DNA from: Roseburia intestinalis L1-82
GTDB lineage: Bacteria > Bacillota > Clostridia > Lachnospirales > Lachnospiraceae
Length of the DNA stretch: 64,000 nt
Assembly (NCBI RefSeq): GCF_900537995.1
Contig: NZ_LR027880.1
Span: forward strand, 3,356,001 to 3,420,000
Direction of reading: 5' to 3'
Positions 1 to 64,000 of the stretch are shown piece by piece. The stretch's first letter is position 1. Every line of letters begins with the position of its first letter. The translations under genes and the position numbers were made by a program. Under the pieces are notes generated by a model that saw only the letters and a program-made list of their open reading frames with translations, was not told where the DNA came from and ran no database searches.

Positions 1-2
1 TC

Positions 3-923
3 AAGGGCAGCAACGTGACTGCCGATATGGTCGCAAATCCTTCCTCCATCTGTGGATGGAACCCGGATATGTACGGTGTCCGCGATACGGAGGCAGGACA
101 GGCTTACTATGATTCCCTGATGGAACTTTATGCTTCCTGGGGTGTTGATTTCATCAAGTGCGATGATATCTGCAATACCAATATCTATCCGGCCAATCCT
201 TATTCTGCACGCCATGAGATAGAAATGCTCGCAAAGGCGATCGCACGCTGTGGCAGGCCGATCGTTTTATCCCTTTCTCCGGGACCTGCACTGATCGAAC
301 ACGCATGGCACTATGAGACTTATGCAAATATGTGGCGTATCACCGATGATTTCTGGGATAAATGGGATCTGTTAAAAGATATGTTCCACCGCTGTGAGCT
401 CTGGCAGAACCATGTGGCAAAAGGATGTTACCCGGACTGCGATATGCTTCCGCTCGGCTGGCTTGGAAAAGGATTCGGTCATGAATGGTACACTAATTTT
501 ACACCGGAGGAACAGCATACCATGTTAACGCTCTGGTGTCTCTTCGGTTCCCCTCTGATGCTTGGCTGTGAACTGACAAAGTTAGATGACGCCACACTTG
601 CCCTTCTTACTAACCGCGATGTGCTGTCCATGTTAACCCCGGACTGCAAGCCGCATCAGGTATGTCTTGACGATGAAAAAGCCATCTGGTGTGCATACAA
701 TGCAGTTACCGATGAACACTTTGCCGCCTTCTTCAACCTATCGGATGAGACACAGACGATCCACTGTGACATCGAAACGCTCCATGTCGACGATGAACCC
801 TGTGCCCACAAAGATGCCAGCCTGACGGAACTTTGGAGCAAAGAAAAAACATCCGTATCCGGCAGTGCCATTTCTGTCACACCGCCAGCACACGGATGTC
901 TGGTATTTCGTGTAGAAAACTAG
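3..923 (+). CDS. GH27 alpha-galactosidase-type glycosidase, 3' part
   Basis: The reading frame is open to the left edge, so the gene starts outside the window; the GTG at 15 is internal. About 305 residues of an expected 400-450 are present. The motif FIKCDDI carries the GH27 nucleophile Asp, and MWRITDDFWDKW carries the acid/base Asp region. A short beta-rich C-terminal domain follows the barrel. GH27 enzymes release alpha-galactose, or beta-L-arabinopyranose in some members; which of these applies cannot be told here. It is the only plus-strand gene of the locus and converges on the GH127 gene, with 9 bp between the stop codons. The visible part has no secretion or anchor signal at its C-terminus. 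Confidence 0.9.
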   Translation, partial: KGSNVTADMVANPSSICGWNPDMYGVRDTEAGQAYYDSLMELYASWGVDFIKCDDICNTNIYPANPYSARHEIEMLAKAIARCGRPIVLSLSPGPALIEHAWHYETYANMWRITDDFWDKWDLLKDMFHRCELWQNHVAKGCYPDCDMLPLGWLGKGFGHEWYTNFTPEEQHTMLTLWCLFGSPLMLGCELTKLDDATLALLTNRDVLSMLTPDCKPHQVCLDDEKAIWCAYNAVTDEHFAAFFNLSDETQTIHCDIETLHVDDEPCAHKDASLTELWSKEKTSVSGSAISVTPPAHGCLVFRVEN

Positions 924-932
924 TCGGAAAGA

Positions 933-2864
933 TCACTCCTCCGGCATCCAGACACGCATCTGGTTTTCTCCCCGGTTCGCCCACGCATAATAAGGAATTG
1001 CGGTCAGCGTCACATCTGTCCGCTTCGGGCGTTCCTCGGAGTAAAGTGCATCACTGCTCTCCATCCGGTATCCCGGCAGATGGATCAGCACATTTCCCGC
1101 TAATACACCTTCTTTGCAAAGTTCCGTCTCAGCTTTGATCTCTCTTGGTATACGAAGTGCCTGAATGCACTCACCATTGTCTGCACCTTCAAAGCAGTAA
1201 ACGACCGGTCCCCTCATCAACGCGACACAGCCCTCATCTTCACGCACATTCGTATTTGCATAAATTTTTCGTACTGGAAGATCAAATGTAAGTGCAACCA
1301 CATCATTTTCTCCCCAGTTTCTCTTCAGATAAAGATAACCATCTTTCACAAAAGACATGTCATCTGTTTTTTCTCCGTTTACTGTCACAGCAAGTGTGTC
1401 CGGACGAATATGGGATGGGATATGAATTGCAAGTTCAAACGCCTTTTCTTTTTTTGCTTTTACCTGATAGGATACCTTTCCTTCCCACGGATAACTGCTT
1501 TCTACCGTAATCACCGCTTTATCAAAATCCGCGGTCTGTCCCAGAAACAGATGTGAATAGAGCGTCGTTTCACTCTCACTCCATGCATAAGTTCCCAGTG
1601 AAGTTACAAGACGTACCAGGTTCGGCGGACAGCATGCACATGCATACCAGCCCGGACGGGTCGGCAATACATGTTTATAACCAAAGATCGTGCCGGATGT
1701 TCCCGGATTTACCTCAAGCGGATTCACATAGAAAAACTGTTTTCCATCCAACTGGATACCGCTGATGGTTCCATTGTAAAATTCCCGTTCCATGATATCG
1801 GCATAAATTCCAAGGGGTTTTATTTCCAACATTCTCTTTGCAAAAAAGATCATTCCTATCGACGCGCAGGTCTCCGCATATGCCATATCGTTTGGCAGAT
1901 CATAGTCAATCGTAAATGCCTCGCCCTCAACCGTAGAACCGATGCCGCCGGTGATGTACATTCTTTTCTTTACAATATTATCCCACAGAGTCTGACACGC
2001 CTCATAAAGTCTCTGATCTTTATCTTCCCCGGCAAGGTCTGCCATCGCCGTGTACATATAAACGGCACGCACACTGTGCCCAACCGCCTCTTTCTGCTCA
2101 TAGATCGTGGCATGTGTCTGCGTATATCTCTGATCTAACGGCTCTAAGCTGTACTGCCCCCAGTGCTGCCAGCCTCTTTTTTTCTTTTCCTCGTAAAAGT
2201 AATTTGGATTTTTTCCGCGCTCTTCCAAAAAATACCGTGCCATATCCTTATATTTCTCTTTTCCGGTCGCACGGTAAAGTTTCATCAGTCCGATCTCAAC
2301 TTCCTGGTGCCCCGGAATCCCCGGCTCTTTATCTTCCCCGAACATGGAAATAATATGGTCAGCAAGACGCTCCACCACATGAAGCAGTTTGTCTTTTCCG
2401 GTTGTCTGATAGTAGGCGACTCCTGCCTCCATCATATGTCCGGCACAATAAAGTTCATGGCACTCCTGCAAATTCTGCCAGCGGTGTTCCGGTTCTTTTA
2501 CAATAAAAAAGGTATCAAGATAGCCATCCGGCTGCTGTGCCTTTTCGATGATGTCAATGATCTCATCCGCACGCGCTTCCAACTCATTGTCCGGCTTTAC
2601 CGCAAGCGAATAGGCGACACCCTCTAACCATTTTGCGACGTCACTGTCCTGAAAGACCATACCGTAAAATTCTCCTTCGCTTAAACCTGCGGCAATACGA
2701 AAATTTTCAATGGCATGGCTTTTTTCCACGCCTGGCACTTCATCATTTAATACTTTCTCCTGAAACGGAATGACGGTGTCTGTCATGCGGTGCTGCATGG
2801 CAGACCAGAATGGGTCGTGGATTTTTATCTGGTTGATGTTGATTTCACGAATATTTTTTGACAT
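933..2864 (-). CDS. GH127 beta-L-arabinofuranosidase (DUF1680)
   Basis: This 643-residue protein matches the length of the Bifidobacterium HypBA1 family (about 658). The metal/thiolate active site is visible: Glu331 and Cys333 in AETCASIGM, and Cys411-Cys412 in CACCPPNLVR. These correspond to Glu338, Cys340, Cys417 and Cys418 of HypBA1, where a zinc-bound Cys is the nucleophile. The family releases terminal beta-L-arabinofuranose. There is no signal peptide, so action is cytoplasmic. The start is supported by AAAGGAGG just upstream of the ATG. It lies 43 bp downstream of the beta-glucuronidase gene and is probably the last gene of that operon. Confidence 0.92.
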   Translation of the reverse strand: MSKNIREININQIKIHDPFWSAMQHRMTDTVIPFQEKVLNDEVPGVEKSHAIENFRIAAGLSEGEFYGMVFQDSDVAKWLEGVAYSLAVKPDNELEARADEIIDIIEKAQQPDGYLDTFFIVKEPEHRWQNLQECHELYCAGHMMEAGVAYYQTTGKDKLLHVVERLADHIISMFGEDKEPGIPGHQEVEIGLMKLYRATGKEKYKDMARYFLEERGKNPNYFYEEKKKRGWQHWGQYSLEPLDQRYTQTHATIYEQKEAVGHSVRAVYMYTAMADLAGEDKDQRLYEACQTLWDNIVKKRMYITGGIGSTVEGEAFTIDYDLPNDMAYAETCASIGMIFFAKRMLEIKPLGIYADIMEREFYNGTISGIQLDGKQFFYVNPLEVNPGTSGTIFGYKHVLPTRPGWYACACCPPNLVRLVTSLGTYAWSESETTLYSHLFLGQTADFDKAVITVESSYPWEGKVSYQVKAKKEKAFELAIHIPSHIRPDTLAVTVNGEKTDDMSFVKDGYLYLKRNWGENDVVALTFDLPVRKIYANTNVREDEGCVALMRGPVVYCFEGADNGECIQALRIPREIKAETELCKEGVLAGNVLIHLPGYRMESSDALYSEERPKRTDVTLTAIPYYAWANRGENQMRVWMPEE

Positions 2865-2907
2865 GAGTCCTCCTTTAGTTTGTGGCTCCCGCTTTGTGCT
2901 TTACCAC

Positions 2908-4710
2908 CTAACCCTTATACTCAAAATTAGGTATCTCTCCCCATCTCTCTTTAAAGTAATGCGCCGCCATTTTCGGTCTCCTCTCTCTCGTAAACAGTCC
3001 CTTTTTATTACCATCGACTCTCATGCATCCCTGCACAGTCGCAAAATCCGCAAAGTTCCAGACATGTTCACCGATAAAGAACTTCCTCTTATCAAACTGC
3101 GCATTCTGTCTCTTGTAAAACTCCACCTGAAATTCCTCCGAGAACATTTCCGGCACACACTCATGGATGCCGGCTACAGCATCGGCACCGTACTCGGTGA
3201 TCATGACCGGTTTATTCTGTGACTCCCAGAAGTCGAGTTCAAGATTTAATCCATAGCAGGCAGCGTCAAGATCTCCGGACAGGTTGTACCATCCATAGTA
3301 ACGGTTAATGCAGACGACATCCATGCTTCTTGTGACAATGTCTTTTTCATAATTGTTCTGACAGCAGACTAAAGTGACTGGACGGTCAGACGGGTCTGTC
3401 TCATGTGCCAGTTCATAGAGGGAATGCCAGTACTCGTATGCTGACTCCGGGAAATTCTCCGTATCAGGTTCATTTCCAAGTGACCACATGACAACGCATG
3501 GATGGTTTTTGTCACGCGCGATCATGTCCTTAATGACCTGTTCATGGTGTTCACGGATAGGAAATGTCTCATAAGGATTGATTCCTGCTCCGGCACCGAT
3601 CCCGACTGCCGGAACCTCGTCGATGATCACGATTCCTTCACGGTCGCACAGGCGGTACATTTCTTCCGCATATGGATAATGGCTGGTACGGAAGGAATTT
3701 GCATGCAGCCAGTGGATCAGATTGACATCTTTGACATCCAGGCAGACGTCCATACCGCGTCCGTGAAATGCGGAATCCTCATGTTTTCCAAATCCTTTGA
3801 AGTAAAATGGTTTTCCATTGATCAGAAATGAAGTCCCCTCCACGCGCACCGTACGCACGCCAAACGGCTCCTCATAATAATCATCACCGAACGTGACTGC
3901 TGCCGTATACAGATACGGTGTTCCCGGATATGGCTCCCACAGTTTTGCATCCGGTATCACGATCTCCCCGGAAGTGCCTTTTGCCTGTGCCACTTCATTT
4001 CCATTGGCATCTAAGATCTGCAGTACAACTTCCTGTCCATCTGTATCTGAAGTCTTAACCTGATAATTCACAATGCCATCTGTTCCACGGATATCTGTCA
4101 CAAGCGTTACATCTTTGATATACGCCTTCGGTGTCGTATAAATTCTGACCGGACGGTTGATCCCTGCATAATTAAAGAAATCAAAATTAGGAAGATTCTG
4201 TGGTTTTCTCCAGCGCTTTGCCGCCTCGACACCCGGCACGCCTGCATTGTCCGCTCCCATAAATGAGGTCCCCTCCTCATTGCCGACCGGGAGCGTGCTG
4301 TGATTGATGCGGTTATCCACAGCAACGACCAGTTCCGCACTCTCCCCTGCACATAATTTGTCAGTGATATCCACTTCAAATGGAAGAAATCCTCCTTTAT
4401 GCTGTGTGAGCAATACCCCATTCAGATAAATTTTTGCAAAATGTGTTACTGCGTCAAAGCGAAGCACCAGTCTCTGTCCCTTGTAATAAGAAGGCACTGT
4501 AATATTTCTCCGGTAATACGCATAACCGTAATGATTCCGGTAAGCAATATCATCCTTCTGATCGTTGTAAGATGCCGGAACTGCAATTGGCTCCATCTGA
4601 TCCGGCAATGTTACCGTATCTTTCGGTTCCTCCGTTGTCCCAAGTGCAAAATCCCACACTCCGTTTAAATCAATGATCCCACGAATCTTATTTTCCTGTG
4701 GATATAACAT
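2908..4710 (-). CDS. uidA: GH2 beta-glucuronidase
   Basis: The protein (600 residues) has the GH2 layout of jelly-roll, Ig-like domain and TIM barrel. The acid/base is Glu414 in MWSLGNEPDT and the nucleophile is Glu506 in MITEYGAD. Near the C-terminus GNKKGLFTR supplies the Asn568-x-Lys570 motif that recognises the glucuronate carboxylate and separates beta-glucuronidases from beta-galactosidases. The segment after IIDEVPAVG, where E. coli GusA has its long loop 1, is short. It has no signal peptide. The start is 1 bp after the GH43 stop, with GGAGGGG inside the end of that gene, so the two are translationally linked. It would release glucuronate from imported oligosaccharides. Confidence 0.93.
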   Translation of the reverse strand: MLYPQENKIRGIIDLNGVWDFALGTTEEPKDTVTLPDQMEPIAVPASYNDQKDDIAYRNHYGYAYYRRNITVPSYYKGQRLVLRFDAVTHFAKIYLNGVLLTQHKGGFLPFEVDITDKLCAGESAELVVAVDNRINHSTLPVGNEEGTSFMGADNAGVPGVEAAKRWRKPQNLPNFDFFNYAGINRPVRIYTTPKAYIKDVTLVTDIRGTDGIVNYQVKTSDTDGQEVVLQILDANGNEVAQAKGTSGEIVIPDAKLWEPYPGTPYLYTAAVTFGDDYYEEPFGVRTVRVEGTSFLINGKPFYFKGFGKHEDSAFHGRGMDVCLDVKDVNLIHWLHANSFRTSHYPYAEEMYRLCDREGIVIIDEVPAVGIGAGAGINPYETFPIREHHEQVIKDMIARDKNHPCVVMWSLGNEPDTENFPESAYEYWHSLYELAHETDPSDRPVTLVCCQNNYEKDIVTRSMDVVCINRYYGWYNLSGDLDAACYGLNLELDFWESQNKPVMITEYGADAVAGIHECVPEMFSEEFQVEFYKRQNAQFDKRKFFIGEHVWNFADFATVQGCMRVDGNKKGLFTRERRPKMAAHYFKERWGEIPNFEYKG

Positions 4711-4711
4711 G

Positions 4712-5620
4712 TTACCCCTCCATTTCTGCCTTAATTAATCTCTCATACTCTGCGTCACTTAATTCCAGCACCCCGCCGTGTCTTTTTTTCGTCCTGCCAA
4801 GATCATATTTTTCTTTTTCCAAAATCGTGAAATCACCCGATGACAGATCTTCCGTGATCATCGGCAGATACCCTTTTCCCTCGGCAAACTGGTCTGCGAT
4901 CACACACCAGCTCCTGCCCTCCGGCAAAAGATAGCCCTCCGGGCCTTCCATGCCTTTTAATTTTTCAAAAACCGGGCAGGAGATCCGCTTAAAATCCCCG
5001 CGGAGACTGTCTGACTCCTCTAAGATCAGCCTGCTGTCGGTCTCATCCTTTGAGATCCGGTAATATTTTCCGTTACTCCTTAAAATCGTGGTATCGATCA
5101 CATCCCGCTCACGTTCCATATACAAAAATGTATCCGAAAATGTGACAAAATCCTTTGTATAAGCGGCATAGATGCGGTGTTTTGCAGTCTCTTCCCCATC
5201 ACATTTTACTTTGGATGCAAAAAAGACTAAAAATGCCTGTTCTTCCTCGTCAAACACAGCCTCCGGCGCCCAGACACAGCCAGCCTCACGGATGCCGACT
5301 GTATGGGCGCGCTCCTTTTCCCAGTGCACGAGGTCTTCTGATTCCCAGATGATGATATCCCTGCTGCCGCGCTCCTGCGCTGCCTGCCAGCCCTCACCCT
5401 TTTCGATTCGAAGATCGGTTGCGATCAGATAATAACGTCCATTCAGCGGATTTTTTACCGGAAACGGATCGCGCACGCCGCACTCGCCGATATGCGAATA
5501 CAGTACCGGTTTTCCATCGTTTAGATCCGTCCAGTGCAGTCCGTCCCGGCTCACGGAAAAATAGATCTGCTCGCCGTCCTTCTGTTCCCCGGTAAAGTGT
5601 ACAAATAAATATCCTGCCAT
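4712..5620 (-). CDS. GH43-like five-bladed propeller glycosidase
   Basis: About 302 residues with GH43-type blades: ECGVRDPFPV, WAPEAVFD, VIDTTILR (candidate pKa-modulating Asp) and GMEGPEGYLL (candidate general acid Glu in an EGP motif). The usual N-terminal base Asp motif is not obvious, so the substrate is not assigned; arabinofuranosidase or galactan-acting activity would suit the locus. An ATG exists at 5632 but has no good ribosome site. The ATG at 5620 has GGAG six bases upstream and begins MAGYLFVHF, so I prefer it. It sits between the GH35 and beta-glucuronidase genes in one operon and lacks a signal peptide. Confidence 0.75.
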   Translation of the reverse strand: MAGYLFVHFTGEQKDGEQIYFSVSRDGLHWTDLNDGKPVLYSHIGECGVRDPFPVKNPLNGRYYLIATDLRIEKGEGWQAAQERGSRDIIIWESEDLVHWEKERAHTVGIREAGCVWAPEAVFDEEEQAFLVFFASKVKCDGEETAKHRIYAAYTKDFVTFSDTFLYMERERDVIDTTILRSNGKYYRISKDETDSRLILEESDSLRGDFKRISCPVFEKLKGMEGPEGYLLPEGRSWCVIADQFAEGKGYLPMITEDLSSGDFTILEKEKYDLGRTKKRHGGVLELSDAEYERLIKAEMEG

Positions 5621-5664
5621 ACCCTGCTCCATTCATATTACTTGATTTTTATTTTCGTGGACAC

Positions 5665-7410
5665 TCAGCCAATATCCGGCTCATCCTTCAACACGATCGT
5701 ATCGCGGGTCTTTCCCTCTGTCTCAAATACGATGATCTCGTTTTCGCCCTTTTTCAGCAGCGGCGCCGGGATATAGAGTCTTTTCTGCGGTCCGATCTCC
5801 CAGAATCTTCCGATATTAAATCCGTTTACAAAGACACAGCCCTTTCCCCATCCCTCAAAATCCAGGAATGTGTCTGCTGTCTCGTCGATATCCACCGTAA
5901 AACGGTAAAATCCCGGCAGCCCTTCTTTGTATTCTTTGGAAAAGTCAACTTTTTCGATATTGTCGAGCGGCAGCGTGTACTGTTTCCAGTGGTTGTGCAT
6001 ATGTCCGTTGACCTGCACACACTGACCAATGCCTTTTCTCTGGTGTTCCATGCGCGGTCCGAAATTGACACGCCCCATATTTTCCATCAGGATATCAAAA
6101 TCTGCTCCCCTTTCAAACGTGACATCCAGCTCTTTTTCTTTTAAAAGTTCCAGATCGTAAAGTGTTGTGACCGGTTTTTGATCCACAAAAATATTGGCAC
6201 GGTCGTTTGCCTCCCACAGGCGGAGTTTTTCGAGTTTCTCCTCCGTATCTAATGTGGAATGATATAAAATATAGCCGTAATTCTGCCCCAGTTTTTCCAT
6301 GCTCTGCAGGAAACTGCTCTCCACCGGAGCACTGATATCATCCAGCACCGAAAACAGGCTTACTTTTTCTTTTAACGGCAGACTTCCATATGCTTTCCTT
6401 TTGATCTCAGTTGTAAATGTGACTTCCGGTATCTCTCTGTACTTCGCAATAACATCACGGTATCTGCGGTATTTTTCTGTGATCTGTCCATCCTCTGTCA
6501 AAAGAGCATCATAGTCATACGATGTCACATCCGGGGTCAGCTCATCATAGTAGTTCGAGCCGTTCATAAATCCAAAATTCGTACCGCCCTCAAACATATA
6601 AATATTGACATGGCCAAGTTCTAACATTTTATCGAGATCTTTGACACTCTCCTCCAGATTGCCTGTCATATGACCGCCATTTCCCCAGTGATCGAACCAG
6701 CCTACCCAGAACTCCGTACACATGAGTGGTCCGCCATCCGTATATTTTTTCAGGACTTCAAAGCGCTCCTCGGTCTTAGATCCAAAATTTCCGGTCGGCA
6801 GCGCGCCTTCTAAATGACCCCCGTTTAAGTTTTCTTCAAACGGTCCGTCCGAGGTAACAAGCGGGACAACGACACCGCCTTTTTGCATTTTATCTCTCAT
6901 TGCAAGCAGATATTCCCTGTCGTTTGCATAATATCCGTATTCATTTTCGACCTGCATCAAAATGACCGGCCCGCCGTAATTAATCTGATACGGCACGATT
7001 TTTTTCAATAATACATCATAGTAATCCTGCACATGTTTTAAAAACGGCGGATAGGAAACGCGCAGTTTCATTCCATCTTCCGCTAACAGCCACGCCGGCA
7101 GTCCGCCAAATTCCCACTCCGCACAAATGTACGGCGACGGTCTTAAAATCACATATAACCCAAGTTCCTGCGCCGTTTTTACAAATCGTTCTATGTCAAG
7201 CATCCCCTCAAAGTGGAATTCACCTTTTTTCGGTTCATGCATGTTCCACGGGATATATGTCTCCACTGTATTGCATCCCATTGCCTTTAATTTTTCAAGT
7301 CTGTCCTGCCAGTATTCCGGAACGATTCTGAAATAATGAATTGCACCCGATATGATCTGAAACGGTTTTCCATCCAGATAAAAATTGTCTGTGATCTCAA
7401 AATTGCCCAT
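5665..7410 (-). CDS. GH35 beta-galactosidase
   Basis: GH35 enzyme of 581 residues. The catalytic acid/base is the second Glu of GGPVILMQVENEYG, and the nucleophile is the Glu of MCTEFWVGWFD. The C-terminal jelly-roll shows GWGKGCVFVNGFNIGRFWE, typical of the family. A GTG at 7431 keeps the frame open, but AGAGGAGAG sits directly upstream of the ATG at 7410, so the latter is taken as the start. There is no signal peptide, so it is a cytoplasmic enzyme removing terminal beta-galactose. It follows the solute-binding protein gene after a hairpin and is followed by the GH43 gene. Confidence 0.93.
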   Translation of the reverse strand: MGNFEITDNFYLDGKPFQIISGAIHYFRIVPEYWQDRLEKLKAMGCNTVETYIPWNMHEPKKGEFHFEGMLDIERFVKTAQELGLYVILRPSPYICAEWEFGGLPAWLLAEDGMKLRVSYPPFLKHVQDYYDVLLKKIVPYQINYGGPVILMQVENEYGYYANDREYLLAMRDKMQKGGVVVPLVTSDGPFEENLNGGHLEGALPTGNFGSKTEERFEVLKKYTDGGPLMCTEFWVGWFDHWGNGGHMTGNLEESVKDLDKMLELGHVNIYMFEGGTNFGFMNGSNYYDELTPDVTSYDYDALLTEDGQITEKYRRYRDVIAKYREIPEVTFTTEIKRKAYGSLPLKEKVSLFSVLDDISAPVESSFLQSMEKLGQNYGYILYHSTLDTEEKLEKLRLWEANDRANIFVDQKPVTTLYDLELLKEKELDVTFERGADFDILMENMGRVNFGPRMEHQRKGIGQCVQVNGHMHNHWKQYTLPLDNIEKVDFSKEYKEGLPGFYRFTVDIDETADTFLDFEGWGKGCVFVNGFNIGRFWEIGPQKRLYIPAPLLKKGENEIIVFETEGKTRDTIVLKDEPDIG

Positions 7411-7468
7411 GCCATCTCTCCTCTTTTTCACAAAATGTTCCTTTTGTATCAGTTCTTTCCTATAACAA

Positions 7469-7505
7469 AAGGTGTTGATCCCCTATTTCTTAGAATCAAC
7501 ACCTT
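7469..7505 (-). terminator. Hairpin terminator or attenuator after the binding-protein gene
   Basis: AAGGTGTTGAT at 7469-7479 pairs perfectly with ATCAACACCTT at 7495-7505 (11 bp, 15-nt loop). On the minus strand it is followed by TTTTG. It lies between the binding-protein stop and the GH35 start. It probably ends or dampens transcription, so that the enzymes downstream are made at a lower level than the transporter. Confidence 0.6.
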
Positions 7506-7542
7506 CTGTTCAATAGCGGCACATCATGCCTTTATTGTATAC

Positions 7543-9192
7543 CTATTTGTATAATGCATCAAACTGTTCCTGCAGTGCTGCGGTTACTTCTTCAATACCA
7601 GCCTGTTTTAATGCTGACTGCATCTCTGCAACGATCTCCTCCGCAGTTCCCTGATATTTACCATAAGAGATCTGTTTTGTATAGTTGGTATATACTTCGT
7701 TGATGTTATCGATCTTAGACTGGATATCATCAACTTCCGGTACAAACTGTCCATACGGATAATCAATCTTTAAGGAATCATACTCACTGTAAAGTTTGTC
7801 AATTGCATCCCAGTTTCTTGTAGCGTCTCTGATCTCAAGATCGTCGTTACGCCCCCACCACCAGTTGGTCATACCGTTGATGTTGTCTGTGTCTGAGTTG
7901 TAGCCTTCCGGAGTTGTGCGGAGTCCCTCATCGTTGATCTCGTAAGATACGCCTTCAATACCATAGCAGAGTAATCTGTAGCATTCTTCGTCATTTCTTA
8001 ATAAATCATATACCATCAGTGCTCTTTCCGGGTTCTTGCTTGCTGCGGAAACTGCCATTGCACCGTGTGTGATGGAAAGTGCTACCACGTTTCCGGTCTC
8101 TTCTCCGAAGTAGAAGAAACCTGACTCTGCATCCGGATCATCCTGATAAATCGTATTTGACGGAGTTGCACTGCAAAGATCTGTCCAGGTCTGTGTGTGG
8201 TGCTGCTCTGCTGCAACACGACCGATACGGTAATCATCACGGTTTGAGGAAGCAGTATTGTTTAATACATCTGTCTTCCATACGCCGATGTTATCCCATT
8301 CTTTCATTAATTTTGCATACTCAACCATCATATCTGTGTCTGTGTATGCAGGTGTTGTGATCGTGTAAAGGTCATCTTTTGTACCGCCCCATAATGCGCC
8401 GGAACAGACACCGTCGATTGCAACAAAATTGCTGTGGGAGGTGATCCAGCCGTTTGCCATCTGTGCATACTGTGTACCGTCAGAATCCCATGGAATCACA
8501 TCCGGATATGCTTCTTTTACATATTTAAAGTAAGTTGTAAGGTCTTCCCAGCTCTTGACACCATCTGTCAGTCCTGCTTCTTTTGCCCAGTCAAGACGAT
8601 AGATGAATCCATGGTTGGTCCACTGTGCGTAATTATCCTCCGGGATCAGATAGATTGAGCCGTTATATTTACACAGATCCCAGTGATCCTGGCTTACGCT
8701 CTCCCATGTTTTTGGTGCGTAGGTCTTTAACATATCCTCGGAAAGCTCTAAGAATGCTCCGTTCTTTGCGTTTGGCCAGGCATCGATCCAGTCAGAAGCA
8801 GTTCCGACAAGGTCGACAGAACCATCCATCTGTGCCAGTGTCAGATTGTAGTTGGAGAGATAATCTGTCCATCCGATGTAATAAATCTCAAGTTCTGCAT
8901 TTACTTTTTCGGTCAGGATCGCATTCAGTTTTTCCATCATCTCATCGAGACGCTCTGCGCTCTTACCATCCGGTTTATCACCGGTCACCATATAAGTGAT
9001 CACTACATGTTCGGATGTGTCAATGTCACCACTACTTGTCGTTCCCCCTGTTTCCGTAGTGGATGCACTGTCTTCCGATTTTGCTGCATTTCCTGTTGTG
9101 GAAGAATTGCTTCCTCCGCCACAGGCTGTGGCGCCAAGTAACATTGTACCTGCGAGTAACATTGCCCCAAGTCTCTTAAATCTTTTCTTCAT
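7543..9192 (-). CDS. Carbohydrate ABC transporter solute-binding lipoprotein (LplA-like, DUF3502)
   Basis: 549 residues with a lipoprotein signal: a Lys/Arg-rich start, a hydrophobic core and a lipobox ending ATAC, Cys24 being the lipidation site. A Ser/Thr/Gly-rich linker follows, then a family 1 binding-protein fold. The C-terminal part (from NGMTNWWWGRNDDLEIRD to QEQFDALYK) resembles the DUF3502 domain of LplA-type proteins. It is the substrate-capturing part of the importer whose permeases are encoded directly upstream. No ATPase gene is nearby, as is usual where a shared MsmK-type ATPase serves several importers. The ligand is inferred to be an oligosaccharide of the locus. Confidence 0.9.
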   Translation of the reverse strand: MKKRFKRLGAMLLAGTMLLGATACGGGSNSSTTGNAAKSEDSASTTETGGTTSSGDIDTSEHVVITYMVTGDKPDGKSAERLDEMMEKLNAILTEKVNAELEIYYIGWTDYLSNYNLTLAQMDGSVDLVGTASDWIDAWPNAKNGAFLELSEDMLKTYAPKTWESVSQDHWDLCKYNGSIYLIPEDNYAQWTNHGFIYRLDWAKEAGLTDGVKSWEDLTTYFKYVKEAYPDVIPWDSDGTQYAQMANGWITSHSNFVAIDGVCSGALWGGTKDDLYTITTPAYTDTDMMVEYAKLMKEWDNIGVWKTDVLNNTASSNRDDYRIGRVAAEQHHTQTWTDLCSATPSNTIYQDDPDAESGFFYFGEETGNVVALSITHGAMAVSAASKNPERALMVYDLLRNDEECYRLLCYGIEGVSYEINDEGLRTTPEGYNSDTDNINGMTNWWWGRNDDLEIRDATRNWDAIDKLYSEYDSLKIDYPYGQFVPEVDDIQSKIDNINEVYTNYTKQISYGKYQGTAEEIVAEMQSALKQAGIEEVTAALQEQFDALYK

Positions 9193-9264
9193 ACCATACC
9201 CTCCATATGATTTATTTTTGCAGCAGATCTGTCTTTTTCTAAGACAAAACTGCTTTTATTATGA

Positions 9265-9281
9265 CTCTGCCCCATGCAGAG
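9265..9281 (-). other. Small intercistronic hairpin between permease and binding-protein genes
   Basis: CTCTGC at 9265-9270 pairs with GCAGAG at 9276-9281 in the 104-bp gap. There is no U-tract, so it is more likely a transcript-stabilising or processing structure favouring the abundant binding protein than a terminator. This is inference. Confidence 0.35.
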
Positions 9282-9296
9282 CGATAATCGTATCGA

Positions 9297-10202
9297 TCAG
9301 CCTTTTACGGCTCCAACGGTAATACCGCTGATAAAATATTTCTGAACGAATGGATACAGGAAAATGATCGGTCCGGTTGCAAGAATCGCATTTGCCATCT
9401 TGATTCCCTCTGTCGGAATATCTGCCAATGATATATACTGTCCTGCAATGGAGTTTTTAAGCTGATCCATTTTATTTACAACTTCATATAATGTATACTG
9501 TAACGGTTTTACATCCACTTTCGAGCTTAAGAAGAGAGAGGACTGATACCATTCATTCCAGTATCCCAGTGCAAGGAATAATCCGATCGTCGCAAGTGCC
9601 GGTTTTAACATTGGCAGGATCAGGGAAACAAAGATCTTCATATCCCCGGCGCCGTCGATCTTGCCGGACTCTGTAATCTCATGCGGGATCGCCTTCACAA
9701 AGTTTTTCATCATGATGATCAGCCACGGCGACATCATAAGCGGTAATAAAACTGCAAAATAGCTGTCCTTTAAGTGGTAAGTCTGTGTCATCAGAAGATA
9801 GTACGGTGCAAGTCCTGCGGAAAACAGGCTTGTAAAATATATGTAGAAGGAAATTCCGTTGCGGAACGGGAAATCTTTTCTCTGCAGTGCATAACCTGTC
9901 ATTGCTATGATTGTCAGTCCGACCGCCGTACCGACCACCGTCAGGATGATCGTGAGCAGATAGGATTTCCAGATACCACCGCCCTTGCAGACCATCTCAT
10001 AAGCTGCCAGTGTAAACTGTTTCGGAATCAACTGTACACCTTCCGTACGGATCACTTCTTCTGCCGTAAATGAACTTCCAAGAATCAACAGGAATGGAAA
10101 TATACATGCCAGTGCATAGATTGTAATCACTACATATCCAAATCCCCGCACAATCTTATCAGAAGCTCCAAGTTTTACTTTATTGCTGTTATTTTTCTTC
10201 AT
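9297..10202 (-). CDS. Sugar ABC transporter permease, LplC/YtcP type
   Basis: 301 residues with six predicted membrane segments. The cytoplasmic EAA-type loop is seen as IPHEITESGKIDGAGD followed by ILPMLKPALATI, which contacts the ATPase. It is the second permease of a CUT1 importer: directly downstream of the interrupted first permease (18-bp gap) and upstream of the binding protein. The C-terminus YFISGITVGAVKG is typical of the family. The product looks intact, but without its partner permease the transporter may not assemble. Confidence 0.92.
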   Translation of the reverse strand: MKKNNSNKVKLGASDKIVRGFGYVVITIYALACIFPFLLILGSSFTAEEVIRTEGVQLIPKQFTLAAYEMVCKGGGIWKSYLLTIILTVVGTAVGLTIIAMTGYALQRKDFPFRNGISFYIYFTSLFSAGLAPYYLLMTQTYHLKDSYFAVLLPLMMSPWLIIMMKNFVKAIPHEITESGKIDGAGDMKIFVSLILPMLKPALATIGLFLALGYWNEWYQSSLFLSSKVDVKPLQYTLYEVVNKMDQLKNSIAGQYISLADIPTEGIKMANAILATGPIIFLYPFVQKYFISGITVGAVKG

Positions 10203-10699
10203 AGTCGACCTCCATAGATATTAAAACAGGGAATAATCCGGTTCAATTTTCTTAACAATATAGTTCACGATCATAACGATCACAAAACCAACGACTGACT
10301 GATACAGACCGACTGCCGACGCTGTCGAGAAGTTAAAATCTGTCATCGTAGCCCTGTAAACAAACGTCTCAATAATATCTGTCGTGTCATATAATAAGGA
10401 GTTCGTACCAATGATATTGTAGAACAATCCGAAATTACCTTTTACGATGCCGCCCAATGCAAACAGTAACAGGATGATCACGGTAGGTTTTAAACTCGGG
10501 AGCAATATGTAACGAATCCTCTGAAATGCATTTGCTCCATCGACCTTGGATGCCTCTATCATCTCTGCGTCAATTCCGCAGATAGATGCAAAATATACAA
10601 CGGAGTTGTAACCTGTCTGCTGCCACAGATAAATGATAACCAAAAGTACCGGCCATACATGCGGATCACTGTAAGGTCCCCATTTTTCCATTCCAAGTC

Positions 10700-10725
10700 T
10701 AGTGTACTGACATATTGATATTTAG
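10700..10725 (+). repeat. Left terminal inverted repeat of the IS630-like element
   Basis: 26 bp including the TA target. It matches the reverse complement of 11955-11980 at 22 of 26 positions. Confidence 0.88.
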
Positions 10726-10788
10726 TTAAATATTTCTGGCTGTTATTGCCGTTTTATGGTACAATAAAAGAAACGGCGGTGATATCCT

Positions 10789-11298
10789 ATGGCAAGACCA
10801 AAAAAGTACAAAATCAAACTTACGGATGATGAATTAAAAGAATTTAAATCTGTCATCCGAAAAAATAAAACATCCAAAACAATCCGATGCAGATGCCAGA
10901 TTATTATTGACCTGGATGAGTCCCACGGAAAAGTATTGACTCATGAGCAGTCTGCAAAATCAAATGGTGTATGTCTGGCAACAGTAACCAATACTGTGAA
11001 AAAATATTTTGAGGGTGGTATTGATGCAGTAACTGAGTTTAAGCGTAATGTTAATTCTGATAATGCAAGGCGTGTGCTCGATGGACGTGCTGAAGCCCGT
11101 ATCATTGAACTTGCCTGTGGTCCGGTGCCGGAAGGACATTCAAGGTGGACCATCCGGCTGCTGGAAGAGAAATCAAAAATTGTTCTTGATACTCCGGTCA
11201 GCCGTGAGGCAATCCGAAGAGCCTTAAAAAAAACAAACTTCGACCTCACAAAAACGACTACTGGTGCATCCCCAAAAAAGATGATGCCGAATTTATAG
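10789..11298 (+). CDS. IS630 transposase, first frame (DNA-binding part)
   Basis: 169 residues beginning MARPKKYKIKLTDDELKEFK, with a helix-turn-helix (EQSAKSNGVCLATVTNTVKKY) that would bind the inverted repeats. The last ~25 residues after ALKKTN do not look like the family. In the frame one base back, the sequence continues LRPHKNDYWCIPKKDDAEF directly into the second frame. An A8 run at 11226-11233 is a plausible site for -1 slippage, so the functional product may be a fusion over 10789-11939. An inactivating indel would look the same. Confidence 0.85.
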   Translation: MARPKKYKIKLTDDELKEFKSVIRKNKTSKTIRCRCQIIIDLDESHGKVLTHEQSAKSNGVCLATVTNTVKKYFEGGIDAVTEFKRNVNSDNARRVLDGRAEARIIELACGPVPEGHSRWTIRLLEEKSKIVLDTPVSREAIRRALKKTNFDLTKTTTGASPKKMMPNL

Positions 11299-11303
11299 CA
11301 TGT

Positions 11304-11939
11304 ATGGAAGATGTCCTTGATGTATATGAACTCCCATACAATCCTGAAAGACCAGTTGTATGCATGGACGAAAAGCCTTACCAGTTACTGGGCGATGCAA
11401 GGAAACCACTGCCCATGCGTCCGGGTGACAATCAGAAAACAGATTCGGAATATGTCAGGAATGGTACCTGCAGCATATTTGCTTTTGTCGAACCGCTTGG
11501 AGGCACTCATCATGTCAGCGTGCGAGAACAACGTACTGCCTTTGACTGGGCAGAAGAGATAAAATATCTCGTTGATGTCATGTATCCTGATGCAGAAAAA
11601 GTAATTCTTGTTATGGATAACCTTAACACCCATAAAACGGCGTCCTTGTATAAAAGGTATCCAGCAGATGAGGCAAGACGAATTATCAAGCGTTTGGAAA
11701 TTCACTATACACCCAAACATGGAAGCTGGCTTGACATTGCAGAAATAGAACTGAATGTAATGACCAGACAGTGTTTGTCACGAAGGATTGAAAACATTGC
11801 AAAACTTCGTGGAGAGTTAGCTGCGTGGGAAGTCGAGCGTAATACAGTCGCAGCAAAAGTTAATTGGCAGTTCCGAACTGCCGATGCAAGAGTGAAGTTG
11901 AGTTCATTGTATCCTAGGTTTACAACAGCTTCCGAATAG
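11304..11939 (+). CDS. IS630 transposase, second frame (DDE catalytic part)
   Basis: Its ATG at 11304 is probably not the true start, since the frame is open upstream to the A-run. The catalytic triad is visible: Asp in VVCMDEKPYQ, Asp in VMDNLNTHK and Glu in DIAEIELNVM, spaced as in IS630/Tc1 DDE enzymes. It cuts and joins the element ends at TA sites. All three acidic residues are intact, so activity depends on the frameshift joining it to the DNA-binding part. Confidence 0.88.
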   Translation: MEDVLDVYELPYNPERPVVCMDEKPYQLLGDARKPLPMRPGDNQKTDSEYVRNGTCSIFAFVEPLGGTHHVSVREQRTAFDWAEEIKYLVDVMYPDAEKVILVMDNLNTHKTASLYKRYPADEARRIIKRLEIHYTPKHGSWLDIAEIELNVMTRQCLSRRIENIAKLRGELAAWEVERNTVAAKVNWQFRTADARVKLSSLYPRFTTASE

Positions 11940-11954
11940 GAAGTTGTTGTAATG

Positions 11955-11980
11955 CTAAAAATCAATGTGCCAATACACTA
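11955..11980 (-). repeat. Right terminal inverted repeat of the IS630-like element
   Basis: Partner of 10700-10725; its outer end is the second TA target copy. Confidence 0.88.
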
Positions 11981-12478
11981 GTAAGGATCTCATTTACAAA
12001 TCCGGTATCATAATTTAATAAGTTAAATACCAGAAATCCGACTAAAACCTGTGAAATGAAATATGGAAGAAACATCATCGTCTGTGATACTTTCTTGAAC
12101 CATTTACATCTCATTTCATTTAAAAGGATCGCTACCACGACCGCAAGTAAATTTCCAAGAAGGATAAATGCCAGATTATATAAAATTGTATTTTTCGTCA
12201 GTGATAAAAGTTTTCCTGATTCCCAGAGGAACTCAAAATTCTGTAACCCTACAAATTTGCTACCAAAAATACCATCGCGGTAATTGTATTTAACAAACGC
12301 AACATAGATTCCTGGCAATGGCATATAGTTAAATGCAAAGAAAAAAATCATTGCCGGGACACACATCAGTGTCAGTACACGGTACTTCCAGAGTTTCTGC
12401 CAGAAGTTTAGTTTTTTGCCAACCTGTTTTGTAACACCGTTCTCCTTTTTCATATATTTTCCCCTCTCCAACGTTTTC

Positions 12479-12494
12479 TTGAAACCGATTTCAA
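12479..12494 (-). promoter_or_regulatory. Candidate LacI-type operator in the transporter leader
   Basis: TTGAAACCGATTTCAA, a 16-bp dyad with a central CG, 26 bp upstream of the permease start. It is the same motif as the site before the LacI gene (TTGAAAACGTTTTCAA). It could act as a secondary or roadblock operator. Confidence 0.6.
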
Positions 12495-12702
12495 AACCTT
12501 GTAAAAACAAAGCACTTATATTTTTCACAAAACTGTCTGCCATCTTCCATAAGGTGTAATATTTTTTGATCTTAAGTGTCAGAAACGCCTTTATATCTTC
12601 TTTTTTGCATGTTTCCAGCACTTATCTTACACCTTCGCTGCGTAAATCCCATCCATGCAGCCGGCTTTTACACCAGTTGTGTATTTTATAGTGCTTTTTA
12701 AT

Positions 12703-12753
12703 TTGAAACCCTTTTCATATTGTTATATTACAATACATATTATGAGTTGTCAA
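12703..12753 (-). promoter_or_regulatory. Promoter with overlapping LacI-type operator for the ABC transporter operon
   Basis: On the minus strand, -35 TTGACA (12748-12753), a 17-bp spacer and -10 TAATAT (12725-12730) form a near-consensus sigma-A promoter. Six bases downstream, at the start site, lies ATGAAAAGGGTTTCAA (12703-12718), an imperfect copy of the operator found before the LacI gene. This leaves a leader of about 260 nt before the permease ATG. Confidence 0.8.
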
Positions 12754-12821
12754 CAGGTTATTTTACTTTTTGTACATATTTATTTCACATTTATTTTATT
12801 TTTCCGTCATTCTAACGGATT

Positions 12822-13853
12822 TTACCGTTTTAACTCCGCTACGGATTCTCTGATGATCAGAGTCGGTGTTACTTTCTGTACCTCCGGTACTTCTTTTCCG
12901 CCAATCTTATCTAATGCGGTGTCAACCAAAAGCTTTCCAAATGCTTCATAATCATAGGAAATACTGCTCAGCCTTGGTATGACGGTATCTACGATAAACG
13001 TATTATCAAAACTGATGAGGGAAATATCCTCCGGGATCCTAAGTCCATGCTCTTTGATGGAACGCATCACACCCACTGCACTGTAGTCATTGATCGCGAT
13101 CACCGCCGTGGGAAGTGTCTTATTTCCCTGAAAGAGTGCCTCGAACCCCTGATAACCGCCCTCGACCGAATAATTGGAATTGATCACATAGCGCTCACGG
13201 TAGGTCAGACCGTTCTTTCGCAGCAGACTGCGGTAGCGGATACGCTTATCGTAAGTGGATTTCATCTCCTCGACTCCGCCGATCAGTGCAATGCGCCTGT
13301 GACCTAAACCGATCAGACATTCCATGCTCTGGTTCATGCCCTCCGCCTCGTCGATCGTGACCTGGCAGCACTCACCGCCCTCTACCTTTCCTGTTGTGAT
13401 GACCGGGATGGATTCAGCGACACGGTTGATCAGATCTGCGTATTCCGGCTCCGTGACAAGGCTGTCTGATTTTCCCCCGATAATGATGATCGCATCCATA
13501 CGCATGTCAAACATTTTCTGAATATATTCCACCTCAAGATCCGGATTGCTTAATGTTCCGCAGATCATTGGCACATACCCGCGCGCAATGATCTCCTTCT
13601 CACAGTTTTCCACCATGGATGAATAATAAGGATTGACCAGATCTGCAGCAAGCACACCGATGACGTTCGTTTTCGTCTTGATCAGTCCCTGCGCAAGCGC
13701 GTTTGGCCTGTAATCATATTTGCGGATCACTGCTTCCACACGCGCTCTCTTTTCCTCGCTCACCCTCGCATTTTTTGTCATGACTCTCGACACTGTTGCC
13801 GGTGAAACTCCCGCTTCCTGTGCAATTTTATAAATATTTAACTCACTTCCCAT
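12822..13853 (-). CDS. LacI-family transcriptional repressor
   Basis: 343 residues. The N-terminal helix-turn-helix (NIYKIAQEAGVSPATVSRVM) and hinge helix (YRPNALAQGLIKTKT) are followed by a periplasmic-binding-protein-like sensor domain starting NVIGVLAADLVNPYYSSMVE. AAGGGGG precedes the ATG. It lies between the MATE gene and the transporter operon on the same strand. A perfect operator over its own promoter indicates autoregulation, and a matching site over the transporter promoter indicates control of the neighbouring uptake genes. The inducer is unknown but is probably a sugar from the locus. Confidence 0.93.
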   Translation of the reverse strand: MGSELNIYKIAQEAGVSPATVSRVMTKNARVSEEKRARVEAVIRKYDYRPNALAQGLIKTKTNVIGVLAADLVNPYYSSMVENCEKEIIARGYVPMICGTLSNPDLEVEYIQKMFDMRMDAIIIIGGKSDSLVTEPEYADLINRVAESIPVITTGKVEGGECCQVTIDEAEGMNQSMECLIGLGHRRIALIGGVEEMKSTYDKRIRYRSLLRKNGLTYRERYVINSNYSVEGGYQGFEALFQGNKTLPTAVIAINDYSAVGVMRSIKEHGLRIPEDISLISFDNTFIVDTVIPRLSSISYDYEAFGKLLVDTALDKIGGKEVPEVQKVTPTLIIRESVAELKR

Positions 13854-13879
13854 CGGCCATCCCCCTTAAAAAGTCATAT

Positions 13880-13928
13880 TTGAAAACGTTTTCAAGTTAA
13901 TTTTATCGGGATTTTGCAGGTTTGTCAA
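13880..13928 (-). promoter_or_regulatory. Promoter and perfect operator of the LacI gene
   Basis: On the minus strand, -35 TTGACA (13923-13928), a 17-bp spacer and -10 TAAAAT (13900-13905). Four bases downstream lies the perfect 16-bp palindrome TTGAAAACGTTTTCAA (13880-13895). The geometry matches the transporter promoter and fits autorepression. Confidence 0.85.
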
Positions 13929-13935
13929 TATAGGG

Positions 13936-15300
13936 TCAGATTCTTTTTTTCGTCCATTTTCGTGAGCGGAAACGGATGAAAAAGATACTTCCGCGGAACA
14001 TCTCATCGAGCATGAAAGCGATCCAGCATCCTGCCAGCCCCATCCTAAGGCGTATCCCAAGCAGATATGCAAACAAAATGCTGACGCCCCAGCAGGAAAT
14101 CACGGCGATGACCATCGGAAAGAACACATCCCCCGCTCCCCGGAGCGAATTGTCCTCGACATGGTTGAATGCACGCCCGATTTCCACAAAAATATCGATA
14201 AAAAAGATCACGCCCGTCATCCCGATGATCTCCTCACTCTGCGTAAACAAATGCATCAATGGTCTATGGCAGAGAAAGATCAGAACCGAAAGCACGATAT
14301 TTAAGCTGACCGCGATTTTTAACACCTGCTGGTTCAGCCGGTATGCCTTTTCATACTCCTTTGCCCCCGTCATCCATCCCATCAGGATCGCCGTGGAAAG
14401 TCCAAGTGACATTCCGGTCACATAGACATAAAACACGATGGATGAAACATAGATCTTTGCGGTGAGCGCCGCTGTTCCAAGCACTGCTAAGATCGATGTT
14501 GACACGATCTGTGAAAAGGAATACGACAGGGAACTGATCCCTCCCGGCAATCCGATCTTTAAGATTCCACCCACGCAGGATAATGTCTTTAAATTTTTCG
14601 ATGCAAAATCAAGATGCAGTCCGCAATGGAACAGAAACCAGACGCCAAGTAAAAGTGCCGTCCCATGGCTTGCCACGTTTGCCATTGCGATACCTTCCAC
14701 GCCCTCCGGCACAATTTTCACCGGCTGGAAAATCACAACGTAATTTAACACTGCATTCACGATATTCATAAACAAAGATACCGTCACTGCAAGTTTCGGT
14801 TTTCCATAACTGCGCAGTACCGCGGAGATAGCAGAAATAATGCCCTGCAGTACGGAAAAGCCGATACAGATGCGAAAATATACCACCGCCATCTCATACA
14901 CCGATGTTTCTAACTGCATCGGACGCATGACTGCACCTGCAAAAAATGCCAGTATCGTTCCTAAGATCAGGCTGATTGCACCTCCGCACACGATGGAGGT
15001 AAACGCTGCATCCGACGCCCTTTTTTCATCTCCCGCCCCCAGTCTGTGGCTGATGACGACCGATGCGCCGCCGCTGAATACCGCATAAAACGTGTACAAA
15101 AATCCGATCACCTGGTTTGCCGCACCGACTGCCGCGACCGCATCATCCGCATAGTGCCCAAGCATCAGCGTATTGACCGTACCGGTCATATTCATCAAAA
15201 GCTGTTCAATAAACAACGGGATAAACAGTCCCTTCAGCGTCAGCGTTCCCTCTGCCGTGGTAACGCTGGTGCAGTCTGCATCAATCCATTTCCACTTCAA
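13936..15300 (-). CDS. MATE-family transporter
   Basis: 454 residues with about 12 membrane segments. It shows the MATE N-terminal pattern FIPLFIEQLLMNMTGTVNTL, then GHYADDAVAAVG and ISHRLGAGDEKRASDAAF. MATE proteins export organic cations or metabolites using Na+ or H+ gradients. The start is a TTG at 15300, with AGGAGG eight bases upstream inside the end of the GH2 gene, so the two overlap by 20 bp and are probably co-translated. Its place in the locus may mean export of a toxic aglycone or plant phenolic released by the glycosidases; this is inference. Confidence 0.88.
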   Translation of the reverse strand: MKWKWIDADCTSVTTAEGTLTLKGLFIPLFIEQLLMNMTGTVNTLMLGHYADDAVAAVGAANQVIGFLYTFYAVFSGGASVVISHRLGAGDEKRASDAAFTSIVCGGAISLILGTILAFFAGAVMRPMQLETSVYEMAVVYFRICIGFSVLQGIISAISAVLRSYGKPKLAVTVSLFMNIVNAVLNYVVIFQPVKIVPEGVEGIAMANVASHGTALLLGVWFLFHCGLHLDFASKNLKTLSCVGGILKIGLPGGISSLSYSFSQIVSTSILAVLGTAALTAKIYVSSIVFYVYVTGMSLGLSTAILMGWMTGAKEYEKAYRLNQQVLKIAVSLNIVLSVLIFLCHRPLMHLFTQSEEIIGMTGVIFFIDIFVEIGRAFNHVEDNSLRGAGDVFFPMVIAVISCWGVSILFAYLLGIRLRMGLAGCWIAFMLDEMFRGSIFFIRFRSRKWTKKRI

Positions 15301-17734
15301 GATGCATTCCTCCTTTTTCTGCTATGCAGTTCTTTTGTGCTATGCTGTCTGTCTCTGAAATTTCTACACGGATCTTTCCCTTTTTTATTCTTCTCACATA
15401 AATCATGAGCCTTCCATTCTTTGTCTTTCTCATGTTTTCCGCATATGGAGTCACATCCGACAGATCCCCGTTCTCAATTCCTGCTAACATGCCTGCCCCG
15501 CTCACTGCCACACGCAGTTTTCTGTCATCCCAGACAACCTTCTGCCCATTTTGATCCACAAGTGTGAGCGCGACCTGATAGAGATATCCATTTTCCTGTA
15601 TCTCTGAAAAAGGAATCTCCTCCGGCTGATAGACCTCAGCTTTGATACCAGCGGCGTTCTGCGTTGTAAGCAGTCTCTCCTGTTCTATGATATTTCCGTT
15701 TTCATCATAACCACTCGCCTCTAGGATCCCTGCCTCCCAGAGTACCTCAAAACGATATGCGCCGTCGTCGTTATAGCCAATCTGTCTGCCAGCCTCTTTT
15801 CCATTGATAAAAACAGCTGTCTCCGGCAGATTTGAGTAACACATCACGATGACCTTTTCTCCAGCTTTGTAATTCCAGTTTTCCCGACATGGGATCCACT
15901 CTGCAGATTCCTCACTCCACAGTCTTGTGGCAAGATAAAGCTGCGGTTCTTCACACCACAATGATTTTCTGCGGTAATATCTTGCTTTTTCAAATCCGGC
16001 ACAGTCCAAAATTCCGGCTCCAGATCCATGAACCGGCCAGCCATGTGCCTCCCCTAAATAATCGATCCCGGTCCACAAAAACTGTCCGCTGATATAATCA
16101 TTTGATTTTACCGCATCCCACGCCTCATAGCTGTGCCCGTTTTCACTTCCTAAAAACGGGATCTGTGGGAAATCTTTGTGATCGGCTTCGTAATACTGTT
16201 CCTTATAGTTGTAGCCAGCCACATCCAGATGCTCTAACATACCAAGCTTTGCAGACAGCTCCGGGTAGGCAAGTGCCATGGTGACCGGACGGCTCTCATC
16301 TTCACTCTTTACAATACTGGAAAGTTCCCCGGCGATTGGAAGCAGTCTCCTCATGTCCGGTTTTGCCGGATCATACTGCCGTTCTGCCGCCGGTTTGTTC
16401 GCGTCGTTATTTCCGGTCATCTCCAGAAAACTCGGATGACAATACGGATCGTTTGGATAGTCGATCTCATTTCCGATGCTCCACAAAATGATGGACGGAT
16501 GATTGCGGTCACGCCTTACCATGGCACGCAGATCCTTTTCGTGCCATTCTGGAAAATCTTCAAAATAACCCTGATGTTTTGGCGGATAAACATTGTGTCC
16601 CGTGGACCATTTGTTTTTTGCATTTTCCCACTCATCAAACGCCTCATCCATCACAAGAAATCCCATCGCGTCGCACAGCTCATACAATTCCGGCATATGC
16701 GGGTTGTGGCTGCACCGGATCGCATTACAGCCACATTCCTTTAATTTTGCAAGCCGTCTGCGCCATACCTCTTTCGTTACTGCTGCACCGAGACAGCCGG
16801 CATCATGATGCACACAGACACCTTTGATCTTCATCGACACACTGTTTAAGAAAAATCCCCTGTCCGCATCAAATTCTGCCACACGGATTCCGACTTTCTG
16901 TGTGTCTGCAAGATAGGATATTTTCTTTCCATTCTCATCCGTTGTCTCATACCAGGTTTCCATCCGGTAGAGATCCGGGTGTTCCGTTGACCAGCACTGC
17001 GGATCATGGATAGTGCCATACATATTGCAGGATACCATATTTTCTGCCGGGATCTGTACCTGTTCTTTCCACTCTGCCACAGGCGTTCCCTGCGGATCAG
17101 ACAGTTTTGTGCAGACCACACATGTTTTCTGCTCCTTCGTCTGGTTGCATATCTCATGACGGATACTGACTGCCGCCTGCACTTCCGGAAACTCTTTCCC
17201 ATCAGCCACAAGTTTCTCTGTCACAAACGTCACGCCATATTCTGCCGGATGCACCTGTTCTTCCACCACAAGAGTTACTTTCCGTGTGATCCCACTTCCC
17301 GTGTACCATCTCGAATCCGCAATGTCCGTGTGTGTCACTTTCACACTGACTACATTTTCCTGTTTTCCAAAATGTGCGATCTCAGAGATATCATAGTAAA
17401 ATCCGGTGTAACCATACGGATGTTTTCCCTGATAATAGCTGTTAACCCACACCTGGCTGTTTTTATACACACCATCAAAGACCAGACGGACCGATTTTCC
17501 CTGATATTCCTCTGGCAGATAAAAATGCAGCCGGTACCAGCCGATCCCGCCCGTCAGATATCCGGTGCCGCTGGAATATTCCTTCGAAAACGGATAAGCC
17601 ACCGCCCAGTCGTGCGGCAGCATGACACGCTCGAATGCACGATCGTCATATCCCTGATACCATGCCTCCTCACATTCCCCAAAATGAAACTTCCATCCCT
17701 CATTTAATAACAGTTCTGTTTTATTCATAATCAT
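15281..17734 (-). CDS. GH2 beta-galactosidase
   Basis: 817 residues from the ATG at 17734 (MIMNKTELLLNEGWKFHFG), chosen because GGAGG lies nine bases upstream; the frame is open further to 17788. It has a sugar-binding jelly-roll, an Ig-like domain and a TIM barrel. The acid/base Glu is in ILWSIGNEIDYP (about 423) and the nucleophile Glu in PFLGSENGHSYEAW (about 531). The barrel end lacks the Asn-x-Lys motif of glucuronidases, favouring beta-galactosidase. A C-terminal Ig-like region follows. No signal peptide is present. It lies downstream of the AraC gene and overlaps the MATE gene. Confidence 0.88.
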   Translation of the reverse strand: MIMNKTELLLNEGWKFHFGECEEAWYQGYDDRAFERVMLPHDWAVAYPFSKEYSSGTGYLTGGIGWYRLHFYLPEEYQGKSVRLVFDGVYKNSQVWVNSYYQGKHPYGYTGFYYDISEIAHFGKQENVVSVKVTHTDIADSRWYTGSGITRKVTLVVEEQVHPAEYGVTFVTEKLVADGKEFPEVQAAVSIRHEICNQTKEQKTCVVCTKLSDPQGTPVAEWKEQVQIPAENMVSCNMYGTIHDPQCWSTEHPDLYRMETWYETTDENGKKISYLADTQKVGIRVAEFDADRGFFLNSVSMKIKGVCVHHDAGCLGAAVTKEVWRRRLAKLKECGCNAIRCSHNPHMPELYELCDAMGFLVMDEAFDEWENAKNKWSTGHNVYPPKHQGYFEDFPEWHEKDLRAMVRRDRNHPSIILWSIGNEIDYPNDPYCHPSFLEMTGNNDANKPAAERQYDPAKPDMRRLLPIAGELSSIVKSEDESRPVTMALAYPELSAKLGMLEHLDVAGYNYKEQYYEADHKDFPQIPFLGSENGHSYEAWDAVKSNDYISGQFLWTGIDYLGEAHGWPVHGSGAGILDCAGFEKARYYRRKSLWCEEPQLYLATRLWSEESAEWIPCRENWNYKAGEKVIVMCYSNLPETAVFINGKEAGRQIGYNDDGAYRFEVLWEAGILEASGYDENGNIIEQERLLTTQNAAGIKAEVYQPEEIPFSEIQENGYLYQVALTLVDQNGQKVVWDDRKLRVAVSGAGMLAGIENGDLSDVTPYAENMRKTKNGRLMIYVRRIKKGKIRVEISETDSIAQKNCIAEKGGMHLEVEMD

Positions 17735-17783
17735 AATAAAATACCTCCATGTTTTACTACGGTCTGTGTTTTCTTTTAAACAC

Positions 17784-17813
17784 ATCATAGTAAAAAACAG
17801 AGGTATGATACAA
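17784..17813 (-). promoter_or_regulatory. Possible weak promoter before the GH2 gene
   Basis: On the minus strand, TTGTAT (17808-17813), an 18-bp spacer and TATGAT (17784-17789) lie in the gap between the AraC and GH2 genes. The poor -35 would suit activation by the adjacent AraC regulator. No clear binding repeat was recognised. Confidence 0.35.
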
Positions 17814-17850
17814 TGGAGAATAGTGACACTTTTTGTCTTTTAGCGACTTT

Positions 17851-18774
17851 TCATGATTTATTTTTTGACAGAGAATCTGCGTAGGCGCGCGGTGACATCC
17901 CGACATTGCGCTTAAACACTTTGCTGAAATAATATTCATCCGGGTAGCCGACCTCCTGGCCGATCACCCCGGTATGCATCGTCGTCTGCGCGATCAGACG
18001 CTTGGCATGTTCCATGCGAACTGCCGTCAGATACTGGAAAATGGTCTGTCCTGTCACGCGCTTAAAGATGCGGTTCATGTAATCAAAATTGCCGTCAAAC
18101 TCCTCCTCTAACCGCTCCCCCGAAATGTCTGCCGCATAAGACGCATTCAGCCATTCCTGTATTTTCTGGACTTTATAATAGCTTTCCGGGAACCCGCCTG
18201 CAGTCCTTTCGCGTTCCGCTGTCGCAAAACAGCGCGCGATCTCGATCAACGCCTCCTGTATCCGGCAGGCACAGAGGATCTTATGATTCTCAAACGTGCT
18301 GTAATCCTCCGCGATCGCCTGCTTGATCAGCTCATCAATGTGGATCTGGTCGGTGACTTTTTTGATATGCCAGTATTTCGGCAGCCAGATCTTGCTCTCA
18401 TCATAACTTCCATAAGGCTCACACGGCTCCTTTACCATCGCCTTTCTCCGGCGTTCAAACTGCTGCCTGGCGACTTCCTCTTCTTTTGCATCGACCAGTT
18501 CCATCTCCCCATGCATGAAATGTACATAATAATAATTGCAGGTCGTCGCCTTTGTTCCCTCATGCGTGCGATCCTTATCCAGCAGACAGACATCCCCCGG
18601 CTTTAAGATCAGAGGCTTTCCGTCCTCAAGCAGATGCATCTCCCCGTGCCGGATAAAATATAAGATCTGTTCTCCCGCCCTGCGTTTCCTGTGGACATAA
18701 GGCGGTCTTATCTCTGTCTCATCCACAAAATTTACCTTCGGGAGCATCTGCGCATTTATCCTGTAAAATTCCAT
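17851..18774 (-). CDS. AraC-family regulator with N-terminal cupin
   Basis: 307 residues. The N-terminal half is a cupin-like sugar sensor (IRHGEMHLLEDGKPLILKPGD with a following RTHEG). The C-terminal ~100 residues hold two helix-turn-helix units, FDGNFDYMNRIFKRVTGQT and IGQEVGYPDEYYFSKVFKR, ending in the typical GMSPRAYADS. It starts 10 bp after the GH88 stop and lies just upstream of the GH2 gene. It is likely the local activator of the GH78-GH88-GH2 part of the locus, separate from the LacI-controlled transporter part. Confidence 0.92.
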   Translation of the reverse strand: MEFYRINAQMLPKVNFVDETEIRPPYVHRKRRAGEQILYFIRHGEMHLLEDGKPLILKPGDVCLLDKDRTHEGTKATTCNYYYVHFMHGEMELVDAKEEEVARQQFERRRKAMVKEPCEPYGSYDESKIWLPKYWHIKKVTDQIHIDELIKQAIAEDYSTFENHKILCACRIQEALIEIARCFATAERERTAGGFPESYYKVQKIQEWLNASYAADISGERLEEEFDGNFDYMNRIFKRVTGQTIFQYLTAVRMEHAKRLIAQTTMHTGVIGQEVGYPDEYYFSKVFKRNVGMSPRAYADSLSKNKS

Positions 18775-18784
18775 CTCTTCCCCT

Positions 18785-19972
18785 TTACCAGTAGATCTGC
18801 CAGTCTTTCTGCAGCCTCGTCAGCGCCTCCATGTAAAAATAATCGCCCCAGCTATTGCACTCATCCACACCGCACGTATTGCAGGTATTATACGGCGAAC
18901 GGTTCGAATATGTGCTGTGCAGTACGATCCCGTTGGATTTTTCAAAATCTTTTACCGCATAGTTCCGGTATACAGAACCAATAAATTTTTCCGCAAGATC
19001 CCGGTAAAATGCCGCCTCCTCATCATATAAGTATTTTGCCATCTCAAGCATTCCGCACGCTGCAATGGAGGCGGAGGAAGAATCCCTCGGCTGTGCATCA
19101 CCATCCGAAAACTCCAGATCCCAGTACGGTACGAGATCTTTCGGCAGATGCTCTATATAATATTTACTGACACCACGGAAAATATATTTGTATTCCTCTC
19201 TTTTTGTATAGCGGTATGCGAGTGCCGTTCCGTAAATTCCCCACGCCTGGCCTCTCGCCCAGGCAGAACCGTCCCGGTAGCCCTGACAGGTTGCCCCGTG
19301 ATCCGGATTTCCAGTTACCGGATCAAAGAAAAATGTATGCCAGGTCGAAAAGTCCGGGCGGATCACATTTTCAAGTGTGGTATGTACATGCCGGTCAGCG
19401 ATCTGACGGTAACTCTCATCTCCCGTTTCCTGTGACGCCCAGTAAAGCAGCGGTACGTTGAGCAGACAGTCTATGATCAGCCTGTAATTTTCCGGCTCTC
19501 CCATAGCGCCCCACGCCTGGATAAATTCTCCCTTTTCCTGAAAACGGCTCTTTAACTGGTCTGCCGCAAGGAGCGCCGCTCTTTTTCCCGTCCCGGAACC
19601 GGTCAGCTTATAACCTGCGACACAGGATGGTGTATACAAAAATCCCATATCATGATGATCCACACAGATCTTCTGCTCGATCCGGTGCAGGAAATCCTGC
19701 ATCTGGATCTCTGCCGCCTTTAACAGAACGTCCCCCCCGCCATATTCATAGGCAAGCCAGATCTCCCCCGTCCAGAATCCCGTCGTCCACTCCACGTTGT
19801 CGATTGGACGGTAAAATCCATTTTCACTGTATGCATTCTGAAATTTTGTCGTAAATTCCGGCAGAACACGCTTTACCTGCATGCAGGCAGATGCCAGCGC
19901 ATCCTCGCGCTCCTCTTTTGTAATCGGCATAACGCCTTTTAAATTATTCTTTGTCTTCTCTGATAACTGCAT
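18785..19972 (-). CDS. GH88 unsaturated glucuronyl hydrolase
   Basis: 395 residues from the ATG at 19972 (MQLSEKTKNN), which has GGGGGAAG upstream; the frame is open to 19999. The (alpha/alpha)6 barrel shows VEWTTGFWTGEIWLAYE, then Asp108 in DHHDMGFLY and Asp168 in IIDCLLN. Their spacing of 60 is close to that of Asp88 and Asp149 in Bacillus UGL. The enzyme hydrates and removes 4,5-unsaturated glucuronate left by polysaccharide lyases. Its start overlaps the end of the GH78 gene by 29 bp. It is cytoplasmic. Its presence implies that lyase products, made elsewhere, are imported. Confidence 0.9.
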   Translation of the reverse strand: MQLSEKTKNNLKGVMPITKEEREDALASACMQVKRVLPEFTTKFQNAYSENGFYRPIDNVEWTTGFWTGEIWLAYEYGGGDVLLKAAEIQMQDFLHRIEQKICVDHHDMGFLYTPSCVAGYKLTGSGTGKRAALLAADQLKSRFQEKGEFIQAWGAMGEPENYRLIIDCLLNVPLLYWASQETGDESYRQIADRHVHTTLENVIRPDFSTWHTFFFDPVTGNPDHGATCQGYRDGSAWARGQAWGIYGTALAYRYTKREEYKYIFRGVSKYYIEHLPKDLVPYWDLEFSDGDAQPRDSSSASIAACGMLEMAKYLYDEEAAFYRDLAEKFIGSVYRNYAVKDFEKSNGIVLHSTYSNRSPYNTCNTCGVDECNSWGDYFYMEALTRLQKDWQIYW

Positions 19973-22256
19973 ATTCTTCCCCCATTTTCTTTTCAACAAT
20001 GATTTTTTTCCCTTTCACCGGTACACAGAGCCGAAACTCCCTGATTTTCTCCGGGATGTGCGGTGTCCAGTAATATCCATCCTTCTCTGCCGCATCGATA
20101 TGTACCCCCGCGATCTCCTCGATCAAAATCGGGACCGGTGCAGATGCCCAGGGGTGGCACAGGCTGGTATTCCATTTCTGGTCTTTCCCCCATGCCTCAA
20201 AACAGGTCGTTGCACCCTCGCGCAGCATGTTGACCCATCCGTGTTCCCCCTCATTGACCAGCAGCTCATACACCGTATCGTACTGTCCGCGTTCTGCGAA
20301 CACACGCAGTACAAAATAACTCAGCATCACGCCGCAGGAAAATCCCTTCTGTTCCATAAATGTCAGTATTTTCTGTTCATCCGCTTTGGGAAGTAAATGA
20401 AAGTACATCGCATAAACATTCGAATGCAGTGACGCGTGGCTGCTCGTCTCGCTGTCCGCTAAAAGTCCTGTCTTTTCCCGGTAAAAAGCGTTCCGGTATG
20501 CTTTTTTAATTTCTTTCGTCTGATACGGCATTTCCCTTCCACAGATCTCTGCCAGCGTATTCTGTGTCTCCATCGCCCCGATGTAGAGTGCATTGATCAC
20601 ATTATGGCAGCCCAGCGCCACCACAGGTCTCGTCAGTGGAAAATCATATCCATCCCGCAGATTTTCCGGCCAGTCCACAAGATTCCATTTGTCAGCGACC
20701 TGCTCTAACAGACCGTCCTCCCTCGCATACTGCGAAAAATGTTTTAAAATCCCATCTGCGATTCCATAATAACGGTCCACCGTCTCTTTCTCCCCGGTAA
20801 AACGATAATACAGCAAAAGGAGCTGCGAATACAACAGTGAAAAATCTGCAATCTCCTGCATCAGGCCGCCCGGCGCAACCGCAAGCAGTCCCGGACAGAC
20901 CCTCGCTGTCTGTGCAAACTGATCGATGCATTTTAACAGCATATCCGTCTTTCCGGTCAAAAGTACCTGCGCGTGCGCCGTCACGACCGCATCCCCTAAG
21001 TACTGACCTTTTTCCCTCGTCGGGCAGTCCACATAATTCTCCTGTGTTCCAAGACGCACTGCATTTTTGCAGATTTGAAAAATATTTTCTAATGTTTTCT
21101 CCTCTGTCTTTAACTCACAAAGTGATTCATCCATCGGATAATGCCTTACCAGAAAACGGATATCCGACAGTTTAACGCCCCCGTCCGGCACGATCTTAAC
21201 ATACCGGAATCCCTTGTAATCATACGGATCAAACTCACATCTGCCATCCGCCAGCGTCCAGATTTCTCTGTAACAGCAGTTGCACCGCATGTCATAGCGC
21301 ACACTGCCCGTTTCATCCAGTTCCTCCCCGTAAAACAACTTCACCTGATCGCCGTCTTTCCCCTCCGCGGTGAGCAGGATCATGCCTGTGATCTCCTCGC
21401 CCGCATCCAGAAGCATCGAACCATCGGGATCTTGTCTTATCACGGACGGTGTGATCTGATGTATGTGACCGTTATGATCTGCACACTTGTGCTCTAGCTT
21501 TGCCGGTTCCAATGGCTGTACGGCATCAGAGTGCAGCTTTGTCGGTTCTAGTGGATGCTCATTACCAGCGTGCAGCTTTATAGTCCCCAACTGATATTCC
21601 ATGTAAGAGAGCATCTCCGTCGGCTGCTTCGTCAGCGTGTAATCTGCCCACACCGCCGGAACGGGTTTCTCCCAGCCGTCCGCATCAAACCCGGTATTTT
21701 TCCACCCATACGGGTATTTCCGGCTGTCAAAATTTTCTAAAAACTGTGTCTCGTATCCGACTGTCTCTCCCTCATAACAGTCCGTTTTCAAAAAGCAAAA
21801 AGAAACCGGTATCTCCTTTCCCTTTTCATCCCACAGCTCCGCCGCAAAGGCAAAACGCAGATCCCCGCTGTTCCACACACGGTTCACAAGTCCCTGATAA
21901 TACAGATGGAGTGCCAACACATGCTCCCCGGCAGCAAGTGTCCCCAGTTCCAAAACATTGTAATAATACTTCGTATGATATGCCGCGGCAGGTCCTTCCC
22001 CCATAAACGCTCCATCCAGATATGCCTTATAATGGTCATCGGCTGTGATCTTACAGAAAATCTTCTGTGCACGCTCTAAAGTAAAATACCCGCGCACAAA
22101 CACATGGACATTCTGAAATTCTGCCGTTTTCCTGCCTTCAACAGACGGCTGTACCTGTTCCTTATGAAACAGATTAAGAGGCACAGCATCAGCAAACTCC
22201 GGTATGGTGAGCCATCTGGCATCCCATGACTCATTTTTCTTAACTTCCTCTCCCAT
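19944..22256 (-). CDS. GH78 alpha-L-rhamnosidase-like enzyme
   Basis: 770 residues from the ATG at 22256, preceded by GGGGG; an ATG at 22268 is an alternative. N-terminal beta-domains precede an (alpha/alpha)6 barrel. The motif DCPTREKGQYLGD places Asp410, Glu415 and Asp422 with the same D-x4-E-x6-D spacing as the catalytic residues known in Bacillus GL1 RhaB. FEAWGKDQKWNTSLCHPW holds the likely fourth acidic residue. It has no signal peptide. Near residues 225-250 a 13-residue unit is repeated (see 21494-21579). It is the first gene of the GH78-GH88-AraC-GH2-MATE series. Substrate is inferred as terminal alpha-rhamnose. Confidence 0.85.
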   Translation of the reverse strand: MGEEVKKNESWDARWLTIPEFADAVPLNLFHKEQVQPSVEGRKTAEFQNVHVFVRGYFTLERAQKIFCKITADDHYKAYLDGAFMGEGPAAAYHTKYYYNVLELGTLAAGEHVLALHLYYQGLVNRVWNSGDLRFAFAAELWDEKGKEIPVSFCFLKTDCYEGETVGYETQFLENFDSRKYPYGWKNTGFDADGWEKPVPAVWADYTLTKQPTEMLSYMEYQLGTIKLHAGNEHPLEPTKLHSDAVQPLEPAKLEHKCADHNGHIHQITPSVIRQDPDGSMLLDAGEEITGMILLTAEGKDGDQVKLFYGEELDETGSVRYDMRCNCCYREIWTLADGRCEFDPYDYKGFRYVKIVPDGGVKLSDIRFLVRHYPMDESLCELKTEEKTLENIFQICKNAVRLGTQENYVDCPTREKGQYLGDAVVTAHAQVLLTGKTDMLLKCIDQFAQTARVCPGLLAVAPGGLMQEIADFSLLYSQLLLLYYRFTGEKETVDRYYGIADGILKHFSQYAREDGLLEQVADKWNLVDWPENLRDGYDFPLTRPVVALGCHNVINALYIGAMETQNTLAEICGREMPYQTKEIKKAYRNAFYREKTGLLADSETSSHASLHSNVYAMYFHLLPKADEQKILTFMEQKGFSCGVMLSYFVLRVFAERGQYDTVYELLVNEGEHGWVNMLREGATTCFEAWGKDQKWNTSLCHPWASAPVPILIEEIAGVHIDAAEKDGYYWTPHIPEKIREFRLCVPVKGKKIIVEKKMGEEYAVIREDKE
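21494..21579 (-). repeat. In-frame 39-bp tandem repeat inside the GH78 gene
   Basis: Two 39-bp units (21541-21579 and 21502-21540) and the start of a third (21494-21501). They encode KLHAGNEHPLEPT and KLHSDAVQPLEPA, then KLEHK. The unit is a multiple of three, so copy changes keep the frame. It falls in a linker between beta-domains. Confidence 0.8.
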
Positions 22257-22291
22257 ATTTTCCCCCATAATATATTTTCCAATAAGTAAGC

Positions 22292-22318
22292 AAAAACAGG
22301 GCGCCATGCGACGCCCTG
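22292..22318 (-). terminator. Intrinsic terminator of aspS
   Basis: On the minus strand CAGGGCG (22312-22318) pairs with CGCCCTG (22297-22303), followed by TTTTT. It lies 12 bp after the aspS stop. Only about 35-40 bp separate it from the GH78 start. Confidence 0.8.
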
Positions 22319-22330
22319 CCAGATTTTTAC

Positions 22331-24124
22331 TTATTCTTCTGACACTTCTTCAACTTCAAGTCCCAGTTCTTCCAACTGTTTTTTATCCACGATACCAGGT
22401 GCCTGTGTCATCAGACAGGATGCATCTTTTACTTTCGGGAATGCAATGACATCACGGATAGAATCTGCGTGTACCATGTGCATGACCAGACGGTCAAGTC
22501 CGTAAGCCAGTCCTGCGTGTGGCGGAACACCATACTTAAATGCATCTAACAGGAATCCGAACTGCTCATGTGCACGTTCCTTGGTGAATCCAAGCACTTC
22601 AAACATCTTCTCCTGAATATCATCCTGATGGATACGCACGGAACCACCGCCAAGCTCTGTACCGTTTAATACGATATCGTATGCTTTTGCACGCACACTG
22701 CCCGGATCAGAATCGATCTTGTCCCAGTCCTCTTCCATCGGCATGGTAAACGGATGGTGCATTGCCATAAAACGGTTTTCCTCGTCAGACCACTCTAACA
22801 GCGGGAACTCTGTTACCCATAAAAAGTTGTACTGGTTTGGATCAAGCAGATCTAATTCTTTCGCAAGTTCAAGACGAAGCGCTCCAAGCACGTTCCATAC
22901 AATCTTATTTTTGTCTGCTGCAAATAATAATAAGTCTCCCGGCTCTCCCTGCATTGCAGAAACAAGTGCCTTTAACTCATCCTCTGTCATGAATTTTGCA
23001 AAGGAGGATTTGTAAGTGCCATCTTCATTCACTGCAAGGTAAGCAAGTCCTTTTGCACCGTAGCCTTTTGCAAATTCCACCAGTTTGTCGATCTTTTTAC
23101 GCGGCATGCCGGCCTGTCCTTTTGCGTTGATACCACGGACGGAACCACCATTTTCGAGTGCTCCTGTGAATACGGAGAATCCGCAGCCCTCTACAACTTT
23201 GGATACGTCACAGAGTTCCATGCCAAAACGTGTATCCGGCTTATCGGAACCGAAACGGTCCATTGCTTCCTGCCATGGCATTCTCGGTAGCGGCAGTGTC
23301 ACATCCACACCGATTGCTTCCTTGAAAATATATTTGAGCAGTCTCTCGTTGACATCTAATACATCTTCCACATCCACAAATGCAAGCTCCATATCTGCCT
23401 GTGTAAATTCCGGCTGACGGTCTGCACGAAGATCCTCATCACGGAAACATCTTGCGATCTGAAAATAACGGTCGTAACCGGAACACATTAAAAGCTGTTT
23501 GTAAAGCTGCGGTGACTGCGGCAGTGCATAAAAATGTCCCGGATGGACACGGCTCGGTACCAGGTAATCCCTTGCACCTTCCGGTGTTGACTTACATAAC
23601 ATCGGAGTCTCAATCTCAAGGAATCCCTCTTTTGCCATAAAGTCACGCATCAGATATGCAACTTTGCTGCGGAGCATCAGGTTCTTCTGGATATCCGGTC
23701 TGCGCAGGTCTAAATAACGGTATTTTAAACGGACTTCGTCTTTCGTCTGGCTGTTCTCCTCGATCTGGAATGGAGGTGTCTCTGCCTCGGATAAGATGCG
23801 GATATCGGTTGCGATCACTTCGATATCACCAGTCTTTAAAGACTCATTCACTGCTGCGGAACGTTTTTCAACTTTTCCGGTTACCGCGATCACATACTCA
23901 CTTCTTAAACGCTCTGCCTTCTCATATCCCTCTTTGCCGACGCTCTCTTCGTTAAATACGAGCTGTAAGATACCCGAACGGTCTCTTAAGTCGATAAAGA
24001 TCAGACTTCCTAAATTTCTTCTCTTCTGTACCCATCCCATGACGGTTACGGTCTCACCGATATTCTGATTTGAAACCTCGGTACATCTATGGCTTCTGTG
24101 TAAGCCTTTCATTGATTCTGCCAT
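22331..24124 (-). CDS. aspS: Aspartyl-tRNA synthetase
   Basis: 597 residues, normal for bacterial AspRS. The N-terminal OB fold (TVTVMGWVQKRRNLGSLIFI) binds the anticodon. Class II motif 2 is in RYFQIARCFRDEDLRADRQPE-type sequence and motif 3 in GLAYGLDRLVM. An inserted GAD-type domain is present between motifs 2 and 3, as in bacterial enzymes. It charges tRNA-Asp, acting in the cytoplasm. It lies 76 bp downstream of hisS, probably in one operon. GAGG precedes the ATG at 24124. Confidence 0.97.
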   Translation of the reverse strand: MAESMKGLHRSHRCTEVSNQNIGETVTVMGWVQKRRNLGSLIFIDLRDRSGILQLVFNEESVGKEGYEKAERLRSEYVIAVTGKVEKRSAAVNESLKTGDIEVIATDIRILSEAETPPFQIEENSQTKDEVRLKYRYLDLRRPDIQKNLMLRSKVAYLMRDFMAKEGFLEIETPMLCKSTPEGARDYLVPSRVHPGHFYALPQSPQLYKQLLMCSGYDRYFQIARCFRDEDLRADRQPEFTQADMELAFVDVEDVLDVNERLLKYIFKEAIGVDVTLPLPRMPWQEAMDRFGSDKPDTRFGMELCDVSKVVEGCGFSVFTGALENGGSVRGINAKGQAGMPRKKIDKLVEFAKGYGAKGLAYLAVNEDGTYKSSFAKFMTEDELKALVSAMQGEPGDLLLFAADKNKIVWNVLGALRLELAKELDLLDPNQYNFLWVTEFPLLEWSDEENRFMAMHHPFTMPMEEDWDKIDSDPGSVRAKAYDIVLNGTELGGGSVRIHQDDIQEKMFEVLGFTKERAHEQFGFLLDAFKYGVPPHAGLAYGLDRLVMHMVHADSIRDVIAFPKVKDASCLMTQAPGIVDKKQLEELGLEVEEVSEE

Positions 24125-24144
24125 TACTGCAAACCTCTTTCCTT

Positions 24145-24171
24145 TTACTTATTAAAAAATTCTACAATCTC
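24145..24171 (-). other. Vestige of a second hisS 3' end
   Basis: In the hisS-aspS gap, minus-strand codons read EIVEFFNK followed by TAA. hisS itself ends EIIEFFNK and TAA. The 8-residue match with stop suggests the remains of a small tandem duplication of the hisS tail. It is not a gene. Confidence 0.5.
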
Positions 24172-24200
24172 GAAGAGATTATTCACTCTGTCATTAAACT

Positions 24201-25451
24201 TTATTTATTGAAAAACTCAATGATCTCTTTGTATCCCTCGGCGTCTAATTTTTCCTTCTGGAATTTTTTATTCTTGTTCATGCGGACAACCAGCACCTGT
24301 TTGCCTGCCGCACGTTCTTCCTGTGCCTTTCCGATGATCTCGCCGAGTTTTTCTGCAGGGCATCCCTTTTCAATCAGGTATGCAACTTTCGGACGCTGTG
24401 TCGGAACCGTAAATCCGCTCTCCATCAGAAGAAGGATGATACGCTCAAAACCGATGGAAAATCCACATGCCGGCACATCCTGTCCGGTAAATTTGCCAAC
24501 CATCTTATCATAACGTCCACCGCCGCCACAGGCTGCGCCAAGCTCCGGCATGGAGATCTCAAAAATGGTTCCGGTATAGTAGCTCATACCACGAACCAAA
24601 GTCGGGTCAAATACCATTTTAAAGGAAGCCGCCTTTGCACCCTCCACGGTATCGATGATCTCTAAAAGATTACGCTCCACCTCAGGATCTAAATATCCCT
24701 CCAAAGTCTTTGCAAGATATTTGATGCCGTTTTCTGCTTCCTCAACACCTTTAAAAAGTGTAAGATATTTCTCGATCGACTCTTTTGCATAGCCCTCTTT
24801 TTCGAGTTCCTCTGCCACACCGTCAAGTCCAATCTTGTCCATCTTATCTAAGATGATAAATACAGTATCGAAATCTTCCTCTGCAAATCCACTGTATGCT
24901 GCCATCGCCTTTAAGATCCGGCGCTCATTGATGCGGATCTCGAAATTCTTAAATCCGAGTTTTCCGATTGTTGTAGTTGTTGCTAAGATCAGCTCAATCT
25001 CTGCAAGGTTCGTCGGCTCTCCGATAATATCGATGTCACACTGCATAAACTGACGATAACGTCCACGCTGTGGGCGGTCAGCTCTCCAGACATTTCCCAT
25101 CTGAATCGCCTTAAACGGAGATGGAAGATCATTTGCATTATTTGAATAAAAACGAACTAACGGAACAGTCAGATCATAACGCATACCAAAATCAACTAAA
25201 TCCGCTTCTTCTTTTGCTTCAGCGACTTTCAGCTTTTCACCGCGCTTCATTACCTTAAAAATCAGTTTTTCATTTTCTCCACCCTGTTTATTGCTCAGGT
25301 TTGCAATATTTTCCATACAAGGTGTCTCGATCGGCGTAAATCCGAAACTGCGGTAAGTCTCTTTGATGACTTGCTGCACATAATCCCGGATCTGCATCTC
25401 CTCCGGTAAAATATCTTTCATGCCGTTGACCGGCTTTTTACTTAATGCCAT
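24201..25451 (-). CDS. hisS: Histidyl-tRNA synthetase
   Basis: 416 residues. Class II motifs: motif 2 around RADRPQRGRYRQFMQCDIDI, the HisRS signature LVRGMSYYTGTIFEI, and GGGGRYDKMVG. The C-terminal anticodon-binding domain ends EIIEFFNK. It attaches His to tRNA-His. GGAGG lies upstream of the ATG. In many Clostridia hisS directly follows hemZ; here more than 11 kb of accessory DNA separates them. No T-box leader was recognised in the short region upstream. Confidence 0.97.
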   Translation of the reverse strand: MALSKKPVNGMKDILPEEMQIRDYVQQVIKETYRSFGFTPIETPCMENIANLSNKQGGENEKLIFKVMKRGEKLKVAEAKEEADLVDFGMRYDLTVPLVRFYSNNANDLPSPFKAIQMGNVWRADRPQRGRYRQFMQCDIDIIGEPTNLAEIELILATTTTIGKLGFKNFEIRINERRILKAMAAYSGFAEEDFDTVFIILDKMDKIGLDGVAEELEKEGYAKESIEKYLTLFKGVEEAENGIKYLAKTLEGYLDPEVERNLLEIIDTVEGAKAASFKMVFDPTLVRGMSYYTGTIFEISMPELGAACGGGGRYDKMVGKFTGQDVPACGFSIGFERIILLLMESGFTVPTQRPKVAYLIEKGCPAEKLGEIIGKAQEERAAGKQVLVVRMNKNKKFQKEKLDAEGYKEIIEFFNK

Positions 25452-25489
25452 GAAATTTCCTCCATCTTCTGTCTGAATATCCTTTGCCT

Positions 25490-25518
25490 ATTATACGTTT
25501 CACAGTTGTATACGTCAA
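25490..25518 (-). promoter_or_regulatory. hisS promoter
   Basis: On the minus strand, -35 TTGACG (25513-25518), a 17-bp spacer and a perfect -10 TATAAT (25490-25495), 39 bp upstream of the hisS ATG. It lies wholly inside the 121-bp duplicated segment. Confidence 0.85.
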
Positions 25519-25610
25519 GAACTGTCCTGTGTACAGTACAAAAAAACTTATTTTTATGTTACTTCAATGTCATTTCGTTAAGTTACAGGGTTAGCCCCTA
25601 ACTGGTGGTC
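25490..25610 (+). repeat. 121-bp direct repeat, copy 1 (target duplication of the IS1634-like element)
   Basis: Identical to 27571-27691. The two copies abut the two ends of the transposase-bearing segment. IS1634-type elements are known for unusually long target duplications, which explains the length. The copy carries the hisS promoter. Confidence 0.9.
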
Positions 25611-25744
25611 GGGAGTTTGACACATTGAAATCCAAAAAAGTACCACAAAGCCTTGAAATAGGCTTATTTTTTTGTCAAATTTTTATTTTTATTATATAGT
25701 AATATTTGGTGATATGTGGTATAATAGTGACAGAGGTGATTATT

Positions 25745-27472
25745 GTGCGTATAACAACATCAAAATCAAAAAATTCTGAGTCCTTTTACATCACTCAGTC
25801 CTATACAAATGCCAATGGGAAAAGTACTTCCAAAACCATCCGAAAATTAGGTACGTTAGCTGAATTATCGGCACAGCTCCACACGGATCGTGACGGAGTT
25901 GTTGAATGGGCAAATGAACAGGCTCGTCTTGAAACACTGAAATATAAAAGTGAAAAAGAGGATGCTACTGTCATGATTCCATTTCATTCCAACAGACTCA
26001 TGGACTATAATAAGCAGAAACTTTTTTCTGGCGGATATCTTTTTCTTCAGTCTATTTACTATGGACTTAAGCTCGATTCTGTCTGCCGAAAAATCAAAAG
26101 CCGACATAAATTCGAGTATGATCTTAATGCTATTTTATCTGATTTAATTTATACAAGGGTTCTGGAACCTTCCAGCAAAAGTTCTTCCTTTCGAGCAGCA
26201 AAACAGTTCCTTGAGCCTCCAACTTATGAACTTCATGATGTTTACCGAGCTCTTTCTGTTCTTGCTTCTGAAATGGATTTTATTCAATCAGAAGTTTATA
26301 AAAACAGCTTTTTTCTTGGTGACAGAATGGATCGGATCCTTTATTATGATTGCACAAACTACTACTTTGAAATCGAACAGGAAGATGGAGATAAAAAATA
26401 CGGAAAAAGCAAAGAGCACCGTCCGAATCCCATTATTCAAATGGGACTCTTTACAGATGGTGACGGAATACCTTTGGCTTTCTCACTCTTTCCTGGAAAC
26501 CAAAATGAGCAGAAATCCTTAAAACCTTTAGAAACAAAGATTCTCCAACAATTCGGCTGTGATAAGTTTATCTATTGTAGTGACGCCGGACTTGCTTCTG
26601 AGGATAACCGTGTTCTTAATCACATGGGACAGAGGGCATTTATTGTCACTCAGTCCATCAAAAAGCTGCCTGCTGAAGATCGGGCATGGGCTTTAAAGAA
26701 AACTGGCTTCAAACGTCTCTCAGATGATAAACCTGTTGATCTCACAAAACTGACAGATGATGACAAGAACCAGCTTTATTATAAAGACGAACCATTGACA
26801 ACAAAAAAACTGGATCAAAAATTAATCATAACCTACTCCCCTAAATATGCCGCTTATCAGAAAGCCATCCGTGCGGAGCAGATCTGTCGGGCAGAAAAAA
26901 TGGTTGCAAATGGCTCTCTAAAAAAACAGCGTAAAAATCCAAATGATCCTGCAAGATTTGTAAATAAGGTAGCTGTAACCAACGAAGGAGAAAAAGCTAA
27001 GATCCACTATTATCTCGATACGGATAAGATTGCTGAAGAAGAAATGTATGACGGACTTTATGCGGTATGTACAGACCTGCTTGATGATGACGTTGCAGAT
27101 ATCTTAAAAGTCAGTGAAGGAAGATGGCAGATTGAAGACTGTTTCAGAACTATGAAAACAGACTTTGAAGCCAGACCCGTTTACTTAAACCGTGAAGATC
27201 GGATTAAAGCTCATTTCCTCACCTGCTTTCTTGCTCTGTTACATTTCCGGTTATTAAACCGCTCCTTGAAAGGGACTTATACCACAGAACAATTACTTCA
27301 CACTTTAAAAGACATAAAATTTACGGATATAGAAGAACAGGGCTTCATGCCGGTATATGAACGTCAGGAAATCACTGATGATCTCCATGAAACCTGCGGA
27401 TTCAGAACGGACTATCAATTCATAACAAAACGGAAAATGAAAGGAATTCAGAAAAAAAGTAAGCGGAGATAA
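25745..27472 (+). CDS. IS1634-type DDE transposase
   Basis: 575 residues from a GTG at 25745 (VRITTSKSKNSESFYITQ) with AGAGGTG upstream; the frame is open to an ATG at 25706 that lies beside the -10. Catalytic residues of the IS4-like fold are visible: Asp in ILYYDCTNYYFE, Asp in IYCSDAGLAS, and Glu in GRWQIEDCFRTMKTD, the Y/W-x2-E-x6-K-like region. The N-terminal ~100 residues probably bind DNA. No frame disruption is seen, so it is likely active. Confidence 0.9.
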   Translation: MRITTSKSKNSESFYITQSYTNANGKSTSKTIRKLGTLAELSAQLHTDRDGVVEWANEQARLETLKYKSEKEDATVMIPFHSNRLMDYNKQKLFSGGYLFLQSIYYGLKLDSVCRKIKSRHKFEYDLNAILSDLIYTRVLEPSSKSSSFRAAKQFLEPPTYELHDVYRALSVLASEMDFIQSEVYKNSFFLGDRMDRILYYDCTNYYFEIEQEDGDKKYGKSKEHRPNPIIQMGLFTDGDGIPLAFSLFPGNQNEQKSLKPLETKILQQFGCDKFIYCSDAGLASEDNRVLNHMGQRAFIVTQSIKKLPAEDRAWALKKTGFKRLSDDKPVDLTKLTDDDKNQLYYKDEPLTTKKLDQKLIITYSPKYAAYQKAIRAEQICRAEKMVANGSLKKQRKNPNDPARFVNKVAVTNEGEKAKIHYYLDTDKIAEEEMYDGLYAVCTDLLDDDVADILKVSEGRWQIEDCFRTMKTDFEARPVYLNREDRIKAHFLTCFLALLHFRLLNRSLKGTYTTEQLLHTLKDIKFTDIEEQGFMPVYERQEITDDLHETCGFRTDYQFITKRKMKGIQKKSKRR

Positions 27473-27500
27473 AACATTACTATATTTCGTGTATGCAGAT

Positions 27501-27546
27501 AAAAGTGCCACGCCCCTTGTATTTACAGGGATTGTGGCACTTTTTT
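27501..27546 (+). terminator. Terminator of the transposase gene
   Basis: AAAAGTGCCAC (27501-27511) pairs perfectly with GTGGCACTTTT (27534-27544), followed by T residues. The A-run on the other side means it can also stop transcription entering from the duplicated hisS promoter at 27571-27599. Confidence 0.85.
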
Positions 27547-27570
27547 AACTAATCAACTGTCAAAGATGAG

Positions 27571-27691
27571 ATTATACGTTTCACAGTTGTATACGTCAAG
27601 AACTGTCCTGTGTACAGTACAAAAAAACTTATTTTTATGTTACTTCAATGTCATTTCGTTAAGTTACAGGGTTAGCCCCTAACTGGTGGTC
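27571..27691 (+). repeat. 121-bp direct repeat, copy 2
   Basis: Identical to 25490-25610. It contains a second intact copy of the hisS promoter (TATAAT at 27571-27576, TTGACG at 27594-27599, minus strand). That copy now points into the 3' end of the insertion sequence. Confidence 0.9.
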
Positions 27692-27692
27692 T

Positions 27693-28004
27693 AATCCAAA
27701 TTTTTTCAAAAAAGTTACCAAAATTGAAGAGTTGTCAAAACAGTACCTGATGAACACCACTACTTTGAAATCCGTTTTCAAAGCAGTCTATGGAATGCCC
27801 ATCGCTTCTTACATGAAAGAATACCGTATGAAGTAGGCATCGAATATGCTGTTGCAGAAAGATAAATCTATTTCGGAAATTGCCGCCGCTGTGGGATATA
27901 AAAGCCAAAGTAAATTTACATCGGCCTTCCGAGATATATTTCAGATATTACCTACTGCATATCAGGAACAAGTATCCTATACAAATGCACTTGCAAACGC
28001 TTGA
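27693..28004 (+). pseudogene. AraC-family regulator, C-terminal remnant with premature stop
   Basis: In one frame the sequence reads FFKKVTKIEELSKQYLMN, then SVFKAVYGMPIASYMKEYRM and, after a TAG at 27834-27836, ASNMLLQKDKSISEIAAA, GYKSQSKFTSAFRD and ILPTAYQEQ, to a TGA at 28002. These are the two helix-turn-helix units of an AraC regulator. The N-terminal sensor domain is missing; the left edge meets the IS target duplication. The TAG sits where the family usually has a Lys or Glu codon, so a single substitution probably broke it. Confidence 0.8.
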
Positions 28005-28088
28005 AATTATAGGATTTAAGGAGTCTGTGAAGAAATCAAATACATAGCACTGTAAAATCAAAGTAAATATTTCGATCAACAGAACCTT

Positions 28089-28889
28089 TTATGACAACAT
28101 CTCTTTCACACAAGTACTTCGATAATCACTTGGTGATATTTTATATCTTTCTTTAAATACTCGGTTAAACGTTCTCTGACTTTCAAATCCACTATCCAGA
28201 CAAATATTTGTAATAGAATCACTCGTATTTTCCAAACGATGGCATGCATAGTTCAGCCTTGCATCGTTAAGATATTGATTAAAGTTTCTATGGAATGTCT
28301 TGGAAAAGAGTCTGGATAAAACATATTTGCTCACGCCCAGGTCTTTTGCCATCTCTTCCAACGAAAACTTCTTCTTGAAATTTGCTGATATATAGGAAAC
28401 TGTCTGGTAAATAAGATCGTTGCTCCCCACACTGCTCTTTTCTACCAAATTTAATTTTCCTATGCAGCGTGCCAACACAATTTGAAGATATGCCTGTGTA
28501 ACAGTAATATCCGACTGTTCTGTCTCTAAAATTGCATTTATAACCCTATATACCTCCGGTTCAACCTTTTCCGCTTTGATGATTGGGTATTCAGGAGCCA
28601 TGGATTGCATGATATCTGCAAATTTGGCTATCGCAAATGGCGATGCAATCAGATAAGTCGCTTTATTTACACCGGGTGTCAGTACCTGATAGTGATGAAT
28701 AACATCTGGAAATACAAAGCCTATATCTCCTTTTTCCATATGGTATAGTTCCTGTCCGACACCAAGTTCTAATGATCCACTTGTTACACAAACGATCTCC
28801 AGTGCATTATGAAGATGTGGTTCAATATGTTTTGACTTCCTATTTATTGCTATAATCTCCTCTTTTGTGTCAACATATTTTAACTGCAT
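28089..28889 (-). CDS. AraC-family regulator of the lactose-type module
   Basis: 266 residues from the ATG at 28889 (MQLKYVDTKEE), chosen for AAAGGGGAG upstream; the frame is open to 29006. The N-terminal cupin (HIEPHLHNALEIVCVTSGS, MEKGDIGFVFPDVIHHYQ) senses a ligand. The C-terminal helices FSLEEMAKDLGVSKYVLSRL and ITNICLDSGFESQRTFNRVF bind DNA, ending KISPSDYRS. It is the last gene on the strand after the GPH symporter gene but is separated from it by a terminator and 263 bp, so it is probably transcribed alone. Confidence 0.92.
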   Translation of the reverse strand: MQLKYVDTKEEIIAINRKSKHIEPHLHNALEIVCVTSGSLELGVGQELYHMEKGDIGFVFPDVIHHYQVLTPGVNKATYLIASPFAIAKFADIMQSMAPEYPIIKAEKVEPEVYRVINAILETEQSDITVTQAYLQIVLARCIGKLNLVEKSSVGSNDLIYQTVSYISANFKKKFSLEEMAKDLGVSKYVLSRLFSKTFHRNFNQYLNDARLNYACHRLENTSDSITNICLDSGFESQRTFNRVFKERYKISPSDYRSTCVKEMLS

Positions 28890-28998
28890 GAAATACTCCC
28901 CTTTGCAACATTTGTCTATATCTTCTTTCGATTTGGCAAGCAATCCTTTTACACCTATCTTATAATCAACTTGTAAATAAGGAAAGGAGGAATTGCAA

Positions 28999-29076
28999 AT
29001 GAGCAACCTAAAAAAATATCTGAATGACCTTTTAGTATTCTACACTGAATATTTTGAGCATCCTTACCATGTATAA
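28999..29076 (+). CDS. Possible 25-residue small protein
   Basis: ATG at 28999 with AAAGGAGG seven bases upstream, a stronger ribosome site than most here. It encodes MSNLKKYLNDLLVFYTEYFE followed by HPYHV. No family is recognised. Its middle codons form the left arm of a 12-bp perfect inverted repeat (CCTTTTAGTATT 29028-29039, AATACTAAAAGG 29076-29087), the right arm beginning in the stop codon. It lies divergent to the AraC gene at 28089. It might be a leader peptide or a regulatory micro-ORF; it could also be chance. Confidence 0.4.
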   Translation: MSNLKKYLNDLLVFYTEYFEHPYHV

Positions 29077-29098
29077 ATACTAAAAGGACTATTTATAG

Positions 29099-29140
29099 AA
29101 AAAAGCACTGTCTCATCGAGCAACGACCAGACAACGCTTT
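29099..29140 (-). terminator. Terminator of the GPH symporter gene
   Basis: On the minus strand AAAGCGTTGTCT pairs with AGACAGTGCTTT (12 bp with two G-U pairs), followed by TTTTTT, starting 13 bp after the symporter stop. Confidence 0.75.
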
Positions 29141-29152
29141 CTCCTGTCAATT

Positions 29153-30550
29153 CTAATTTATGTCTGATGCATCTGTTACTTCATCTGAAGCAATTCCTTT
29201 TTCTGCTTTCAGTTTTTTATTTGCATCTTCTACATTCATTCTTGAAAGTACAAACATAATCAATACATCAAAGATTAACGGAAGCCAAAGATACATGAAC
29301 TGCATCATATCAAGTGCAGACTGTGGCTGAGTTGCATTTGTTCCGACATATCCACTGAACTCAAGCATCCATCCAACAACAGCGGTTCCAATACCTCCAC
29401 CGATTTTTACACCAAGAGAAGTACAAGAGTACATCGTTCCGTCAATTCTCTTTCCCTGCGTAAGATAAGTGTATTCAGAGCAAGATGCGATAACTGCATT
29501 CATATCTCCCTGCCATGGTCCCTGACCTAAGGCTGCAAGAGCTGTAAATGCCATCATCAGCGGAACACTGCCCATATATCCGGCAACAACAACAAGTGCT
29601 CTACCGATGACTGCTAAGACGTAACCTCTTAAGTTCAGTTTATACATACCTTTCCACTTACCAACTAATGTCGGTGTGAAAATCAGGGCAATGATCAGTG
29701 GAATATTTACTGCCCATGCAAATTGTCCAAACAAATTCTTATTTTTCAGTACCCATGTCATGTAATAAATGCCAGCTCCAATCATGGCACCATATAACTG
29801 CTGTAAAATATATGTTCCACAAATCATCATGTAATATTTGTTTTTGACAAGAAGCTTGAATGCCTGTACTATTCCATACTTTTCATTATCATTCTTTACT
29901 TCTCCTTCATTAAGTTCTTCCTCCGGAAGTTCCTTAACAGAAAGTGCTGAAATCGTATTTACGACCAGACCAATGATTGCATAGATAATAGCAACCGTTC
30001 TCCATGCCGCAGCATCTCCACCACATTTATCTACAAATCCAACTGTAATCGCCTGAATCAGAAGACTTGTTGAAAATGCAAAAATAAAACGGTAAGATCC
30101 CATCTGTACACGCTCTTTGCTGTTCTTTGTAATCAGTGACGTAAGTGCTGAATAAGCAATATTGTTTGCTGTATAAAACACACTATTTAACAGTGTATAA
30201 GAAATAAAGAACCATGCATATTTAGCCGTTGTTCCCAAACTCACCGGTACTGCAAAACAGCAGACCAGCGTAATGGCACAACCAATATATCCGTATAGCA
30301 TCCAGGGTTTCGCTTTTCCCATTTTACTGTGTGTTTTGTCAATCATTGATCCAAAAAATATATCCGTAAAACCATCAAATAGTTTTGATACGGCAATCAG
30401 GGTACCCACGACACCTGCAGCAAGTCCTACCGAGTCCGTCAGATAGACCATCATAAAAGATGTCAGGAACGCATAGACTACATTACCTGCAATATCACCT
30501 GATCCGTATCCAATTTTGTTATACCATTTCAAATACTTTTTTTCTTCCAT
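29153..30550 (-). CDS. GPH-family sugar:cation symporter (MelB/lactose-permease type)
   Basis: 465 residues with about 12 membrane helices. The family's N-terminal pattern is GYGSGDIAGNVVYAFLTSFM. The conserved DGFTDIFFGSMIDKTHSKMGKAKPWML follows, holding cation- and sugar-site acidic residues. GPH proteins import galactosides, pentosides or hexuronides with Na+ or H+. The neighbouring LacZ gene, 167 bp upstream on the same strand, makes lactose or another beta-galactoside the likely substrate. GAGGAGCAAAG precedes the ATG. Confidence 0.92.
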   Translation of the reverse strand: MEEKKYLKWYNKIGYGSGDIAGNVVYAFLTSFMMVYLTDSVGLAAGVVGTLIAVSKLFDGFTDIFFGSMIDKTHSKMGKAKPWMLYGYIGCAITLVCCFAVPVSLGTTAKYAWFFISYTLLNSVFYTANNIAYSALTSLITKNSKERVQMGSYRFIFAFSTSLLIQAITVGFVDKCGGDAAAWRTVAIIYAIIGLVVNTISALSVKELPEEELNEGEVKNDNEKYGIVQAFKLLVKNKYYMMICGTYILQQLYGAMIGAGIYYMTWVLKNKNLFGQFAWAVNIPLIIALIFTPTLVGKWKGMYKLNLRGYVLAVIGRALVVVAGYMGSVPLMMAFTALAALGQGPWQGDMNAVIASCSEYTYLTQGKRIDGTMYSCTSLGVKIGGGIGTAVVGWMLEFSGYVGTNATQPQSALDMMQFMYLWLPLIFDVLIMFVLSRMNVEDANKKLKAEKGIASDEVTDASDIN

Positions 30551-30639
30551 CGAATTTCTTTGCTCCTCATCTTCATCGCACTTAGAATCTCAATATGGCT
30601 AACCGTATGATATCCAATTCTGTTTTTTTCTCTGATTTT

Positions 30640-30682
30640 GTCTGATTGCTCTGTATATCCGGACTTTACATTACAATCAGAC
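30640..30682 (-). other. Hairpin between lacZ and symporter genes
   Basis: GTCTGATTG (30640-30648) pairs with CAATCAGAC (30674-30682), with a 25-nt loop, in the 167-bp gap. There is no U-tract directly after it on the minus strand, so it may be a processing or partial-attenuation structure. Confidence 0.35.
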
Positions 30683-30717
30683 TCTCTTTCCTTGTTTACG
30701 GGTTACATGAAACTTTA

Positions 30718-33700
30718 TTATCCCTTTACATACGGTATCAGTGTAAACTGAAACCGGAATAATACATCATCAAATCGGTACTGCTCCAATACAACTGGAC
30801 CACAACTATTAGAACCAATGCCATTTAATGCGTAGTCAACACAGAATACTACACTATCTGATTCTATTAATTCATAATTATGCGTTTTCTTCTCAAGTTC
30901 TTCCTGTGTATAATAAGAAGCATTGAATGAAAATGCCTTTTCTGCGGATGCCACAATTCCATATCGGCTGTTGTTAAGCTCTACATATTCACAATCATAA
31001 TGGCTTCCATTTTCCTGTGGACGGATATAGTCCTCATGTAAATCCCCTACATCTGCCCGGTACAAACCGTGGCTCGCAGCCTGATGTTTATCACAATAAC
31101 TTTCCTGTGGTCCCATTCCAAAGTATCTTACAGCTGAAAGTTTTTTATCCAGGAACATCCTCACACCAAATCTCGGAAGATCCGGGAATTCATCGTCTTT
31201 TGTTACTGCAATATCTGCATCAATCTTTCCAGCAGCTTCTATTTTCCATGTAATCGTCACATCAAGAATCTTCTGTACTGTCTCTGCCACAACGGAAGCA
31301 TGGCTTGTAATCTTCACACCATGTTTTCCCTGCACAACCTCTGTCGTATAGGCTCTTGTGTAAGCCTTATCATAGTGGGCTTTCTTCCATTCAGACTTGA
31401 TGTACATATCGTTATCTGTTGGAGCTCTCCAAATATTTAATTCCATCGGATGGTTCAAGTATTCCCTCCCTGCGAATTTCATCTCTGTAAAAAGTGCAGT
31501 ACGTTTGTCTATGGTATAAGCAAATTCACGCCCCTTGATATGAATCTGTGTATCATTTTCATTTACCTGTAATTCAGAGTCCACTACTGTTTTTGGTATC
31601 CATTTCTCTGCAAGTTTACATTTTGTATCCTCTTTACTTACCTCAATTTCATCAAATCCAAGAATATGGTCTTCATCCAACAGTGGCAATTCTTTTTTCA
31701 GATGGTAAATAAGTTTTAAATAACATTTCCCATTCTCTGGAACATTGATCTTCAGATTTGTTTTTCCTTCCCCGTGTGGTGCCACAGAAAACTCCGGAAG
31801 TATGCCTTTGCTGATCACAAGACCATCCTGGGTCAGCTCATAACTAATCTTCACATAATCTTTCAGATTATCAAAATCCAGGTAGTTATGAAGCACCAGT
31901 TCTCCACTTTCTTTGTCATAGGAAATAACCCTTGCCGGGCGATAAACATTCTTGTATTCCAAAAGTCCTGTGTGTACCGTTCTGTCCGGATATACTAATC
32001 CATCCATACAGAAGTTGCCATCATGAATTTCTTCGCCATGGTCGCCCCCATAAGCATATATAGTCTTTCCATTCTCAGCAGTTCCATGAGCAATCGCATG
32101 GTCACACCATTCCCAGACAAAGCCGCCGCACATTTTATCATTATCCTGAATCATCTGGAAGTAATCTTCAAAATCTCCAGGTCCGTTTCCCATGCTGTGA
32201 CAGTACTCTACCAAAAGGAAGGGTTTGCTTCCATCTTTATCCAGATATTCCTGAATTTCAGAAAGCGCTGGGTACATCCGGCTGTACACATCCAGATTGC
32301 TGTAATCATATGTTTCATCATAATTACGGTATCTTGCACTCTCATATTGTGTGATACGGTCTGGATCAAAATTCTTTGTCCATTCCAGTGCTTTTTCAAA
32401 GTTGCAGCCATAAGCACTCTCATTTCCCATTGACCACATGACAATACAGAAACGGTTTTTGTCACGTTCCACCATGAGTTTTACGCGATCAACGATTGCC
32501 TCTTCCCATACCGGATCATCTGCAATCCTCTCATTCCATCGTTTGAACCGATTGTAATCAGTGTCTTCTTTTCTGTAGATCATAAATGGACCATGAGCTT
32601 CAATATCTGCTTCATCTATTACCATGAATCCATACTTGTCACACATTTCATAGAAAAATGGTGCGTTCGGATAGTGGCTGGAACGGATCGCATTAAAATT
32701 ATGCTGCTTCATTAACGTAAGATCGGTTGTAATCTGTTCCGTATTGATTGTAAATCCAGTAACCGGATCAGAATCATGTCGATTGACACCACGGAATTTA
32801 ATCTTCTGTCCATTTAAATAAATAACCTGGTCTTTAATCTCTATCTTTCTTAATGCAATGTGATCTACAATTACTTCATTCTCTGTTTCAAGAATCATTT
32901 TATATAGATATGGATTTTCTGTATTCCAAAGTTCCGGACTTGCGATTTCTAATACAGCTTTCCCTTCTTCAGCAATACTTCCTAGTGCTACAACTGCTCC
33001 ATTTCTATCTTCAATCGAAATTTTTACATTTAACGGAGAGTAGAATTTCATTTCAATTTCTACTTTCGCAAGCATATCCTCAATTCTTGTTTTAATATGA
33101 TAATCACTGATTGCCTGTTTTGGGCGTTTCAAAATGTACACATCCCGGAAAATACCACTCATACGGAATTTGTCCTGATCTTCCAAATAGGAACCATCAC
33201 ACCACTTCATTACCAACACTGCCACCGTATTCGTTCCATCCTGAAGTACATCGGTAACATCAAACTCACTGGTCATATGCGAAACCTGGCTGTATCCTAT
33301 GTAAGAGCCATTGATCCATACGTAAAAGCAACTGTCTACTCCTTCAAAGTTCAAAAAAGATTTTGGCGCTTTCTCATCTCTACTGTACTCAAAAGTATGT
33401 ACATAGACTCCACACGGAATGTCCTGTGGCACATATGGTGGATCAAACGGAAATGGATACCGGATGTTTGTATACTGGTGTGTATCATATCCAGCCATCT
33501 GCCATACACTTGGAACCTGAATCTCATCAAAATTTTCTGTATCATAATTCTTCTCAAAGAAAGAATCCTGAATGTCATAGATGCTGTTAAAATACTGGAA
33601 TTTCCAAGTTCCATTCAATAACTGCATACGATCTGACTCTTCTCTGTGTTCCACCAGGTTATCCATTCTTCTGGATGCTGGAATATAATAGGCTCTGGCT

Positions 33701-33756
33701 GGCATTGTGTTTTCGTGCAGTACGCTTAGATTTTCATAATAACGTGGTACGATCAT
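30718..33756 (-). CDS. lacZ: GH2 beta-galactosidase, LacZ type
   Basis: 1,012 residues, close to E. coli LacZ (1,023). It has five domains in order. The acid/base is Glu446 in IVMWSMGNESAYG and the nucleophile is Glu517 in FLLVEYCHSMGNGPGD. The C-terminal Bgal_small_N domain is recognisable (WRAPTDNDMY, RYFGMGPQESYCDKH). It splits lactose and related beta-galactosides in the cytoplasm. It leads the lacZ-GPH symporter operon and is divergent from the AraC gene at 33956, which is the likely activator. GGAGGAGAAC precedes the ATG. Confidence 0.96.
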   Translation of the reverse strand: MIVPRYYENLSVLHENTMPARAYYIPASRRMDNLVEHREESDRMQLLNGTWKFQYFNSIYDIQDSFFEKNYDTENFDEIQVPSVWQMAGYDTHQYTNIRYPFPFDPPYVPQDIPCGVYVHTFEYSRDEKAPKSFLNFEGVDSCFYVWINGSYIGYSQVSHMTSEFDVTDVLQDGTNTVAVLVMKWCDGSYLEDQDKFRMSGIFRDVYILKRPKQAISDYHIKTRIEDMLAKVEIEMKFYSPLNVKISIEDRNGAVVALGSIAEEGKAVLEIASPELWNTENPYLYKMILETENEVIVDHIALRKIEIKDQVIYLNGQKIKFRGVNRHDSDPVTGFTINTEQITTDLTLMKQHNFNAIRSSHYPNAPFFYEMCDKYGFMVIDEADIEAHGPFMIYRKEDTDYNRFKRWNERIADDPVWEEAIVDRVKLMVERDKNRFCIVMWSMGNESAYGCNFEKALEWTKNFDPDRITQYESARYRNYDETYDYSNLDVYSRMYPALSEIQEYLDKDGSKPFLLVEYCHSMGNGPGDFEDYFQMIQDNDKMCGGFVWEWCDHAIAHGTAENGKTIYAYGGDHGEEIHDGNFCMDGLVYPDRTVHTGLLEYKNVYRPARVISYDKESGELVLHNYLDFDNLKDYVKISYELTQDGLVISKGILPEFSVAPHGEGKTNLKINVPENGKCYLKLIYHLKKELPLLDEDHILGFDEIEVSKEDTKCKLAEKWIPKTVVDSELQVNENDTQIHIKGREFAYTIDKRTALFTEMKFAGREYLNHPMELNIWRAPTDNDMYIKSEWKKAHYDKAYTRAYTTEVVQGKHGVKITSHASVVAETVQKILDVTITWKIEAAGKIDADIAVTKDDEFPDLPRFGVRMFLDKKLSAVRYFGMGPQESYCDKHQAASHGLYRADVGDLHEDYIRPQENGSHYDCEYVELNNSRYGIVASAEKAFSFNASYYTQEELEKKTHNYELIESDSVVFCVDYALNGIGSNSCGPVVLEQYRFDDVLFRFQFTLIPYVKG

Positions 33757-33873
33757 AAATAGTTCTCCTCCAATACATATACTTTTTTGTTCTTTGTTTT
33801 CCTAAAGCAAACCTTATACTTTACTTTTTGTTTACGTTCCTTAGTTATGCTGTATATAGCTTATCCTAATTCG

Positions 33874-33925
33874 CAAAATATGTCTATGAATTGGATTAGA
33901 CAAAATATGCACTAAATGATACAAT
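33874..33925 (+). promoter_or_regulatory. Divergent regulatory region: promoter of the AraC gene and candidate tandem operator
   Basis: On the plus strand TTAGAC (33896-33901), an 18-bp spacer and TACAAT (33920-33925) form a promoter for the AraC gene. CAAAATATG occurs twice in the same direction (33874-33882, 33901-33909), 27 bp apart, a spacing that suits an AraC-type dimer. The second copy overlaps the promoter, so autorepression with activation of lacZ on the other strand is plausible. Confidence 0.5.
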
Positions 33926-33955
33926 GATAAAAAGTACGAAAAGAGGTGCCCTCCT

Positions 33956-34819
33956 ATGTATTTGAACACCGGTTATTTGAACCACTCACATATGGATTTC
34001 AAAGACAAAAGTCGTCCGCTGATTGTCGGTAGCTGTGGTACTTACCGTCTTTCCAGACATCCCAAACTTCCGACCTACCGTCCAAGGGGTCGTCTGGATT
34101 ATCAGATTATATATATCACTGCTGGTTGTGGGCATTTTCATTTTGATAATGTAAATAATGAAACGATTGTTCCAGCCGGCAACATTGTACTGTACAGACC
34201 GAAAGAACTCCAAAAATATGAATATTACGGAGAAGATAAGACAGAAGTATACTGGATTCACTTCACAGGAAGCAATGTGAAAAATATCTTACGTCAATAT
34301 GGGTTTCCGGATAAAGAACGTGTCTTTCAAGTGGGTACATCTAATGAATATGAACAAATTTTCAAACGTATCATTATCGAGCTCCAACGCTGTCAAGACA
34401 ATTATGAGGAAATGCTTGTCCTTTTGCTACGTCATCTTCTGATCAGTTTCCACCGGGAACTGACAAGAGAGCACATATTAAAAAATGAATATCTTGATCA
34501 TGAGATGGATAATGCTGTTACCTTTTTCAGTGAAAACTACAATCAAAATATCAATATTGATGATTATGCTGCCTCACGAGGCATGAGTGTCAGCTGGTTT
34601 ATCCGAAATTTCAAAAAATATACCGGTTCTACACCAATGCAATTCATTGTGGGAATCCGCATCAACAATGCTCAGATGTTACTTGAAACAACAACTTATT
34701 CCATCAATGAGATTTCTAAGATTGTCGGATATGATAACCAGCTTTATTTCAGTCGGCTTTTTCACAAGTTGAAAGGATATTCGCCGAGAGAATACCGAAA
34801 GCTGAGAAACAAATTCTGA
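33956..34819 (+). CDS. AraC-family regulator divergent from lacZ
   Basis: 287 residues. The N-terminal cupin-type sensor runs about 20-110 (LDYQIIYITAGCGHFHFD, VLYRPKELQKYEYYGED). The C-terminal DNA-binding domain has INIDDYAASRGMSVSWFIRN and INEISKIVGYDNQLYFSRLF, ending GYSPREYRKLR. This arrangement resembles regulators of galactoside operons in Firmicutes. Divergent placement from lacZ-symporter marks it as the direct regulator. AGAGGTG precedes the ATG. Confidence 0.92.
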   Translation: MYLNTGYLNHSHMDFKDKSRPLIVGSCGTYRLSRHPKLPTYRPRGRLDYQIIYITAGCGHFHFDNVNNETIVPAGNIVLYRPKELQKYEYYGEDKTEVYWIHFTGSNVKNILRQYGFPDKERVFQVGTSNEYEQIFKRIIIELQRCQDNYEEMLVLLLRHLLISFHRELTREHILKNEYLDHEMDNAVTFFSENYNQNINIDDYAASRGMSVSWFIRNFKKYTGSTPMQFIVGIRINNAQMLLETTTYSINEISKIVGYDNQLYFSRLFHKLKGYSPREYRKLRNKF

Positions 34820-34827
34820 AATCCACA

Positions 34828-34875
34828 AAGAGGATACCACCGAATTATCAAAACAATGATTTGTAATATCCTCTT
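34828..34875. terminator. Possible shared terminator of convergent genes
   Basis: AAGAGGATA (34828-34836) pairs with TATCCTCTT (34867-34875) with a 30-nt AT-rich loop, between the AraC and XRE gene ends. The trailing U-tract is poor. Confidence 0.4.
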
Positions 34876-34891
34876 CTCACTTTTGCTATTC

Positions 34892-35788
34892 TTATTTTAC
34901 AAACTCAGCCGAATAATAATACATATACTCATTATCTGTATCTATGTATTCTCCTGTAATGTCCTGTATCGGCAACGAACTCACTCCTTGTTCGCCATAG
35001 ATCAGTGCTGCCAATCCTTGCTCTGTTCCGTACTCTATCGTGCTTTTGTTCTCTATAGAGGTCGCAGATCTTCCATAATATTCTCTGTTTGCAACACCTT
35101 CCAAGATTGGCGTTTCTGTCATATATTTTGAATATTCATCTGCTGCAATAAGCTTTGCAGTAAAATTATCAAAATCCGGAGTGATGACAATCAATCCTTT
35201 TTTTGCAGATTTCACGTCCTCATAGGAAAGTTCCAAAACTCGTTTATGAGAAACTCGTTTTCCAGAATGATATTCTGATAAGTAAACGTATAATGCTTGA
35301 AATGTATCTTTTGAATTGTATCGAAACATCATGGTTCCATCAATTCCGGACAACAATTCAGCCGTTTTCATTTCTACACTATCCGGATCTACTGCTTCTA
35401 TATAATTTTGTGGTTGCCGCAATTTATTACATACCATGATTCCAAGAGTAATAACAAATACTCCCACAGCAATAAGAAGTACAGCAATAATCTTCTTTAA
35501 ATAACGCTGTTTATGACTACTATCTTTTGATATCTGTATCAGTGTATCTTCCGATTTTTTTTCTACATTAGTTACCTCAATATCTTCACCTGCCAAAAAT
35601 TCATTTAGACTGATGCCTAATATTTCACATAATTCTAAATACACAGACACATCTGGTAAACAAATCCCACGTTCCCATTTGGAAACTGACTTATCACTCT
35701 TACCCAGTTTCTCAGCAAGCTGTTTTTGAGTCATACCAAGTTTTTTTCTTTTTTCTGCAATATAGCTTCCGATTTTCACAAGGTCCAT
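34892..35788 (-). CDS. Membrane-anchored XRE-type regulator
   Basis: 298 residues. Residues 5-65 form an XRE helix-turn-helix (MTQKQLAEKLGKSDKSVSKW, then GICLPDVSVYLELCEILGIS). A single membrane helix follows at about 100-120 (IIAVLLIAVGVFVITLGIMV), then a ~170-residue extracytoplasmic domain of unknown type. This architecture suggests a one-component sensor that binds DNA from the membrane. GAAAGGGGG precedes the ATG. It converges on the AraC gene and has no obvious partner gene. Confidence 0.85.
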   Translation of the reverse strand: MDLVKIGSYIAEKRKKLGMTQKQLAEKLGKSDKSVSKWERGICLPDVSVYLELCEILGISLNEFLAGEDIEVTNVEKKSEDTLIQISKDSSHKQRYLKKIIAVLLIAVGVFVITLGIMVCNKLRQPQNYIEAVDPDSVEMKTAELLSGIDGTMMFRYNSKDTFQALYVYLSEYHSGKRVSHKRVLELSYEDVKSAKKGLIVITPDFDNFTAKLIAADEYSKYMTETPILEGVANREYYGRSATSIENKSTIEYGTEQGLAALIYGEQGVSSLPIQDITGEYIDTDNEYMYYYSAEFVK

Positions 35789-35946
35789 AAATACTTCCCC
35801 CTTTCAGAATTATAGTATCTATTTTGTCCCAAAAAGTACACCCCTTAATGGTAGAATCGTATTATACATGCAGAATCTCATCCAATTTCATAAAAAAATG
35901 ATAAGATACTATTTCTCTGTTTTCCCATTACCCAGGTTGCATCCTA

Positions 35947-36252
35947 TTACGCTTCCGTATCCGTTTCTACTTTCTGCACCCACTCTTTTCGCATAGCAGC
36001 AGCCAGAAAGCATTGAAGCAGTTTCATAGAAAACGCTCCACATTCACCATTTATAATCATTCTTACCGCTTCTCCATGTCTCAATTTGTCTGTTTCTTTG
36101 TTACGATAATCATACTTGGAATATCCTAATTCCTCATCCAGTTCTTCATCCAAAGCACCTTCCAAAAGGACAGACATCATGTCACGCATCATTTCTCTCA
36201 TTGCTGCTTTTTGTGGGCTGTCTTTTCTTCTTGCCATAAAAATAACCTCCAA
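35947..36252 (-). pseudogene. Chimeric remnant: IS256 transposase N-terminus joined to a regulator C-terminus
   Basis: The first ~55 residues (MARRKDSPQKAAMREMMRD, EGALDEELDEELGYSKYDYR) are the start of an IS256/mutator transposase, with some N-terminal residues apparently missing. After NKETD the similarity stops. The next stretch, GEAVRMIINGECGAFSMKLL, instead resembles the C-terminus of signalling proteins of the response-regulator or HD-GYP kind. No DDE residues remain. The frame probably arose by deletion across an old insertion. Confidence 0.65.
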
Positions 36253-36273
36253 ACTGAGTAATTTTATCTTACA

Positions 36274-36426
36274 TCAGTTTGGAGGTTTACACAAACTTTG
36301 GGATACTCCCACATCCTGATACCGCACCTCTTTTAATTTTTCATAGTAGAATTTTTCATGTGCTTCACTGATAAATACAATTTCCTGTTTCTTTGTGTTT
36401 TTTGCTCCTAACGCTGTGTTGTTCAT
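36274..36426 (-). pseudogene. 5' fragment of a small gene (DUF6075-like) cut by the IS256 remnant
   Basis: ATG at 36426 with AAGGAGG upstream. It reads MNNTALGAKNTKKQEIVFIS then EAHEKFYYEKLKEVRYQDV. From there it enters the insertion-sequence end (GGGAGTATCCCAAAG) and stops at 36274-36276. The reading frame, strong ribosome site and composition look like a real gene start. The resemblance to the DUF6075 family is from memory and uncertain. The rest of the gene is gone. Confidence 0.5.
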
Positions 36427-36537
36427 GTTCTTTTCCTCCTTGATGTCAAACGGATATTCGCAATCCGCTTTGCTACTTGCTCATAACACTATCTGTTGCT
36501 GCCGCACCATATAGTGTTAAATAATTGACTATAACAG

Positions 36538-36576
36538 AAAAGGACGAACTCATCTTCTAAAATGAATTCGTCCTTT
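36538..36576. terminator. Terminator downstream of hemZ
   Basis: AAAGGACGAA at 36538-36547 pairs with TTCGTCCTTT at 36567-36576; the arms extend four bases further with one mismatch. On the minus strand it is followed by TTTTC, 115 bp after the hemZ stop. The rest of 36427-36690 has no recognised gene. A second AT-rich hairpin (TAACACTAT / ATAGTGTTA) is at about 36484-36518. Confidence 0.65.
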
Positions 36577-36690
36577 CAGGCACAGTTATTAGGTTGTTTC
36601 AATACATCTCACAGGTTATTCCGTATTATTGGGTAATTTTTTGATGTACTAACCCTCATTTGATGTACTATTTCAGGAAGAAAAACCCTT

Positions 36691-38211
36691 TTATTCTTCT
36701 GCAAAAAGTTTCTGCTTCCGCTCAATCATCTCATCAATTCTCTCGATATACTGCCCGACATCCTTGACATTCTCGCATCGTTCGATCCGATGAGTGCCGT
36801 CCGGATTTGGTTCTGTCCAGACACGTTTTGTGGAAGCTCCGGCTCCGCAAGCTACGATGGTCTGTTTCTCTTCCATGATCAGAATATTATAAACTCCCGC
36901 TTTTCCTTCTTTCGCATAACCGACATTCTCAAGGTTTCCCGCCATTCCCTTCTGGCGGTACAGATAATAAGGGAACAGGTCCATCTTCTTCGCATAGGAA
37001 GCGGTCAGGTCCATATGTTCCTGCGTGTTGACCATCTTATAATCTTTATAGTCTTCCTTGAACATATTTAAGCGCGCCGCGCGTTTTAGTGCCAGAGAGT
37101 GAACGGTCAGATTGTCCGGCTTTAGCTGCATGATCTGCTCTAATGTATCGCGTACGTCCTCTAAAGATTCTTCCGGCAGTCCCATAATGAGATCCATATT
37201 AATATCATCAAATCCAAGTTCTCTTGCGATCTTAAAACTTTCCACAGTCTGTTCTACCGAATGGCGCCTTCCGATCAGGTCGAGCGTTCTCTGCTGCATG
37301 GTCTGCGGATTGATGGAAATTCGTGTGATTCCCCATTTGTGCAGCACCTCTAATTTTTCTCTCGTGATACTGTCCGGTCTGCCGGCCTCCACGGTAAATT
37401 CAAGACAGTCTGACAAATCAAAACTACATTTGATTTTACGGATCAGACGGTCTAACTGATAAGGCTCTAATGTTGTCGGCGTTCCGCCACCGATATAAAT
37501 GGAATTTAAATGCTTGTGATAAAACTTTGCCGCCGTATAATCAATCTCTTTTTCCAGTGCATCTAAATAAGCATCCACACGGTTCTTCCAGCTTACAAGC
37601 GGATATGATGTAAACGAGCAGTACAGGCAGGTCGTCGGACAGAACGGGATTCCGATATAAAGACTGTATCCGTTGTCATAATCAATTTTCTTTAAGATCG
37701 CATTTTCTCGTTCTGCAATATCGGTTGCAAGTTCAATCTTCTCATCGGAAGCCAAATAGGTATCCTTCATATACCGGTAGATCTCCTCCCGGCTTTTTCC
37801 TTCCTCCAGCAATTTCATAGGAATCTTCGTTGGACGGATTCCGGTCAGGTTTCCCCATGGAAGTGTTCGTTTCGTATAATCACAGAGCATACGGTACAGC
37901 ATCTGCTTCAGCTGATTTTTCGTCCGCACGCGATCCGAAAAATCTACCTGAATTGTCTCACCCGGTATCTCTTTTACTTCTTCCTGACCCGGTTTTTCAT
38001 TTGCCTGCGCATCCTCATTTGCATGCACGATCTCCTGCCATGTGATCTGAATCGTATCTTCCCCGTAGTTTACCTGCATGCGGATATCGATTTTTTCATC
38101 ATATTCTTTTTTTTCTGCCGACACACCCACATACTGTTCCGGGAAAAATGCCTTGATCAGAGAATGAATATCATATTCAAATTCCAGTTTATTTAATAAA
38201 ACTTCTATCAT
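36691..38211 (-). CDS. hemZ: HemZ-type oxygen-independent coproporphyrinogen III oxidase-like radical SAM protein
   Basis: 506 residues from the ATG at 38211 (MIEVLLNKLEFEYD), which has GAGAGG upstream; a GTG five codons earlier is unlikely. The radical SAM cluster motif is CPTTCLYC (Cys-x3-Cys-x2-Cys), and YIGGGTPTTL is the glycine-rich SAM-binding stretch. The ~190-residue N-terminal extension distinguishes HemZ from HemN. The family is linked to haem synthesis, though some members may not be oxidases. It lies 15 bp after the MBL hydrolase gene in an operon with relA/spoT. Confidence 0.92.
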   Translation of the reverse strand: MIEVLLNKLEFEYDIHSLIKAFFPEQYVGVSAEKKEYDEKIDIRMQVNYGEDTIQITWQEIVHANEDAQANEKPGQEEVKEIPGETIQVDFSDRVRTKNQLKQMLYRMLCDYTKRTLPWGNLTGIRPTKIPMKLLEEGKSREEIYRYMKDTYLASDEKIELATDIAERENAILKKIDYDNGYSLYIGIPFCPTTCLYCSFTSYPLVSWKNRVDAYLDALEKEIDYTAAKFYHKHLNSIYIGGGTPTTLEPYQLDRLIRKIKCSFDLSDCLEFTVEAGRPDSITREKLEVLHKWGITRISINPQTMQQRTLDLIGRRHSVEQTVESFKIARELGFDDINMDLIMGLPEESLEDVRDTLEQIMQLKPDNLTVHSLALKRAARLNMFKEDYKDYKMVNTQEHMDLTASYAKKMDLFPYYLYRQKGMAGNLENVGYAKEGKAGVYNILIMEEKQTIVACGAGASTKRVWTEPNPDGTHRIERCENVKDVGQYIERIDEMIERKQKLFAEE

Positions 38212-38226
38212 CCCAAAACCTCTCAC

Positions 38227-38856
38227 TTACAGATACGGATTATACATCCGCTCTGTCCCAATCGTTGTAATATCATTGTGTCCGGTGTACACGGTCGTTT
38301 CATCCGGAAGCGGCAGAAGTTTCTCCTTAATGGAGCGGATGATCTGTGCTGCACTGCCCTTTGGAAAATCGGTGCGTCCCACCGATGTGCAAAAGAGGGT
38401 GTCCCCGGAAAAAACTACATTCTGATACGGGAAATAATAGCAGCAGCCACCCACCGTATGTCCCGGTGTATGGAATACACGGATATGAAAACCGGCAAGG
38501 TCGATCTCCTGCTCATTCTTCAAAAATACATCCGCATGATAGGTCTTTTGTACACCTTCCCAGCCGCTTAAATTGAGAGACGGCGTATCTAAGGTCTCTT
38601 TTTCATGCTCCTCGGCATATATTTTGATATCAAAATGTTTTGCAAGTTCCTCCGCTCCACCCGCATGGTCAAAATGTCCATGTGTCAGCAAAATTGCGAT
38701 CGGTATCAGCTTTTCCTGACGAATCTTCTTGGCAAGTTGATCTGCACTTGCCCCCGGATCGATAACCAGTACTTCTTTTGTGTCATCGTTGATCGCAAAA
38801 TAACAGTTTGTCTGTACCGGACCAACTACATATTGTTCTACTTTCAGTGGTGCCAT
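38227..38856 (-). CDS. MBL-fold metallo-hydrolase (glyoxalase II-like)
   Basis: 209 residues from the ATG at 38856 (MAPLKVEQYVVGPVQTNCY), with AAAGGGG upstream. Zinc ligands are seen in THGHFDHAGG (His-x-His-x-Asp-His), HTPGHTVGG, VFSGDTLF and TGHND. The size and motifs match YcbL/GloB-like hydrolases acting on thioesters. It sits between relA/spoT and hemZ, the usual place in Clostridia. The physiological substrate is not known. Confidence 0.92.
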   Translation of the reverse strand: MAPLKVEQYVVGPVQTNCYFAINDDTKEVLVIDPGASADQLAKKIRQEKLIPIAILLTHGHFDHAGGAEELAKHFDIKIYAEEHEKETLDTPSLNLSGWEGVQKTYHADVFLKNEQEIDLAGFHIRVFHTPGHTVGGCCYYFPYQNVVFSGDTLFCTSVGRTDFPKGSAAQIIRSIKEKLLPLPDETTVYTGHNDITTIGTERMYNPYL

Positions 38857-38900
38857 AGTTTCCCCTTTCCTGTCTGACAAAATCTTTTTCTTTACAGAAA

Positions 38901-38957
38901 AACTGGCTGCCCATCTGGATGCGGTTCATGTTTCCCACAACCTTCTGACAACCAGTT
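38901..38957 (-). terminator. Possible weak terminator after relA/spoT
   Basis: On the minus strand AACTGGTTG pairs with CAGCCAGTT (one wobble) across a long loop, followed by TTTTTC, in the 104-bp gap. It may only reduce read-through into the MBL gene. Confidence 0.4.
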
Positions 38958-38960
38958 CTT

Positions 38961-41282
38961 TTAGCCCGTCGTTCTCTCTATATCAATGATACTCTCGATC
39001 TGCCGCAGTCTCTCCACAACGCTTGTAAGTTCTTCCCTGCCCTTCGTGCTGAAAGATACATCGATTGTTGCAATTCCCTGCTTGCTTGTTTTGGAGTGAA
39101 TCGAATCAATATCGATCTCACGCTCTGTAAATATCTTTGTGATATCCACGAGAAGACCGGTTCGGTTATTGCCGTAGATCTTGATCTCTGCACGGTACAG
39201 GCCACTGCTGCCGGACTCTTCATCATGCTGCCACTCGGCATCGATCAGACGCTCACGCTCCATATCAGACAGATTGATAATGTTGATACAGTCTGTTCTA
39301 TGGATGGAAACACCTCGGCCTCTGGTTACAAATCCAACGATCTCGTCTCCCGGTACCGGACTGCAGCACTTTGAAAAATGCACTGCCACATCATAAAGTC
39401 CTTTTACAATGATACCGCTCTTGGAATGTTTCTGTACGACCTTATCTTTATTCTCGGCAATGGTCTCAAGCACTTCATCATCCGTGATACACGCAAGATG
39501 GTCTTTTTTGTATTCCTCATACATGCGGTTTACGATCTGACCTTCTTTTAAACCACCATGTCCGATCGTTGCAAGGCAGGAATTCCAGTCATGGAAACCA
39601 TATTTTCTTAAAATTTTCTCCTGATATTCCGGCTTATTGATATCCGGGAAATTGATTCCCTTGGATTTTGCCGATGCGATCAAAAGTTCCTTGCCGTGTG
39701 TAATATTTTCTTCTTTTAACTCACTGCGGAACCACTGATTGATCTTATTTTTCGCCTGGGTGCTTTTTACAATATTTAACCAGTCACGGCTCGGTCCCTT
39801 TGAATTCTGGGAAGTGATTACTTCCACACGGTCACCGTTCTGGATGATGTAGTCGATTGGAACCAGTTTTCCGTTGACTTTTGCACCGATCATCTTATTG
39901 CCGACCGCGGAATGAATACTGTAAGCAAAGTCGATCGGCGTGGAACCGGTCGGAAGATTCTTGACATCTCCGGTCGGTGTAAAACAGAATACCGTATCGG
40001 AAAACAGGTCAAGATCTCTCTTTAGCAGGCTCATGAACTCTTTATTATCTGACATGTCGCGCTGCCACTCTAAGATCTGACGGAGCCAGCTCAGCTTTTC
40101 CTCTTCGGTAACGGTCATTGGCTGTGACACACCGCCATTGTTACTTGCCTCTTTGTACTTCCAATGGGCAGCGATACCATATTCAGCCGTACGATGCATC
40201 TCAAAGGTACGGATCTGTATCTCAAACGGCTGACCGGTCGGTCCGATCAGAGTCGTATGGAGTGACTGGTACATGTTCGGCTTAGGCATCGCAATGTAGT
40301 CTTTAAACCGTCCCGGAATCGGCTTATACATCTCATGAATCACACCGAGTGCTGCATAACAGTCCTTGACGGAATCCACGATGATGCGGATGGCAAACAG
40401 ATCATAAATCTGGTCTAATGTCTTGTGCTGATTGACCATTTTTTTGTAAATACTGAAGAAATGTTTTGCACGTCCGTCAACCTGTGCAGGAATTCCTGCA
40501 TCTTTGATGTGCTGACGCACTTCTTCCACCAGTTTCTGTACATATTCGTCCCTGACACTCTTGCGCTGTGCGATCTGATGTACCAGATCATAATAGGCAT
40601 CCGGCTCTAAATATTTGAGTGAGAGATCGTCCAGCTCGATCTTGATCTTGGAAATACCAAGACGCTGTGCGATTGGTGCGTAAATATCCATCGTTTCACG
40701 CGCTTTTTCCTTCTGCTTCTCAGGTGTCATGTATTTGAGCGTACGCATATTGTGAAGACGATCCGCAAGCTTGATCAGGATAACACGGATATCCTTTGCC
40801 ATTGCAAGGAACATCTTACGAAGATTCTCTGCCTGAACCTCCACTTTATCCGCATCATAAGAGAGCTGTCCTAATTTGGTAACACCATCTACCAGAAGAG
40901 CAACCTCATCTCCAAACTCCTGTGCAATCTGTTCATCCGTCATAACAGTATCTTCCACAACATCATGTAAAAGTCCTGCAACGATCGTCTCCTTATCCAG
41001 CTCTAACTCTGCTAAAATAATCGCAACACACAATGGATGGATGATATATGGCTCGCCGGACTTTCTTGCCTGTCCCTCATGTGCATCCCTCGCAACATGA
41101 TATGCTTTCTCGATCAGCGATATATCTGTCGATGGATGATACTTTCGCACGCTGGCGATCAGTTCGTCATATAGTTTTTCCGGACTCTCAAACTCTTTCA
41201 TCGGCTTGATGTTATCGTCCTCTTCTTTTACTTTTTTTTGCAGATCCAGTGATTCTGATGAAAAATCCGCCATGTGCCTCAC
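38961..41282 (-). CDS. relA: Bifunctional (p)ppGpp synthetase/hydrolase RelA/SpoT
   Basis: 773 residues; the ATG at 41273 (MADFSSES) is an alternative to the GTG at 41282. Domains in order: an HD hydrolase (GLLHDVVEDT at about 105, with RLADRLHNMRT), a synthetase (GRAKHFFSIYKKM, ATGs of the substrate loop), TGS (VFCFTPTGDVKNLPTGSTPI), a helical/zinc-finger region (HFSKCCSPVPGDEIVGFVTR) and a C-terminal ACT domain. Both catalytic halves look intact, as in the single long RSH protein of Firmicutes. It makes and degrades the stringent-response alarmone. Confidence 0.96.
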   Translation of the reverse strand: MRHMADFSSESLDLQKKVKEEDDNIKPMKEFESPEKLYDELIASVRKYHPSTDISLIEKAYHVARDAHEGQARKSGEPYIIHPLCVAIILAELELDKETIVAGLLHDVVEDTVMTDEQIAQEFGDEVALLVDGVTKLGQLSYDADKVEVQAENLRKMFLAMAKDIRVILIKLADRLHNMRTLKYMTPEKQKEKARETMDIYAPIAQRLGISKIKIELDDLSLKYLEPDAYYDLVHQIAQRKSVRDEYVQKLVEEVRQHIKDAGIPAQVDGRAKHFFSIYKKMVNQHKTLDQIYDLFAIRIIVDSVKDCYAALGVIHEMYKPIPGRFKDYIAMPKPNMYQSLHTTLIGPTGQPFEIQIRTFEMHRTAEYGIAAHWKYKEASNNGGVSQPMTVTEEEKLSWLRQILEWQRDMSDNKEFMSLLKRDLDLFSDTVFCFTPTGDVKNLPTGSTPIDFAYSIHSAVGNKMIGAKVNGKLVPIDYIIQNGDRVEVITSQNSKGPSRDWLNIVKSTQAKNKINQWFRSELKEENITHGKELLIASAKSKGINFPDINKPEYQEKILRKYGFHDWNSCLATIGHGGLKEGQIVNRMYEEYKKDHLACITDDEVLETIAENKDKVVQKHSKSGIIVKGLYDVAVHFSKCCSPVPGDEIVGFVTRGRGVSIHRTDCINIINLSDMERERLIDAEWQHDEESGSSGLYRAEIKIYGNNRTGLLVDITKIFTEREIDIDSIHSKTSKQGIATIDVSFSTKGREELTSVVERLRQIESIIDIERTTG

Positions 41283-41354
41283 CCACTTTATCCCTTTTTT
41301 AGTAGTTTATATTATATTTTATTTTTATGGAAAATGCAACGTTTATTGATGATA

Positions 41355-42317
41355 TCATGCCCCGCTTTTGCTTATGGTATAGCGTTTCATGCATTTTCCG
41401 TCCAGATCCATTTCCTCCCGGAACATAAATCCCAGTTTTTCTGCCAGACATTCCGATGCTTTATTTTCTTTCTGGATCAGACAGTTTAATTTATCGAATT
41501 CAAGAAAATTCCATGCGTAACCGATCACAGCAAGACAGACCTCTGTTGCATATCCTTTTCTCTGATACGATACGTCGATCATATATCCAAGTTCCGGCTC
41601 ACCGTCACACGCCTCACGATTCTCGATCCCGACCCGCCCGATCAGTTTTCCCGTCGCCTTTTCGATCACGACCCACATGCCGTACCCATAAAGGCGGTAC
41701 ATATAGTTAATATACGACCGCTGATACTCTTTTTCCTTTTCGTATTCATACAGCGGGTCTAAATATTCCGTCATTCCCTCCCCGGCATACAGTGCAAACA
41801 GGCCGTCTAAATCATCCAGCGTGATCTCCCGCACGATGCAGCGTTCTGTCGTGACGATCGTCCACGGAATACCATGTTTACGTTCATACGCACGAAGCAG
41901 AAACGTTTCATCCACTTCCTCAAGACCTTCGATTAACATAACCGCAGCCTGCATTCCCTGTTCTTCGATTCCCTCCGTCACTTCATCTGTGCTGTCATTA
42001 CAATTCACGTTCTGACTACCAATTTCTGTAATCACATCGTCCGGTACTTCTCCTGTGCTCTCATTCTCTGCTCCGCCCGGTCCGATATATCCCAGCGTTG
42101 CCATTCCAAGCTGATCCATATTAGAAATAATGTGCCCATCTGTAGAGATGAGCACACTTTCTTCTGGCGGGAACAGAGAAAACTCTGCTCTGCGATTGGC
42201 ATTATTTTTCCCTGTTACCACCAGTTTCAGATCCGGTTCCGGTCTGATATTCTGTTTTAAATAATCCAGTTCCCGCTCCGGGAGTCTGTCTGCTATTATA
42301 AATCTTAATTCCGGCAT
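41355..42317 (-). CDS. GNAT acetyltransferase with an unassigned N-terminal region
   Basis: 320 residues. The C-terminal ~165 (from CIVREITLDDLDGLFALYAG) form a GNAT domain; YMIDVSYQRKGYATEV is the acetyl-CoA-binding Q/R-x-x-G-x-A region, and LNCLIQKENKASECLAEKLG is the typical end. The first ~150 residues are not recognised. They include an acidic, Asn/Ser-rich stretch around residues 85-125 that looks like a linker. The substrate is unknown. It starts 24 bp after the secreted glycosidase-like gene and runs toward relA/spoT. Confidence 0.8.
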   Translation of the reverse strand: MPELRFIIADRLPERELDYLKQNIRPEPDLKLVVTGKNNANRRAEFSLFPPEESVLISTDGHIISNMDQLGMATLGYIGPGGAENESTGEVPDDVITEIGSQNVNCNDSTDEVTEGIEEQGMQAAVMLIEGLEEVDETFLLRAYERKHGIPWTIVTTERCIVREITLDDLDGLFALYAGEGMTEYLDPLYEYEKEKEYQRSYINYMYRLYGYGMWVVIEKATGKLIGRVGIENREACDGEPELGYMIDVSYQRKGYATEVCLAVIGYAWNFLEFDKLNCLIQKENKASECLAEKLGFMFREEMDLDGKCMKRYTISKSGA

Positions 42318-42341
42318 CGTATTTCACATTACCTCAATCGC

Positions 42342-44585
42342 TTATTCTAAGGTATCCTCTTCTGTATCCGGTTCCGGCACGACCGGATCTGTGGCATAAT
42401 CATATTTGATATCATCATATCCCCATCCGGCAATGATATCTTTTGGTTTGCCATCTACCATAACTGTTTTATAGGTCGTTATTCTTACAAAATAGCGTTT
42501 GCCCTTGGTAAGTCCCTTGATCGTATATTTTAATTTATTGCTGTTTTTGATCTTGATCAGATGGATATCTTTTTCCGGTGTCGAATAAAAACCACCTTCT
42601 CCATCCGTATACTGGATCATATAACCGGTAATCTGCTCTTTGGTCTTCTTTGGTACATTCCAGCTTACCGTAGCAGAATTTGACGTCATCACCAGATCAT
42701 TCAGCATTGCATTCTGCGGTGCGATCGTAAACTCCCGGATGATCGTTCCGCGGAAATCACCTTTTAATTTAATCTGAATACGATGCACTCCGATACTCCT
42801 GCAGTCTGTCAGATATTTTACGGAATAATTCTTTTTCGGAACCGTCTTTCCGGTATAATTACGTTTTACCGTTACTGCAGGTTTATGTTTCTTTCCGTCG
42901 TAGACATAAGTTGTCTCTCTCTGCCAGTTATCATCCGCAAGACACACATACAGGCTGGTTGACTGTACTAGCGGCCATTTGTTTTTGATGGAACGGTTAT
43001 TTTTAAAAGTAGACTTTTTAATTCCAGGAATCTGTGTCCATGAACTTAAGTCTGTATAGGAGAGAAGATTCTTCGTCTTATCCAAAGACTCCTTTGAATC
43101 GATCACTTTAAATGTATTATATATTTTACGCTCTCTGCCATTGATATCGCGAAGTCCCCAGTAAAAGCCCTGATCCACATCCGACTGCGGTTCGGTATCT
43201 CTCGCATAGATAAAGGATTCGATCATCTTATTGCCTTCGCTGATATAGTAAGCATACGCATATGTTGCTGCCTGCAGTTCTTCTCCCTGTGTCGAATTGA
43301 ACGCCTGCTCTGCAAGCATGATCGTTGCATCTTTGCCGATCTTCTTTTTTACATATTCCGTCAGGACAGAAATATTTTTCATGGTAATGATCCTGGAATC
43401 CACACCACTGCCTGCTAAAGAGTCATCCCAGAATTTTGGCTCCACAAGACCCTGTGAATATGCATGATATGCAATGTTTGGACAGATCTTACCCTGCGCT
43501 TTCAGTTTCGAATAAAATGTGTCCAGTGTATTCTTCGTCGAGAAAAAGCTGTTCCCGCCTCCATCGACATCCTGATTCCAGTTATAATCAAGGCTGATAT
43601 ATACCTTTGAATGGCTGCTGACACTCTTTGTAGCATTATATGCAATGCGGAATGCCCGCGCATAATCATCCATATACGCACTTAAGCTTTTTCCGCCCGC
43701 ATAGTTCCAGTCATAAGGACTGTCAACCTCATTTCCTAAGATCCATCCGGACACCAAATGCTGTTCATTGCCAAATTTCTCTGCCATGTAACTCATAAAT
43801 GCTTCCCAGGTACGGCATCCTGCTGCTGATGTTGTCTTAATGGAAGAGAATATTTTTCCACCGCCATAACTCATTTTGCCCGCCTGGCCTTTTGCGTCTT
43901 TGCCAAGAAGCAGGATCACATATACTTTGGATCCATCGTCAATATACTGACGCACCTGATCCTGCAGCCAGTTTACACGATCCCTGTCAAATGTATATTT
44001 TTTCCCGCGGTATTTATACACCTCTTTATTTCCGCAGTCTTTATTTAAAATTTCTTCGATCGACCAGTTTAAGACAACATGCTGCGTACGGAGTTTCTTT
44101 ACCGACGTGTGATCTGCCCAGTCCGGCTGCAGTCCTTTTTTAGACGTTGTCTTAACACCGGTACCGGTGTAGGATGCCAGTGCCTCCGGATTTGTAATAT
44201 ACTGTGCACCACTGACTGCTATATATTTTTTTCCTTTTTTGTATGCAGCCACAAATTTCTGGCAAAGCATGCTGCTCTTATATTTTACAGAAAATGTGAC
44301 AGTACCTTTTTTAAAGTTAGCGGAAGCCACCGGTTTTCCGGCAAGTTTTGCATTTTCTTTCACATTGGCATCTACCGAAAACAGGTAAAGTTTTTTTCCC
44401 ATTCCTTTCTGTATTCCGGCAACTTTTGCTTTTACCGTTACCTTGCTTCCAACTGAATTTACTTTACAGGATACTAACTGTACCGGTTTTCCAGCTGCAT
44501 AAACCTCTGTCTGTGCACCGGGAAAAAGCCCTGCTGCCAGGATTGCAACGAGACAGATACAAATGATTTTTTTTAATATTTTCAT
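42342..44585 (-). CDS. Secreted glycosidase-like protein (DUF5722-like) with C-terminal fibronectin III domain
   Basis: 747 residues with a signal peptide (MKILKKIICICLVAILAAGL, likely cut after VYA near 30). A ~100-residue beta-domain is followed by a TIM-barrel-like domain. SGWILGNEVDS places Glu286 after Asn, as in clan GH-A acid/bases. IAYHAYSQG (His374) and IMLAEQAFNS (Glu426) fit the strand before and at the nucleophile. After about 560 come a beta-domain and a fibronectin III-like domain (NDLVMTSNSATVSWNVPK, YMIQYTDGEGG). I recall this type as DUF5722 but could not check. It lies between pyrD and the GNAT gene, with no anchor motif. The substrate is unknown. Confidence 0.7.
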   Translation of the reverse strand: MKILKKIICICLVAILAAGLFPGAQTEVYAAGKPVQLVSCKVNSVGSKVTVKAKVAGIQKGMGKKLYLFSVDANVKENAKLAGKPVASANFKKGTVTFSVKYKSSMLCQKFVAAYKKGKKYIAVSGAQYITNPEALASYTGTGVKTTSKKGLQPDWADHTSVKKLRTQHVVLNWSIEEILNKDCGNKEVYKYRGKKYTFDRDRVNWLQDQVRQYIDDGSKVYVILLLGKDAKGQAGKMSYGGGKIFSSIKTTSAAGCRTWEAFMSYMAEKFGNEQHLVSGWILGNEVDSPYDWNYAGGKSLSAYMDDYARAFRIAYNATKSVSSHSKVYISLDYNWNQDVDGGGNSFFSTKNTLDTFYSKLKAQGKICPNIAYHAYSQGLVEPKFWDDSLAGSGVDSRIITMKNISVLTEYVKKKIGKDATIMLAEQAFNSTQGEELQAATYAYAYYISEGNKMIESFIYARDTEPQSDVDQGFYWGLRDINGRERKIYNTFKVIDSKESLDKTKNLLSYTDLSSWTQIPGIKKSTFKNNRSIKNKWPLVQSTSLYVCLADDNWQRETTYVYDGKKHKPAVTVKRNYTGKTVPKKNYSVKYLTDCRSIGVHRIQIKLKGDFRGTIIREFTIAPQNAMLNDLVMTSNSATVSWNVPKKTKEQITGYMIQYTDGEGGFYSTPEKDIHLIKIKNSNKLKYTIKGLTKGKRYFVRITTYKTVMVDGKPKDIIAGWGYDDIKYDYATDPVVPEPDTEEDTLE

Positions 44586-44605
44586 AACTTACATTCCCCT
44601 GTGAT

Positions 44606-45514
44606 TTATCTATCGTGTACTGCGCCTACGAGTTCTTTGATATCTTTTACCTGATAACGCTCCATATAATCGCGGATTCCGTCAACAATCTCCATGGTTA
44701 CCTGTGGATTGGTAAAGTTTGCTGTTCCGACAGACACTGCCGTTGCTCCCGCAAGGATCATCTCGATCGCATCATCTGCATTCATGATCCCGCCCATACC
44801 AACGATCGGGATATTTACCGCCTGTGCGGTCTGATATACCATGCGCACTGCAACCGGATGCACGGCAGGACCTGACATGCCGCCCGTTCTGTTTGCCAGT
44901 GCAAACGTGCGTCTGTGGATATCGATCTTCATTCCTGTCAGCGTGTTGATCAACGATAAACCGTCCGCACCGCCGGCTTCTGCCGCACGCGCCATCTCCG
45001 TGATGTCTGTTACATTCGGTGAAAGTTTCATGATGACAGGCTGTTTTGCATGCGCCTTGATCTCTCTTGTGATATCTTCAACCATCTTTGGATTCTGTCC
45101 AAAGGCAATTCCGCCCTCTTTTACATTCGGACAGGAAATATTGATCTCTAAAAGATCGACCGGCTGGTCTGCAAGTCTGTCCACAACTTCTATGTATTCC
45201 GACGTTGTATGTCCACATACATTGACCACAATTCTGGTATCATATTTCTTTAAGAAAGGAATATCGCGCTCAATGAAAAGATCAATACCCGGATTCTGAA
45301 GTCCGATCGCATTTAACATGCCCCCGTATACCTCAGCCACACGCGGTGTCGGATTTCCTTCCCACGGTACATTGGCAACACCCTTTGTCACAACAGCACC
45401 AAGACGGTTTAAATCCACAAACTCCGAATATTCTTCCCCGGCGCCAAACGTTCCGGACGCAGTCATGACCGGATTATTTAATGTCACTCCACATAAATCT
45501 ACTTTCATGTTCAT
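44606..45514 (-). CDS. pyrD: Dihydroorotate dehydrogenase, class 1B catalytic subunit
   Basis: 302 residues. FMN-barrel motifs are MTASGTFGAGEEY, INISCPNVKEGG and GMGGIMNADDAIEMILAGA. The class 1 active-site Cys is in VNISCPN-type position 'NISCPNV'. It oxidises dihydroorotate to orotate and passes electrons to PyrK. Its start overlaps the pyrK stop by one base, so the two subunits are made together. Confidence 0.96.
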   Translation of the reverse strand: MNMKVDLCGVTLNNPVMTASGTFGAGEEYSEFVDLNRLGAVVTKGVANVPWEGNPTPRVAEVYGGMLNAIGLQNPGIDLFIERDIPFLKKYDTRIVVNVCGHTTSEYIEVVDRLADQPVDLLEINISCPNVKEGGIAFGQNPKMVEDITREIKAHAKQPVIMKLSPNVTDITEMARAAEAGGADGLSLINTLTGMKIDIHRRTFALANRTGGMSGPAVHPVAVRMVYQTAQAVNIPIVGMGGIMNADDAIEMILAGATAVSVGTANFTNPQVTMEIVDGIRDYMERYQVKDIKELVGAVHDR

Positions 45515-46290
45515 CAGAATTCTACCTCCTGTGCAAGAAATACCGGTCCCTCTTTACAGATTCTCTTATTTTTTACATTGCTGTGTGCATCTTTTTCTTT
45601 TGACTTGCACACGCAGGCAAGACAGGCTCCGATACCGCATGCCATGCGCTCTTCCATGGAAATCCAGCACTCGATGTTCTGCTCTGCGGCATATTCTTTG
45701 ATTGCACGCAGCATCGGGGTTGGTCCACAGGCATAAATGATGTCTGCATCCAGTCCGTTCTCACGGATCGCATCAAGTACATTTCCCTCTGTTCCGGCAC
45801 TGCCATCCTCCGTTGCAATATAGATCTGTCCGCGGTTACGGAAATCTTCCAGCAGGAAAAGCTCATCCCGGAATCCAAGCACGATCTGTTTCTCGCAGTC
45901 TAACTCTTTGGCAAGTTCTAACATTGGCGGGATTCCGATTCCTCCACCGATCAGAAATGCCTTTTTGTTTTTCTGTGGGAATCCATTTCCAAGCGGTCCT
46001 ACCACTTTTAACTGCATACCGGTGCGCATGCCGGAAAATTCTGCGGTTCCCTTTCCTGCCACACGGTATACCAGACGGATCGCACCGTCCTTTCTGTCGA
46101 TCTCACAGATGCTGATCGGTCTTGGAAGCAGTCTGCTTCCCTCATTGCAGTAGACAGAAACAAACTGTCCTGCTTTTGCATGTGCTGCGATGTGCTCTGT
46201 GCGCAGCCACATACTGTAAATATCGTCCGCGATTTCTTCCTGCCGGATGATGATCGCAGTTTCCTCAAATTTTGTGCCCTTTGTCTGCAT
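45514..46290 (-). CDS. pyrK: Dihydroorotate dehydrogenase electron-transfer subunit
   Basis: 258 residues. FAD-binding motif RPISICEIDRKDGAIRLVYR, NAD-binding LIGGGIGIPPMLELAKEL, and C-terminal 2Fe-2S cysteines in MACGIGACLACVC with a fourth in RICKEGP. It carries electrons from PyrD to NAD+. It lies 29 bp after pyrC. Confidence 0.96.
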   Translation of the reverse strand: MQTKGTKFEETAIIIRQEEIADDIYSMWLRTEHIAAHAKAGQFVSVYCNEGSRLLPRPISICEIDRKDGAIRLVYRVAGKGTAEFSGMRTGMQLKVVGPLGNGFPQKNKKAFLIGGGIGIPPMLELAKELDCEKQIVLGFRDELFLLEDFRNRGQIYIATEDGSAGTEGNVLDAIRENGLDADIIYACGPTPMLRAIKEYAAEQNIECWISMEERMACGIGACLACVCKSKEKDAHSNVKNKRICKEGPVFLAQEVEF

Positions 46291-46319
46291 GAATTTTCTC
46301 CTTTTATCTACCCGCTTTT

Positions 46320-47645
46320 TTATTCCTCATATACGATATGACCGCCAACGATCGTCATTTTTACTTTTCCGGTCACCGTTCTTCCGTCAAACGGGGTATT
46401 TCTTCCCTTGCTTGCAAATTTGTTTTTATCGATCTTATAAGTTTCATTCGGATCAAAGATCACGATATCTGCTGTCTTTCCAGGAGCGATATCGCCCTTG
46501 TCAAGTCCGACGATCTTCGCCGGATTATAACTCATTTTTTCTGCCATCTGCATCGGTGTCAGATAACCGCCAAGTACCAGTTCTGTATAGGTTAAGCATG
46601 CTGCGGTTTCAAGTCCGACGATTCCAAACGGCGCATTCTTCATGGAGGTATTTTTATCTGCAAATGTATGCGGTGCATGATCGGTAGAAATCACATCCAT
46701 AATATTGTCACGAAGTCCCACTCTTAGTGCCTCCACGTCTTTTTTAGTACGAAGCGGCGGGTTCATCTTAAAATTAGTATCTGCATCCGCATCCGCAGCA
46801 ATCACATTCTTTTCCACATCCATTTCCGGTGCGATCTTGCGTATATCATCCGAAGTCAGTGTAAAATGATGCGGACATACTTCTGCGGTAACTTTTACAT
46901 TCTTCTGCTTTGCAAGATCGACCATCATGACGGAATCTTCCGTTGAGCAATGACATAAATGAAGTTTTGCCCCGGTGTCGTGGCTTAGCATGATATCTCT
47001 TGCAACAATGATATCTTCTACGGAATTGGTGATTCCCTTTAATCCAAGTTCTCTTGCATGCTCATCCTCATTCATGACACCGCCATTGACAAGATTTTTA
47101 TCCTCACAATGTGCAAGTACCACAATGCCCAATTTTGCAGCTTTTTCCATCGCCTCGCGGTATAGCTGGGCATTCATGACGGATTTTCCGTCCTCACTGA
47201 TTGCAGGGATTCCAGCCTTTACCATTCCCTCAATATCCGCAAGTTCTTTTCCTTCCTGATTTTTTGTCACGGCACCCACCTGTAATACATTTACAAGTCC
47301 GACCGTTTTTGCCTTATTATGCACATAATTTACAACATCCGGATTGTCAACAACCGGTTTGGTGTTCGGCATTGCAAGAATCGTTGTATATCCACCGTGT
47401 GCTGCTGCCCGACAGCCTGTTTCGATCGTTTCTTTTTCCTCAAATCCCGGATCACGCAGATGCACATGCATGTCAATAAATCCCGGCATGACAAAACATC
47501 CCTTCGCATTGATCTTCCGGTCTGCTTTCTCTTTGATCCCTTTTTCAATCTTAGAAACAACACCATTTTCCACCAATACATCTGCAACTTCATTCATCCC
47601 TGTGGCAGGATTGATCACCTGTCCATTTTGAATTAATATTGTCAT
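46320..47645 (-). CDS. pyrC: Dihydroorotase
   Basis: 441 residues from the ATG at 47645 (MTILIQNGQVINP) with GGAGAAATT upstream; the frame is open to 47687. Metal-site motifs: MPGFIDMHVHLRDPG, a Lys/Asp region in SEDGKSVMNAQLYREA, VLAHCEDKN, and VISTDHAPHT. It closes carbamoyl-aspartate to dihydroorotate in pyrimidine synthesis. It heads the pyrC-pyrK-pyrD run. Confidence 0.96.
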   Translation of the reverse strand: MTILIQNGQVINPATGMNEVADVLVENGVVSKIEKGIKEKADRKINAKGCFVMPGFIDMHVHLRDPGFEEKETIETGCRAAAHGGYTTILAMPNTKPVVDNPDVVNYVHNKAKTVGLVNVLQVGAVTKNQEGKELADIEGMVKAGIPAISEDGKSVMNAQLYREAMEKAAKLGIVVLAHCEDKNLVNGGVMNEDEHARELGLKGITNSVEDIIVARDIMLSHDTGAKLHLCHCSTEDSVMMVDLAKQKNVKVTAEVCPHHFTLTSDDIRKIAPEMDVEKNVIAADADADTNFKMNPPLRTKKDVEALRVGLRDNIMDVISTDHAPHTFADKNTSMKNAPFGIVGLETAACLTYTELVLGGYLTPMQMAEKMSYNPAKIVGLDKGDIAPGKTADIVIFDPNETYKIDKNKFASKGRNTPFDGRTVTGKVKMTIVGGHIVYEE

Positions 47646-47719
47646 AATTTCTCCATTCCGAAGCACGCTTTCATCGCTTCTGTGCAAAATTTTGTCTGTA
47701 TTCTGTCAAATTTTATATC

Positions 47720-47748
47720 AGTGTACCATATGCAAAAATCTTCGTAAA
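47720..47748 (-). promoter_or_regulatory. Candidate promoter of the pyr genes
   Basis: On the minus strand TTTACG (47743-47748), a 17-bp spacer ending TGG, and TACACT (47720-47725) give an extended -10 promoter in the 113-bp gap after hflX. No PyrR-type attenuator was recognised. Confidence 0.5.
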
Positions 47749-47758
47749 CACAAAGCCT

Positions 47759-49003
47759 CTATAAACTGCCATAGATTTCCGGCGTGACATAGGCGCGGAT
47801 AAAAATGCCCTCCGGCCGGTACTCTTCCTCTAAAAGTTCTCCACTCTTTCTGATCTGCTGTAAAATTCCAGCCTCCTGATAAGAGATTGTACGCTCCACT
47901 AATATTTTATTATCCCGCAGCAACGTACAGAAAAGTTCTTTCAACTCCTCTAATCCTGTTCCCTTTTTTGCGGAAACCGCCAATGTATAATCTGCCTTAA
48001 AATCACGGATCGGCTCCTCATCTGTGACCTGATCCTGCTTATTAAATAGGGTAATAACCGTTTTTTCCCTGATATCGAGCTGATAGAGTGTATCATACAC
48101 AATGTGCATCTGCTTGTCCCGTTGTGGATTGGACGCATCCACCACATGCACGATATAATCTGCATATTTGGCTTCCTCTAAGGTACTCTTAAATGCTTCG
48201 ATCAGATGATGCGGCAGTTTCCGGATAAAACCGACCGTGTCCGTCAGAAGAATTTCCTGTCTGCCCGGCAGTTCTAAGACACGCGTTGTCGGATCTAAAG
48301 TTGCAAACAGCTTATCTTCCTCTAACACTCCCGCTCCCGTTAAGTGGTTTAAAAGTGTTGATTTTCCCGCATTGGTGTATCCGACGATCGCAGCCACAGG
48401 AATCTGTTTCTTTTCCCTCTGGGCGCGCGTGATCTCACGGTGTTTCCTCACTTCTTTTAATTCACGGTTCAACTGCGCAATACGGTCTTTGATCAGACGC
48501 CTGTCCATCTCCAACTTTTTCTCACCGGGGCCTCTGGTTCCGATACCACCGCCAAGTCTTGACATGGAACGCCCGAGACCGGTCAGACGGCTTAGTCTGT
48601 ATTTTAACTGCGCCAGCTCGACCTGGATCTTTCCCTCGCTTGTCGTTGCCCGCGCTGCAAAAATATCAAGAATGATCAGCGTCCGGTCCATGACTTTTGT
48701 ATCTAACATCTGCTCTAAGTTTTTGAGCTGTGCCGGCGATAACTCATCATCACAGACGATACCGGTCGCACCTAGTTCCGCGATCATGTCGGCGATTTCC
48801 TGCACTTTTCCGGTTCCAACATAGGTGCCCGGATGGATCAGTTCACGTTTCTGGATCAGCGTGCCGACGGTAACTGCTCCTGCTGTCTTTACAAGTTCTG
48901 CTAATTCTGCGACGGAATCTTCCGCATCGTCACCATCCTGTTCGCTGACACCGACTAAAATGACACGCTCTTTTACTTCTTCTATTTTAATGGGTTCTGG
49001 CAT
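47759..49003 (-). CDS. hflX: Ribosome-associated GTPase HflX
   Basis: 414 residues. The N-terminal HflX domain (HPGTYVGTGKVQEIADMIAE, CDDELSPAQLKNLEQ) is followed by a glycine-rich linker (SRLGGGIGTRGPGEKKLE). The GTPase domain has G1 VGYTNAGKSTLLN, G3 DTVGFIRKLP and G4 NKQD. It rescues or splits stalled ribosomes in other bacteria. It begins 26 bp after the TPR lipoprotein gene. Confidence 0.95.
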   Translation of the reverse strand: MPEPIKIEEVKERVILVGVSEQDGDDAEDSVAELAELVKTAGAVTVGTLIQKRELIHPGTYVGTGKVQEIADMIAELGATGIVCDDELSPAQLKNLEQMLDTKVMDRTLIILDIFAARATTSEGKIQVELAQLKYRLSRLTGLGRSMSRLGGGIGTRGPGEKKLEMDRRLIKDRIAQLNRELKEVRKHREITRAQREKKQIPVAAIVGYTNAGKSTLLNHLTGAGVLEEDKLFATLDPTTRVLELPGRQEILLTDTVGFIRKLPHHLIEAFKSTLEEAKYADYIVHVVDASNPQRDKQMHIVYDTLYQLDIREKTVITLFNKQDQVTDEEPIRDFKADYTLAVSAKKGTGLEELKELFCTLLRDNKILVERTISYQEAGILQQIRKSGELLEEEYRPEGIFIRAYVTPEIYGSL

Positions 49004-49029
49004 GTGTTCCTCCCTTGCTGTCTCTAATT

Positions 49030-50208
49030 CTAATTTCCTGTATCCTGTGAAGAACTGTCTCCCGCAGTATTATCCCCTGTCGAATCACTCTGTGCTGAAC
49101 GATTCTCCGCAGAACTGTCTCCTGTAGAACTATCATTCGTGGTATCACTTTGTGCAGAGCTATCGTCCGTGGAACTATTTCCCGTAGAGTTTTGCCCTTC
49201 ATCTGAAGAATCCGTACTTTCTGTATCGCTGCCCGCATCCGTATTCTGGCGGTTCTTTAAAAAGATATATTCTCTCTGCGCCGCCTCATCATCCGGATAA
49301 AGGGAAACGTACTGCTGAACGACATCCCACGCAGATGAAAAATCACCGCTGTACTCATAAGCAATGATCTGATTTGACAAAAGTTCCTGCTGATTTGTGA
49401 CATTATCCATCGCAAGTCCCTGTCTGATATCCTCTAACGCCGCTTCATAGTTGCCTTTTTCCATCTGGATCTCGGCAAGCGCATTCATTGCCACAGAGTC
49501 CGCCGTACCACTGTCGACATATGCCTGATAATATTTTTCCGCATTTGCAGAATCTTCTTCCGCTTCATAGACCTGTGCAAGGTAAAGGTTTGCTTTGGCA
49601 CTGTCCTTTTTGACTGCTCCTTCTAACTCTTTGACTGCATTATCATATTGTCCGAGCAGATAATAAATCCTGCCGCGCCAGGTAAGATTTTCTGCGGAAT
49701 TTCCCTTGATATCAAACGCTTTGTTTAAATACTCTTCCCCTTCCTCAGTCATATTATTACCGGCAAGGTTCTCATAAATCCCAACATACAGTTCATAATC
49801 ATCCGGGTTATATTTGACAGCATTGGCAAAATCTTTTTTTGCCGTATCCGTATCCTGCTGCTTTAGACTCAGACATCCATGCAGATAATATGCGTTGCCG
49901 TTTTCCTCATCATAATCGATCATCGCCTGATAAGTAGCAAGAGCTCCCTCTATATCTCCACCGGCATACTGTGCTGCCGCCTTATAATAGCAGATGTCGA
50001 GTTCTGTATCTGTAATCTTCCCCACACACTGGGATAGTGCGCTGTTAAAAGCAGCCACTGCACCTTCATAATCACCGGACTGCATACTGTTAATCCCAAT
50101 CTTGCGGAAATCCAGTTCATCTTCTAAGCGCTCATTGGTACATCCGGTAAAAAGTGCAGCAAACAATACTGCCCCTGCAACCATGTATGGCAATCTGTGT
50201 TTCTTCAT
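49030..50208 (-). CDS. TPR-repeat lipoprotein with Ser/Thr/Asp-rich tail
   Basis: 392 residues. A lipoprotein signal ends in LFTGC (Cys23). About seven tetratricopeptide repeats follow (SGDYEGAVAAFNSAL, GDIEGALATYQAMIDYDEEN, LGQYDNAVKELEGAVKKDSA and others), suggesting a protein-protein scaffold on the outer face of the membrane. The last ~60 residues are a low-complexity tail rich in Ser, Thr, Asp and Asn with degenerate repeats of SSTGDSSAxN type. The role is not known. It lies between a GNAT gene (20 bp) and hflX (26 bp). Confidence 0.85.
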   Translation of the reverse strand: MKKHRLPYMVAGAVLFAALFTGCTNERLEDELDFRKIGINSMQSGDYEGAVAAFNSALSQCVGKITDTELDICYYKAAAQYAGGDIEGALATYQAMIDYDEENGNAYYLHGCLSLKQQDTDTAKKDFANAVKYNPDDYELYVGIYENLAGNNMTEEGEEYLNKAFDIKGNSAENLTWRGRIYYLLGQYDNAVKELEGAVKKDSAKANLYLAQVYEAEEDSANAEKYYQAYVDSGTADSVAMNALAEIQMEKGNYEAALEDIRQGLAMDNVTNQQELLSNQIIAYEYSGDFSSAWDVVQQYVSLYPDDEAAQREYIFLKNRQNTDAGSDTESTDSSDEGQNSTGNSSTDDSSAQSDTTNDSSTGDSSAENRSAQSDSTGDNTAGDSSSQDTGN

Positions 50209-50228
50209 ATTATAATAATTCCTTTTCC

Positions 50229-50720
50229 CTACAATTCTTCAAATACCAGCCGCATATCATACCACACGGCTCCCCCGTGCTTTGACATGGACTTTCCTTC
50301 ATTTACAAAACCAAATCTCTCATAAAATGGAATAAGACTCTCTTTACACGTTAAAACGATCCCTTTTCGTTCCTGCTCTTTGACATCCGCGATCACGCGC
50401 TCCATGAGTTTCGACGCACATCCCATTTTCTGATACTCCGGCAGCGTTGCCACTCCAAAGATCATCTGCCACTGTCCCTCTTCACAGTGCATTGTGGCAT
50501 CCTCAAACATCTCATCCCGCAGGATTGGAATATCTGTCGTCATTCCATTGATCATGCTTGCCAGTTTCCCGGAATCCTCCAGTAACCAGAAATGATTCGG
50601 GAATACGGTCAGGCGTTTTTCAAAAGAATCCTTTTCTGCTGCTTCTTCCGGTGGAAAACACTGTCTTTCCAACTCTGTGATCGCATCTATATCATTTATT
50701 GTTGCAAATCTTATGTCCAT
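50229..50720 (-). CDS. GNAT-family acetyltransferase
   Basis: 163 residues from the ATG at 50720 (MDIRFATINDIDAITELERQ), with GGAG nine bases upstream; the frame is open to 50753. Acetyl-CoA site: FGVATLPEYQKMGCASKLMERV. The C-terminal KESLIPFYERFGFVNEGKSM fits GNAT. The substrate is unknown. It heads the GNAT-TPR-hflX run and is divergent from the sigma-factor operon, with the tandem repeat at 50747-50985 directly upstream. Confidence 0.88.
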   Translation of the reverse strand: MDIRFATINDIDAITELERQCFPPEEAAEKDSFEKRLTVFPNHFWLLEDSGKLASMINGMTTDIPILRDEMFEDATMHCEEGQWQMIFGVATLPEYQKMGCASKLMERVIADVKEQERKGIVLTCKESLIPFYERFGFVNEGKSMSKHGGAVWYDMRLVFEEL

Positions 50721-50746
50721 TGTTTTTGTCTCCATTTTTAATTCTT

Positions 50747-50985
50747 GCTGCACTTCAGTCCGCAGTGCACGTCCGAAAAATCAGAGATTTTCCGGACTGA
50801 CGGGCTTTCGCCCTATCAACGAAGCAAACAATAAAAAAGTGCCTGCAAGCAGTCATTTTTTTATCATTTGGCTGCACTCCAGTCCGCAGTGCATGTCCGA
50901 AAAATCAGAGATTTTCCGGACTGACGGGCTTTCGCCCTATCAACGAAGCAAACAATAAAAAAGTGCCTGCAAGCAGTCATTTTTT
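50747..50985. repeat. Tandem repeat, two ~115-bp copies at a 124-bp period
   Basis: Copy 1 starts at 50747 and copy 2 at 50871. They match over about 115 bp with two substitutions. Each copy contains internal hairpins (GTCCGAAAAATC / GATTTTCCGGAC and GGGCTTTCGCCC). It does not encode a credible protein. It looks like a dispersed intergenic repeat of the genome that has duplicated locally. Confidence 0.85.
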
Positions 50986-51001
50986 ATTGTTCACTTCGTT
51001 G
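50941..51001. repeat. Long hairpin at the end of the tandem repeat
   Basis: CAACGAAG, AAACAATAAAAAA pairs with TTTTTTATTGTT, CTTCGTTG across a 17-nt centre that itself contains CTGC/GCAG. About 20 of 22 arm positions pair. The right arm is absent from the first repeat copy. It separates the divergent GNAT and sigma-factor transcription units and could act as a bidirectional terminator or mark a small mobile repeat. Confidence 0.7.
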
Positions 51002-51059
51002 GCACTGCTCAATGCTTACGCACATTATACCATACCTTTTTGATGTTTTGCATTGATTT

Positions 51060-51090
51060 TGAAACTTTTTGTGGCTATGCTATATCTAAT
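51060..51090 (+). promoter_or_regulatory. Candidate ECF-type promoter of the sigma-factor operon
   Basis: TGAAACTTTTT from 51060 fits the TGAAAC -35 shared by many ECF sigma factors. TATCTAAT lies at 51083-51090, with a 17-bp spacer. It is 49 bp upstream of the sigma-factor start and would allow autoregulation. No good sigma-A promoter was seen in the same gap. Confidence 0.45.
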
Positions 51091-51138
51091 AGTCAGATGA
51101 TTCGAAAGAATCAAATATTTGCAAAGGAGGATCTGATC

Positions 51139-51648
51139 TTGAAATTCTTTTCCGGAAAAGAAAAAAAACATACAGCAGAATCTAATGATGATCTCATCGA
51201 ACGATTGCTGCTTGAGAATTACAACCGCTACTATCATCTTGCATACAGCTATGTACATAATCCCGACGATGCCAGTGACATCGTACAAAACGGTGCTTAT
51301 CTGGCGATCAAAAACAGTGCTTCCCTAAGGCAGCCGGAATATGCGGCGACCTGGATTTACCGCATCATGTTAAATGAGATTTTTCATCATTTAAAGCGGC
51401 CGGATACCATTTCTTACGAGGATTCACTGATCGCAGAGGGAAAACCGGACCAGTATCAGGACTTAGATCTTAGAACTGCGCTCGATTCTTTGTCCCCGGA
51501 GGATAAGGCGATCGTGGAACTTCGGTATTTCGAGGACTTAAAAATCGAAGATATCGCCCGCGTCTTAAATGAAAATGTCAATACCATAAAAAGCCGTCTG
51601 TACCGCAGTATGCAGAAGTTAAAACTGAAAATGGAGGTAACCGAATGA
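51139..51648 (+). CDS. ECF sigma factor (SigV-like)
   Basis: 169 residues from a TTG at 51139, chosen because AGGAGG lies eight bases upstream; the frame is open to 51040. Region 2 (YYHLAYSYVHNPDDASDIVQ, TWIYRIMLNE) melts the promoter. Region 4 (LDSLSPEDKAIVELRYFEDL, IEDIARVLNENVNTIKSRLY) contacts the -35. It overlaps the next gene by ATGA, the usual sigma/anti-sigma coupling. The partner type (RsiV-like) is what makes it SigV-like; the two proteins alone cannot fix the subgroup. Confidence 0.92.
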   Translation: MKFFSGKEKKHTAESNDDLIERLLLENYNRYYHLAYSYVHNPDDASDIVQNGAYLAIKNSASLRQPEYAATWIYRIMLNEIFHHLKRPDTISYEDSLIAEGKPDQYQDLDLRTALDSLSPEDKAIVELRYFEDLKIEDIARVLNENVNTIKSRLYRSMQKLKLKMEVTE

Positions 51649-52553
51649 ACACCAATGATTTTTATGAATTAAAAAAATCCTATGACACCTCGCAAATGCC
51701 TGAAAAAGAGGTCATAAAAATGAAAGAAAAAATGCATCAGGCGAAAGCCGAGAAGAAGAACAAACACAATAAAACCATTATCACAAGAATCTGGGTTGGC
51801 GCTGCCGCAGCGATCGCAGCGTTTGTCATCCTGCCAAATACTTCACCGAGTGTCGCCTATGCGATGGAACAGATCCCACTGCTTGGAAATTTGATCGAGG
51901 TCGTCACATTCCGCGATTACCAGTACAGCAGCGACAGAAACAACGCCGATGTCAATGTTCCACAACTGGTACCGGAAACTGTCGCTTCCACTGAAAAAAC
52001 AACGGAAGACCCGGTTGGGGAAAATTTAAAGAAATCAACCGATGAGATCAATGCGGAGATTGAAAAGATCAGCGACAGCCTGATCGCAGAGTTCAAACAG
52101 AACATGAACAACGAAGGTTATCAGGATATCATGATCAAACATGAGGTCATCAACACAACTGACGACTATTTTACCTTAAAACTAATGTGTTATCAGGCTG
52201 CCGGAAGCGGTTATGAGATGGATTATTATTACACGATTGATTTAAAGACCGGGGAACGCCTTGCGTTAAAAGATCTTTTTAAAGAGGGATCTGACTATAT
52301 CACTCCGATCAGTGAAAACATCAAATCCCAGATGCGCGGGCAGATGGATGCCGATGAAAATGTCTCCTACTGGCTGGATGATACGGAAGTTCCTGAATGG
52401 AACTTTACCTCCATTAACGATGACACTTCCTTCTATATTAATGCTGACGGAAATCTCGTCATCAGCTTCAACGAGGGCGATGTCGGTCCGATGTCTATGG
52501 GTGTTGTGGAATTTACGATCCCGCACGATGTGATCGCCGATATTTTAAAATAA
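51645..52553 (+). CDS. RsiV-like anti-sigma factor (DUF4179/DUF3298)
   Basis: 302 residues. A ~45-residue cytoplasmic part that would hold the sigma factor is followed by one membrane helix (about 47-66, RIWVGAAAAIAAFVILPNTS). The extracytoplasmic region is next: a DUF4179-like start (SVAYAMEQIPLLGNLIEVVT), then a DUF3298-like C-terminus (YYTIDLKTGERLALKDLFKE, SMGVVEFTIPHDVIADIL). In Bacillus, RsiV binds lysozyme directly through this domain and is then cleaved to free SigV. Lysozyme as the signal here is inference from that homology. It is coupled to the sigma gene by a 4-bp overlap. Confidence 0.88.
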   Translation: MNTNDFYELKKSYDTSQMPEKEVIKMKEKMHQAKAEKKNKHNKTIITRIWVGAAAAIAAFVILPNTSPSVAYAMEQIPLLGNLIEVVTFRDYQYSSDRNNADVNVPQLVPETVASTEKTTEDPVGENLKKSTDEINAEIEKISDSLIAEFKQNMNNEGYQDIMIKHEVINTTDDYFTLKLMCYQAAGSGYEMDYYYTIDLKTGERLALKDLFKEGSDYITPISENIKSQMRGQMDADENVSYWLDDTEVPEWNFTSINDDTSFYINADGNLVISFNEGDVGPMSMGVVEFTIPHDVIADILK

Positions 52554-52582
52554 GAAATGTCTATGCAGTAAAGGATCCTGGC

Positions 52583-53935
52583 ATGGTATTTAGCAGTCTC
52601 AACTTTATTTTTATTTTTTTGCCATTATTTCTGTTTGCCTATTATGTCACACCTGCTGCTTTCAGAAACAGTACGCTCTTTGCAGGGAGCATCCTGTTTT
52701 ATGCAGCCGGAGTGATCAAACAGCCATATGCACTGTTTCTGTTAATGGTTCTGACCTATCTCAATTATGTGTTCGGAATCTGCCTTTATCAGATACACAA
52801 TCCAAGAAAAAAGAAACTCTTTTTGACAAAAGTTATTTTTTTCGATTTTTTATGGTTGTTTTTGTTTAAATATTCCAGACATTTATCTCTGCCGCTCGGA
52901 ATCAGTTTTTATACGTTCCAGCTGACTGCATATCTTTTTGATATCTATTACGGACGTATTTTACCGGAACGGGATTTTGTGACATTCGGTACTTACATCA
53001 GCATGTTCCCAAAATTAATTTCCGGACCAATTACCCCGTATGAGATGCTGCGCAGGCAGCTTCACAGCGCAAGACGCTTTCTGCCCGAAAATCTGGCGGA
53101 GGGTATGAAACTTTTTATCCGGGGACTTGGCTTAAAAGCGATTCTGGCGAATCAGTTTGGCAGTCTGTGGGCAAATGTTGGCACGATCGGATATGAAAGT
53201 ATCTCCACGCCGCTTGCATGGCTTGGAATCTACGCATATTCTTTCCAGATTTACTTTGATTTTTATGGTTATTCCCTGATGGCAGCAGGTCTGGGCAGAA
53301 TGCTTGGTTTTAAGCTTCCCATAAACTTTATGCACCCCTATCTCTCCACAAGCATGACAGAATTCTGGCGGCGCTGGCATATTACACTTGGACAATGGTT
53401 TCAGACCTACATCTATATTCCACTTGGCGGCAACCGCACAGGTACCTGCAAATGGATCCGCAACCTGCTTGTCGTGTGGATACTTACCGGAATCTGGCAT
53501 GGCACAGAATTTCATTTTATTCTGTGGGGATTTTCCCTGTTCGTCATTGTATTGACAGAAAAACTGCTGTTGAAAAAATTGACGGACCGATACGCGCTGG
53601 CCGGACATCTTTATATGGCAGTTCTGATCCCATTGTCGTGGATGCTCTTTGGAATCAGTGATCCCGGCAGTATCGAAGTCTACACCCGGAAATTATTTCC
53701 ATTTTTTTCCGCCGATGATGCCATTATTTATGTGAATGATTTCTGGAAAAATTTAAATGATTTCCGCTTTATCATCCCTGCCGGCTTCCTTTTTTCTACA
53801 AGGTTTCCGGTCCGCTTTTTAAAAAAAATCAGGGGCTCTGTGCCAGAAATTTTTGTCTATCTGGCAATTTTCTGGGCTTCTGTTTACTGTATTTACGTTG
53901 GCTCTAATGACCCATTTTTATATTTCAGATTTTAA
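52583..53935 (+). CDS. MBOAT-family membrane O-acyltransferase (PatA/AlgI/DltB type)
   Basis: 450 residues with about 11 membrane segments. Family motifs are PLGISFYTFQLTAYLFDIYY, FPKLISGPITPY and FWRRWHITLGQW (His266), and the invariant active-site His306 in LTGIWHGTEFHFILWG. MBOAT proteins move acetyl groups across the membrane onto cell-wall or extracellular polymers. Its partner is the SGNH protein encoded 12 bp downstream. A PatA-like role in peptidoglycan O-acetylation is inferred from that pairing and from the anti-sigma upstream. AAAGGATC precedes the ATG. Confidence 0.9.
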   Translation: MVFSSLNFIFIFLPLFLFAYYVTPAAFRNSTLFAGSILFYAAGVIKQPYALFLLMVLTYLNYVFGICLYQIHNPRKKKLFLTKVIFFDFLWLFLFKYSRHLSLPLGISFYTFQLTAYLFDIYYGRILPERDFVTFGTYISMFPKLISGPITPYEMLRRQLHSARRFLPENLAEGMKLFIRGLGLKAILANQFGSLWANVGTIGYESISTPLAWLGIYAYSFQIYFDFYGYSLMAAGLGRMLGFKLPINFMHPYLSTSMTEFWRRWHITLGQWFQTYIYIPLGGNRTGTCKWIRNLLVVWILTGIWHGTEFHFILWGFSLFVIVLTEKLLLKKLTDRYALAGHLYMAVLIPLSWMLFGISDPGSIEVYTRKLFPFFSADDAIIYVNDFWKNLNDFRFIIPAGFLFSTRFPVRFLKKIRGSVPEIFVYLAIFWASVYCIYVGSNDPFLYFRF

Positions 53936-53947
53936 CGAAGGAACACT

Positions 53948-54787
53948 ATGCGAAAAAAAATATCTGCCATATTGTTTTATTTTTTCTTTTTGATAAGCTG
54001 CCTTCTGATTCCACTCATTTACTTATATGTAACGTTAAACATAAATGCAGCCAAAAATACGTCCTTGTCCGTGTCTTCTATCTCCGCCGCACAAAAACAG
54101 GACACCACGACACCATCGGACACTTCCGGTACGCCATCTGACAATACAGACCGGCAGGATATCCCGGACACAGAAGTTCCGATGACAGAAATGACCACTG
54201 TTGATGCAGATTATTTCGATGACGCTTTAATGATCGGTGATTCCCGCACTGTCGGATTAAAAGAATATGGTACGTTGGGCAATGCCACCTTTTATTGTGA
54301 TTCGGGTCTCAGTATCTATGATCTGGAAAACAAAAAAATTATGGTGGACGGTATCGGAAAGGTCAGTATCTCTGATCTTTTAGCCAGCCATACCTATCAT
54401 AAAATATATCTGATGCTCGGCATTAATGAACTTGGCTACGATGTCACACAGACATTTGAAAAATATGCGTCGTTTGTAAATTTTCTGCAAACCATGCAGC
54501 CGGATGCGATCATTTATGTTGAAGCAAATCTTCATGTGACTGCACAGCGCTCAGACTCGGATAAGACATTCAATAATGCCAATATCAACGCCTTTAATCA
54601 AAAAATTTCGACATTAGCCGATCAACGGACCATTTATTATCTGGACATCAATGAACTTTTTGACGATGCAAACGGCAATCTCGGCACACAGTACAGCAAT
54701 GATAATGCGCATCCCCTCGGAAAATACTACGCAGTATGGTGTGACTGGTTAATGGAGCACGCCGTTGTCCGTGACGGGAAATCATAA
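53948..54787 (+). CDS. Membrane-anchored SGNH/GDSL acyl-esterase or transferase
   Basis: 279 residues. An N-terminal membrane helix (about 7-30) is followed by a Ser/Thr/Asp-rich linker (about 38-85) and an extracytoplasmic SGNH domain. The catalytic Ser99 is in LMIGDSRTVGL, Asn160 in LGINELG, and Asp252/His255 in NDNAHPLG, so the triad is complete. Such domains attach or remove acetyl groups on sugars. Pairing with the MBOAT gene resembles PatB with PatA. GAAGGA precedes the ATG. It is the last gene of the sigma-factor operon; a new promoter lies 5 bp after it. Confidence 0.88.
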   Translation: MRKKISAILFYFFFLISCLLIPLIYLYVTLNINAAKNTSLSVSSISAAQKQDTTTPSDTSGTPSDNTDRQDIPDTEVPMTEMTTVDADYFDDALMIGDSRTVGLKEYGTLGNATFYCDSGLSIYDLENKKIMVDGIGKVSISDLLASHTYHKIYLMLGINELGYDVTQTFEKYASFVNFLQTMQPDAIIYVEANLHVTAQRSDSDKTFNNANINAFNQKISTLADQRTIYYLDINELFDDANGNLGTQYSNDNAHPLGKYYAVWCDWLMEHAVVRDGKS

Positions 54788-54791
54788 CCCC

Positions 54792-54820
54792 TTGCACCGG
54801 TTTTAAAATTTCGTTATAAT
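54792..54820 (+). promoter_or_regulatory. Promoter of the DUF4317 gene
   Basis: TTGCAC (54792-54797), a 17-bp spacer and a perfect TATAAT (54815-54820), 81 bp upstream of the ATG. It indicates a separate transcription unit from the sigma-factor operon. Confidence 0.8.
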
Positions 54821-54901
54821 ATTTCCTGCAGATTACGGGGACATGAAACAGCCTGCGCTATCTTTTGTATGGCATCCCCTCAGAAACGGAGATATAGATT
54901 T

Positions 54902-56158
54902 ATGAACAAAAAAGATATTTTAGAATTAAAACGGCGTTTTAAGAAAGATGCCTGCACTTTTACAAGACTGTGCGGCTGCTATGTGGATGCCGACCACAAT
55001 AAGGTAACTTCTTTCGGGGAGACATTTTTAAATCTGGAAGATGAGGAATTTTACAAATACTTAGAGATTGCAAAAAAAATAATGTCCGGTACGATTGGAA
55101 ATAACCTTTTAGAGCTGGAATTTCCGACTGCGGAGGAAGCTGCCGGCGGCAGACAGCAGTTTTTGATGGGACTGCGCGAGAGTGCCTTAAAAAATGATGA
55201 TCTGATGGATGCATTTTATGATCTTGTCATTGACAGCTACGACTATGTCGGAAACTATCTGATCCTTGTATTCCACGATGCCTACGACGTTATGACAAAA
55301 ACTTCTGATAATAATAAATTAGACGAGTCCGAGGAAGTTTACGAGTATCTGCTCTGCGCGATCTGCCCGGTCAACCTGACCAAACCGGGACTTGGCTACC
55401 GTGAGGATGAAAACCGTATCGGACCGCGTATCCGCGACTGGGTCGTTGGAGCTCCGGACACCGGATTTGTTTTCCCTGCTTTTACCGACCGGAGCACTGA
55501 TATCCACTCTGTCATGTTTTACACCAGAGACACCAAGACACCGCACTCCGAATTTATGGAATCCGGTCTTGGCTGTGGCTCTAAATTTACAGCTACCGAA
55601 CAGAAACTTACGTTCCAGAGCATTGTAAAAGAAGTCATCGGGGAAGATGATGACGAAAGCGATGCCATTTTCATGGATATCCAGGACAACTTAAATGACC
55701 TGATCCCGGTTGCTTTAGAAGATGAACCAGAACCGGAACCGGTTCCTGTCACAAAGAGCACAATCTCTTCCGTACTCGCAGAGAGCGGTGTGACCGAAGA
55801 ACAGGCAGCTGTGATCGAACAGACCTATGAAAATGTATTTGGAGAAGAAGTCCCGGTCGCAGAACATTTAGTAGATCCGAAACTGGTGGAGGCAAATGCC
55901 AGACGCAAAGAAAAATTAGAGTTGGTACAGCAGGTTGAAAATTTGAAACAGCAGTTAGAAGAAACACGCACTCTTCCGGTAGAAGAATCTGACGGGGATG
56001 ACGTCCCGGCAGTCAAGACCTACGACGTCATTCTGCGTGTCAAACCGGAAAAAGTCGACCAGATCCACTCCCAGGTCATCGATGGCAGAAAATGCCTTGT
56101 CATCCCGATGGACGAGGATGAACATGCTGCCGTTAACGGCGTGAACACGACGATCTGA
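54902..56158 (+). CDS. DUF4317 protein
   Basis: 418 residues from the ATG at 54902 (MNKKDILELKRRFKKDACTF) with GGAGATA upstream; an ATG at 54869 has no ribosome site. It begins with the family's typical TRLCGCYVDADHNKV. It has no signal or membrane segment. A Glu/Pro-rich linker (DEPEPEPVPV) near 285 and a coiled-coil segment (NARRKEKLELVQQVENLKQQ) near 345 precede the C-terminal domain. The family is widespread in Lachnospiraceae; its function is not known to me. Confidence 0.85.
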   Translation: MNKKDILELKRRFKKDACTFTRLCGCYVDADHNKVTSFGETFLNLEDEEFYKYLEIAKKIMSGTIGNNLLELEFPTAEEAAGGRQQFLMGLRESALKNDDLMDAFYDLVIDSYDYVGNYLILVFHDAYDVMTKTSDNNKLDESEEVYEYLLCAICPVNLTKPGLGYREDENRIGPRIRDWVVGAPDTGFVFPAFTDRSTDIHSVMFYTRDTKTPHSEFMESGLGCGSKFTATEQKLTFQSIVKEVIGEDDDESDAIFMDIQDNLNDLIPVALEDEPEPEPVPVTKSTISSVLAESGVTEEQAAVIEQTYENVFGEEVPVAEHLVDPKLVEANARRKEKLELVQQVENLKQQLEETRTLPVEESDGDDVPAVKTYDVILRVKPEKVDQIHSQVIDGRKCLVIPMDEDEHAAVNGVNTTI

Positions 56159-56180
56159 CAGTTACATAACAATCCCTTCT

Positions 56181-56247
56181 AAAAAAGGTGGACAGCTTCC
56201 AGAATTGATCCCAGGATCAAATTTCTGCCAGCTGCCCACCTTTTTTT
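56181..56247. terminator. Bidirectional terminator between DUF4317 and CarD genes
   Basis: AAAAAAGGTGGACAGCT (56181-56197) pairs with AGCTGCCCACCTTTTTTT (56230-56247), one mismatch. T-tracts on both strands serve the two convergent genes. Confidence 0.85.
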
Positions 56248-56295
56248 CTGACGATCCGTCTGTCTGTACACTCACTATCCGGTCAAATCCCTTCC

Positions 56296-56793
56296 TTACG
56301 AAAGTCTCTCTCTGATATAATCTTCCATCTTTTCCCTCGGTACTCCAAGTGTCAGCGACAACTCACCATACAGTCCATTTTCGGCCGCTTTCATATAGCG
56401 TTCATCCACTGCAGTTGCTTTCTTTCCCTGTGCCAACCGCTCTTTTTTCCGCTGATACAAAGTCTTTACAATGCTCACCCATGCATGATAATCACAGGTA
56501 CGGAGTGCCTCTTTGTATGTTTCCTCACGCTGTTTGTCATCCGGCACCCACAGAAGTTCAATCTGCGGTAATTCGTCAATCAGCCTCTCTGCCTCTTCTT
56601 TTGAAATCGTTCTGCGCATTATAATCTTTTCACTGTCCGTCGGAACATAAATAGTCCCATTCTTATCTCCGACCGGGGCTAAAACGTAATACAGCTTCTC
56701 TTTGTCTGCTCCCGACATATCAATATGGGTAATATCCCTGATCTGACAGACACCTTTCGCGCCACACACAACATATTCTCCGATTTCAAACAT
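56296..56793 (-). CDS. CarD/CdnL-family transcription regulator
   Basis: 165 residues from the ATG at 56793 (MFEIGEYVVCGAKGVCQIRD), with AAAGGAG upstream; the frame is open to 56838. The N-terminal ~60 residues are a Tudor-like RNA-polymerase-interacting domain (YYVLAPVGDKNGTIYVPTDS). The helical C-terminal domain (VSIVKTLYQRKKERLAQGKK, LYGELSLTLGVPREKMEDYI) contacts DNA in the family. It probably stabilises open promoter complexes. It is a single-gene unit. Confidence 0.9.
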   Translation of the reverse strand: MFEIGEYVVCGAKGVCQIRDITHIDMSGADKEKLYYVLAPVGDKNGTIYVPTDSEKIIMRRTISKEEAERLIDELPQIELLWVPDDKQREETYKEALRTCDYHAWVSIVKTLYQRKKERLAQGKKATAVDERYMKAAENGLYGELSLTLGVPREKMEDYIRERLS

Positions 56794-56970
56794 TCTTCTG
56801 ATTCTCCTTTCTCCAGTTTCCATTTTAAACGATAACATACAGGTAATTCTCCACCCAGTATTTTTACTATACCATTATTTTCCCCAAAAAGTCAGCAAAA
56901 TAAGCGTTTTCAAATTATTTTTGTGAAAACTGCAACACATCCGGCTGTACCATATTAGACATATTTTACA

Positions 56971-57004
56971 CAAAACGGGCGGCACAAAACTTTATGCCGC
57001 CCGT
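56971..57004 (-). terminator. Terminator of the Ig-like surface protein gene
   Basis: ACGGGCGGCA (56975-56984) pairs perfectly with TGCCGCCCGT (56995-57004). On the minus strand it is followed by TTTTG, 85 bp after the stop. Confidence 0.8.
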
Positions 57005-57089
57005 TCGTGATCCCTGATTTTTCCCTCAATGCCGATACCAGAGGATTATCGCATCTCAGGTCATGTGTCCGTATGTTTCAGGTTTTCAA

Positions 57090-60000
57090 TTATTTAACTT
57101 TTACTTTGAATGTTACTTTCTTACCATCTGCTGTCTTAGCTGTGATCTTTACAGTTCCTGCTTTCTTAGCTGTGATCTTACCGCTCTTGCTGATGGTTGC
57201 TACTTTCTTATTTGAAGTAGTCCATTTGATCTTCTGGTTTCCGGAAGTAACTTTCTTGCCCTTTGCATCTGTTACAGTTGCTTTTACAGTTGCTTTCTTA
57301 CCTTCCTTTAAGGTATAGGTCTTACCTGTTACAACCTTCTTGCCTACTTTTAATACAACTTTCTTGGTTGCCTGTTTTACAGTTACCTTAACAGTTGCTT
57401 TCTTGCCATTTGCTGTCTTAACTGTGATGGTTGCTTTACCATTTCCTTTTGCAACGATCTTACCGTTCTTATCTACAGTTGCAACTTTCTTGTTAGAAGA
57501 AGACCATGTAACAGTCTTATCTGTTGTGTTTGTCGGATTTACTGTTGCTTTTACTGTCTTAGATGCACCGATAGAAGTTAAAGTTACTTTGCTTGCGCTC
57601 AGTTTTACAGAATCAGCTTTTACTGTTGAAACAGTTACTGCGATTGTTGCTGTCTTGCCGTTTGCTGTCTTAGCGGTAACATTTGCAGTTCCTTCTGCGA
57701 TTGCATAAACCACACCATCAGATGTAACTTTTGCTACTGCTGTGTTGTCGGAAGACCATGTAACATTCTTATCTGCTGCATTTGCAGGAGCTACTGTTGC
57801 GCTGACCTGTCTGGATTCACCAACATTGATCTTTAATGCAGTTGTGTTTACAATTACACCTGTTGCTGCTACTGCATTTACAGTTAATGTTCCATCTACT
57901 ACTGATGTTACATCGTAGTTTTTCTGATCTTCTACAGTTGCACGGATCTTATATGTACCAACTGCTAAGTTCTTTGTTGACTGAACAGCTTTTCCATCTG
58001 TACCTAATACTGCATAAGTAACTTTTGCAGTATCTTTGCCAACTAAACCTTTTACGGTTCCGTCAAGTGCTGCTTCCTGACCCTGCTCGATCGTTACATC
58101 TTTTGCAGTTACGGAAAGAGGAGCTTTTGCAACATTTACATTTGCTTTTAATGTTACCTTTGTATCTGTTGTGTAGTTTGGATCAACAACTGAAACAGCT
58201 ACCTCTTTGCTTGTATAGCTTCCAGCGTCTGCTACTGTGTTATCAACAAATGCAAAATCTAACGCTGCATCAATCTCTGTGTCATTGTAAATGATCTTAG
58301 CATCGCTTAACTTCTGACCATAAGTAGCATCCTCAACTTTAAGATTCTTGGAATTTAATCCGGTGATCTCTTTCTGAGCTACTTTGATATCACCGATCTC
58401 ATAGCTTGTTGTCTCTTTTCCGGCTGTAACCTCTAAGTAGATTCTGTATGTACCAGCATCTAAGTTACCAAGGCTTTCGGAAATTGTTCTTCCACTCTTG
58501 AACAGGAAAGCTTCATCTTCATTTACGGATTTCTTTGTGATGTCTTTTGCTTCACCTAAAGACGGTTTATTTGCTACTGTAGTAACCTGTTTGTAATATA
58601 CACGATAAGCGGAAACATCATCTGCAGTAACCTTTGCGATAGCCTTTACATCTGCTGTAGCACCATAAGTAGCTTCCGTTTTGCTTAAGCCTAAACCTGA
58701 AGTAGTAGTATCAACTGTAATCTTAGTAGCCTCAACCGTAACTTTGTTTGTTGATTTTACCAGTTTGCTGTATGCTTCAACCTGAGCATCTGTTGCATCC
58801 GGAAGGAAATCTTTTACAGATCCTTTTACATCTGCTGTGATCTCACAATAGTATGTACCTGGGATGTCAGCAAATGTACTTGTCGTATAAGTATCAGATG
58901 TTGCACTTTTAATTGCTACATACTTATTCGTTTTCTCATTCAGTTTATACCACTGATAAGAAACAGTATAATTAGCAGTTCCAAGTTTCTTTTCATTGTA
59001 AGATGCTTTCAGCGTAAGCGTATCTTTATCTTTAAATTTATCTGCTGTTAAATTTTCAGATTTATTTTCTGCCTTAACATCTGTTAATACAGGCTGTGTG
59101 ATAGAAACGCCGCTTAAGGATACATATTTATATCCATTTGCATCTGCACCGCTTAATGTGTATACATTTTTTGCGCTGTCTTTCAGAGAATATTTTACCT
59201 GATAATTTGCAAGTGTACCGATGTTTGGTGTATCATCAGAGATTGTCTGCCATGCGCCATCTACTTTTTTCTGAATTTCGATGTCAAATTCAGTATCATT
59301 TTTTCCAGCTAAGATTTCACTTAATTTTACTCCGGCAGCATAACTGCTCTCCAACTTACCAGTTACCGCAGAAGCATCACGATTGATCACTGCTCTGTTG
59401 ATTACAACATCGTATGTCTTCTCAACTGTTTTCGTATCCCATTTTGTTTTTCCATCAACCGGTGTAAGACCAGCATCATCACTTAATGTGAAAACAATTG
59501 TCAAACCGTTTTTGATTGTCTGGGAATTTTCTGTATTGGTTTTCAAAGAAGCTACAGTTGAAGTCTTATCTACACCGCCAACAGAATCAATTGTTTCTGA
59601 TGTATCTTTAATGCTGTAAGTACCAATTGTGGTCTTTTTGTTTAATGCAGCCACATAATCTTTGTAGTAATCTTCAAGATCTCCAGCTCCCTCATAAGTA
59701 ATCTCAGGAAGTTTGGAATCAAATGAAATGCTGTCTGCATTGATTCCCTCTTTTACAGCAACTTTGATCTCGCCGACTTTCTGGGTTCCGTCTGTTGTTG
59801 TTGCGGTAATTGTTACCTCTTTTCCAGCCTCTGTTTTAGAAACTGCTGTGATAACAGCCTCATTGTCACCAGTTGCTGTAACTTTTACTTTGCTGGAATC
59901 ACTGGATGTCCATGTAACCTTTGCATTGGAAACAGTATCACTTCCTGATCCTGCTGCAACTTTTGCTGTCAAAGCTTTCTTATCGGTGGTTGCCATCTCT

Positions 60001-60875
60001 ACTGTAGTTGAAATAGGACCGTTTTCATCCTCAATGGAAACACCTGTAGCAAGCTGAACAACTTTAACAGATACTGTTTTTTCATATGTCTTATCTGTCT
60101 CTACTGCAGCAGTATCACTGTTATCAATGGTATATACACCGTCTGTTGCTGTGAATGTAAAGACAATCTCTTTTGTAGCTGTTGTAACTGCCTCATCTTT
60201 CACAGTCCACTTACCATATGCTTCATCTAACTTATTTGCTGTCTCAAGTGCTGCTGTTACTTCCGGAGCAGCTGTAGTATTTAAAGCAGCTCCATCTTTA
60301 TTGCTAATGGTAGTAACTTCCGGCACATGAAGTCTGTTTGTTGCGATAGATGCTGCTTCGATAGTAAATGCATCAAGCGCTTTTTCTGCATAATATTCAT
60401 TTTTCTCGCTTGCATGTGTGAACACTGCTTTTACTTTGTACGTCGTATCTTTCTCTGGTGCAAATACAAATGTACCATCTGCACTGGTTGCAATTGTTGT
60501 GTCAACTGCAGATTTTGTTGCAATCAACTCATAGCTTTTTACTGTAAGAGTACCATTAGTTAATTTATCCCCTTTGACAGTTGTTGTTACAGTAACTGTC
60601 GCACCTGCTTTTACTGTAGTTGCACTTGTTTTTGTTTCTACAGTAACATCGGAAGAAGCATCCTTCTGTACACTCTTTGTCACGTCTTCTGAATCTTCTG
60701 TTACCTCAACCTCTGCTGCTGTCTCAACCTCTGCTGTTGTTTCAACGTTTAAAGCTTCTGTTGCCGCATCCCCGGCTTCAACATTTGCTACCGGCTCTGC
60801 AAATGCTGTAACGCCGTTACCAGTTACCGCTAACGTTGCAGCCATCATTAAGGCTGTTACTTGTTTTGCCCTCAT
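57090..60875 (-). CDS. Large secreted Ig-like (Big_2) repeat protein
   Basis: 1,261 residues with a Sec signal (MRAKQVTALMMAATLAVTGN, likely cut after AFA near 26). A Glu/Thr/Val-rich acidic stretch follows, then many Ig-like beta domains. The last three before the C-terminus are Big_2-type units with ATVAPANAADKNVTWSSDN, VNPTNTTDKTVTWSSSNKKV and KIKWTTSNKKVATISKSG. The C-terminus is Lys-rich and has no LPXTG or SLH motif, so attachment is unclear; charge-based wall binding is possible. It could be an adhesin or surface-layer-type protein. GTGAGG precedes the ATG. The tyrosine recombinase gene lies directly upstream. Confidence 0.85.
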   Translation of the reverse strand: MRAKQVTALMMAATLAVTGNGVTAFAEPVANVEAGDAATEALNVETTAEVETAAEVEVTEDSEDVTKSVQKDASSDVTVETKTSATTVKAGATVTVTTTVKGDKLTNGTLTVKSYELIATKSAVDTTIATSADGTFVFAPEKDTTYKVKAVFTHASEKNEYYAEKALDAFTIEAASIATNRLHVPEVTTISNKDGAALNTTAAPEVTAALETANKLDEAYGKWTVKDEAVTTATKEIVFTFTATDGVYTIDNSDTAAVETDKTYEKTVSVKVVQLATGVSIEDENGPISTTVEMATTDKKALTAKVAAGSGSDTVSNAKVTWTSSDSSKVKVTATGDNEAVITAVSKTEAGKEVTITATTTDGTQKVGEIKVAVKEGINADSISFDSKLPEITYEGAGDLEDYYKDYVAALNKKTTIGTYSIKDTSETIDSVGGVDKTSTVASLKTNTENSQTIKNGLTIVFTLSDDAGLTPVDGKTKWDTKTVEKTYDVVINRAVINRDASAVTGKLESSYAAGVKLSEILAGKNDTEFDIEIQKKVDGAWQTISDDTPNIGTLANYQVKYSLKDSAKNVYTLSGADANGYKYVSLSGVSITQPVLTDVKAENKSENLTADKFKDKDTLTLKASYNEKKLGTANYTVSYQWYKLNEKTNKYVAIKSATSDTYTTSTFADIPGTYYCEITADVKGSVKDFLPDATDAQVEAYSKLVKSTNKVTVEATKITVDTTTSGLGLSKTEATYGATADVKAIAKVTADDVSAYRVYYKQVTTVANKPSLGEAKDITKKSVNEDEAFLFKSGRTISESLGNLDAGTYRIYLEVTAGKETTSYEIGDIKVAQKEITGLNSKNLKVEDATYGQKLSDAKIIYNDTEIDAALDFAFVDNTVADAGSYTSKEVAVSVVDPNYTTDTKVTLKANVNVAKAPLSVTAKDVTIEQGQEAALDGTVKGLVGKDTAKVTYAVLGTDGKAVQSTKNLAVGTYKIRATVEDQKNYDVTSVVDGTLTVNAVAATGVIVNTTALKINVGESRQVSATVAPANAADKNVTWSSDNTAVAKVTSDGVVYAIAEGTANVTAKTANGKTATIAVTVSTVKADSVKLSASKVTLTSIGASKTVKATVNPTNTTDKTVTWSSSNKKVATVDKNGKIVAKGNGKATITVKTANGKKATVKVTVKQATKKVVLKVGKKVVTGKTYTLKEGKKATVKATVTDAKGKKVTSGNQKIKWTTSNKKVATISKSGKITAKKAGTVKITAKTADGKKVTFKVKVK

Positions 60876-60918
60876 TTTTTTTCCTCACTTTCCATGTGTG
60901 TGTGTTCTTCATATGCAC

Positions 60919-61008
60919 GTATTTTCACAGAAAATACATTATGTCTTTATGCATTTAAGACATAACCTTTCTACATATGAGTTTAGTAACATAATACAAT
61001 ATTATGTT
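60919..61008. repeat. Cluster of three perfect palindromes between recombinase and surface-protein genes
   Basis: GTATTTTC/GAAAATAC (60919-60937, 3-nt loop), TTATGTCTT/AAGACATAA (60939-60965, 9-nt centre) and AACATAAT/ATTATGTT (60988-61008, 5-nt centre). The heptamer ATTATGT or its complement occurs repeatedly. They may be recombinase half-sites, regulator sites, or a terminator for the recombinase gene. No long U-tract follows any of them. Confidence 0.65.
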
Positions 61009-61012
61009 GCAT

Positions 61013-61825
61013 CTATAATCCAAGATTATTAAGCTTTCTACGTTTTTCTTCTACGGTAGACGTTGTATAGATGCGGGTCGTTTCAATGCTCGTATGCCCT
61101 AACAGATCTGCAAGCTCTGCAAGGTTTCCATAGCGCTCCATATAGCTGATTGCGAAAAAATGCCGAAAACTATGGGGATGAACCTTTTCTTTTTTAATCC
61201 CAACCATATCCCCAAGATATGCGATCATTTTATAAACAGTGATACGGTTGATCGGATCTCCTCCTCTTCCCCGAAATATGATTCCATCATTTTCTTTTTC
61301 CTCTCTGCAAAATTTTTTTAATTCACGGATCAGAACATCCGGTAAATAAACGTCTCTGATTTTCCCTTTATTATAAACCTGCACTCTTCCAGTCTCTAAT
61401 GTTTCGACTGTAATATATTGGAGCTCACTGACACGTATTCCGGTAAGTGCCAATGTCCTCATAATATAATAATATTTTTTCCTGCCACTGCTTTTTGCAT
61501 AATTTAACAATTCCTGATACTCTTTCCGGCTAATGACATTTTCCACACTGCGTTTTTTCTGCACTTTTAATGTCTTTATAGATGCCTGCCCGCATTCTAA
61601 ATATCTTAAATATCGATTTACCGCTATAACATAAAGATTGATCGTCGCAGGAGAAAGGTCCTCCTCCCGTAATTTTTCTCTGTAAAGCATCGTCCGATCT
61701 TTTGTAATTTCCTTTCCATTTAAATACCGGACAAATTTTTCCGCCTCCCTCAGATACACCTGCCTGGTCTGTTTCGAAAGTTCACTCTGCTTTAAATATT
61801 CTTCATACCCTTCAAACTGTTTCAT
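61013..61825 (-). CDS. Tyrosine recombinase (XerC/D-like integrase)
   Basis: 270 residues. The N-terminal SAM-like core-binding domain (LSPATINLYVIAVNRYLRYL) is followed by a catalytic domain. Its residues are Arg in ALTGIRVSELQ, Lys in VYNKGKIRDVYL, His/Arg in HPHSFRHFFAISY, His in LADLLGHTSIE, and the nucleophile Tyr in TTRIYTTSTVEEKRRK. All six are present. The size fits a stand-alone recombinase rather than a phage integrase. It is encoded between a sugar kinase and the large surface protein; targets are unknown. Confidence 0.93.
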   Translation of the reverse strand: MKQFEGYEEYLKQSELSKQTRQVYLREAEKFVRYLNGKEITKDRTMLYREKLREEDLSPATINLYVIAVNRYLRYLECGQASIKTLKVQKKRSVENVISRKEYQELLNYAKSSGRKKYYYIMRTLALTGIRVSELQYITVETLETGRVQVYNKGKIRDVYLPDVLIRELKKFCREEKENDGIIFRGRGGDPINRITVYKMIAYLGDMVGIKKEKVHPHSFRHFFAISYMERYGNLAELADLLGHTSIETTRIYTTSTVEEKRRKLNNLGL

Positions 61826-61891
61826 ATGACTACCTCCATTTTCCTAATAGTTTTTCCACAAAATATAAAATTATCATACAGAGGAAAATAA

Positions 61892-61933
61892 CAAAAAAAC
61901 TGCCGTTTCATGTTGGCTTCATGAAACGGCAGT
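61892..61933 (-). terminator. Terminator of the KDG kinase gene
   Basis: ACTGCCGTTTCATG (61899-61912) pairs perfectly with CATGAAACGGCAGT (61920-61933). On the minus strand it is followed by seven T residues. Confidence 0.92.
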
Positions 61934-62047
61934 CCGTCATTGTCTGCACAGTCTAAATGGGTAAAAAGACCACGCATTACCTGCTTGTCACAGGTGTTAT
62001 ATTAAATTAGGGAAAGGAATTAACAAAATGATTTTGTCGTAATTTTA

Positions 62048-63073
62048 TTATCTCTGAACACGTCCAGAAGCATCTCCGCCAGCTAATTTCTTAACTTCGT
62101 CAACGCTTACCATGTTGAAGTCACCTTCTACGGAATGTTTCAGACAGCTTGCTGCTACTGCGAACTCGATGGTATCCTGTGGAGCATAATCGTTTAAGCA
62201 TGCGTAAATTAATCCGCCGCCGAAAGAATCACCGCCACCAACACGGTCAACGATGTGCATTAAATACTCTTTGGAGAAGTAGCTCTGTCCATCCTCGTAA
62301 AGCATTGCTGCCCAACGGTTATCATTTGCAGAGATAGATGTTCTTAATGTGATTGCAACTTTCTTGAATCCGAAACGGTCTGTTAATTTCTGTGCAACCT
62401 CTTTGTATCCTTCTTTATTTAACTCGCCTGCAGTTACCTCTGTACCTTCAGACTTGATACCGAATACGTCGTTTGCATCTTCCTCGTTGGAGATACATAC
62501 GTCTACATATTTGCAAAGTTCACCCATAACCTGGCCTGCTTTTTCTTTGGACCATAATTTATTACGGTAGTTTAAGTCGCAGCTTACAGTGATTCCTTTT
62601 GCTTTTGCAGCTTTACATGCCTCTAAGCAGATTGCTGCCACATTATCGCCAAGTGCCGGTGTAATTCCGGTAAAGTGGAACCAGTCTGCACCGTCGAAAA
62701 TTTTATCCCAGTCAAAATCAGCTGTTGTAGCTGTTGCAATGGAAGAACCTGCACGGTCATATACAACTTTGGATGGTCTCTGGCTTGCGCCCTTCTCCAA
62801 GAAGTAGATACCAACACGGTCACCACCGCGAACGATGTCAGATGTGTCAACACCATACTGTCTTAACGCATTCACTCCAGCCTGTCCGATCTCATGTGCC
62901 GGAAGCTTTGTAACAAAGCTTGCATCCATACCATAGTTTGCTAAGGAAACTGCAACGTTAGCCTCTCCTCCGCCGTATGTTGCGCCGTAGGATGTAGCCT
63001 GTACAAAACGATAATATCCTTCCGGTGCAAGACGAAGCATGATCTCACCAAATGTAACAACTTTCTTTGCCAT
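62048..63073 (-). CDS. kdgK: PfkB-family sugar kinase, 2-keto-3-deoxygluconate kinase type
   Basis: 341 residues. The start VVTFGEIMLRLAPEGYYRFV with YGGGEANVAVSLANYGMDAS is typical of KdgK. The C-terminal signature DRVGGGDSFGGGLIYACLN holds the catalytic Asp. It phosphorylates 2-keto-3-deoxygluconate, the product of the unsaturated-uronate pathway that would follow GH88. AGGAGG precedes the ATG. A strong promoter and overlapping palindromes lie upstream. It is divergent from a second PfkB gene. Confidence 0.88.
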   Translation of the reverse strand: MAKKVVTFGEIMLRLAPEGYYRFVQATSYGATYGGGEANVAVSLANYGMDASFVTKLPAHEIGQAGVNALRQYGVDTSDIVRGGDRVGIYFLEKGASQRPSKVVYDRAGSSIATATTADFDWDKIFDGADWFHFTGITPALGDNVAAICLEACKAAKAKGITVSCDLNYRNKLWSKEKAGQVMGELCKYVDVCISNEEDANDVFGIKSEGTEVTAGELNKEGYKEVAQKLTDRFGFKKVAITLRTSISANDNRWAAMLYEDGQSYFSKEYLMHIVDRVGGGDSFGGGLIYACLNDYAPQDTIEFAVAASCLKHSVEGDFNMVSVDEVKKLAGGDASGRVQR

Positions 63074-63097
63074 GATTTTAATCCTCCTAAAAATAAT

Positions 63098-63165
63098 GTT
63101 TCACATTGTGAAACTGCGTTTCAAAATTTATATTTTTATTATAACACCGAAAAACAGAATGTCAA
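63098..63165 (-). promoter_or_regulatory. Promoter and overlapping operators of the KDG kinase gene
   Basis: On the minus strand TTGACA (63160-63165), a 16-bp spacer and TATAAT (63138-63143). Downstream lie two overlapping perfect dyads: GTTTCACATTGTGAAAC (63098-63114) and TGAAACTGCGTTTCA (63109-63123). They share a GAAAC arm, so a repressor could bind in two registers. The motif is reminiscent of KdgR-type operators, but the regulator is not in the window. Confidence 0.75.
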
Positions 63166-63219
63166 ACATGTTTTTACTTTAATGCAATTTTTATAGGTTC
63201 TGTTATTTTGGTTCAAAAA

Positions 63220-63274
63220 AATTGTGAAATATTTGCAATTATCTCTTTTTTATTTTTGAAATATGTTATATAAT
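63220..63274 (+). promoter_or_regulatory. Candidate regulatory region of the second PfkB gene
   Basis: An imperfect 21-bp palindrome, AATTGTGAAATATTTGCAATT (63220-63239 and one more base), lies upstream of a TATAAT (63269-63274) that lacks a good -35. The ATG is about 150 bp further on. The rest of 63275-63421 shows only AT-rich sequence with short GGTTC/GAAC inverted repeats. Confidence 0.35.
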
Positions 63275-63421
63275 ACATATGTATTGGTTCATAATATAGA
63301 ACTTAGTTTTGTAATATGAAACCATTGGATATGATAACACTGATTTATGTTTTTCAAAATGTTTTGTCGTAAATCAGGCATACATATATATCACACTATC
63401 TATTTTTAAGGAGGATTTTCC

Positions 63422-64000
63422 ATGGACCGCAAATATGATGTCATCACATTAGGAGAGATTCTGCTTCGTCTTTCCACCCCGATCAACGGACGTCTTGCAC
63501 AGGGCGATACTTTAATGAAACATTTAGGAGGTGCCGAGTTAAATATCGCTTCCGAGATCGGACAACTCGGCTTAAAGACAGCAATGATCTCTAAGATTCC
63601 TAACAATCTGCTCGCCGCATTCATCAAAAACCAGATGAACGCTTCCCGCGTCAGTGAAAATTACCTGATCTCCGACACTGCAGATGACAGCCGCATCGGT
63701 GTTTACTATTACGAATATGGTTCCTATCCGCGCAAACCGCGTGTCGTCTACGACAGGAAACATTCTTCCATCAATAACATAGACATCAAAGATGTGCCGG
63801 AAACCATGTTTTATAACACACGCCTGTTCCACACCAGTGGGATCACCTTAGGTCTTGGCGGCAACGCACAGAAATTTGCGATCGAATGTATCCGCAAATT
63901 CAAAGAGCAGGGAACCCTGATCTCTTTTGATGTCAACTACCGTGCCAATCTCTGGACCGGCGAGGAGGCAAGAGCCTGCATCGAGCAGATTCTTCCTTAT
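63422..64000 (+). CDS. Second PfkB-family sugar kinase, 5' part
   Basis: ATG at 63422 with AAGGAGG upstream; 193 codons are open to the right edge of the window. It starts MDRKYDVITLGEILLRLSTP, with KHLGGAELNIASEIGQLGLK as the sugar-binding region and VYDRKHSSINN further on, like KDG kinases. The catalytic C-terminal motif is outside the window. It resembles the product of the divergent gene at 62048 in layout but is clearly a different protein. The substrate is not fixed by what is visible. Confidence 0.88.
   Translation, partial: MDRKYDVITLGEILLRLSTPINGRLAQGDTLMKHLGGAELNIASEIGQLGLKTAMISKIPNNLLAAFIKNQMNASRVSENYLISDTADDSRIGVYYYEYGSYPRKPRVVYDRKHSSINNIDIKDVPETMFYNTRLFHTSGITLGLGGNAQKFAIECIRKFKEQGTLISFDVNYRANLWTGEEARACIEQILPY

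Follow-up and report, generated by a model that had tools for sequence, protein, structure and literature searches.

The closest described counterpart of the present locus is found in Bacillus subtilis, in which a sigma factor, its anti-sigma factor and an acyltransferase are encoded by a single operon, sigV-rsiV-oatA (PMC5014341), with OatA being a fusion of AT3 and SGNH domains. In C. difficile, the csfV-rsiV-pdaV/lbpA operon likewise couples an RsiV-type switch to a wall-modifying effector, which, unlike the pair considered here, deacetylates GlcNAc. Acyltransferases split into separate MBOAT and SGNH proteins are known from Gram-negative bacteria, where PatA/PatB O-acetylates peptidoglycan, and from Bacillus, where the Gram-positive pair PatA1/PatB1 acts on a secondary wall polysaccharide. 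The MBOAT fold and acyl-tyrosine shuttle chemistry recur in the DltB/DltD/DltX machinery for D-alanylation, and in both B. subtilis and C. difficile dlt is likewise sigmaV-driven (PMC5014341, PMC9044953).

The window, a stretch of 64,000 nucleotides of Roseburia intestinalis L1-82 (NZ_LR027880.1, positions 3,356,001 to 3,420,000), contains a variant of sigV-rsiV-oatA in which a split MBOAT-SGNH enzyme replaces oatA. No such sigV-type/MBOAT-SGNH operon was found in the literature searched, including the available portions of PMC5014341, PMC12148441, PMC9044953, PMC6066255 and PMC9487903. The four genes lie at 51139-54787 on the plus strand in the order sigma, RsiV-like anti-sigma, MBOAT and SGNH; the first two overlap by 4 bp (51645-51648), and the following gaps measure 29 bp (RsiV-like gene to MBOAT) and 12 bp (MBOAT to SGNH), all as in the original prediction. 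Its starting point at 50941, however, falls on an inverted repeat that precedes the promoter, not on the sigma gene. The features are as follows:

50941..51001, no strand assigned: inverted repeat 5' of the operon, likely marking a boundary or acting as a terminator, with 22-nt arms (50941-50962 and 50980-51001) that are 91% complementary and A/T runs
51060..51090, plus strand: sigmaV-type promoter, TGAAACTTTT-N15-TCTAAT, 30.2 bits on the matrix, predicted to be autoregulatory
51139..51648, plus strand: ECF sigma factor, SigV-like, Pfam r2/r4, TTG start
51645..52553, plus strand: RsiV-like membrane anti-sigma factor, transmembrane segment at about 44-64 (hydropathy), site-1 A71-Y72-A73, DUF3298 ectodomain
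52583..53935, plus strand: MBOAT acyltransferase, His266 and His306, PF03062 at 72.3 bits, matched to the DltB structures 6bug and 8jem
53915..53932, plus strand: C-terminal FLYFRF of the MBOAT protein, an FxYxxF acyl-shuttle motif with Tyr447 as predicted acceptor
53948..54787, plus strand: membrane-anchored SGNH protein with a transmembrane helix, Ser99, Asn160, Asp252 and His255, PF13472 at 51.9 bits
54792..54820, plus strand: TATAAT and a weak -35 between the SGNH and DUF4317 genes, spotted by eye and absent from the scan list; the operon probably ends before it

The original prediction had mentioned neither the sigmaV-type promoter nor the C-terminal FLYFRF. On balance it seems probable, if by no means assured, that the sigmaV-type sigma factor and its RsiV-like partner control an MBOAT-SGNH pair through the promoter ahead of the sigma gene; this pair would likely O-acylate a cell-wall glycan and stands in the place of oatA. 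The resemblance to B. subtilis covers the sigma and anti-sigma genes followed by an acyltransferase in one operon, the RsiV fold, the AxA site and, as predicted for the window, autoregulation from the operon's own promoter. In contrast, the MBOAT and SGNH proteins are separate, and the lysozyme contact face of RsiV is largely replaced.

Among NCBIfam models, SigV NF053879 is the best for the sigma factor, and it is called SigV-like because its 146.8 bits miss the 190-bit cut-off. Its start is most likely the TTG at 51139, preceded by AAAGGAGG at 51123-51130, a choice backed by the N-terminus MKFFS common to the window sigma and that of relative L002. The promoter at 51060-51090 is the sole exact match to TGAAACTTTT-N15-TCTAAT in the 4.49 Mb genome, and one of the same form precedes sigV in 41 of 53 relatives' loci, a count that includes one probably spurious locus (L098) and two that are one contig (L003/L138). 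A candidate second sigmaV target, a one-mismatch site upstream of genes for a small lipoprotein and a serpin (G000:C1:3438313-3438343, minus strand), was set aside as a lead only, since a genome scan at up to two mismatches returned 8 matches for the sigmaV-type pattern versus 19 for the reversed control.

The anti-sigma protein carries PF11738 in its ectodomain (83.7 bits) and scores 231.5 bits with NCBIfam RsiV NF052658, under the 250-bit cut-off, hence the designation RsiV-like. It matches structure 5jen at 118 bits in sequence search, its predicted model superposes on 5jen with a TM-score of 0.86-0.88 on the target and 0.61 on the query, and the signal-peptidase motif A71-Y72-A73 aligns with the A66 site of B. 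subtilis RsiV. Assignment to the RsiV-type switches, as originally proposed, is thus supported by the modelled fold and the conserved site-1 AxA. The lysozyme-binding face, proposed for checking in the original prediction, fared less well. Of the 16 residues published as contacting lysozyme in B. subtilis RsiV, only 2 are identical in the alignment, the minimum among 103 RsiV rows, window included, with three other rows tying; P259 is kept, S169 is replaced by Gly with a Ser just before it, and Y261 by Ser. Given this loss despite the retained fold and signal-peptidase site, host lysozyme is regarded as a candidate signal only. Quite possibly, although we would not call it probable, the sensor is tuned to something other than animal c-type lysozyme, be it a different muramidase (from bacteria or phage, or an autolysin) or another wall signal: the nearest genus relatives, L157 and L138, also have most contacts swapped (3/16 each), and the other complete clusters described below retain 4 to 8 (L178, 4/16; L114, 5/16; L182 and L331, 7/16; L112 and L330, 8/16). 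Against such retuning, the fold, the site-1 motif and the equivalents of P259 and S168 are all kept, and individual contacts may be replaceable; in B. subtilis, S169W weakened lysozyme binding, whereas P259A or Y261A alone did not, though sigmaV activity dropped strongly with Y261A (PMC5014341). An association of the linked pair with Ser at the Y261 position was rejected, as L182 and L178 are linked but have Tyr, and L111 is unlinked but has Ser.

His306 of the MBOAT protein, already singled out in the original prediction, is invariant across 16 aligned sequences, window included, as are F445, Y447 and F450 of FxYxxF, a motif of MBOAT-SGNH acyltransferases defined in PMC12148441. The genome encodes three MBOATs in all, each ending in FLYFxF and none above the NCBIfam DltB cut-off of 375 bits (142.5 bits for the window protein). 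Unlike the Dlt system, the window carries the shuttle peptide on the MBOAT itself and has neither dltA nor dltC adjacent. The predicted SGNH model (pLDDT 87.4) comprises a helix at 2-40 and the SGNH domain. The Ser99/Asp252/His255 triad, reported as intact at the outset, is indeed present and invariant in 26 aligned sequences, window included; in a second alignment (n = 35), Ser99 occurs in at least 90% of the sequences and the other two residues never vary. The KDS, DxRY and TDHHW blocks of PatB1/DHHW enzymes (PMC9487903) are absent from the alignment, GDSR, GINE and DNAH standing in their place, so by sequence the protein is not of the PatB1/DHHW type. PatB, PatB1 and OatA chains are missing from its 21 profile matches (E 0.1), drawn from a library that may not hold PatB chains, and from the best 50 of 1581 fold-match rows. 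The description of the pair as PatA/PatB-like therefore stands for the split organisation and the acyl-shuttle motif, but is too specific in view of the matches listed. The separate MBOAT and SGNH proteins, C-terminal FxYxxF and Ser-Asp-His triad are shared with the Gram-negative system, from which the window departs in its likely Gram-positive host, its sigmaV-type control and the lack of an Ape1-like third gene.

The window acyltransferase domain is MBOAT, not AT3, according to Pfam, and no OatA-type AT3-SGNH fusion was found in the genome, whose nine AT3 matches lie in frames of only 180-377 aa. By eye, no AT3 gene lies beside a full-length RsiV among the matches listed for 40 genomes. Weak DUF3298 matches (G024:C56 and G122:C60) occur near short AT3 genes.

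As to the acylated polymer, we infer peptidoglycan. A different acceptor at the surface (secondary wall polysaccharide, teichoic acid or capsule), with the sigma switch answering general envelope damage, is rather unlikely. Substrates described for MBOAT-SGNH pairs include alginate and cellulose as well as secondary wall polysaccharide (PMC12148441), dlt is under sigmaV as noted above, two further MBOATs exist in the genome, and one linked cluster, L114, sits beside nucleotide-sugar genes (nucleotidyl-transferase and sugar-dehydratase genes adjoining on the opposite strand, with an AMP-binding enzyme about 5 kb downstream). These points are countered by the absence of the PatB1/DHHW blocks, the failure of all three MBOATs to reach the DltB cut-off and the lack of polysaccharide genes within the window's four-gene operon in the ORF list. 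That the SGNH protein is instead an esterase, the operon stripping acyl groups off, is improbable. Its nearest solved folds within the best 50 rows are acetylhydrolases and a sialate O-acetylesterase, and in L179, L181 and L329 an SGNH gene precedes sigV-rsiV with no adjacent MBOAT; nonetheless, the window gene lies directly behind an MBOAT bearing an acyl-shuttle peptide, and an MBOAT neighbours 28 of the 30 best-scoring mapped SGNH loci, window included (exceptions, L085 and L097).

Complete, contiguous four-family clusters occur in six other genera, which span three families and show two arrangements of the genes: L178, L112, L114 and L182 belong to the same family as the window, L330 and L331 to others. 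An SGNH gene lies immediately 5' of sigV-rsiV in L180, L181 and L329 and 459 bp 5' in L179, and a single DUF4358 gene separates it from downstream sigV-rsiV in L332 and L336. The co-occurrence in Lachnospiraceae that the original prediction proposed to check is thus borne out, although the linkage is patchy, as the pair lies beside the best RsiV match in none of the 24 other RsiV-positive genomes of the genus. Since the nearest relatives lack it at this locus, the pair was either gained in the window lineage or lost elsewhere. On a quick tree of the 103 RsiV rows, the linked state requires nine changes, at least five of them on well-supported branches. Chance neighbourhood of four separately regulated genes is very improbable, for although close relatives carry sigV-rsiV without the pair, the intergenic gaps are short and the link recurs in other genera, also in a different order.

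SigmaV-type sites of at least 14 bits lie upstream of 5 of 66 MBOAT genes versus 3 of 712 controls (p 1.7e-4). The counts are 9/66 and 8/712 at 8 bits, 7/66 and 6/712 at 10, 5/66 and 5/712 at 12, 4/66 and 3/712 at 16, and 4/66 and 1/712 at 20 bits, a threshold added after tabulation at the other five; 57 of the 66 regions score below 8 bits. The 66 take in the linked clusters L112, L114 and L178, whereas three of 69 genes (L182, L224 and L231) were left out for having fewer than 200 bases upstream. L112 is among the five at 14 bits or more, and a strong sigmaV-type promoter is also present at four further MBOAT-SGNH pairs, where sigV was not seen alongside.

Taken as a sigmaV-controlled O-acylation module, the operon would work as follows. 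An external ligand, probably a muramidase, would bind the RsiV-like ectodomain; by analogy with B. subtilis and C. difficile, signal peptidase would cleave the conserved AxA and the genome's single M50 protease would complete release. The freed sigma factor would recognise the promoter at 51060 and raise expression of all four genes. If PatAB chemistry applies, the MBOAT would load Tyr447 of FLYFRF with an acyl group (likely acetyl) taken from acyl-CoA, for the SGNH serine to hand on to the wall, most likely to C6 of muramic acid in the putative peptidoglycan acceptor. The cluster would thereby likely guard its carriers from wall-cutting enzymes. Of the original interpretation, the RsiV-type switch and an intact pair in oatA's place hold; the lysozyme face and the PatA/PatB label do not hold in full.

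More broadly, we suggest tentatively that peptidoglycan O-acetyltransferases of the split kind, Gram-positive counterparts of PatAB that take over from OatA, may have arisen repeatedly in gut Clostridia as MBOAT-SGNH pairs came under sigmaV control through RsiV-type sensors, whether linked to them in differing gene orders or acting in trans, with sensor faces retuned to different muramidases. The divergent faces pose the question of which muramidases commensals really sense, and through the linkage, regulation becomes a natural way to approach an MBOAT-SGNH family whose substrate is sought. If peptidoglycan proves to be acetylated by the pair, and the switch to respond to muramidases, this would represent a testable route by which gut commensals live with lysozyme.

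In the single-contig, 4.49 Mb genome of R. intestinalis L1-82 (window, C1:3356001-3420000), the four genes stand in the order and at the spacing originally predicted: the ECF sigma gene overlaps the RsiV-like anti-sigma gene by 4 bp, the MBOAT gene follows after 29 bp, and the SGNH gene after a further 12 bp. The sigma gene most likely starts at TTG 51139, behind AAAGGAGG.

51139-54787 (+): four-gene cluster of ECF sigma, RsiV-like anti-sigma, MBOAT and SGNH genes
start 54902 (or 54869, longest frame): DUF4317 gene, after SGNH

The gap between SGNH and DUF4317 contains a TATAAT, read by eye. Ahead of the sigma gene, the predicted autoregulatory sigmaV-type promoter, TGAAACTTTT-N15-TCTAAT (51060-51090), is the sole exact match in the genome. 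Close upstream of it lie an inverted repeat and a 115-nt direct repeat (50747-50861 and 50871-50985, 98% identical), and 57090-60875 (-) encodes a probable surface protein of 1261 aa containing Big_2 repeats.

The best models for the first two proteins are SigV (146.8 bits, cut-off 190) and RsiV (231.5 bits, cut-off 250); because both scores fall below the cut-offs, they are named SigV-like and RsiV-like. The anti-sigma protein matches the RsiV-lysozyme structure 5jen both by sequence (118 bits) and in the fold predicted for it (TM 0.86-0.88 on target; model mean pLDDT 73), and it retains AxA at the position of the B. subtilis signal-peptidase (site-1) cut, given as A66 in PMC6066255. Sixteen B. 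subtilis RsiV residues are listed as touching lysozyme in Table 2 of PMC5014341, and only 2 of these are kept in the window, against 38% identity overall. The other 102 rows compared keep 2 to 11, including 4 (L178), 5 (L114), 7 (L182, L331) and 8 (L112, L330) in other complete clusters. Of the proposed lysozyme-type switch, the fold and the site-1 motif stand, whereas the lysozyme-contact residues are mostly replaced. At one locus (L332:4268-5608, +), a single 446-aa open frame carries SigV-like and RsiV-like regions, an apparent fusion that may be an assembly artefact.

The window MBOAT is similar to DltB structures but differs in carrying FLYFRF at its own C-terminus, with F445, Y447 and F450 invariant among 16 sequences. 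The hexapeptide corresponds to the FxYxxF shuttle known from MBOAT-SGNH pairs; PMC12148441 describes PatA as acetylating itself at this motif. The SGNH protein has a single N-terminal helix and an intact triad, and its model (pLDDT 87.4) best matches acetylhydrolases and sialate O-acetylesterase. PatB, PatB1 and OatA chains appear neither among its 21 profile matches nor among the 50 of 1581 fold matches listed, and the DHHW blocks, as presented in PMC9487903, are absent. The pair shares split architecture, shuttle peptide and triad with PatA/PatB, but PatB itself is not among the matches listed. A second MBOAT-SGNH pair lies elsewhere in the genome (L184, G000:C1:1356712-1358985); MBOATs 45-50% identical to the window's are common among genus members. 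Nine were placed in the tree as belonging to this type, and seven of them, L184 included, form a single branch.

Co-occurrence of the four families, the check proposed with the original prediction, extends beyond the window, though patchily. Across the family sample, the SGNH search covered 299 genomes and matched in 164; RsiV matched in 50 of 150 genomes and in 30 of 56 more, the 56 being chosen among 78 other SGNH-positive genomes. Among the matches listed, SGNH and RsiV lie within 3 kb on the same strand in 8 of 206 genomes (window, G065, G115, G230, G277, G306, G331, G334), and five of these hold the complete cluster, ordered sigV-rsiV-MBOAT-SGNH in the window and G230 (276 bp before MBOAT) and MBOAT-SGNH-sigV-rsiV in G115, G065 and G334. 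Of the 291 genomes in the class sample, 32 (window included) gave an RsiV match at 1e-40; loci were mapped for 29 of the 31 others, with G561 fetched in addition and G581 left out, and wider regions were fetched for 19 of these genomes, a 20th region being from a genus member. Here, the complete cluster occurs in G368 and G474, from two other families, while SGNH lacks an adjoining MBOAT in G453, G600 and G561; in the last two, a DUF4358 gene separates SGNH from sigV. The majority of mapped RsiV loci show no linkage of this kind. DUF4358 proteins adjoin SGNH, sigV or rsiV genes at L332, L336 and L180, and in a genus member the stretch directly ahead of sigV-rsiV (L337:4295-5680, +) weakly matches a polysaccharide deacetylase (22.2 bits, cut-off 23.1), recalling C. 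difficile pdaV. No description of the sigV-rsiV-MBOAT-SGNH arrangement was found in the literature searched, whose coverage mostly excludes subscription papers.

RsiV matches occur in 25 of 60 genomes of the genus, window included, and the pair adjoins the best match in 0 of the 24 others; flanks were mostly 6 kb (G152 and G153 with 1.5 kb, others cut off where contigs end), and a few weaker second matches fell outside this mapping. In the nearest relatives (RsiV 70% identical), rsiV is followed by a spermidine-synthase-like gene, with DUF4317 further on; either the window lineage therefore acquired the pair or the others lost it. The closest genus MBOAT (62%) adjoins typA in G200, which has no RsiV match. 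In a quick tree built on 103 RsiV rows (INDEPENDENCE), nine changes are needed to account for the linked state, at least five of them forced by well-supported branches; six are needed in a second quick tree, built from 79 MBOATs. One MBOAT branch (support 94), picked after the tree was seen and with its genus MBOATs left out of promoter scoring, has 9 of 20 members linked or promoter-bearing versus 2 of 59 elsewhere, or 7 of 18 minus L330 and L331, fetched because they are linked.

A site of the promoter's form precedes sigV in 41 of 53 loci of relatives (L098 is probably spurious, and L003 and L138 share one contig). On a matrix built from 37 distinct sites, the window promoter scores 30.2 bits, and at least 14 bits is reached upstream of 5 of 66 MBOAT genes versus 3 of 712 other genes at the same loci (p 1.7e-4); 57 of the 66 score below 8 bits. 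One of the five belongs to a linked cluster (L112), and the other four (G047, G339, G340, G119) show no sigV beside them in the regions fetched, only 3 kb in G047 and ending with the contig 210 bp upstream in G340. A near-full RsiV is encoded on another contig in G339 and G119, and a split one in G340; G047 has no match. In the window's genome, a one-mismatch sigmaV-type site precedes a small lipoprotein and a serpin (L259, G000:C1 near 3438313), with a polysaccharide deacetylase directly upstream.

The B. subtilis operon is given as sigV-rsiV-oatA in PMC5014341, and in the window the position of oatA is taken by the split MBOAT-SGNH enzyme, in agreement with the original prediction. The nine AT3 matches of the genome lie in frames of 180-377 aa, too short to hold an AT3-SGNH fusion, and its three MBOATs all carry the shuttle peptide, none exceeding the DltB cut-off. 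At L114, nucleotidyl-transferase, sugar-dehydratase and phosphoglucomutase-type genes flank the linked cluster on one side, and an AMP-binding enzyme lies ~5 kb downstream; these neighbours are as much an argument for a polysaccharide or a different acyl group as for peptidoglycan. The downstream stretch (L114:2-4757, -) holds the AMP-binding enzyme and a 1114-aa protein in which a PLP decarboxylase-like part is joined to a transglutaminase-like part. For the window, it follows from family that the split enzyme would O-acylate the wall; we infer peptidoglycan as the acylated polymer and a muramidase as the signal, and, more tentatively still, this signal might be host lysozyme.
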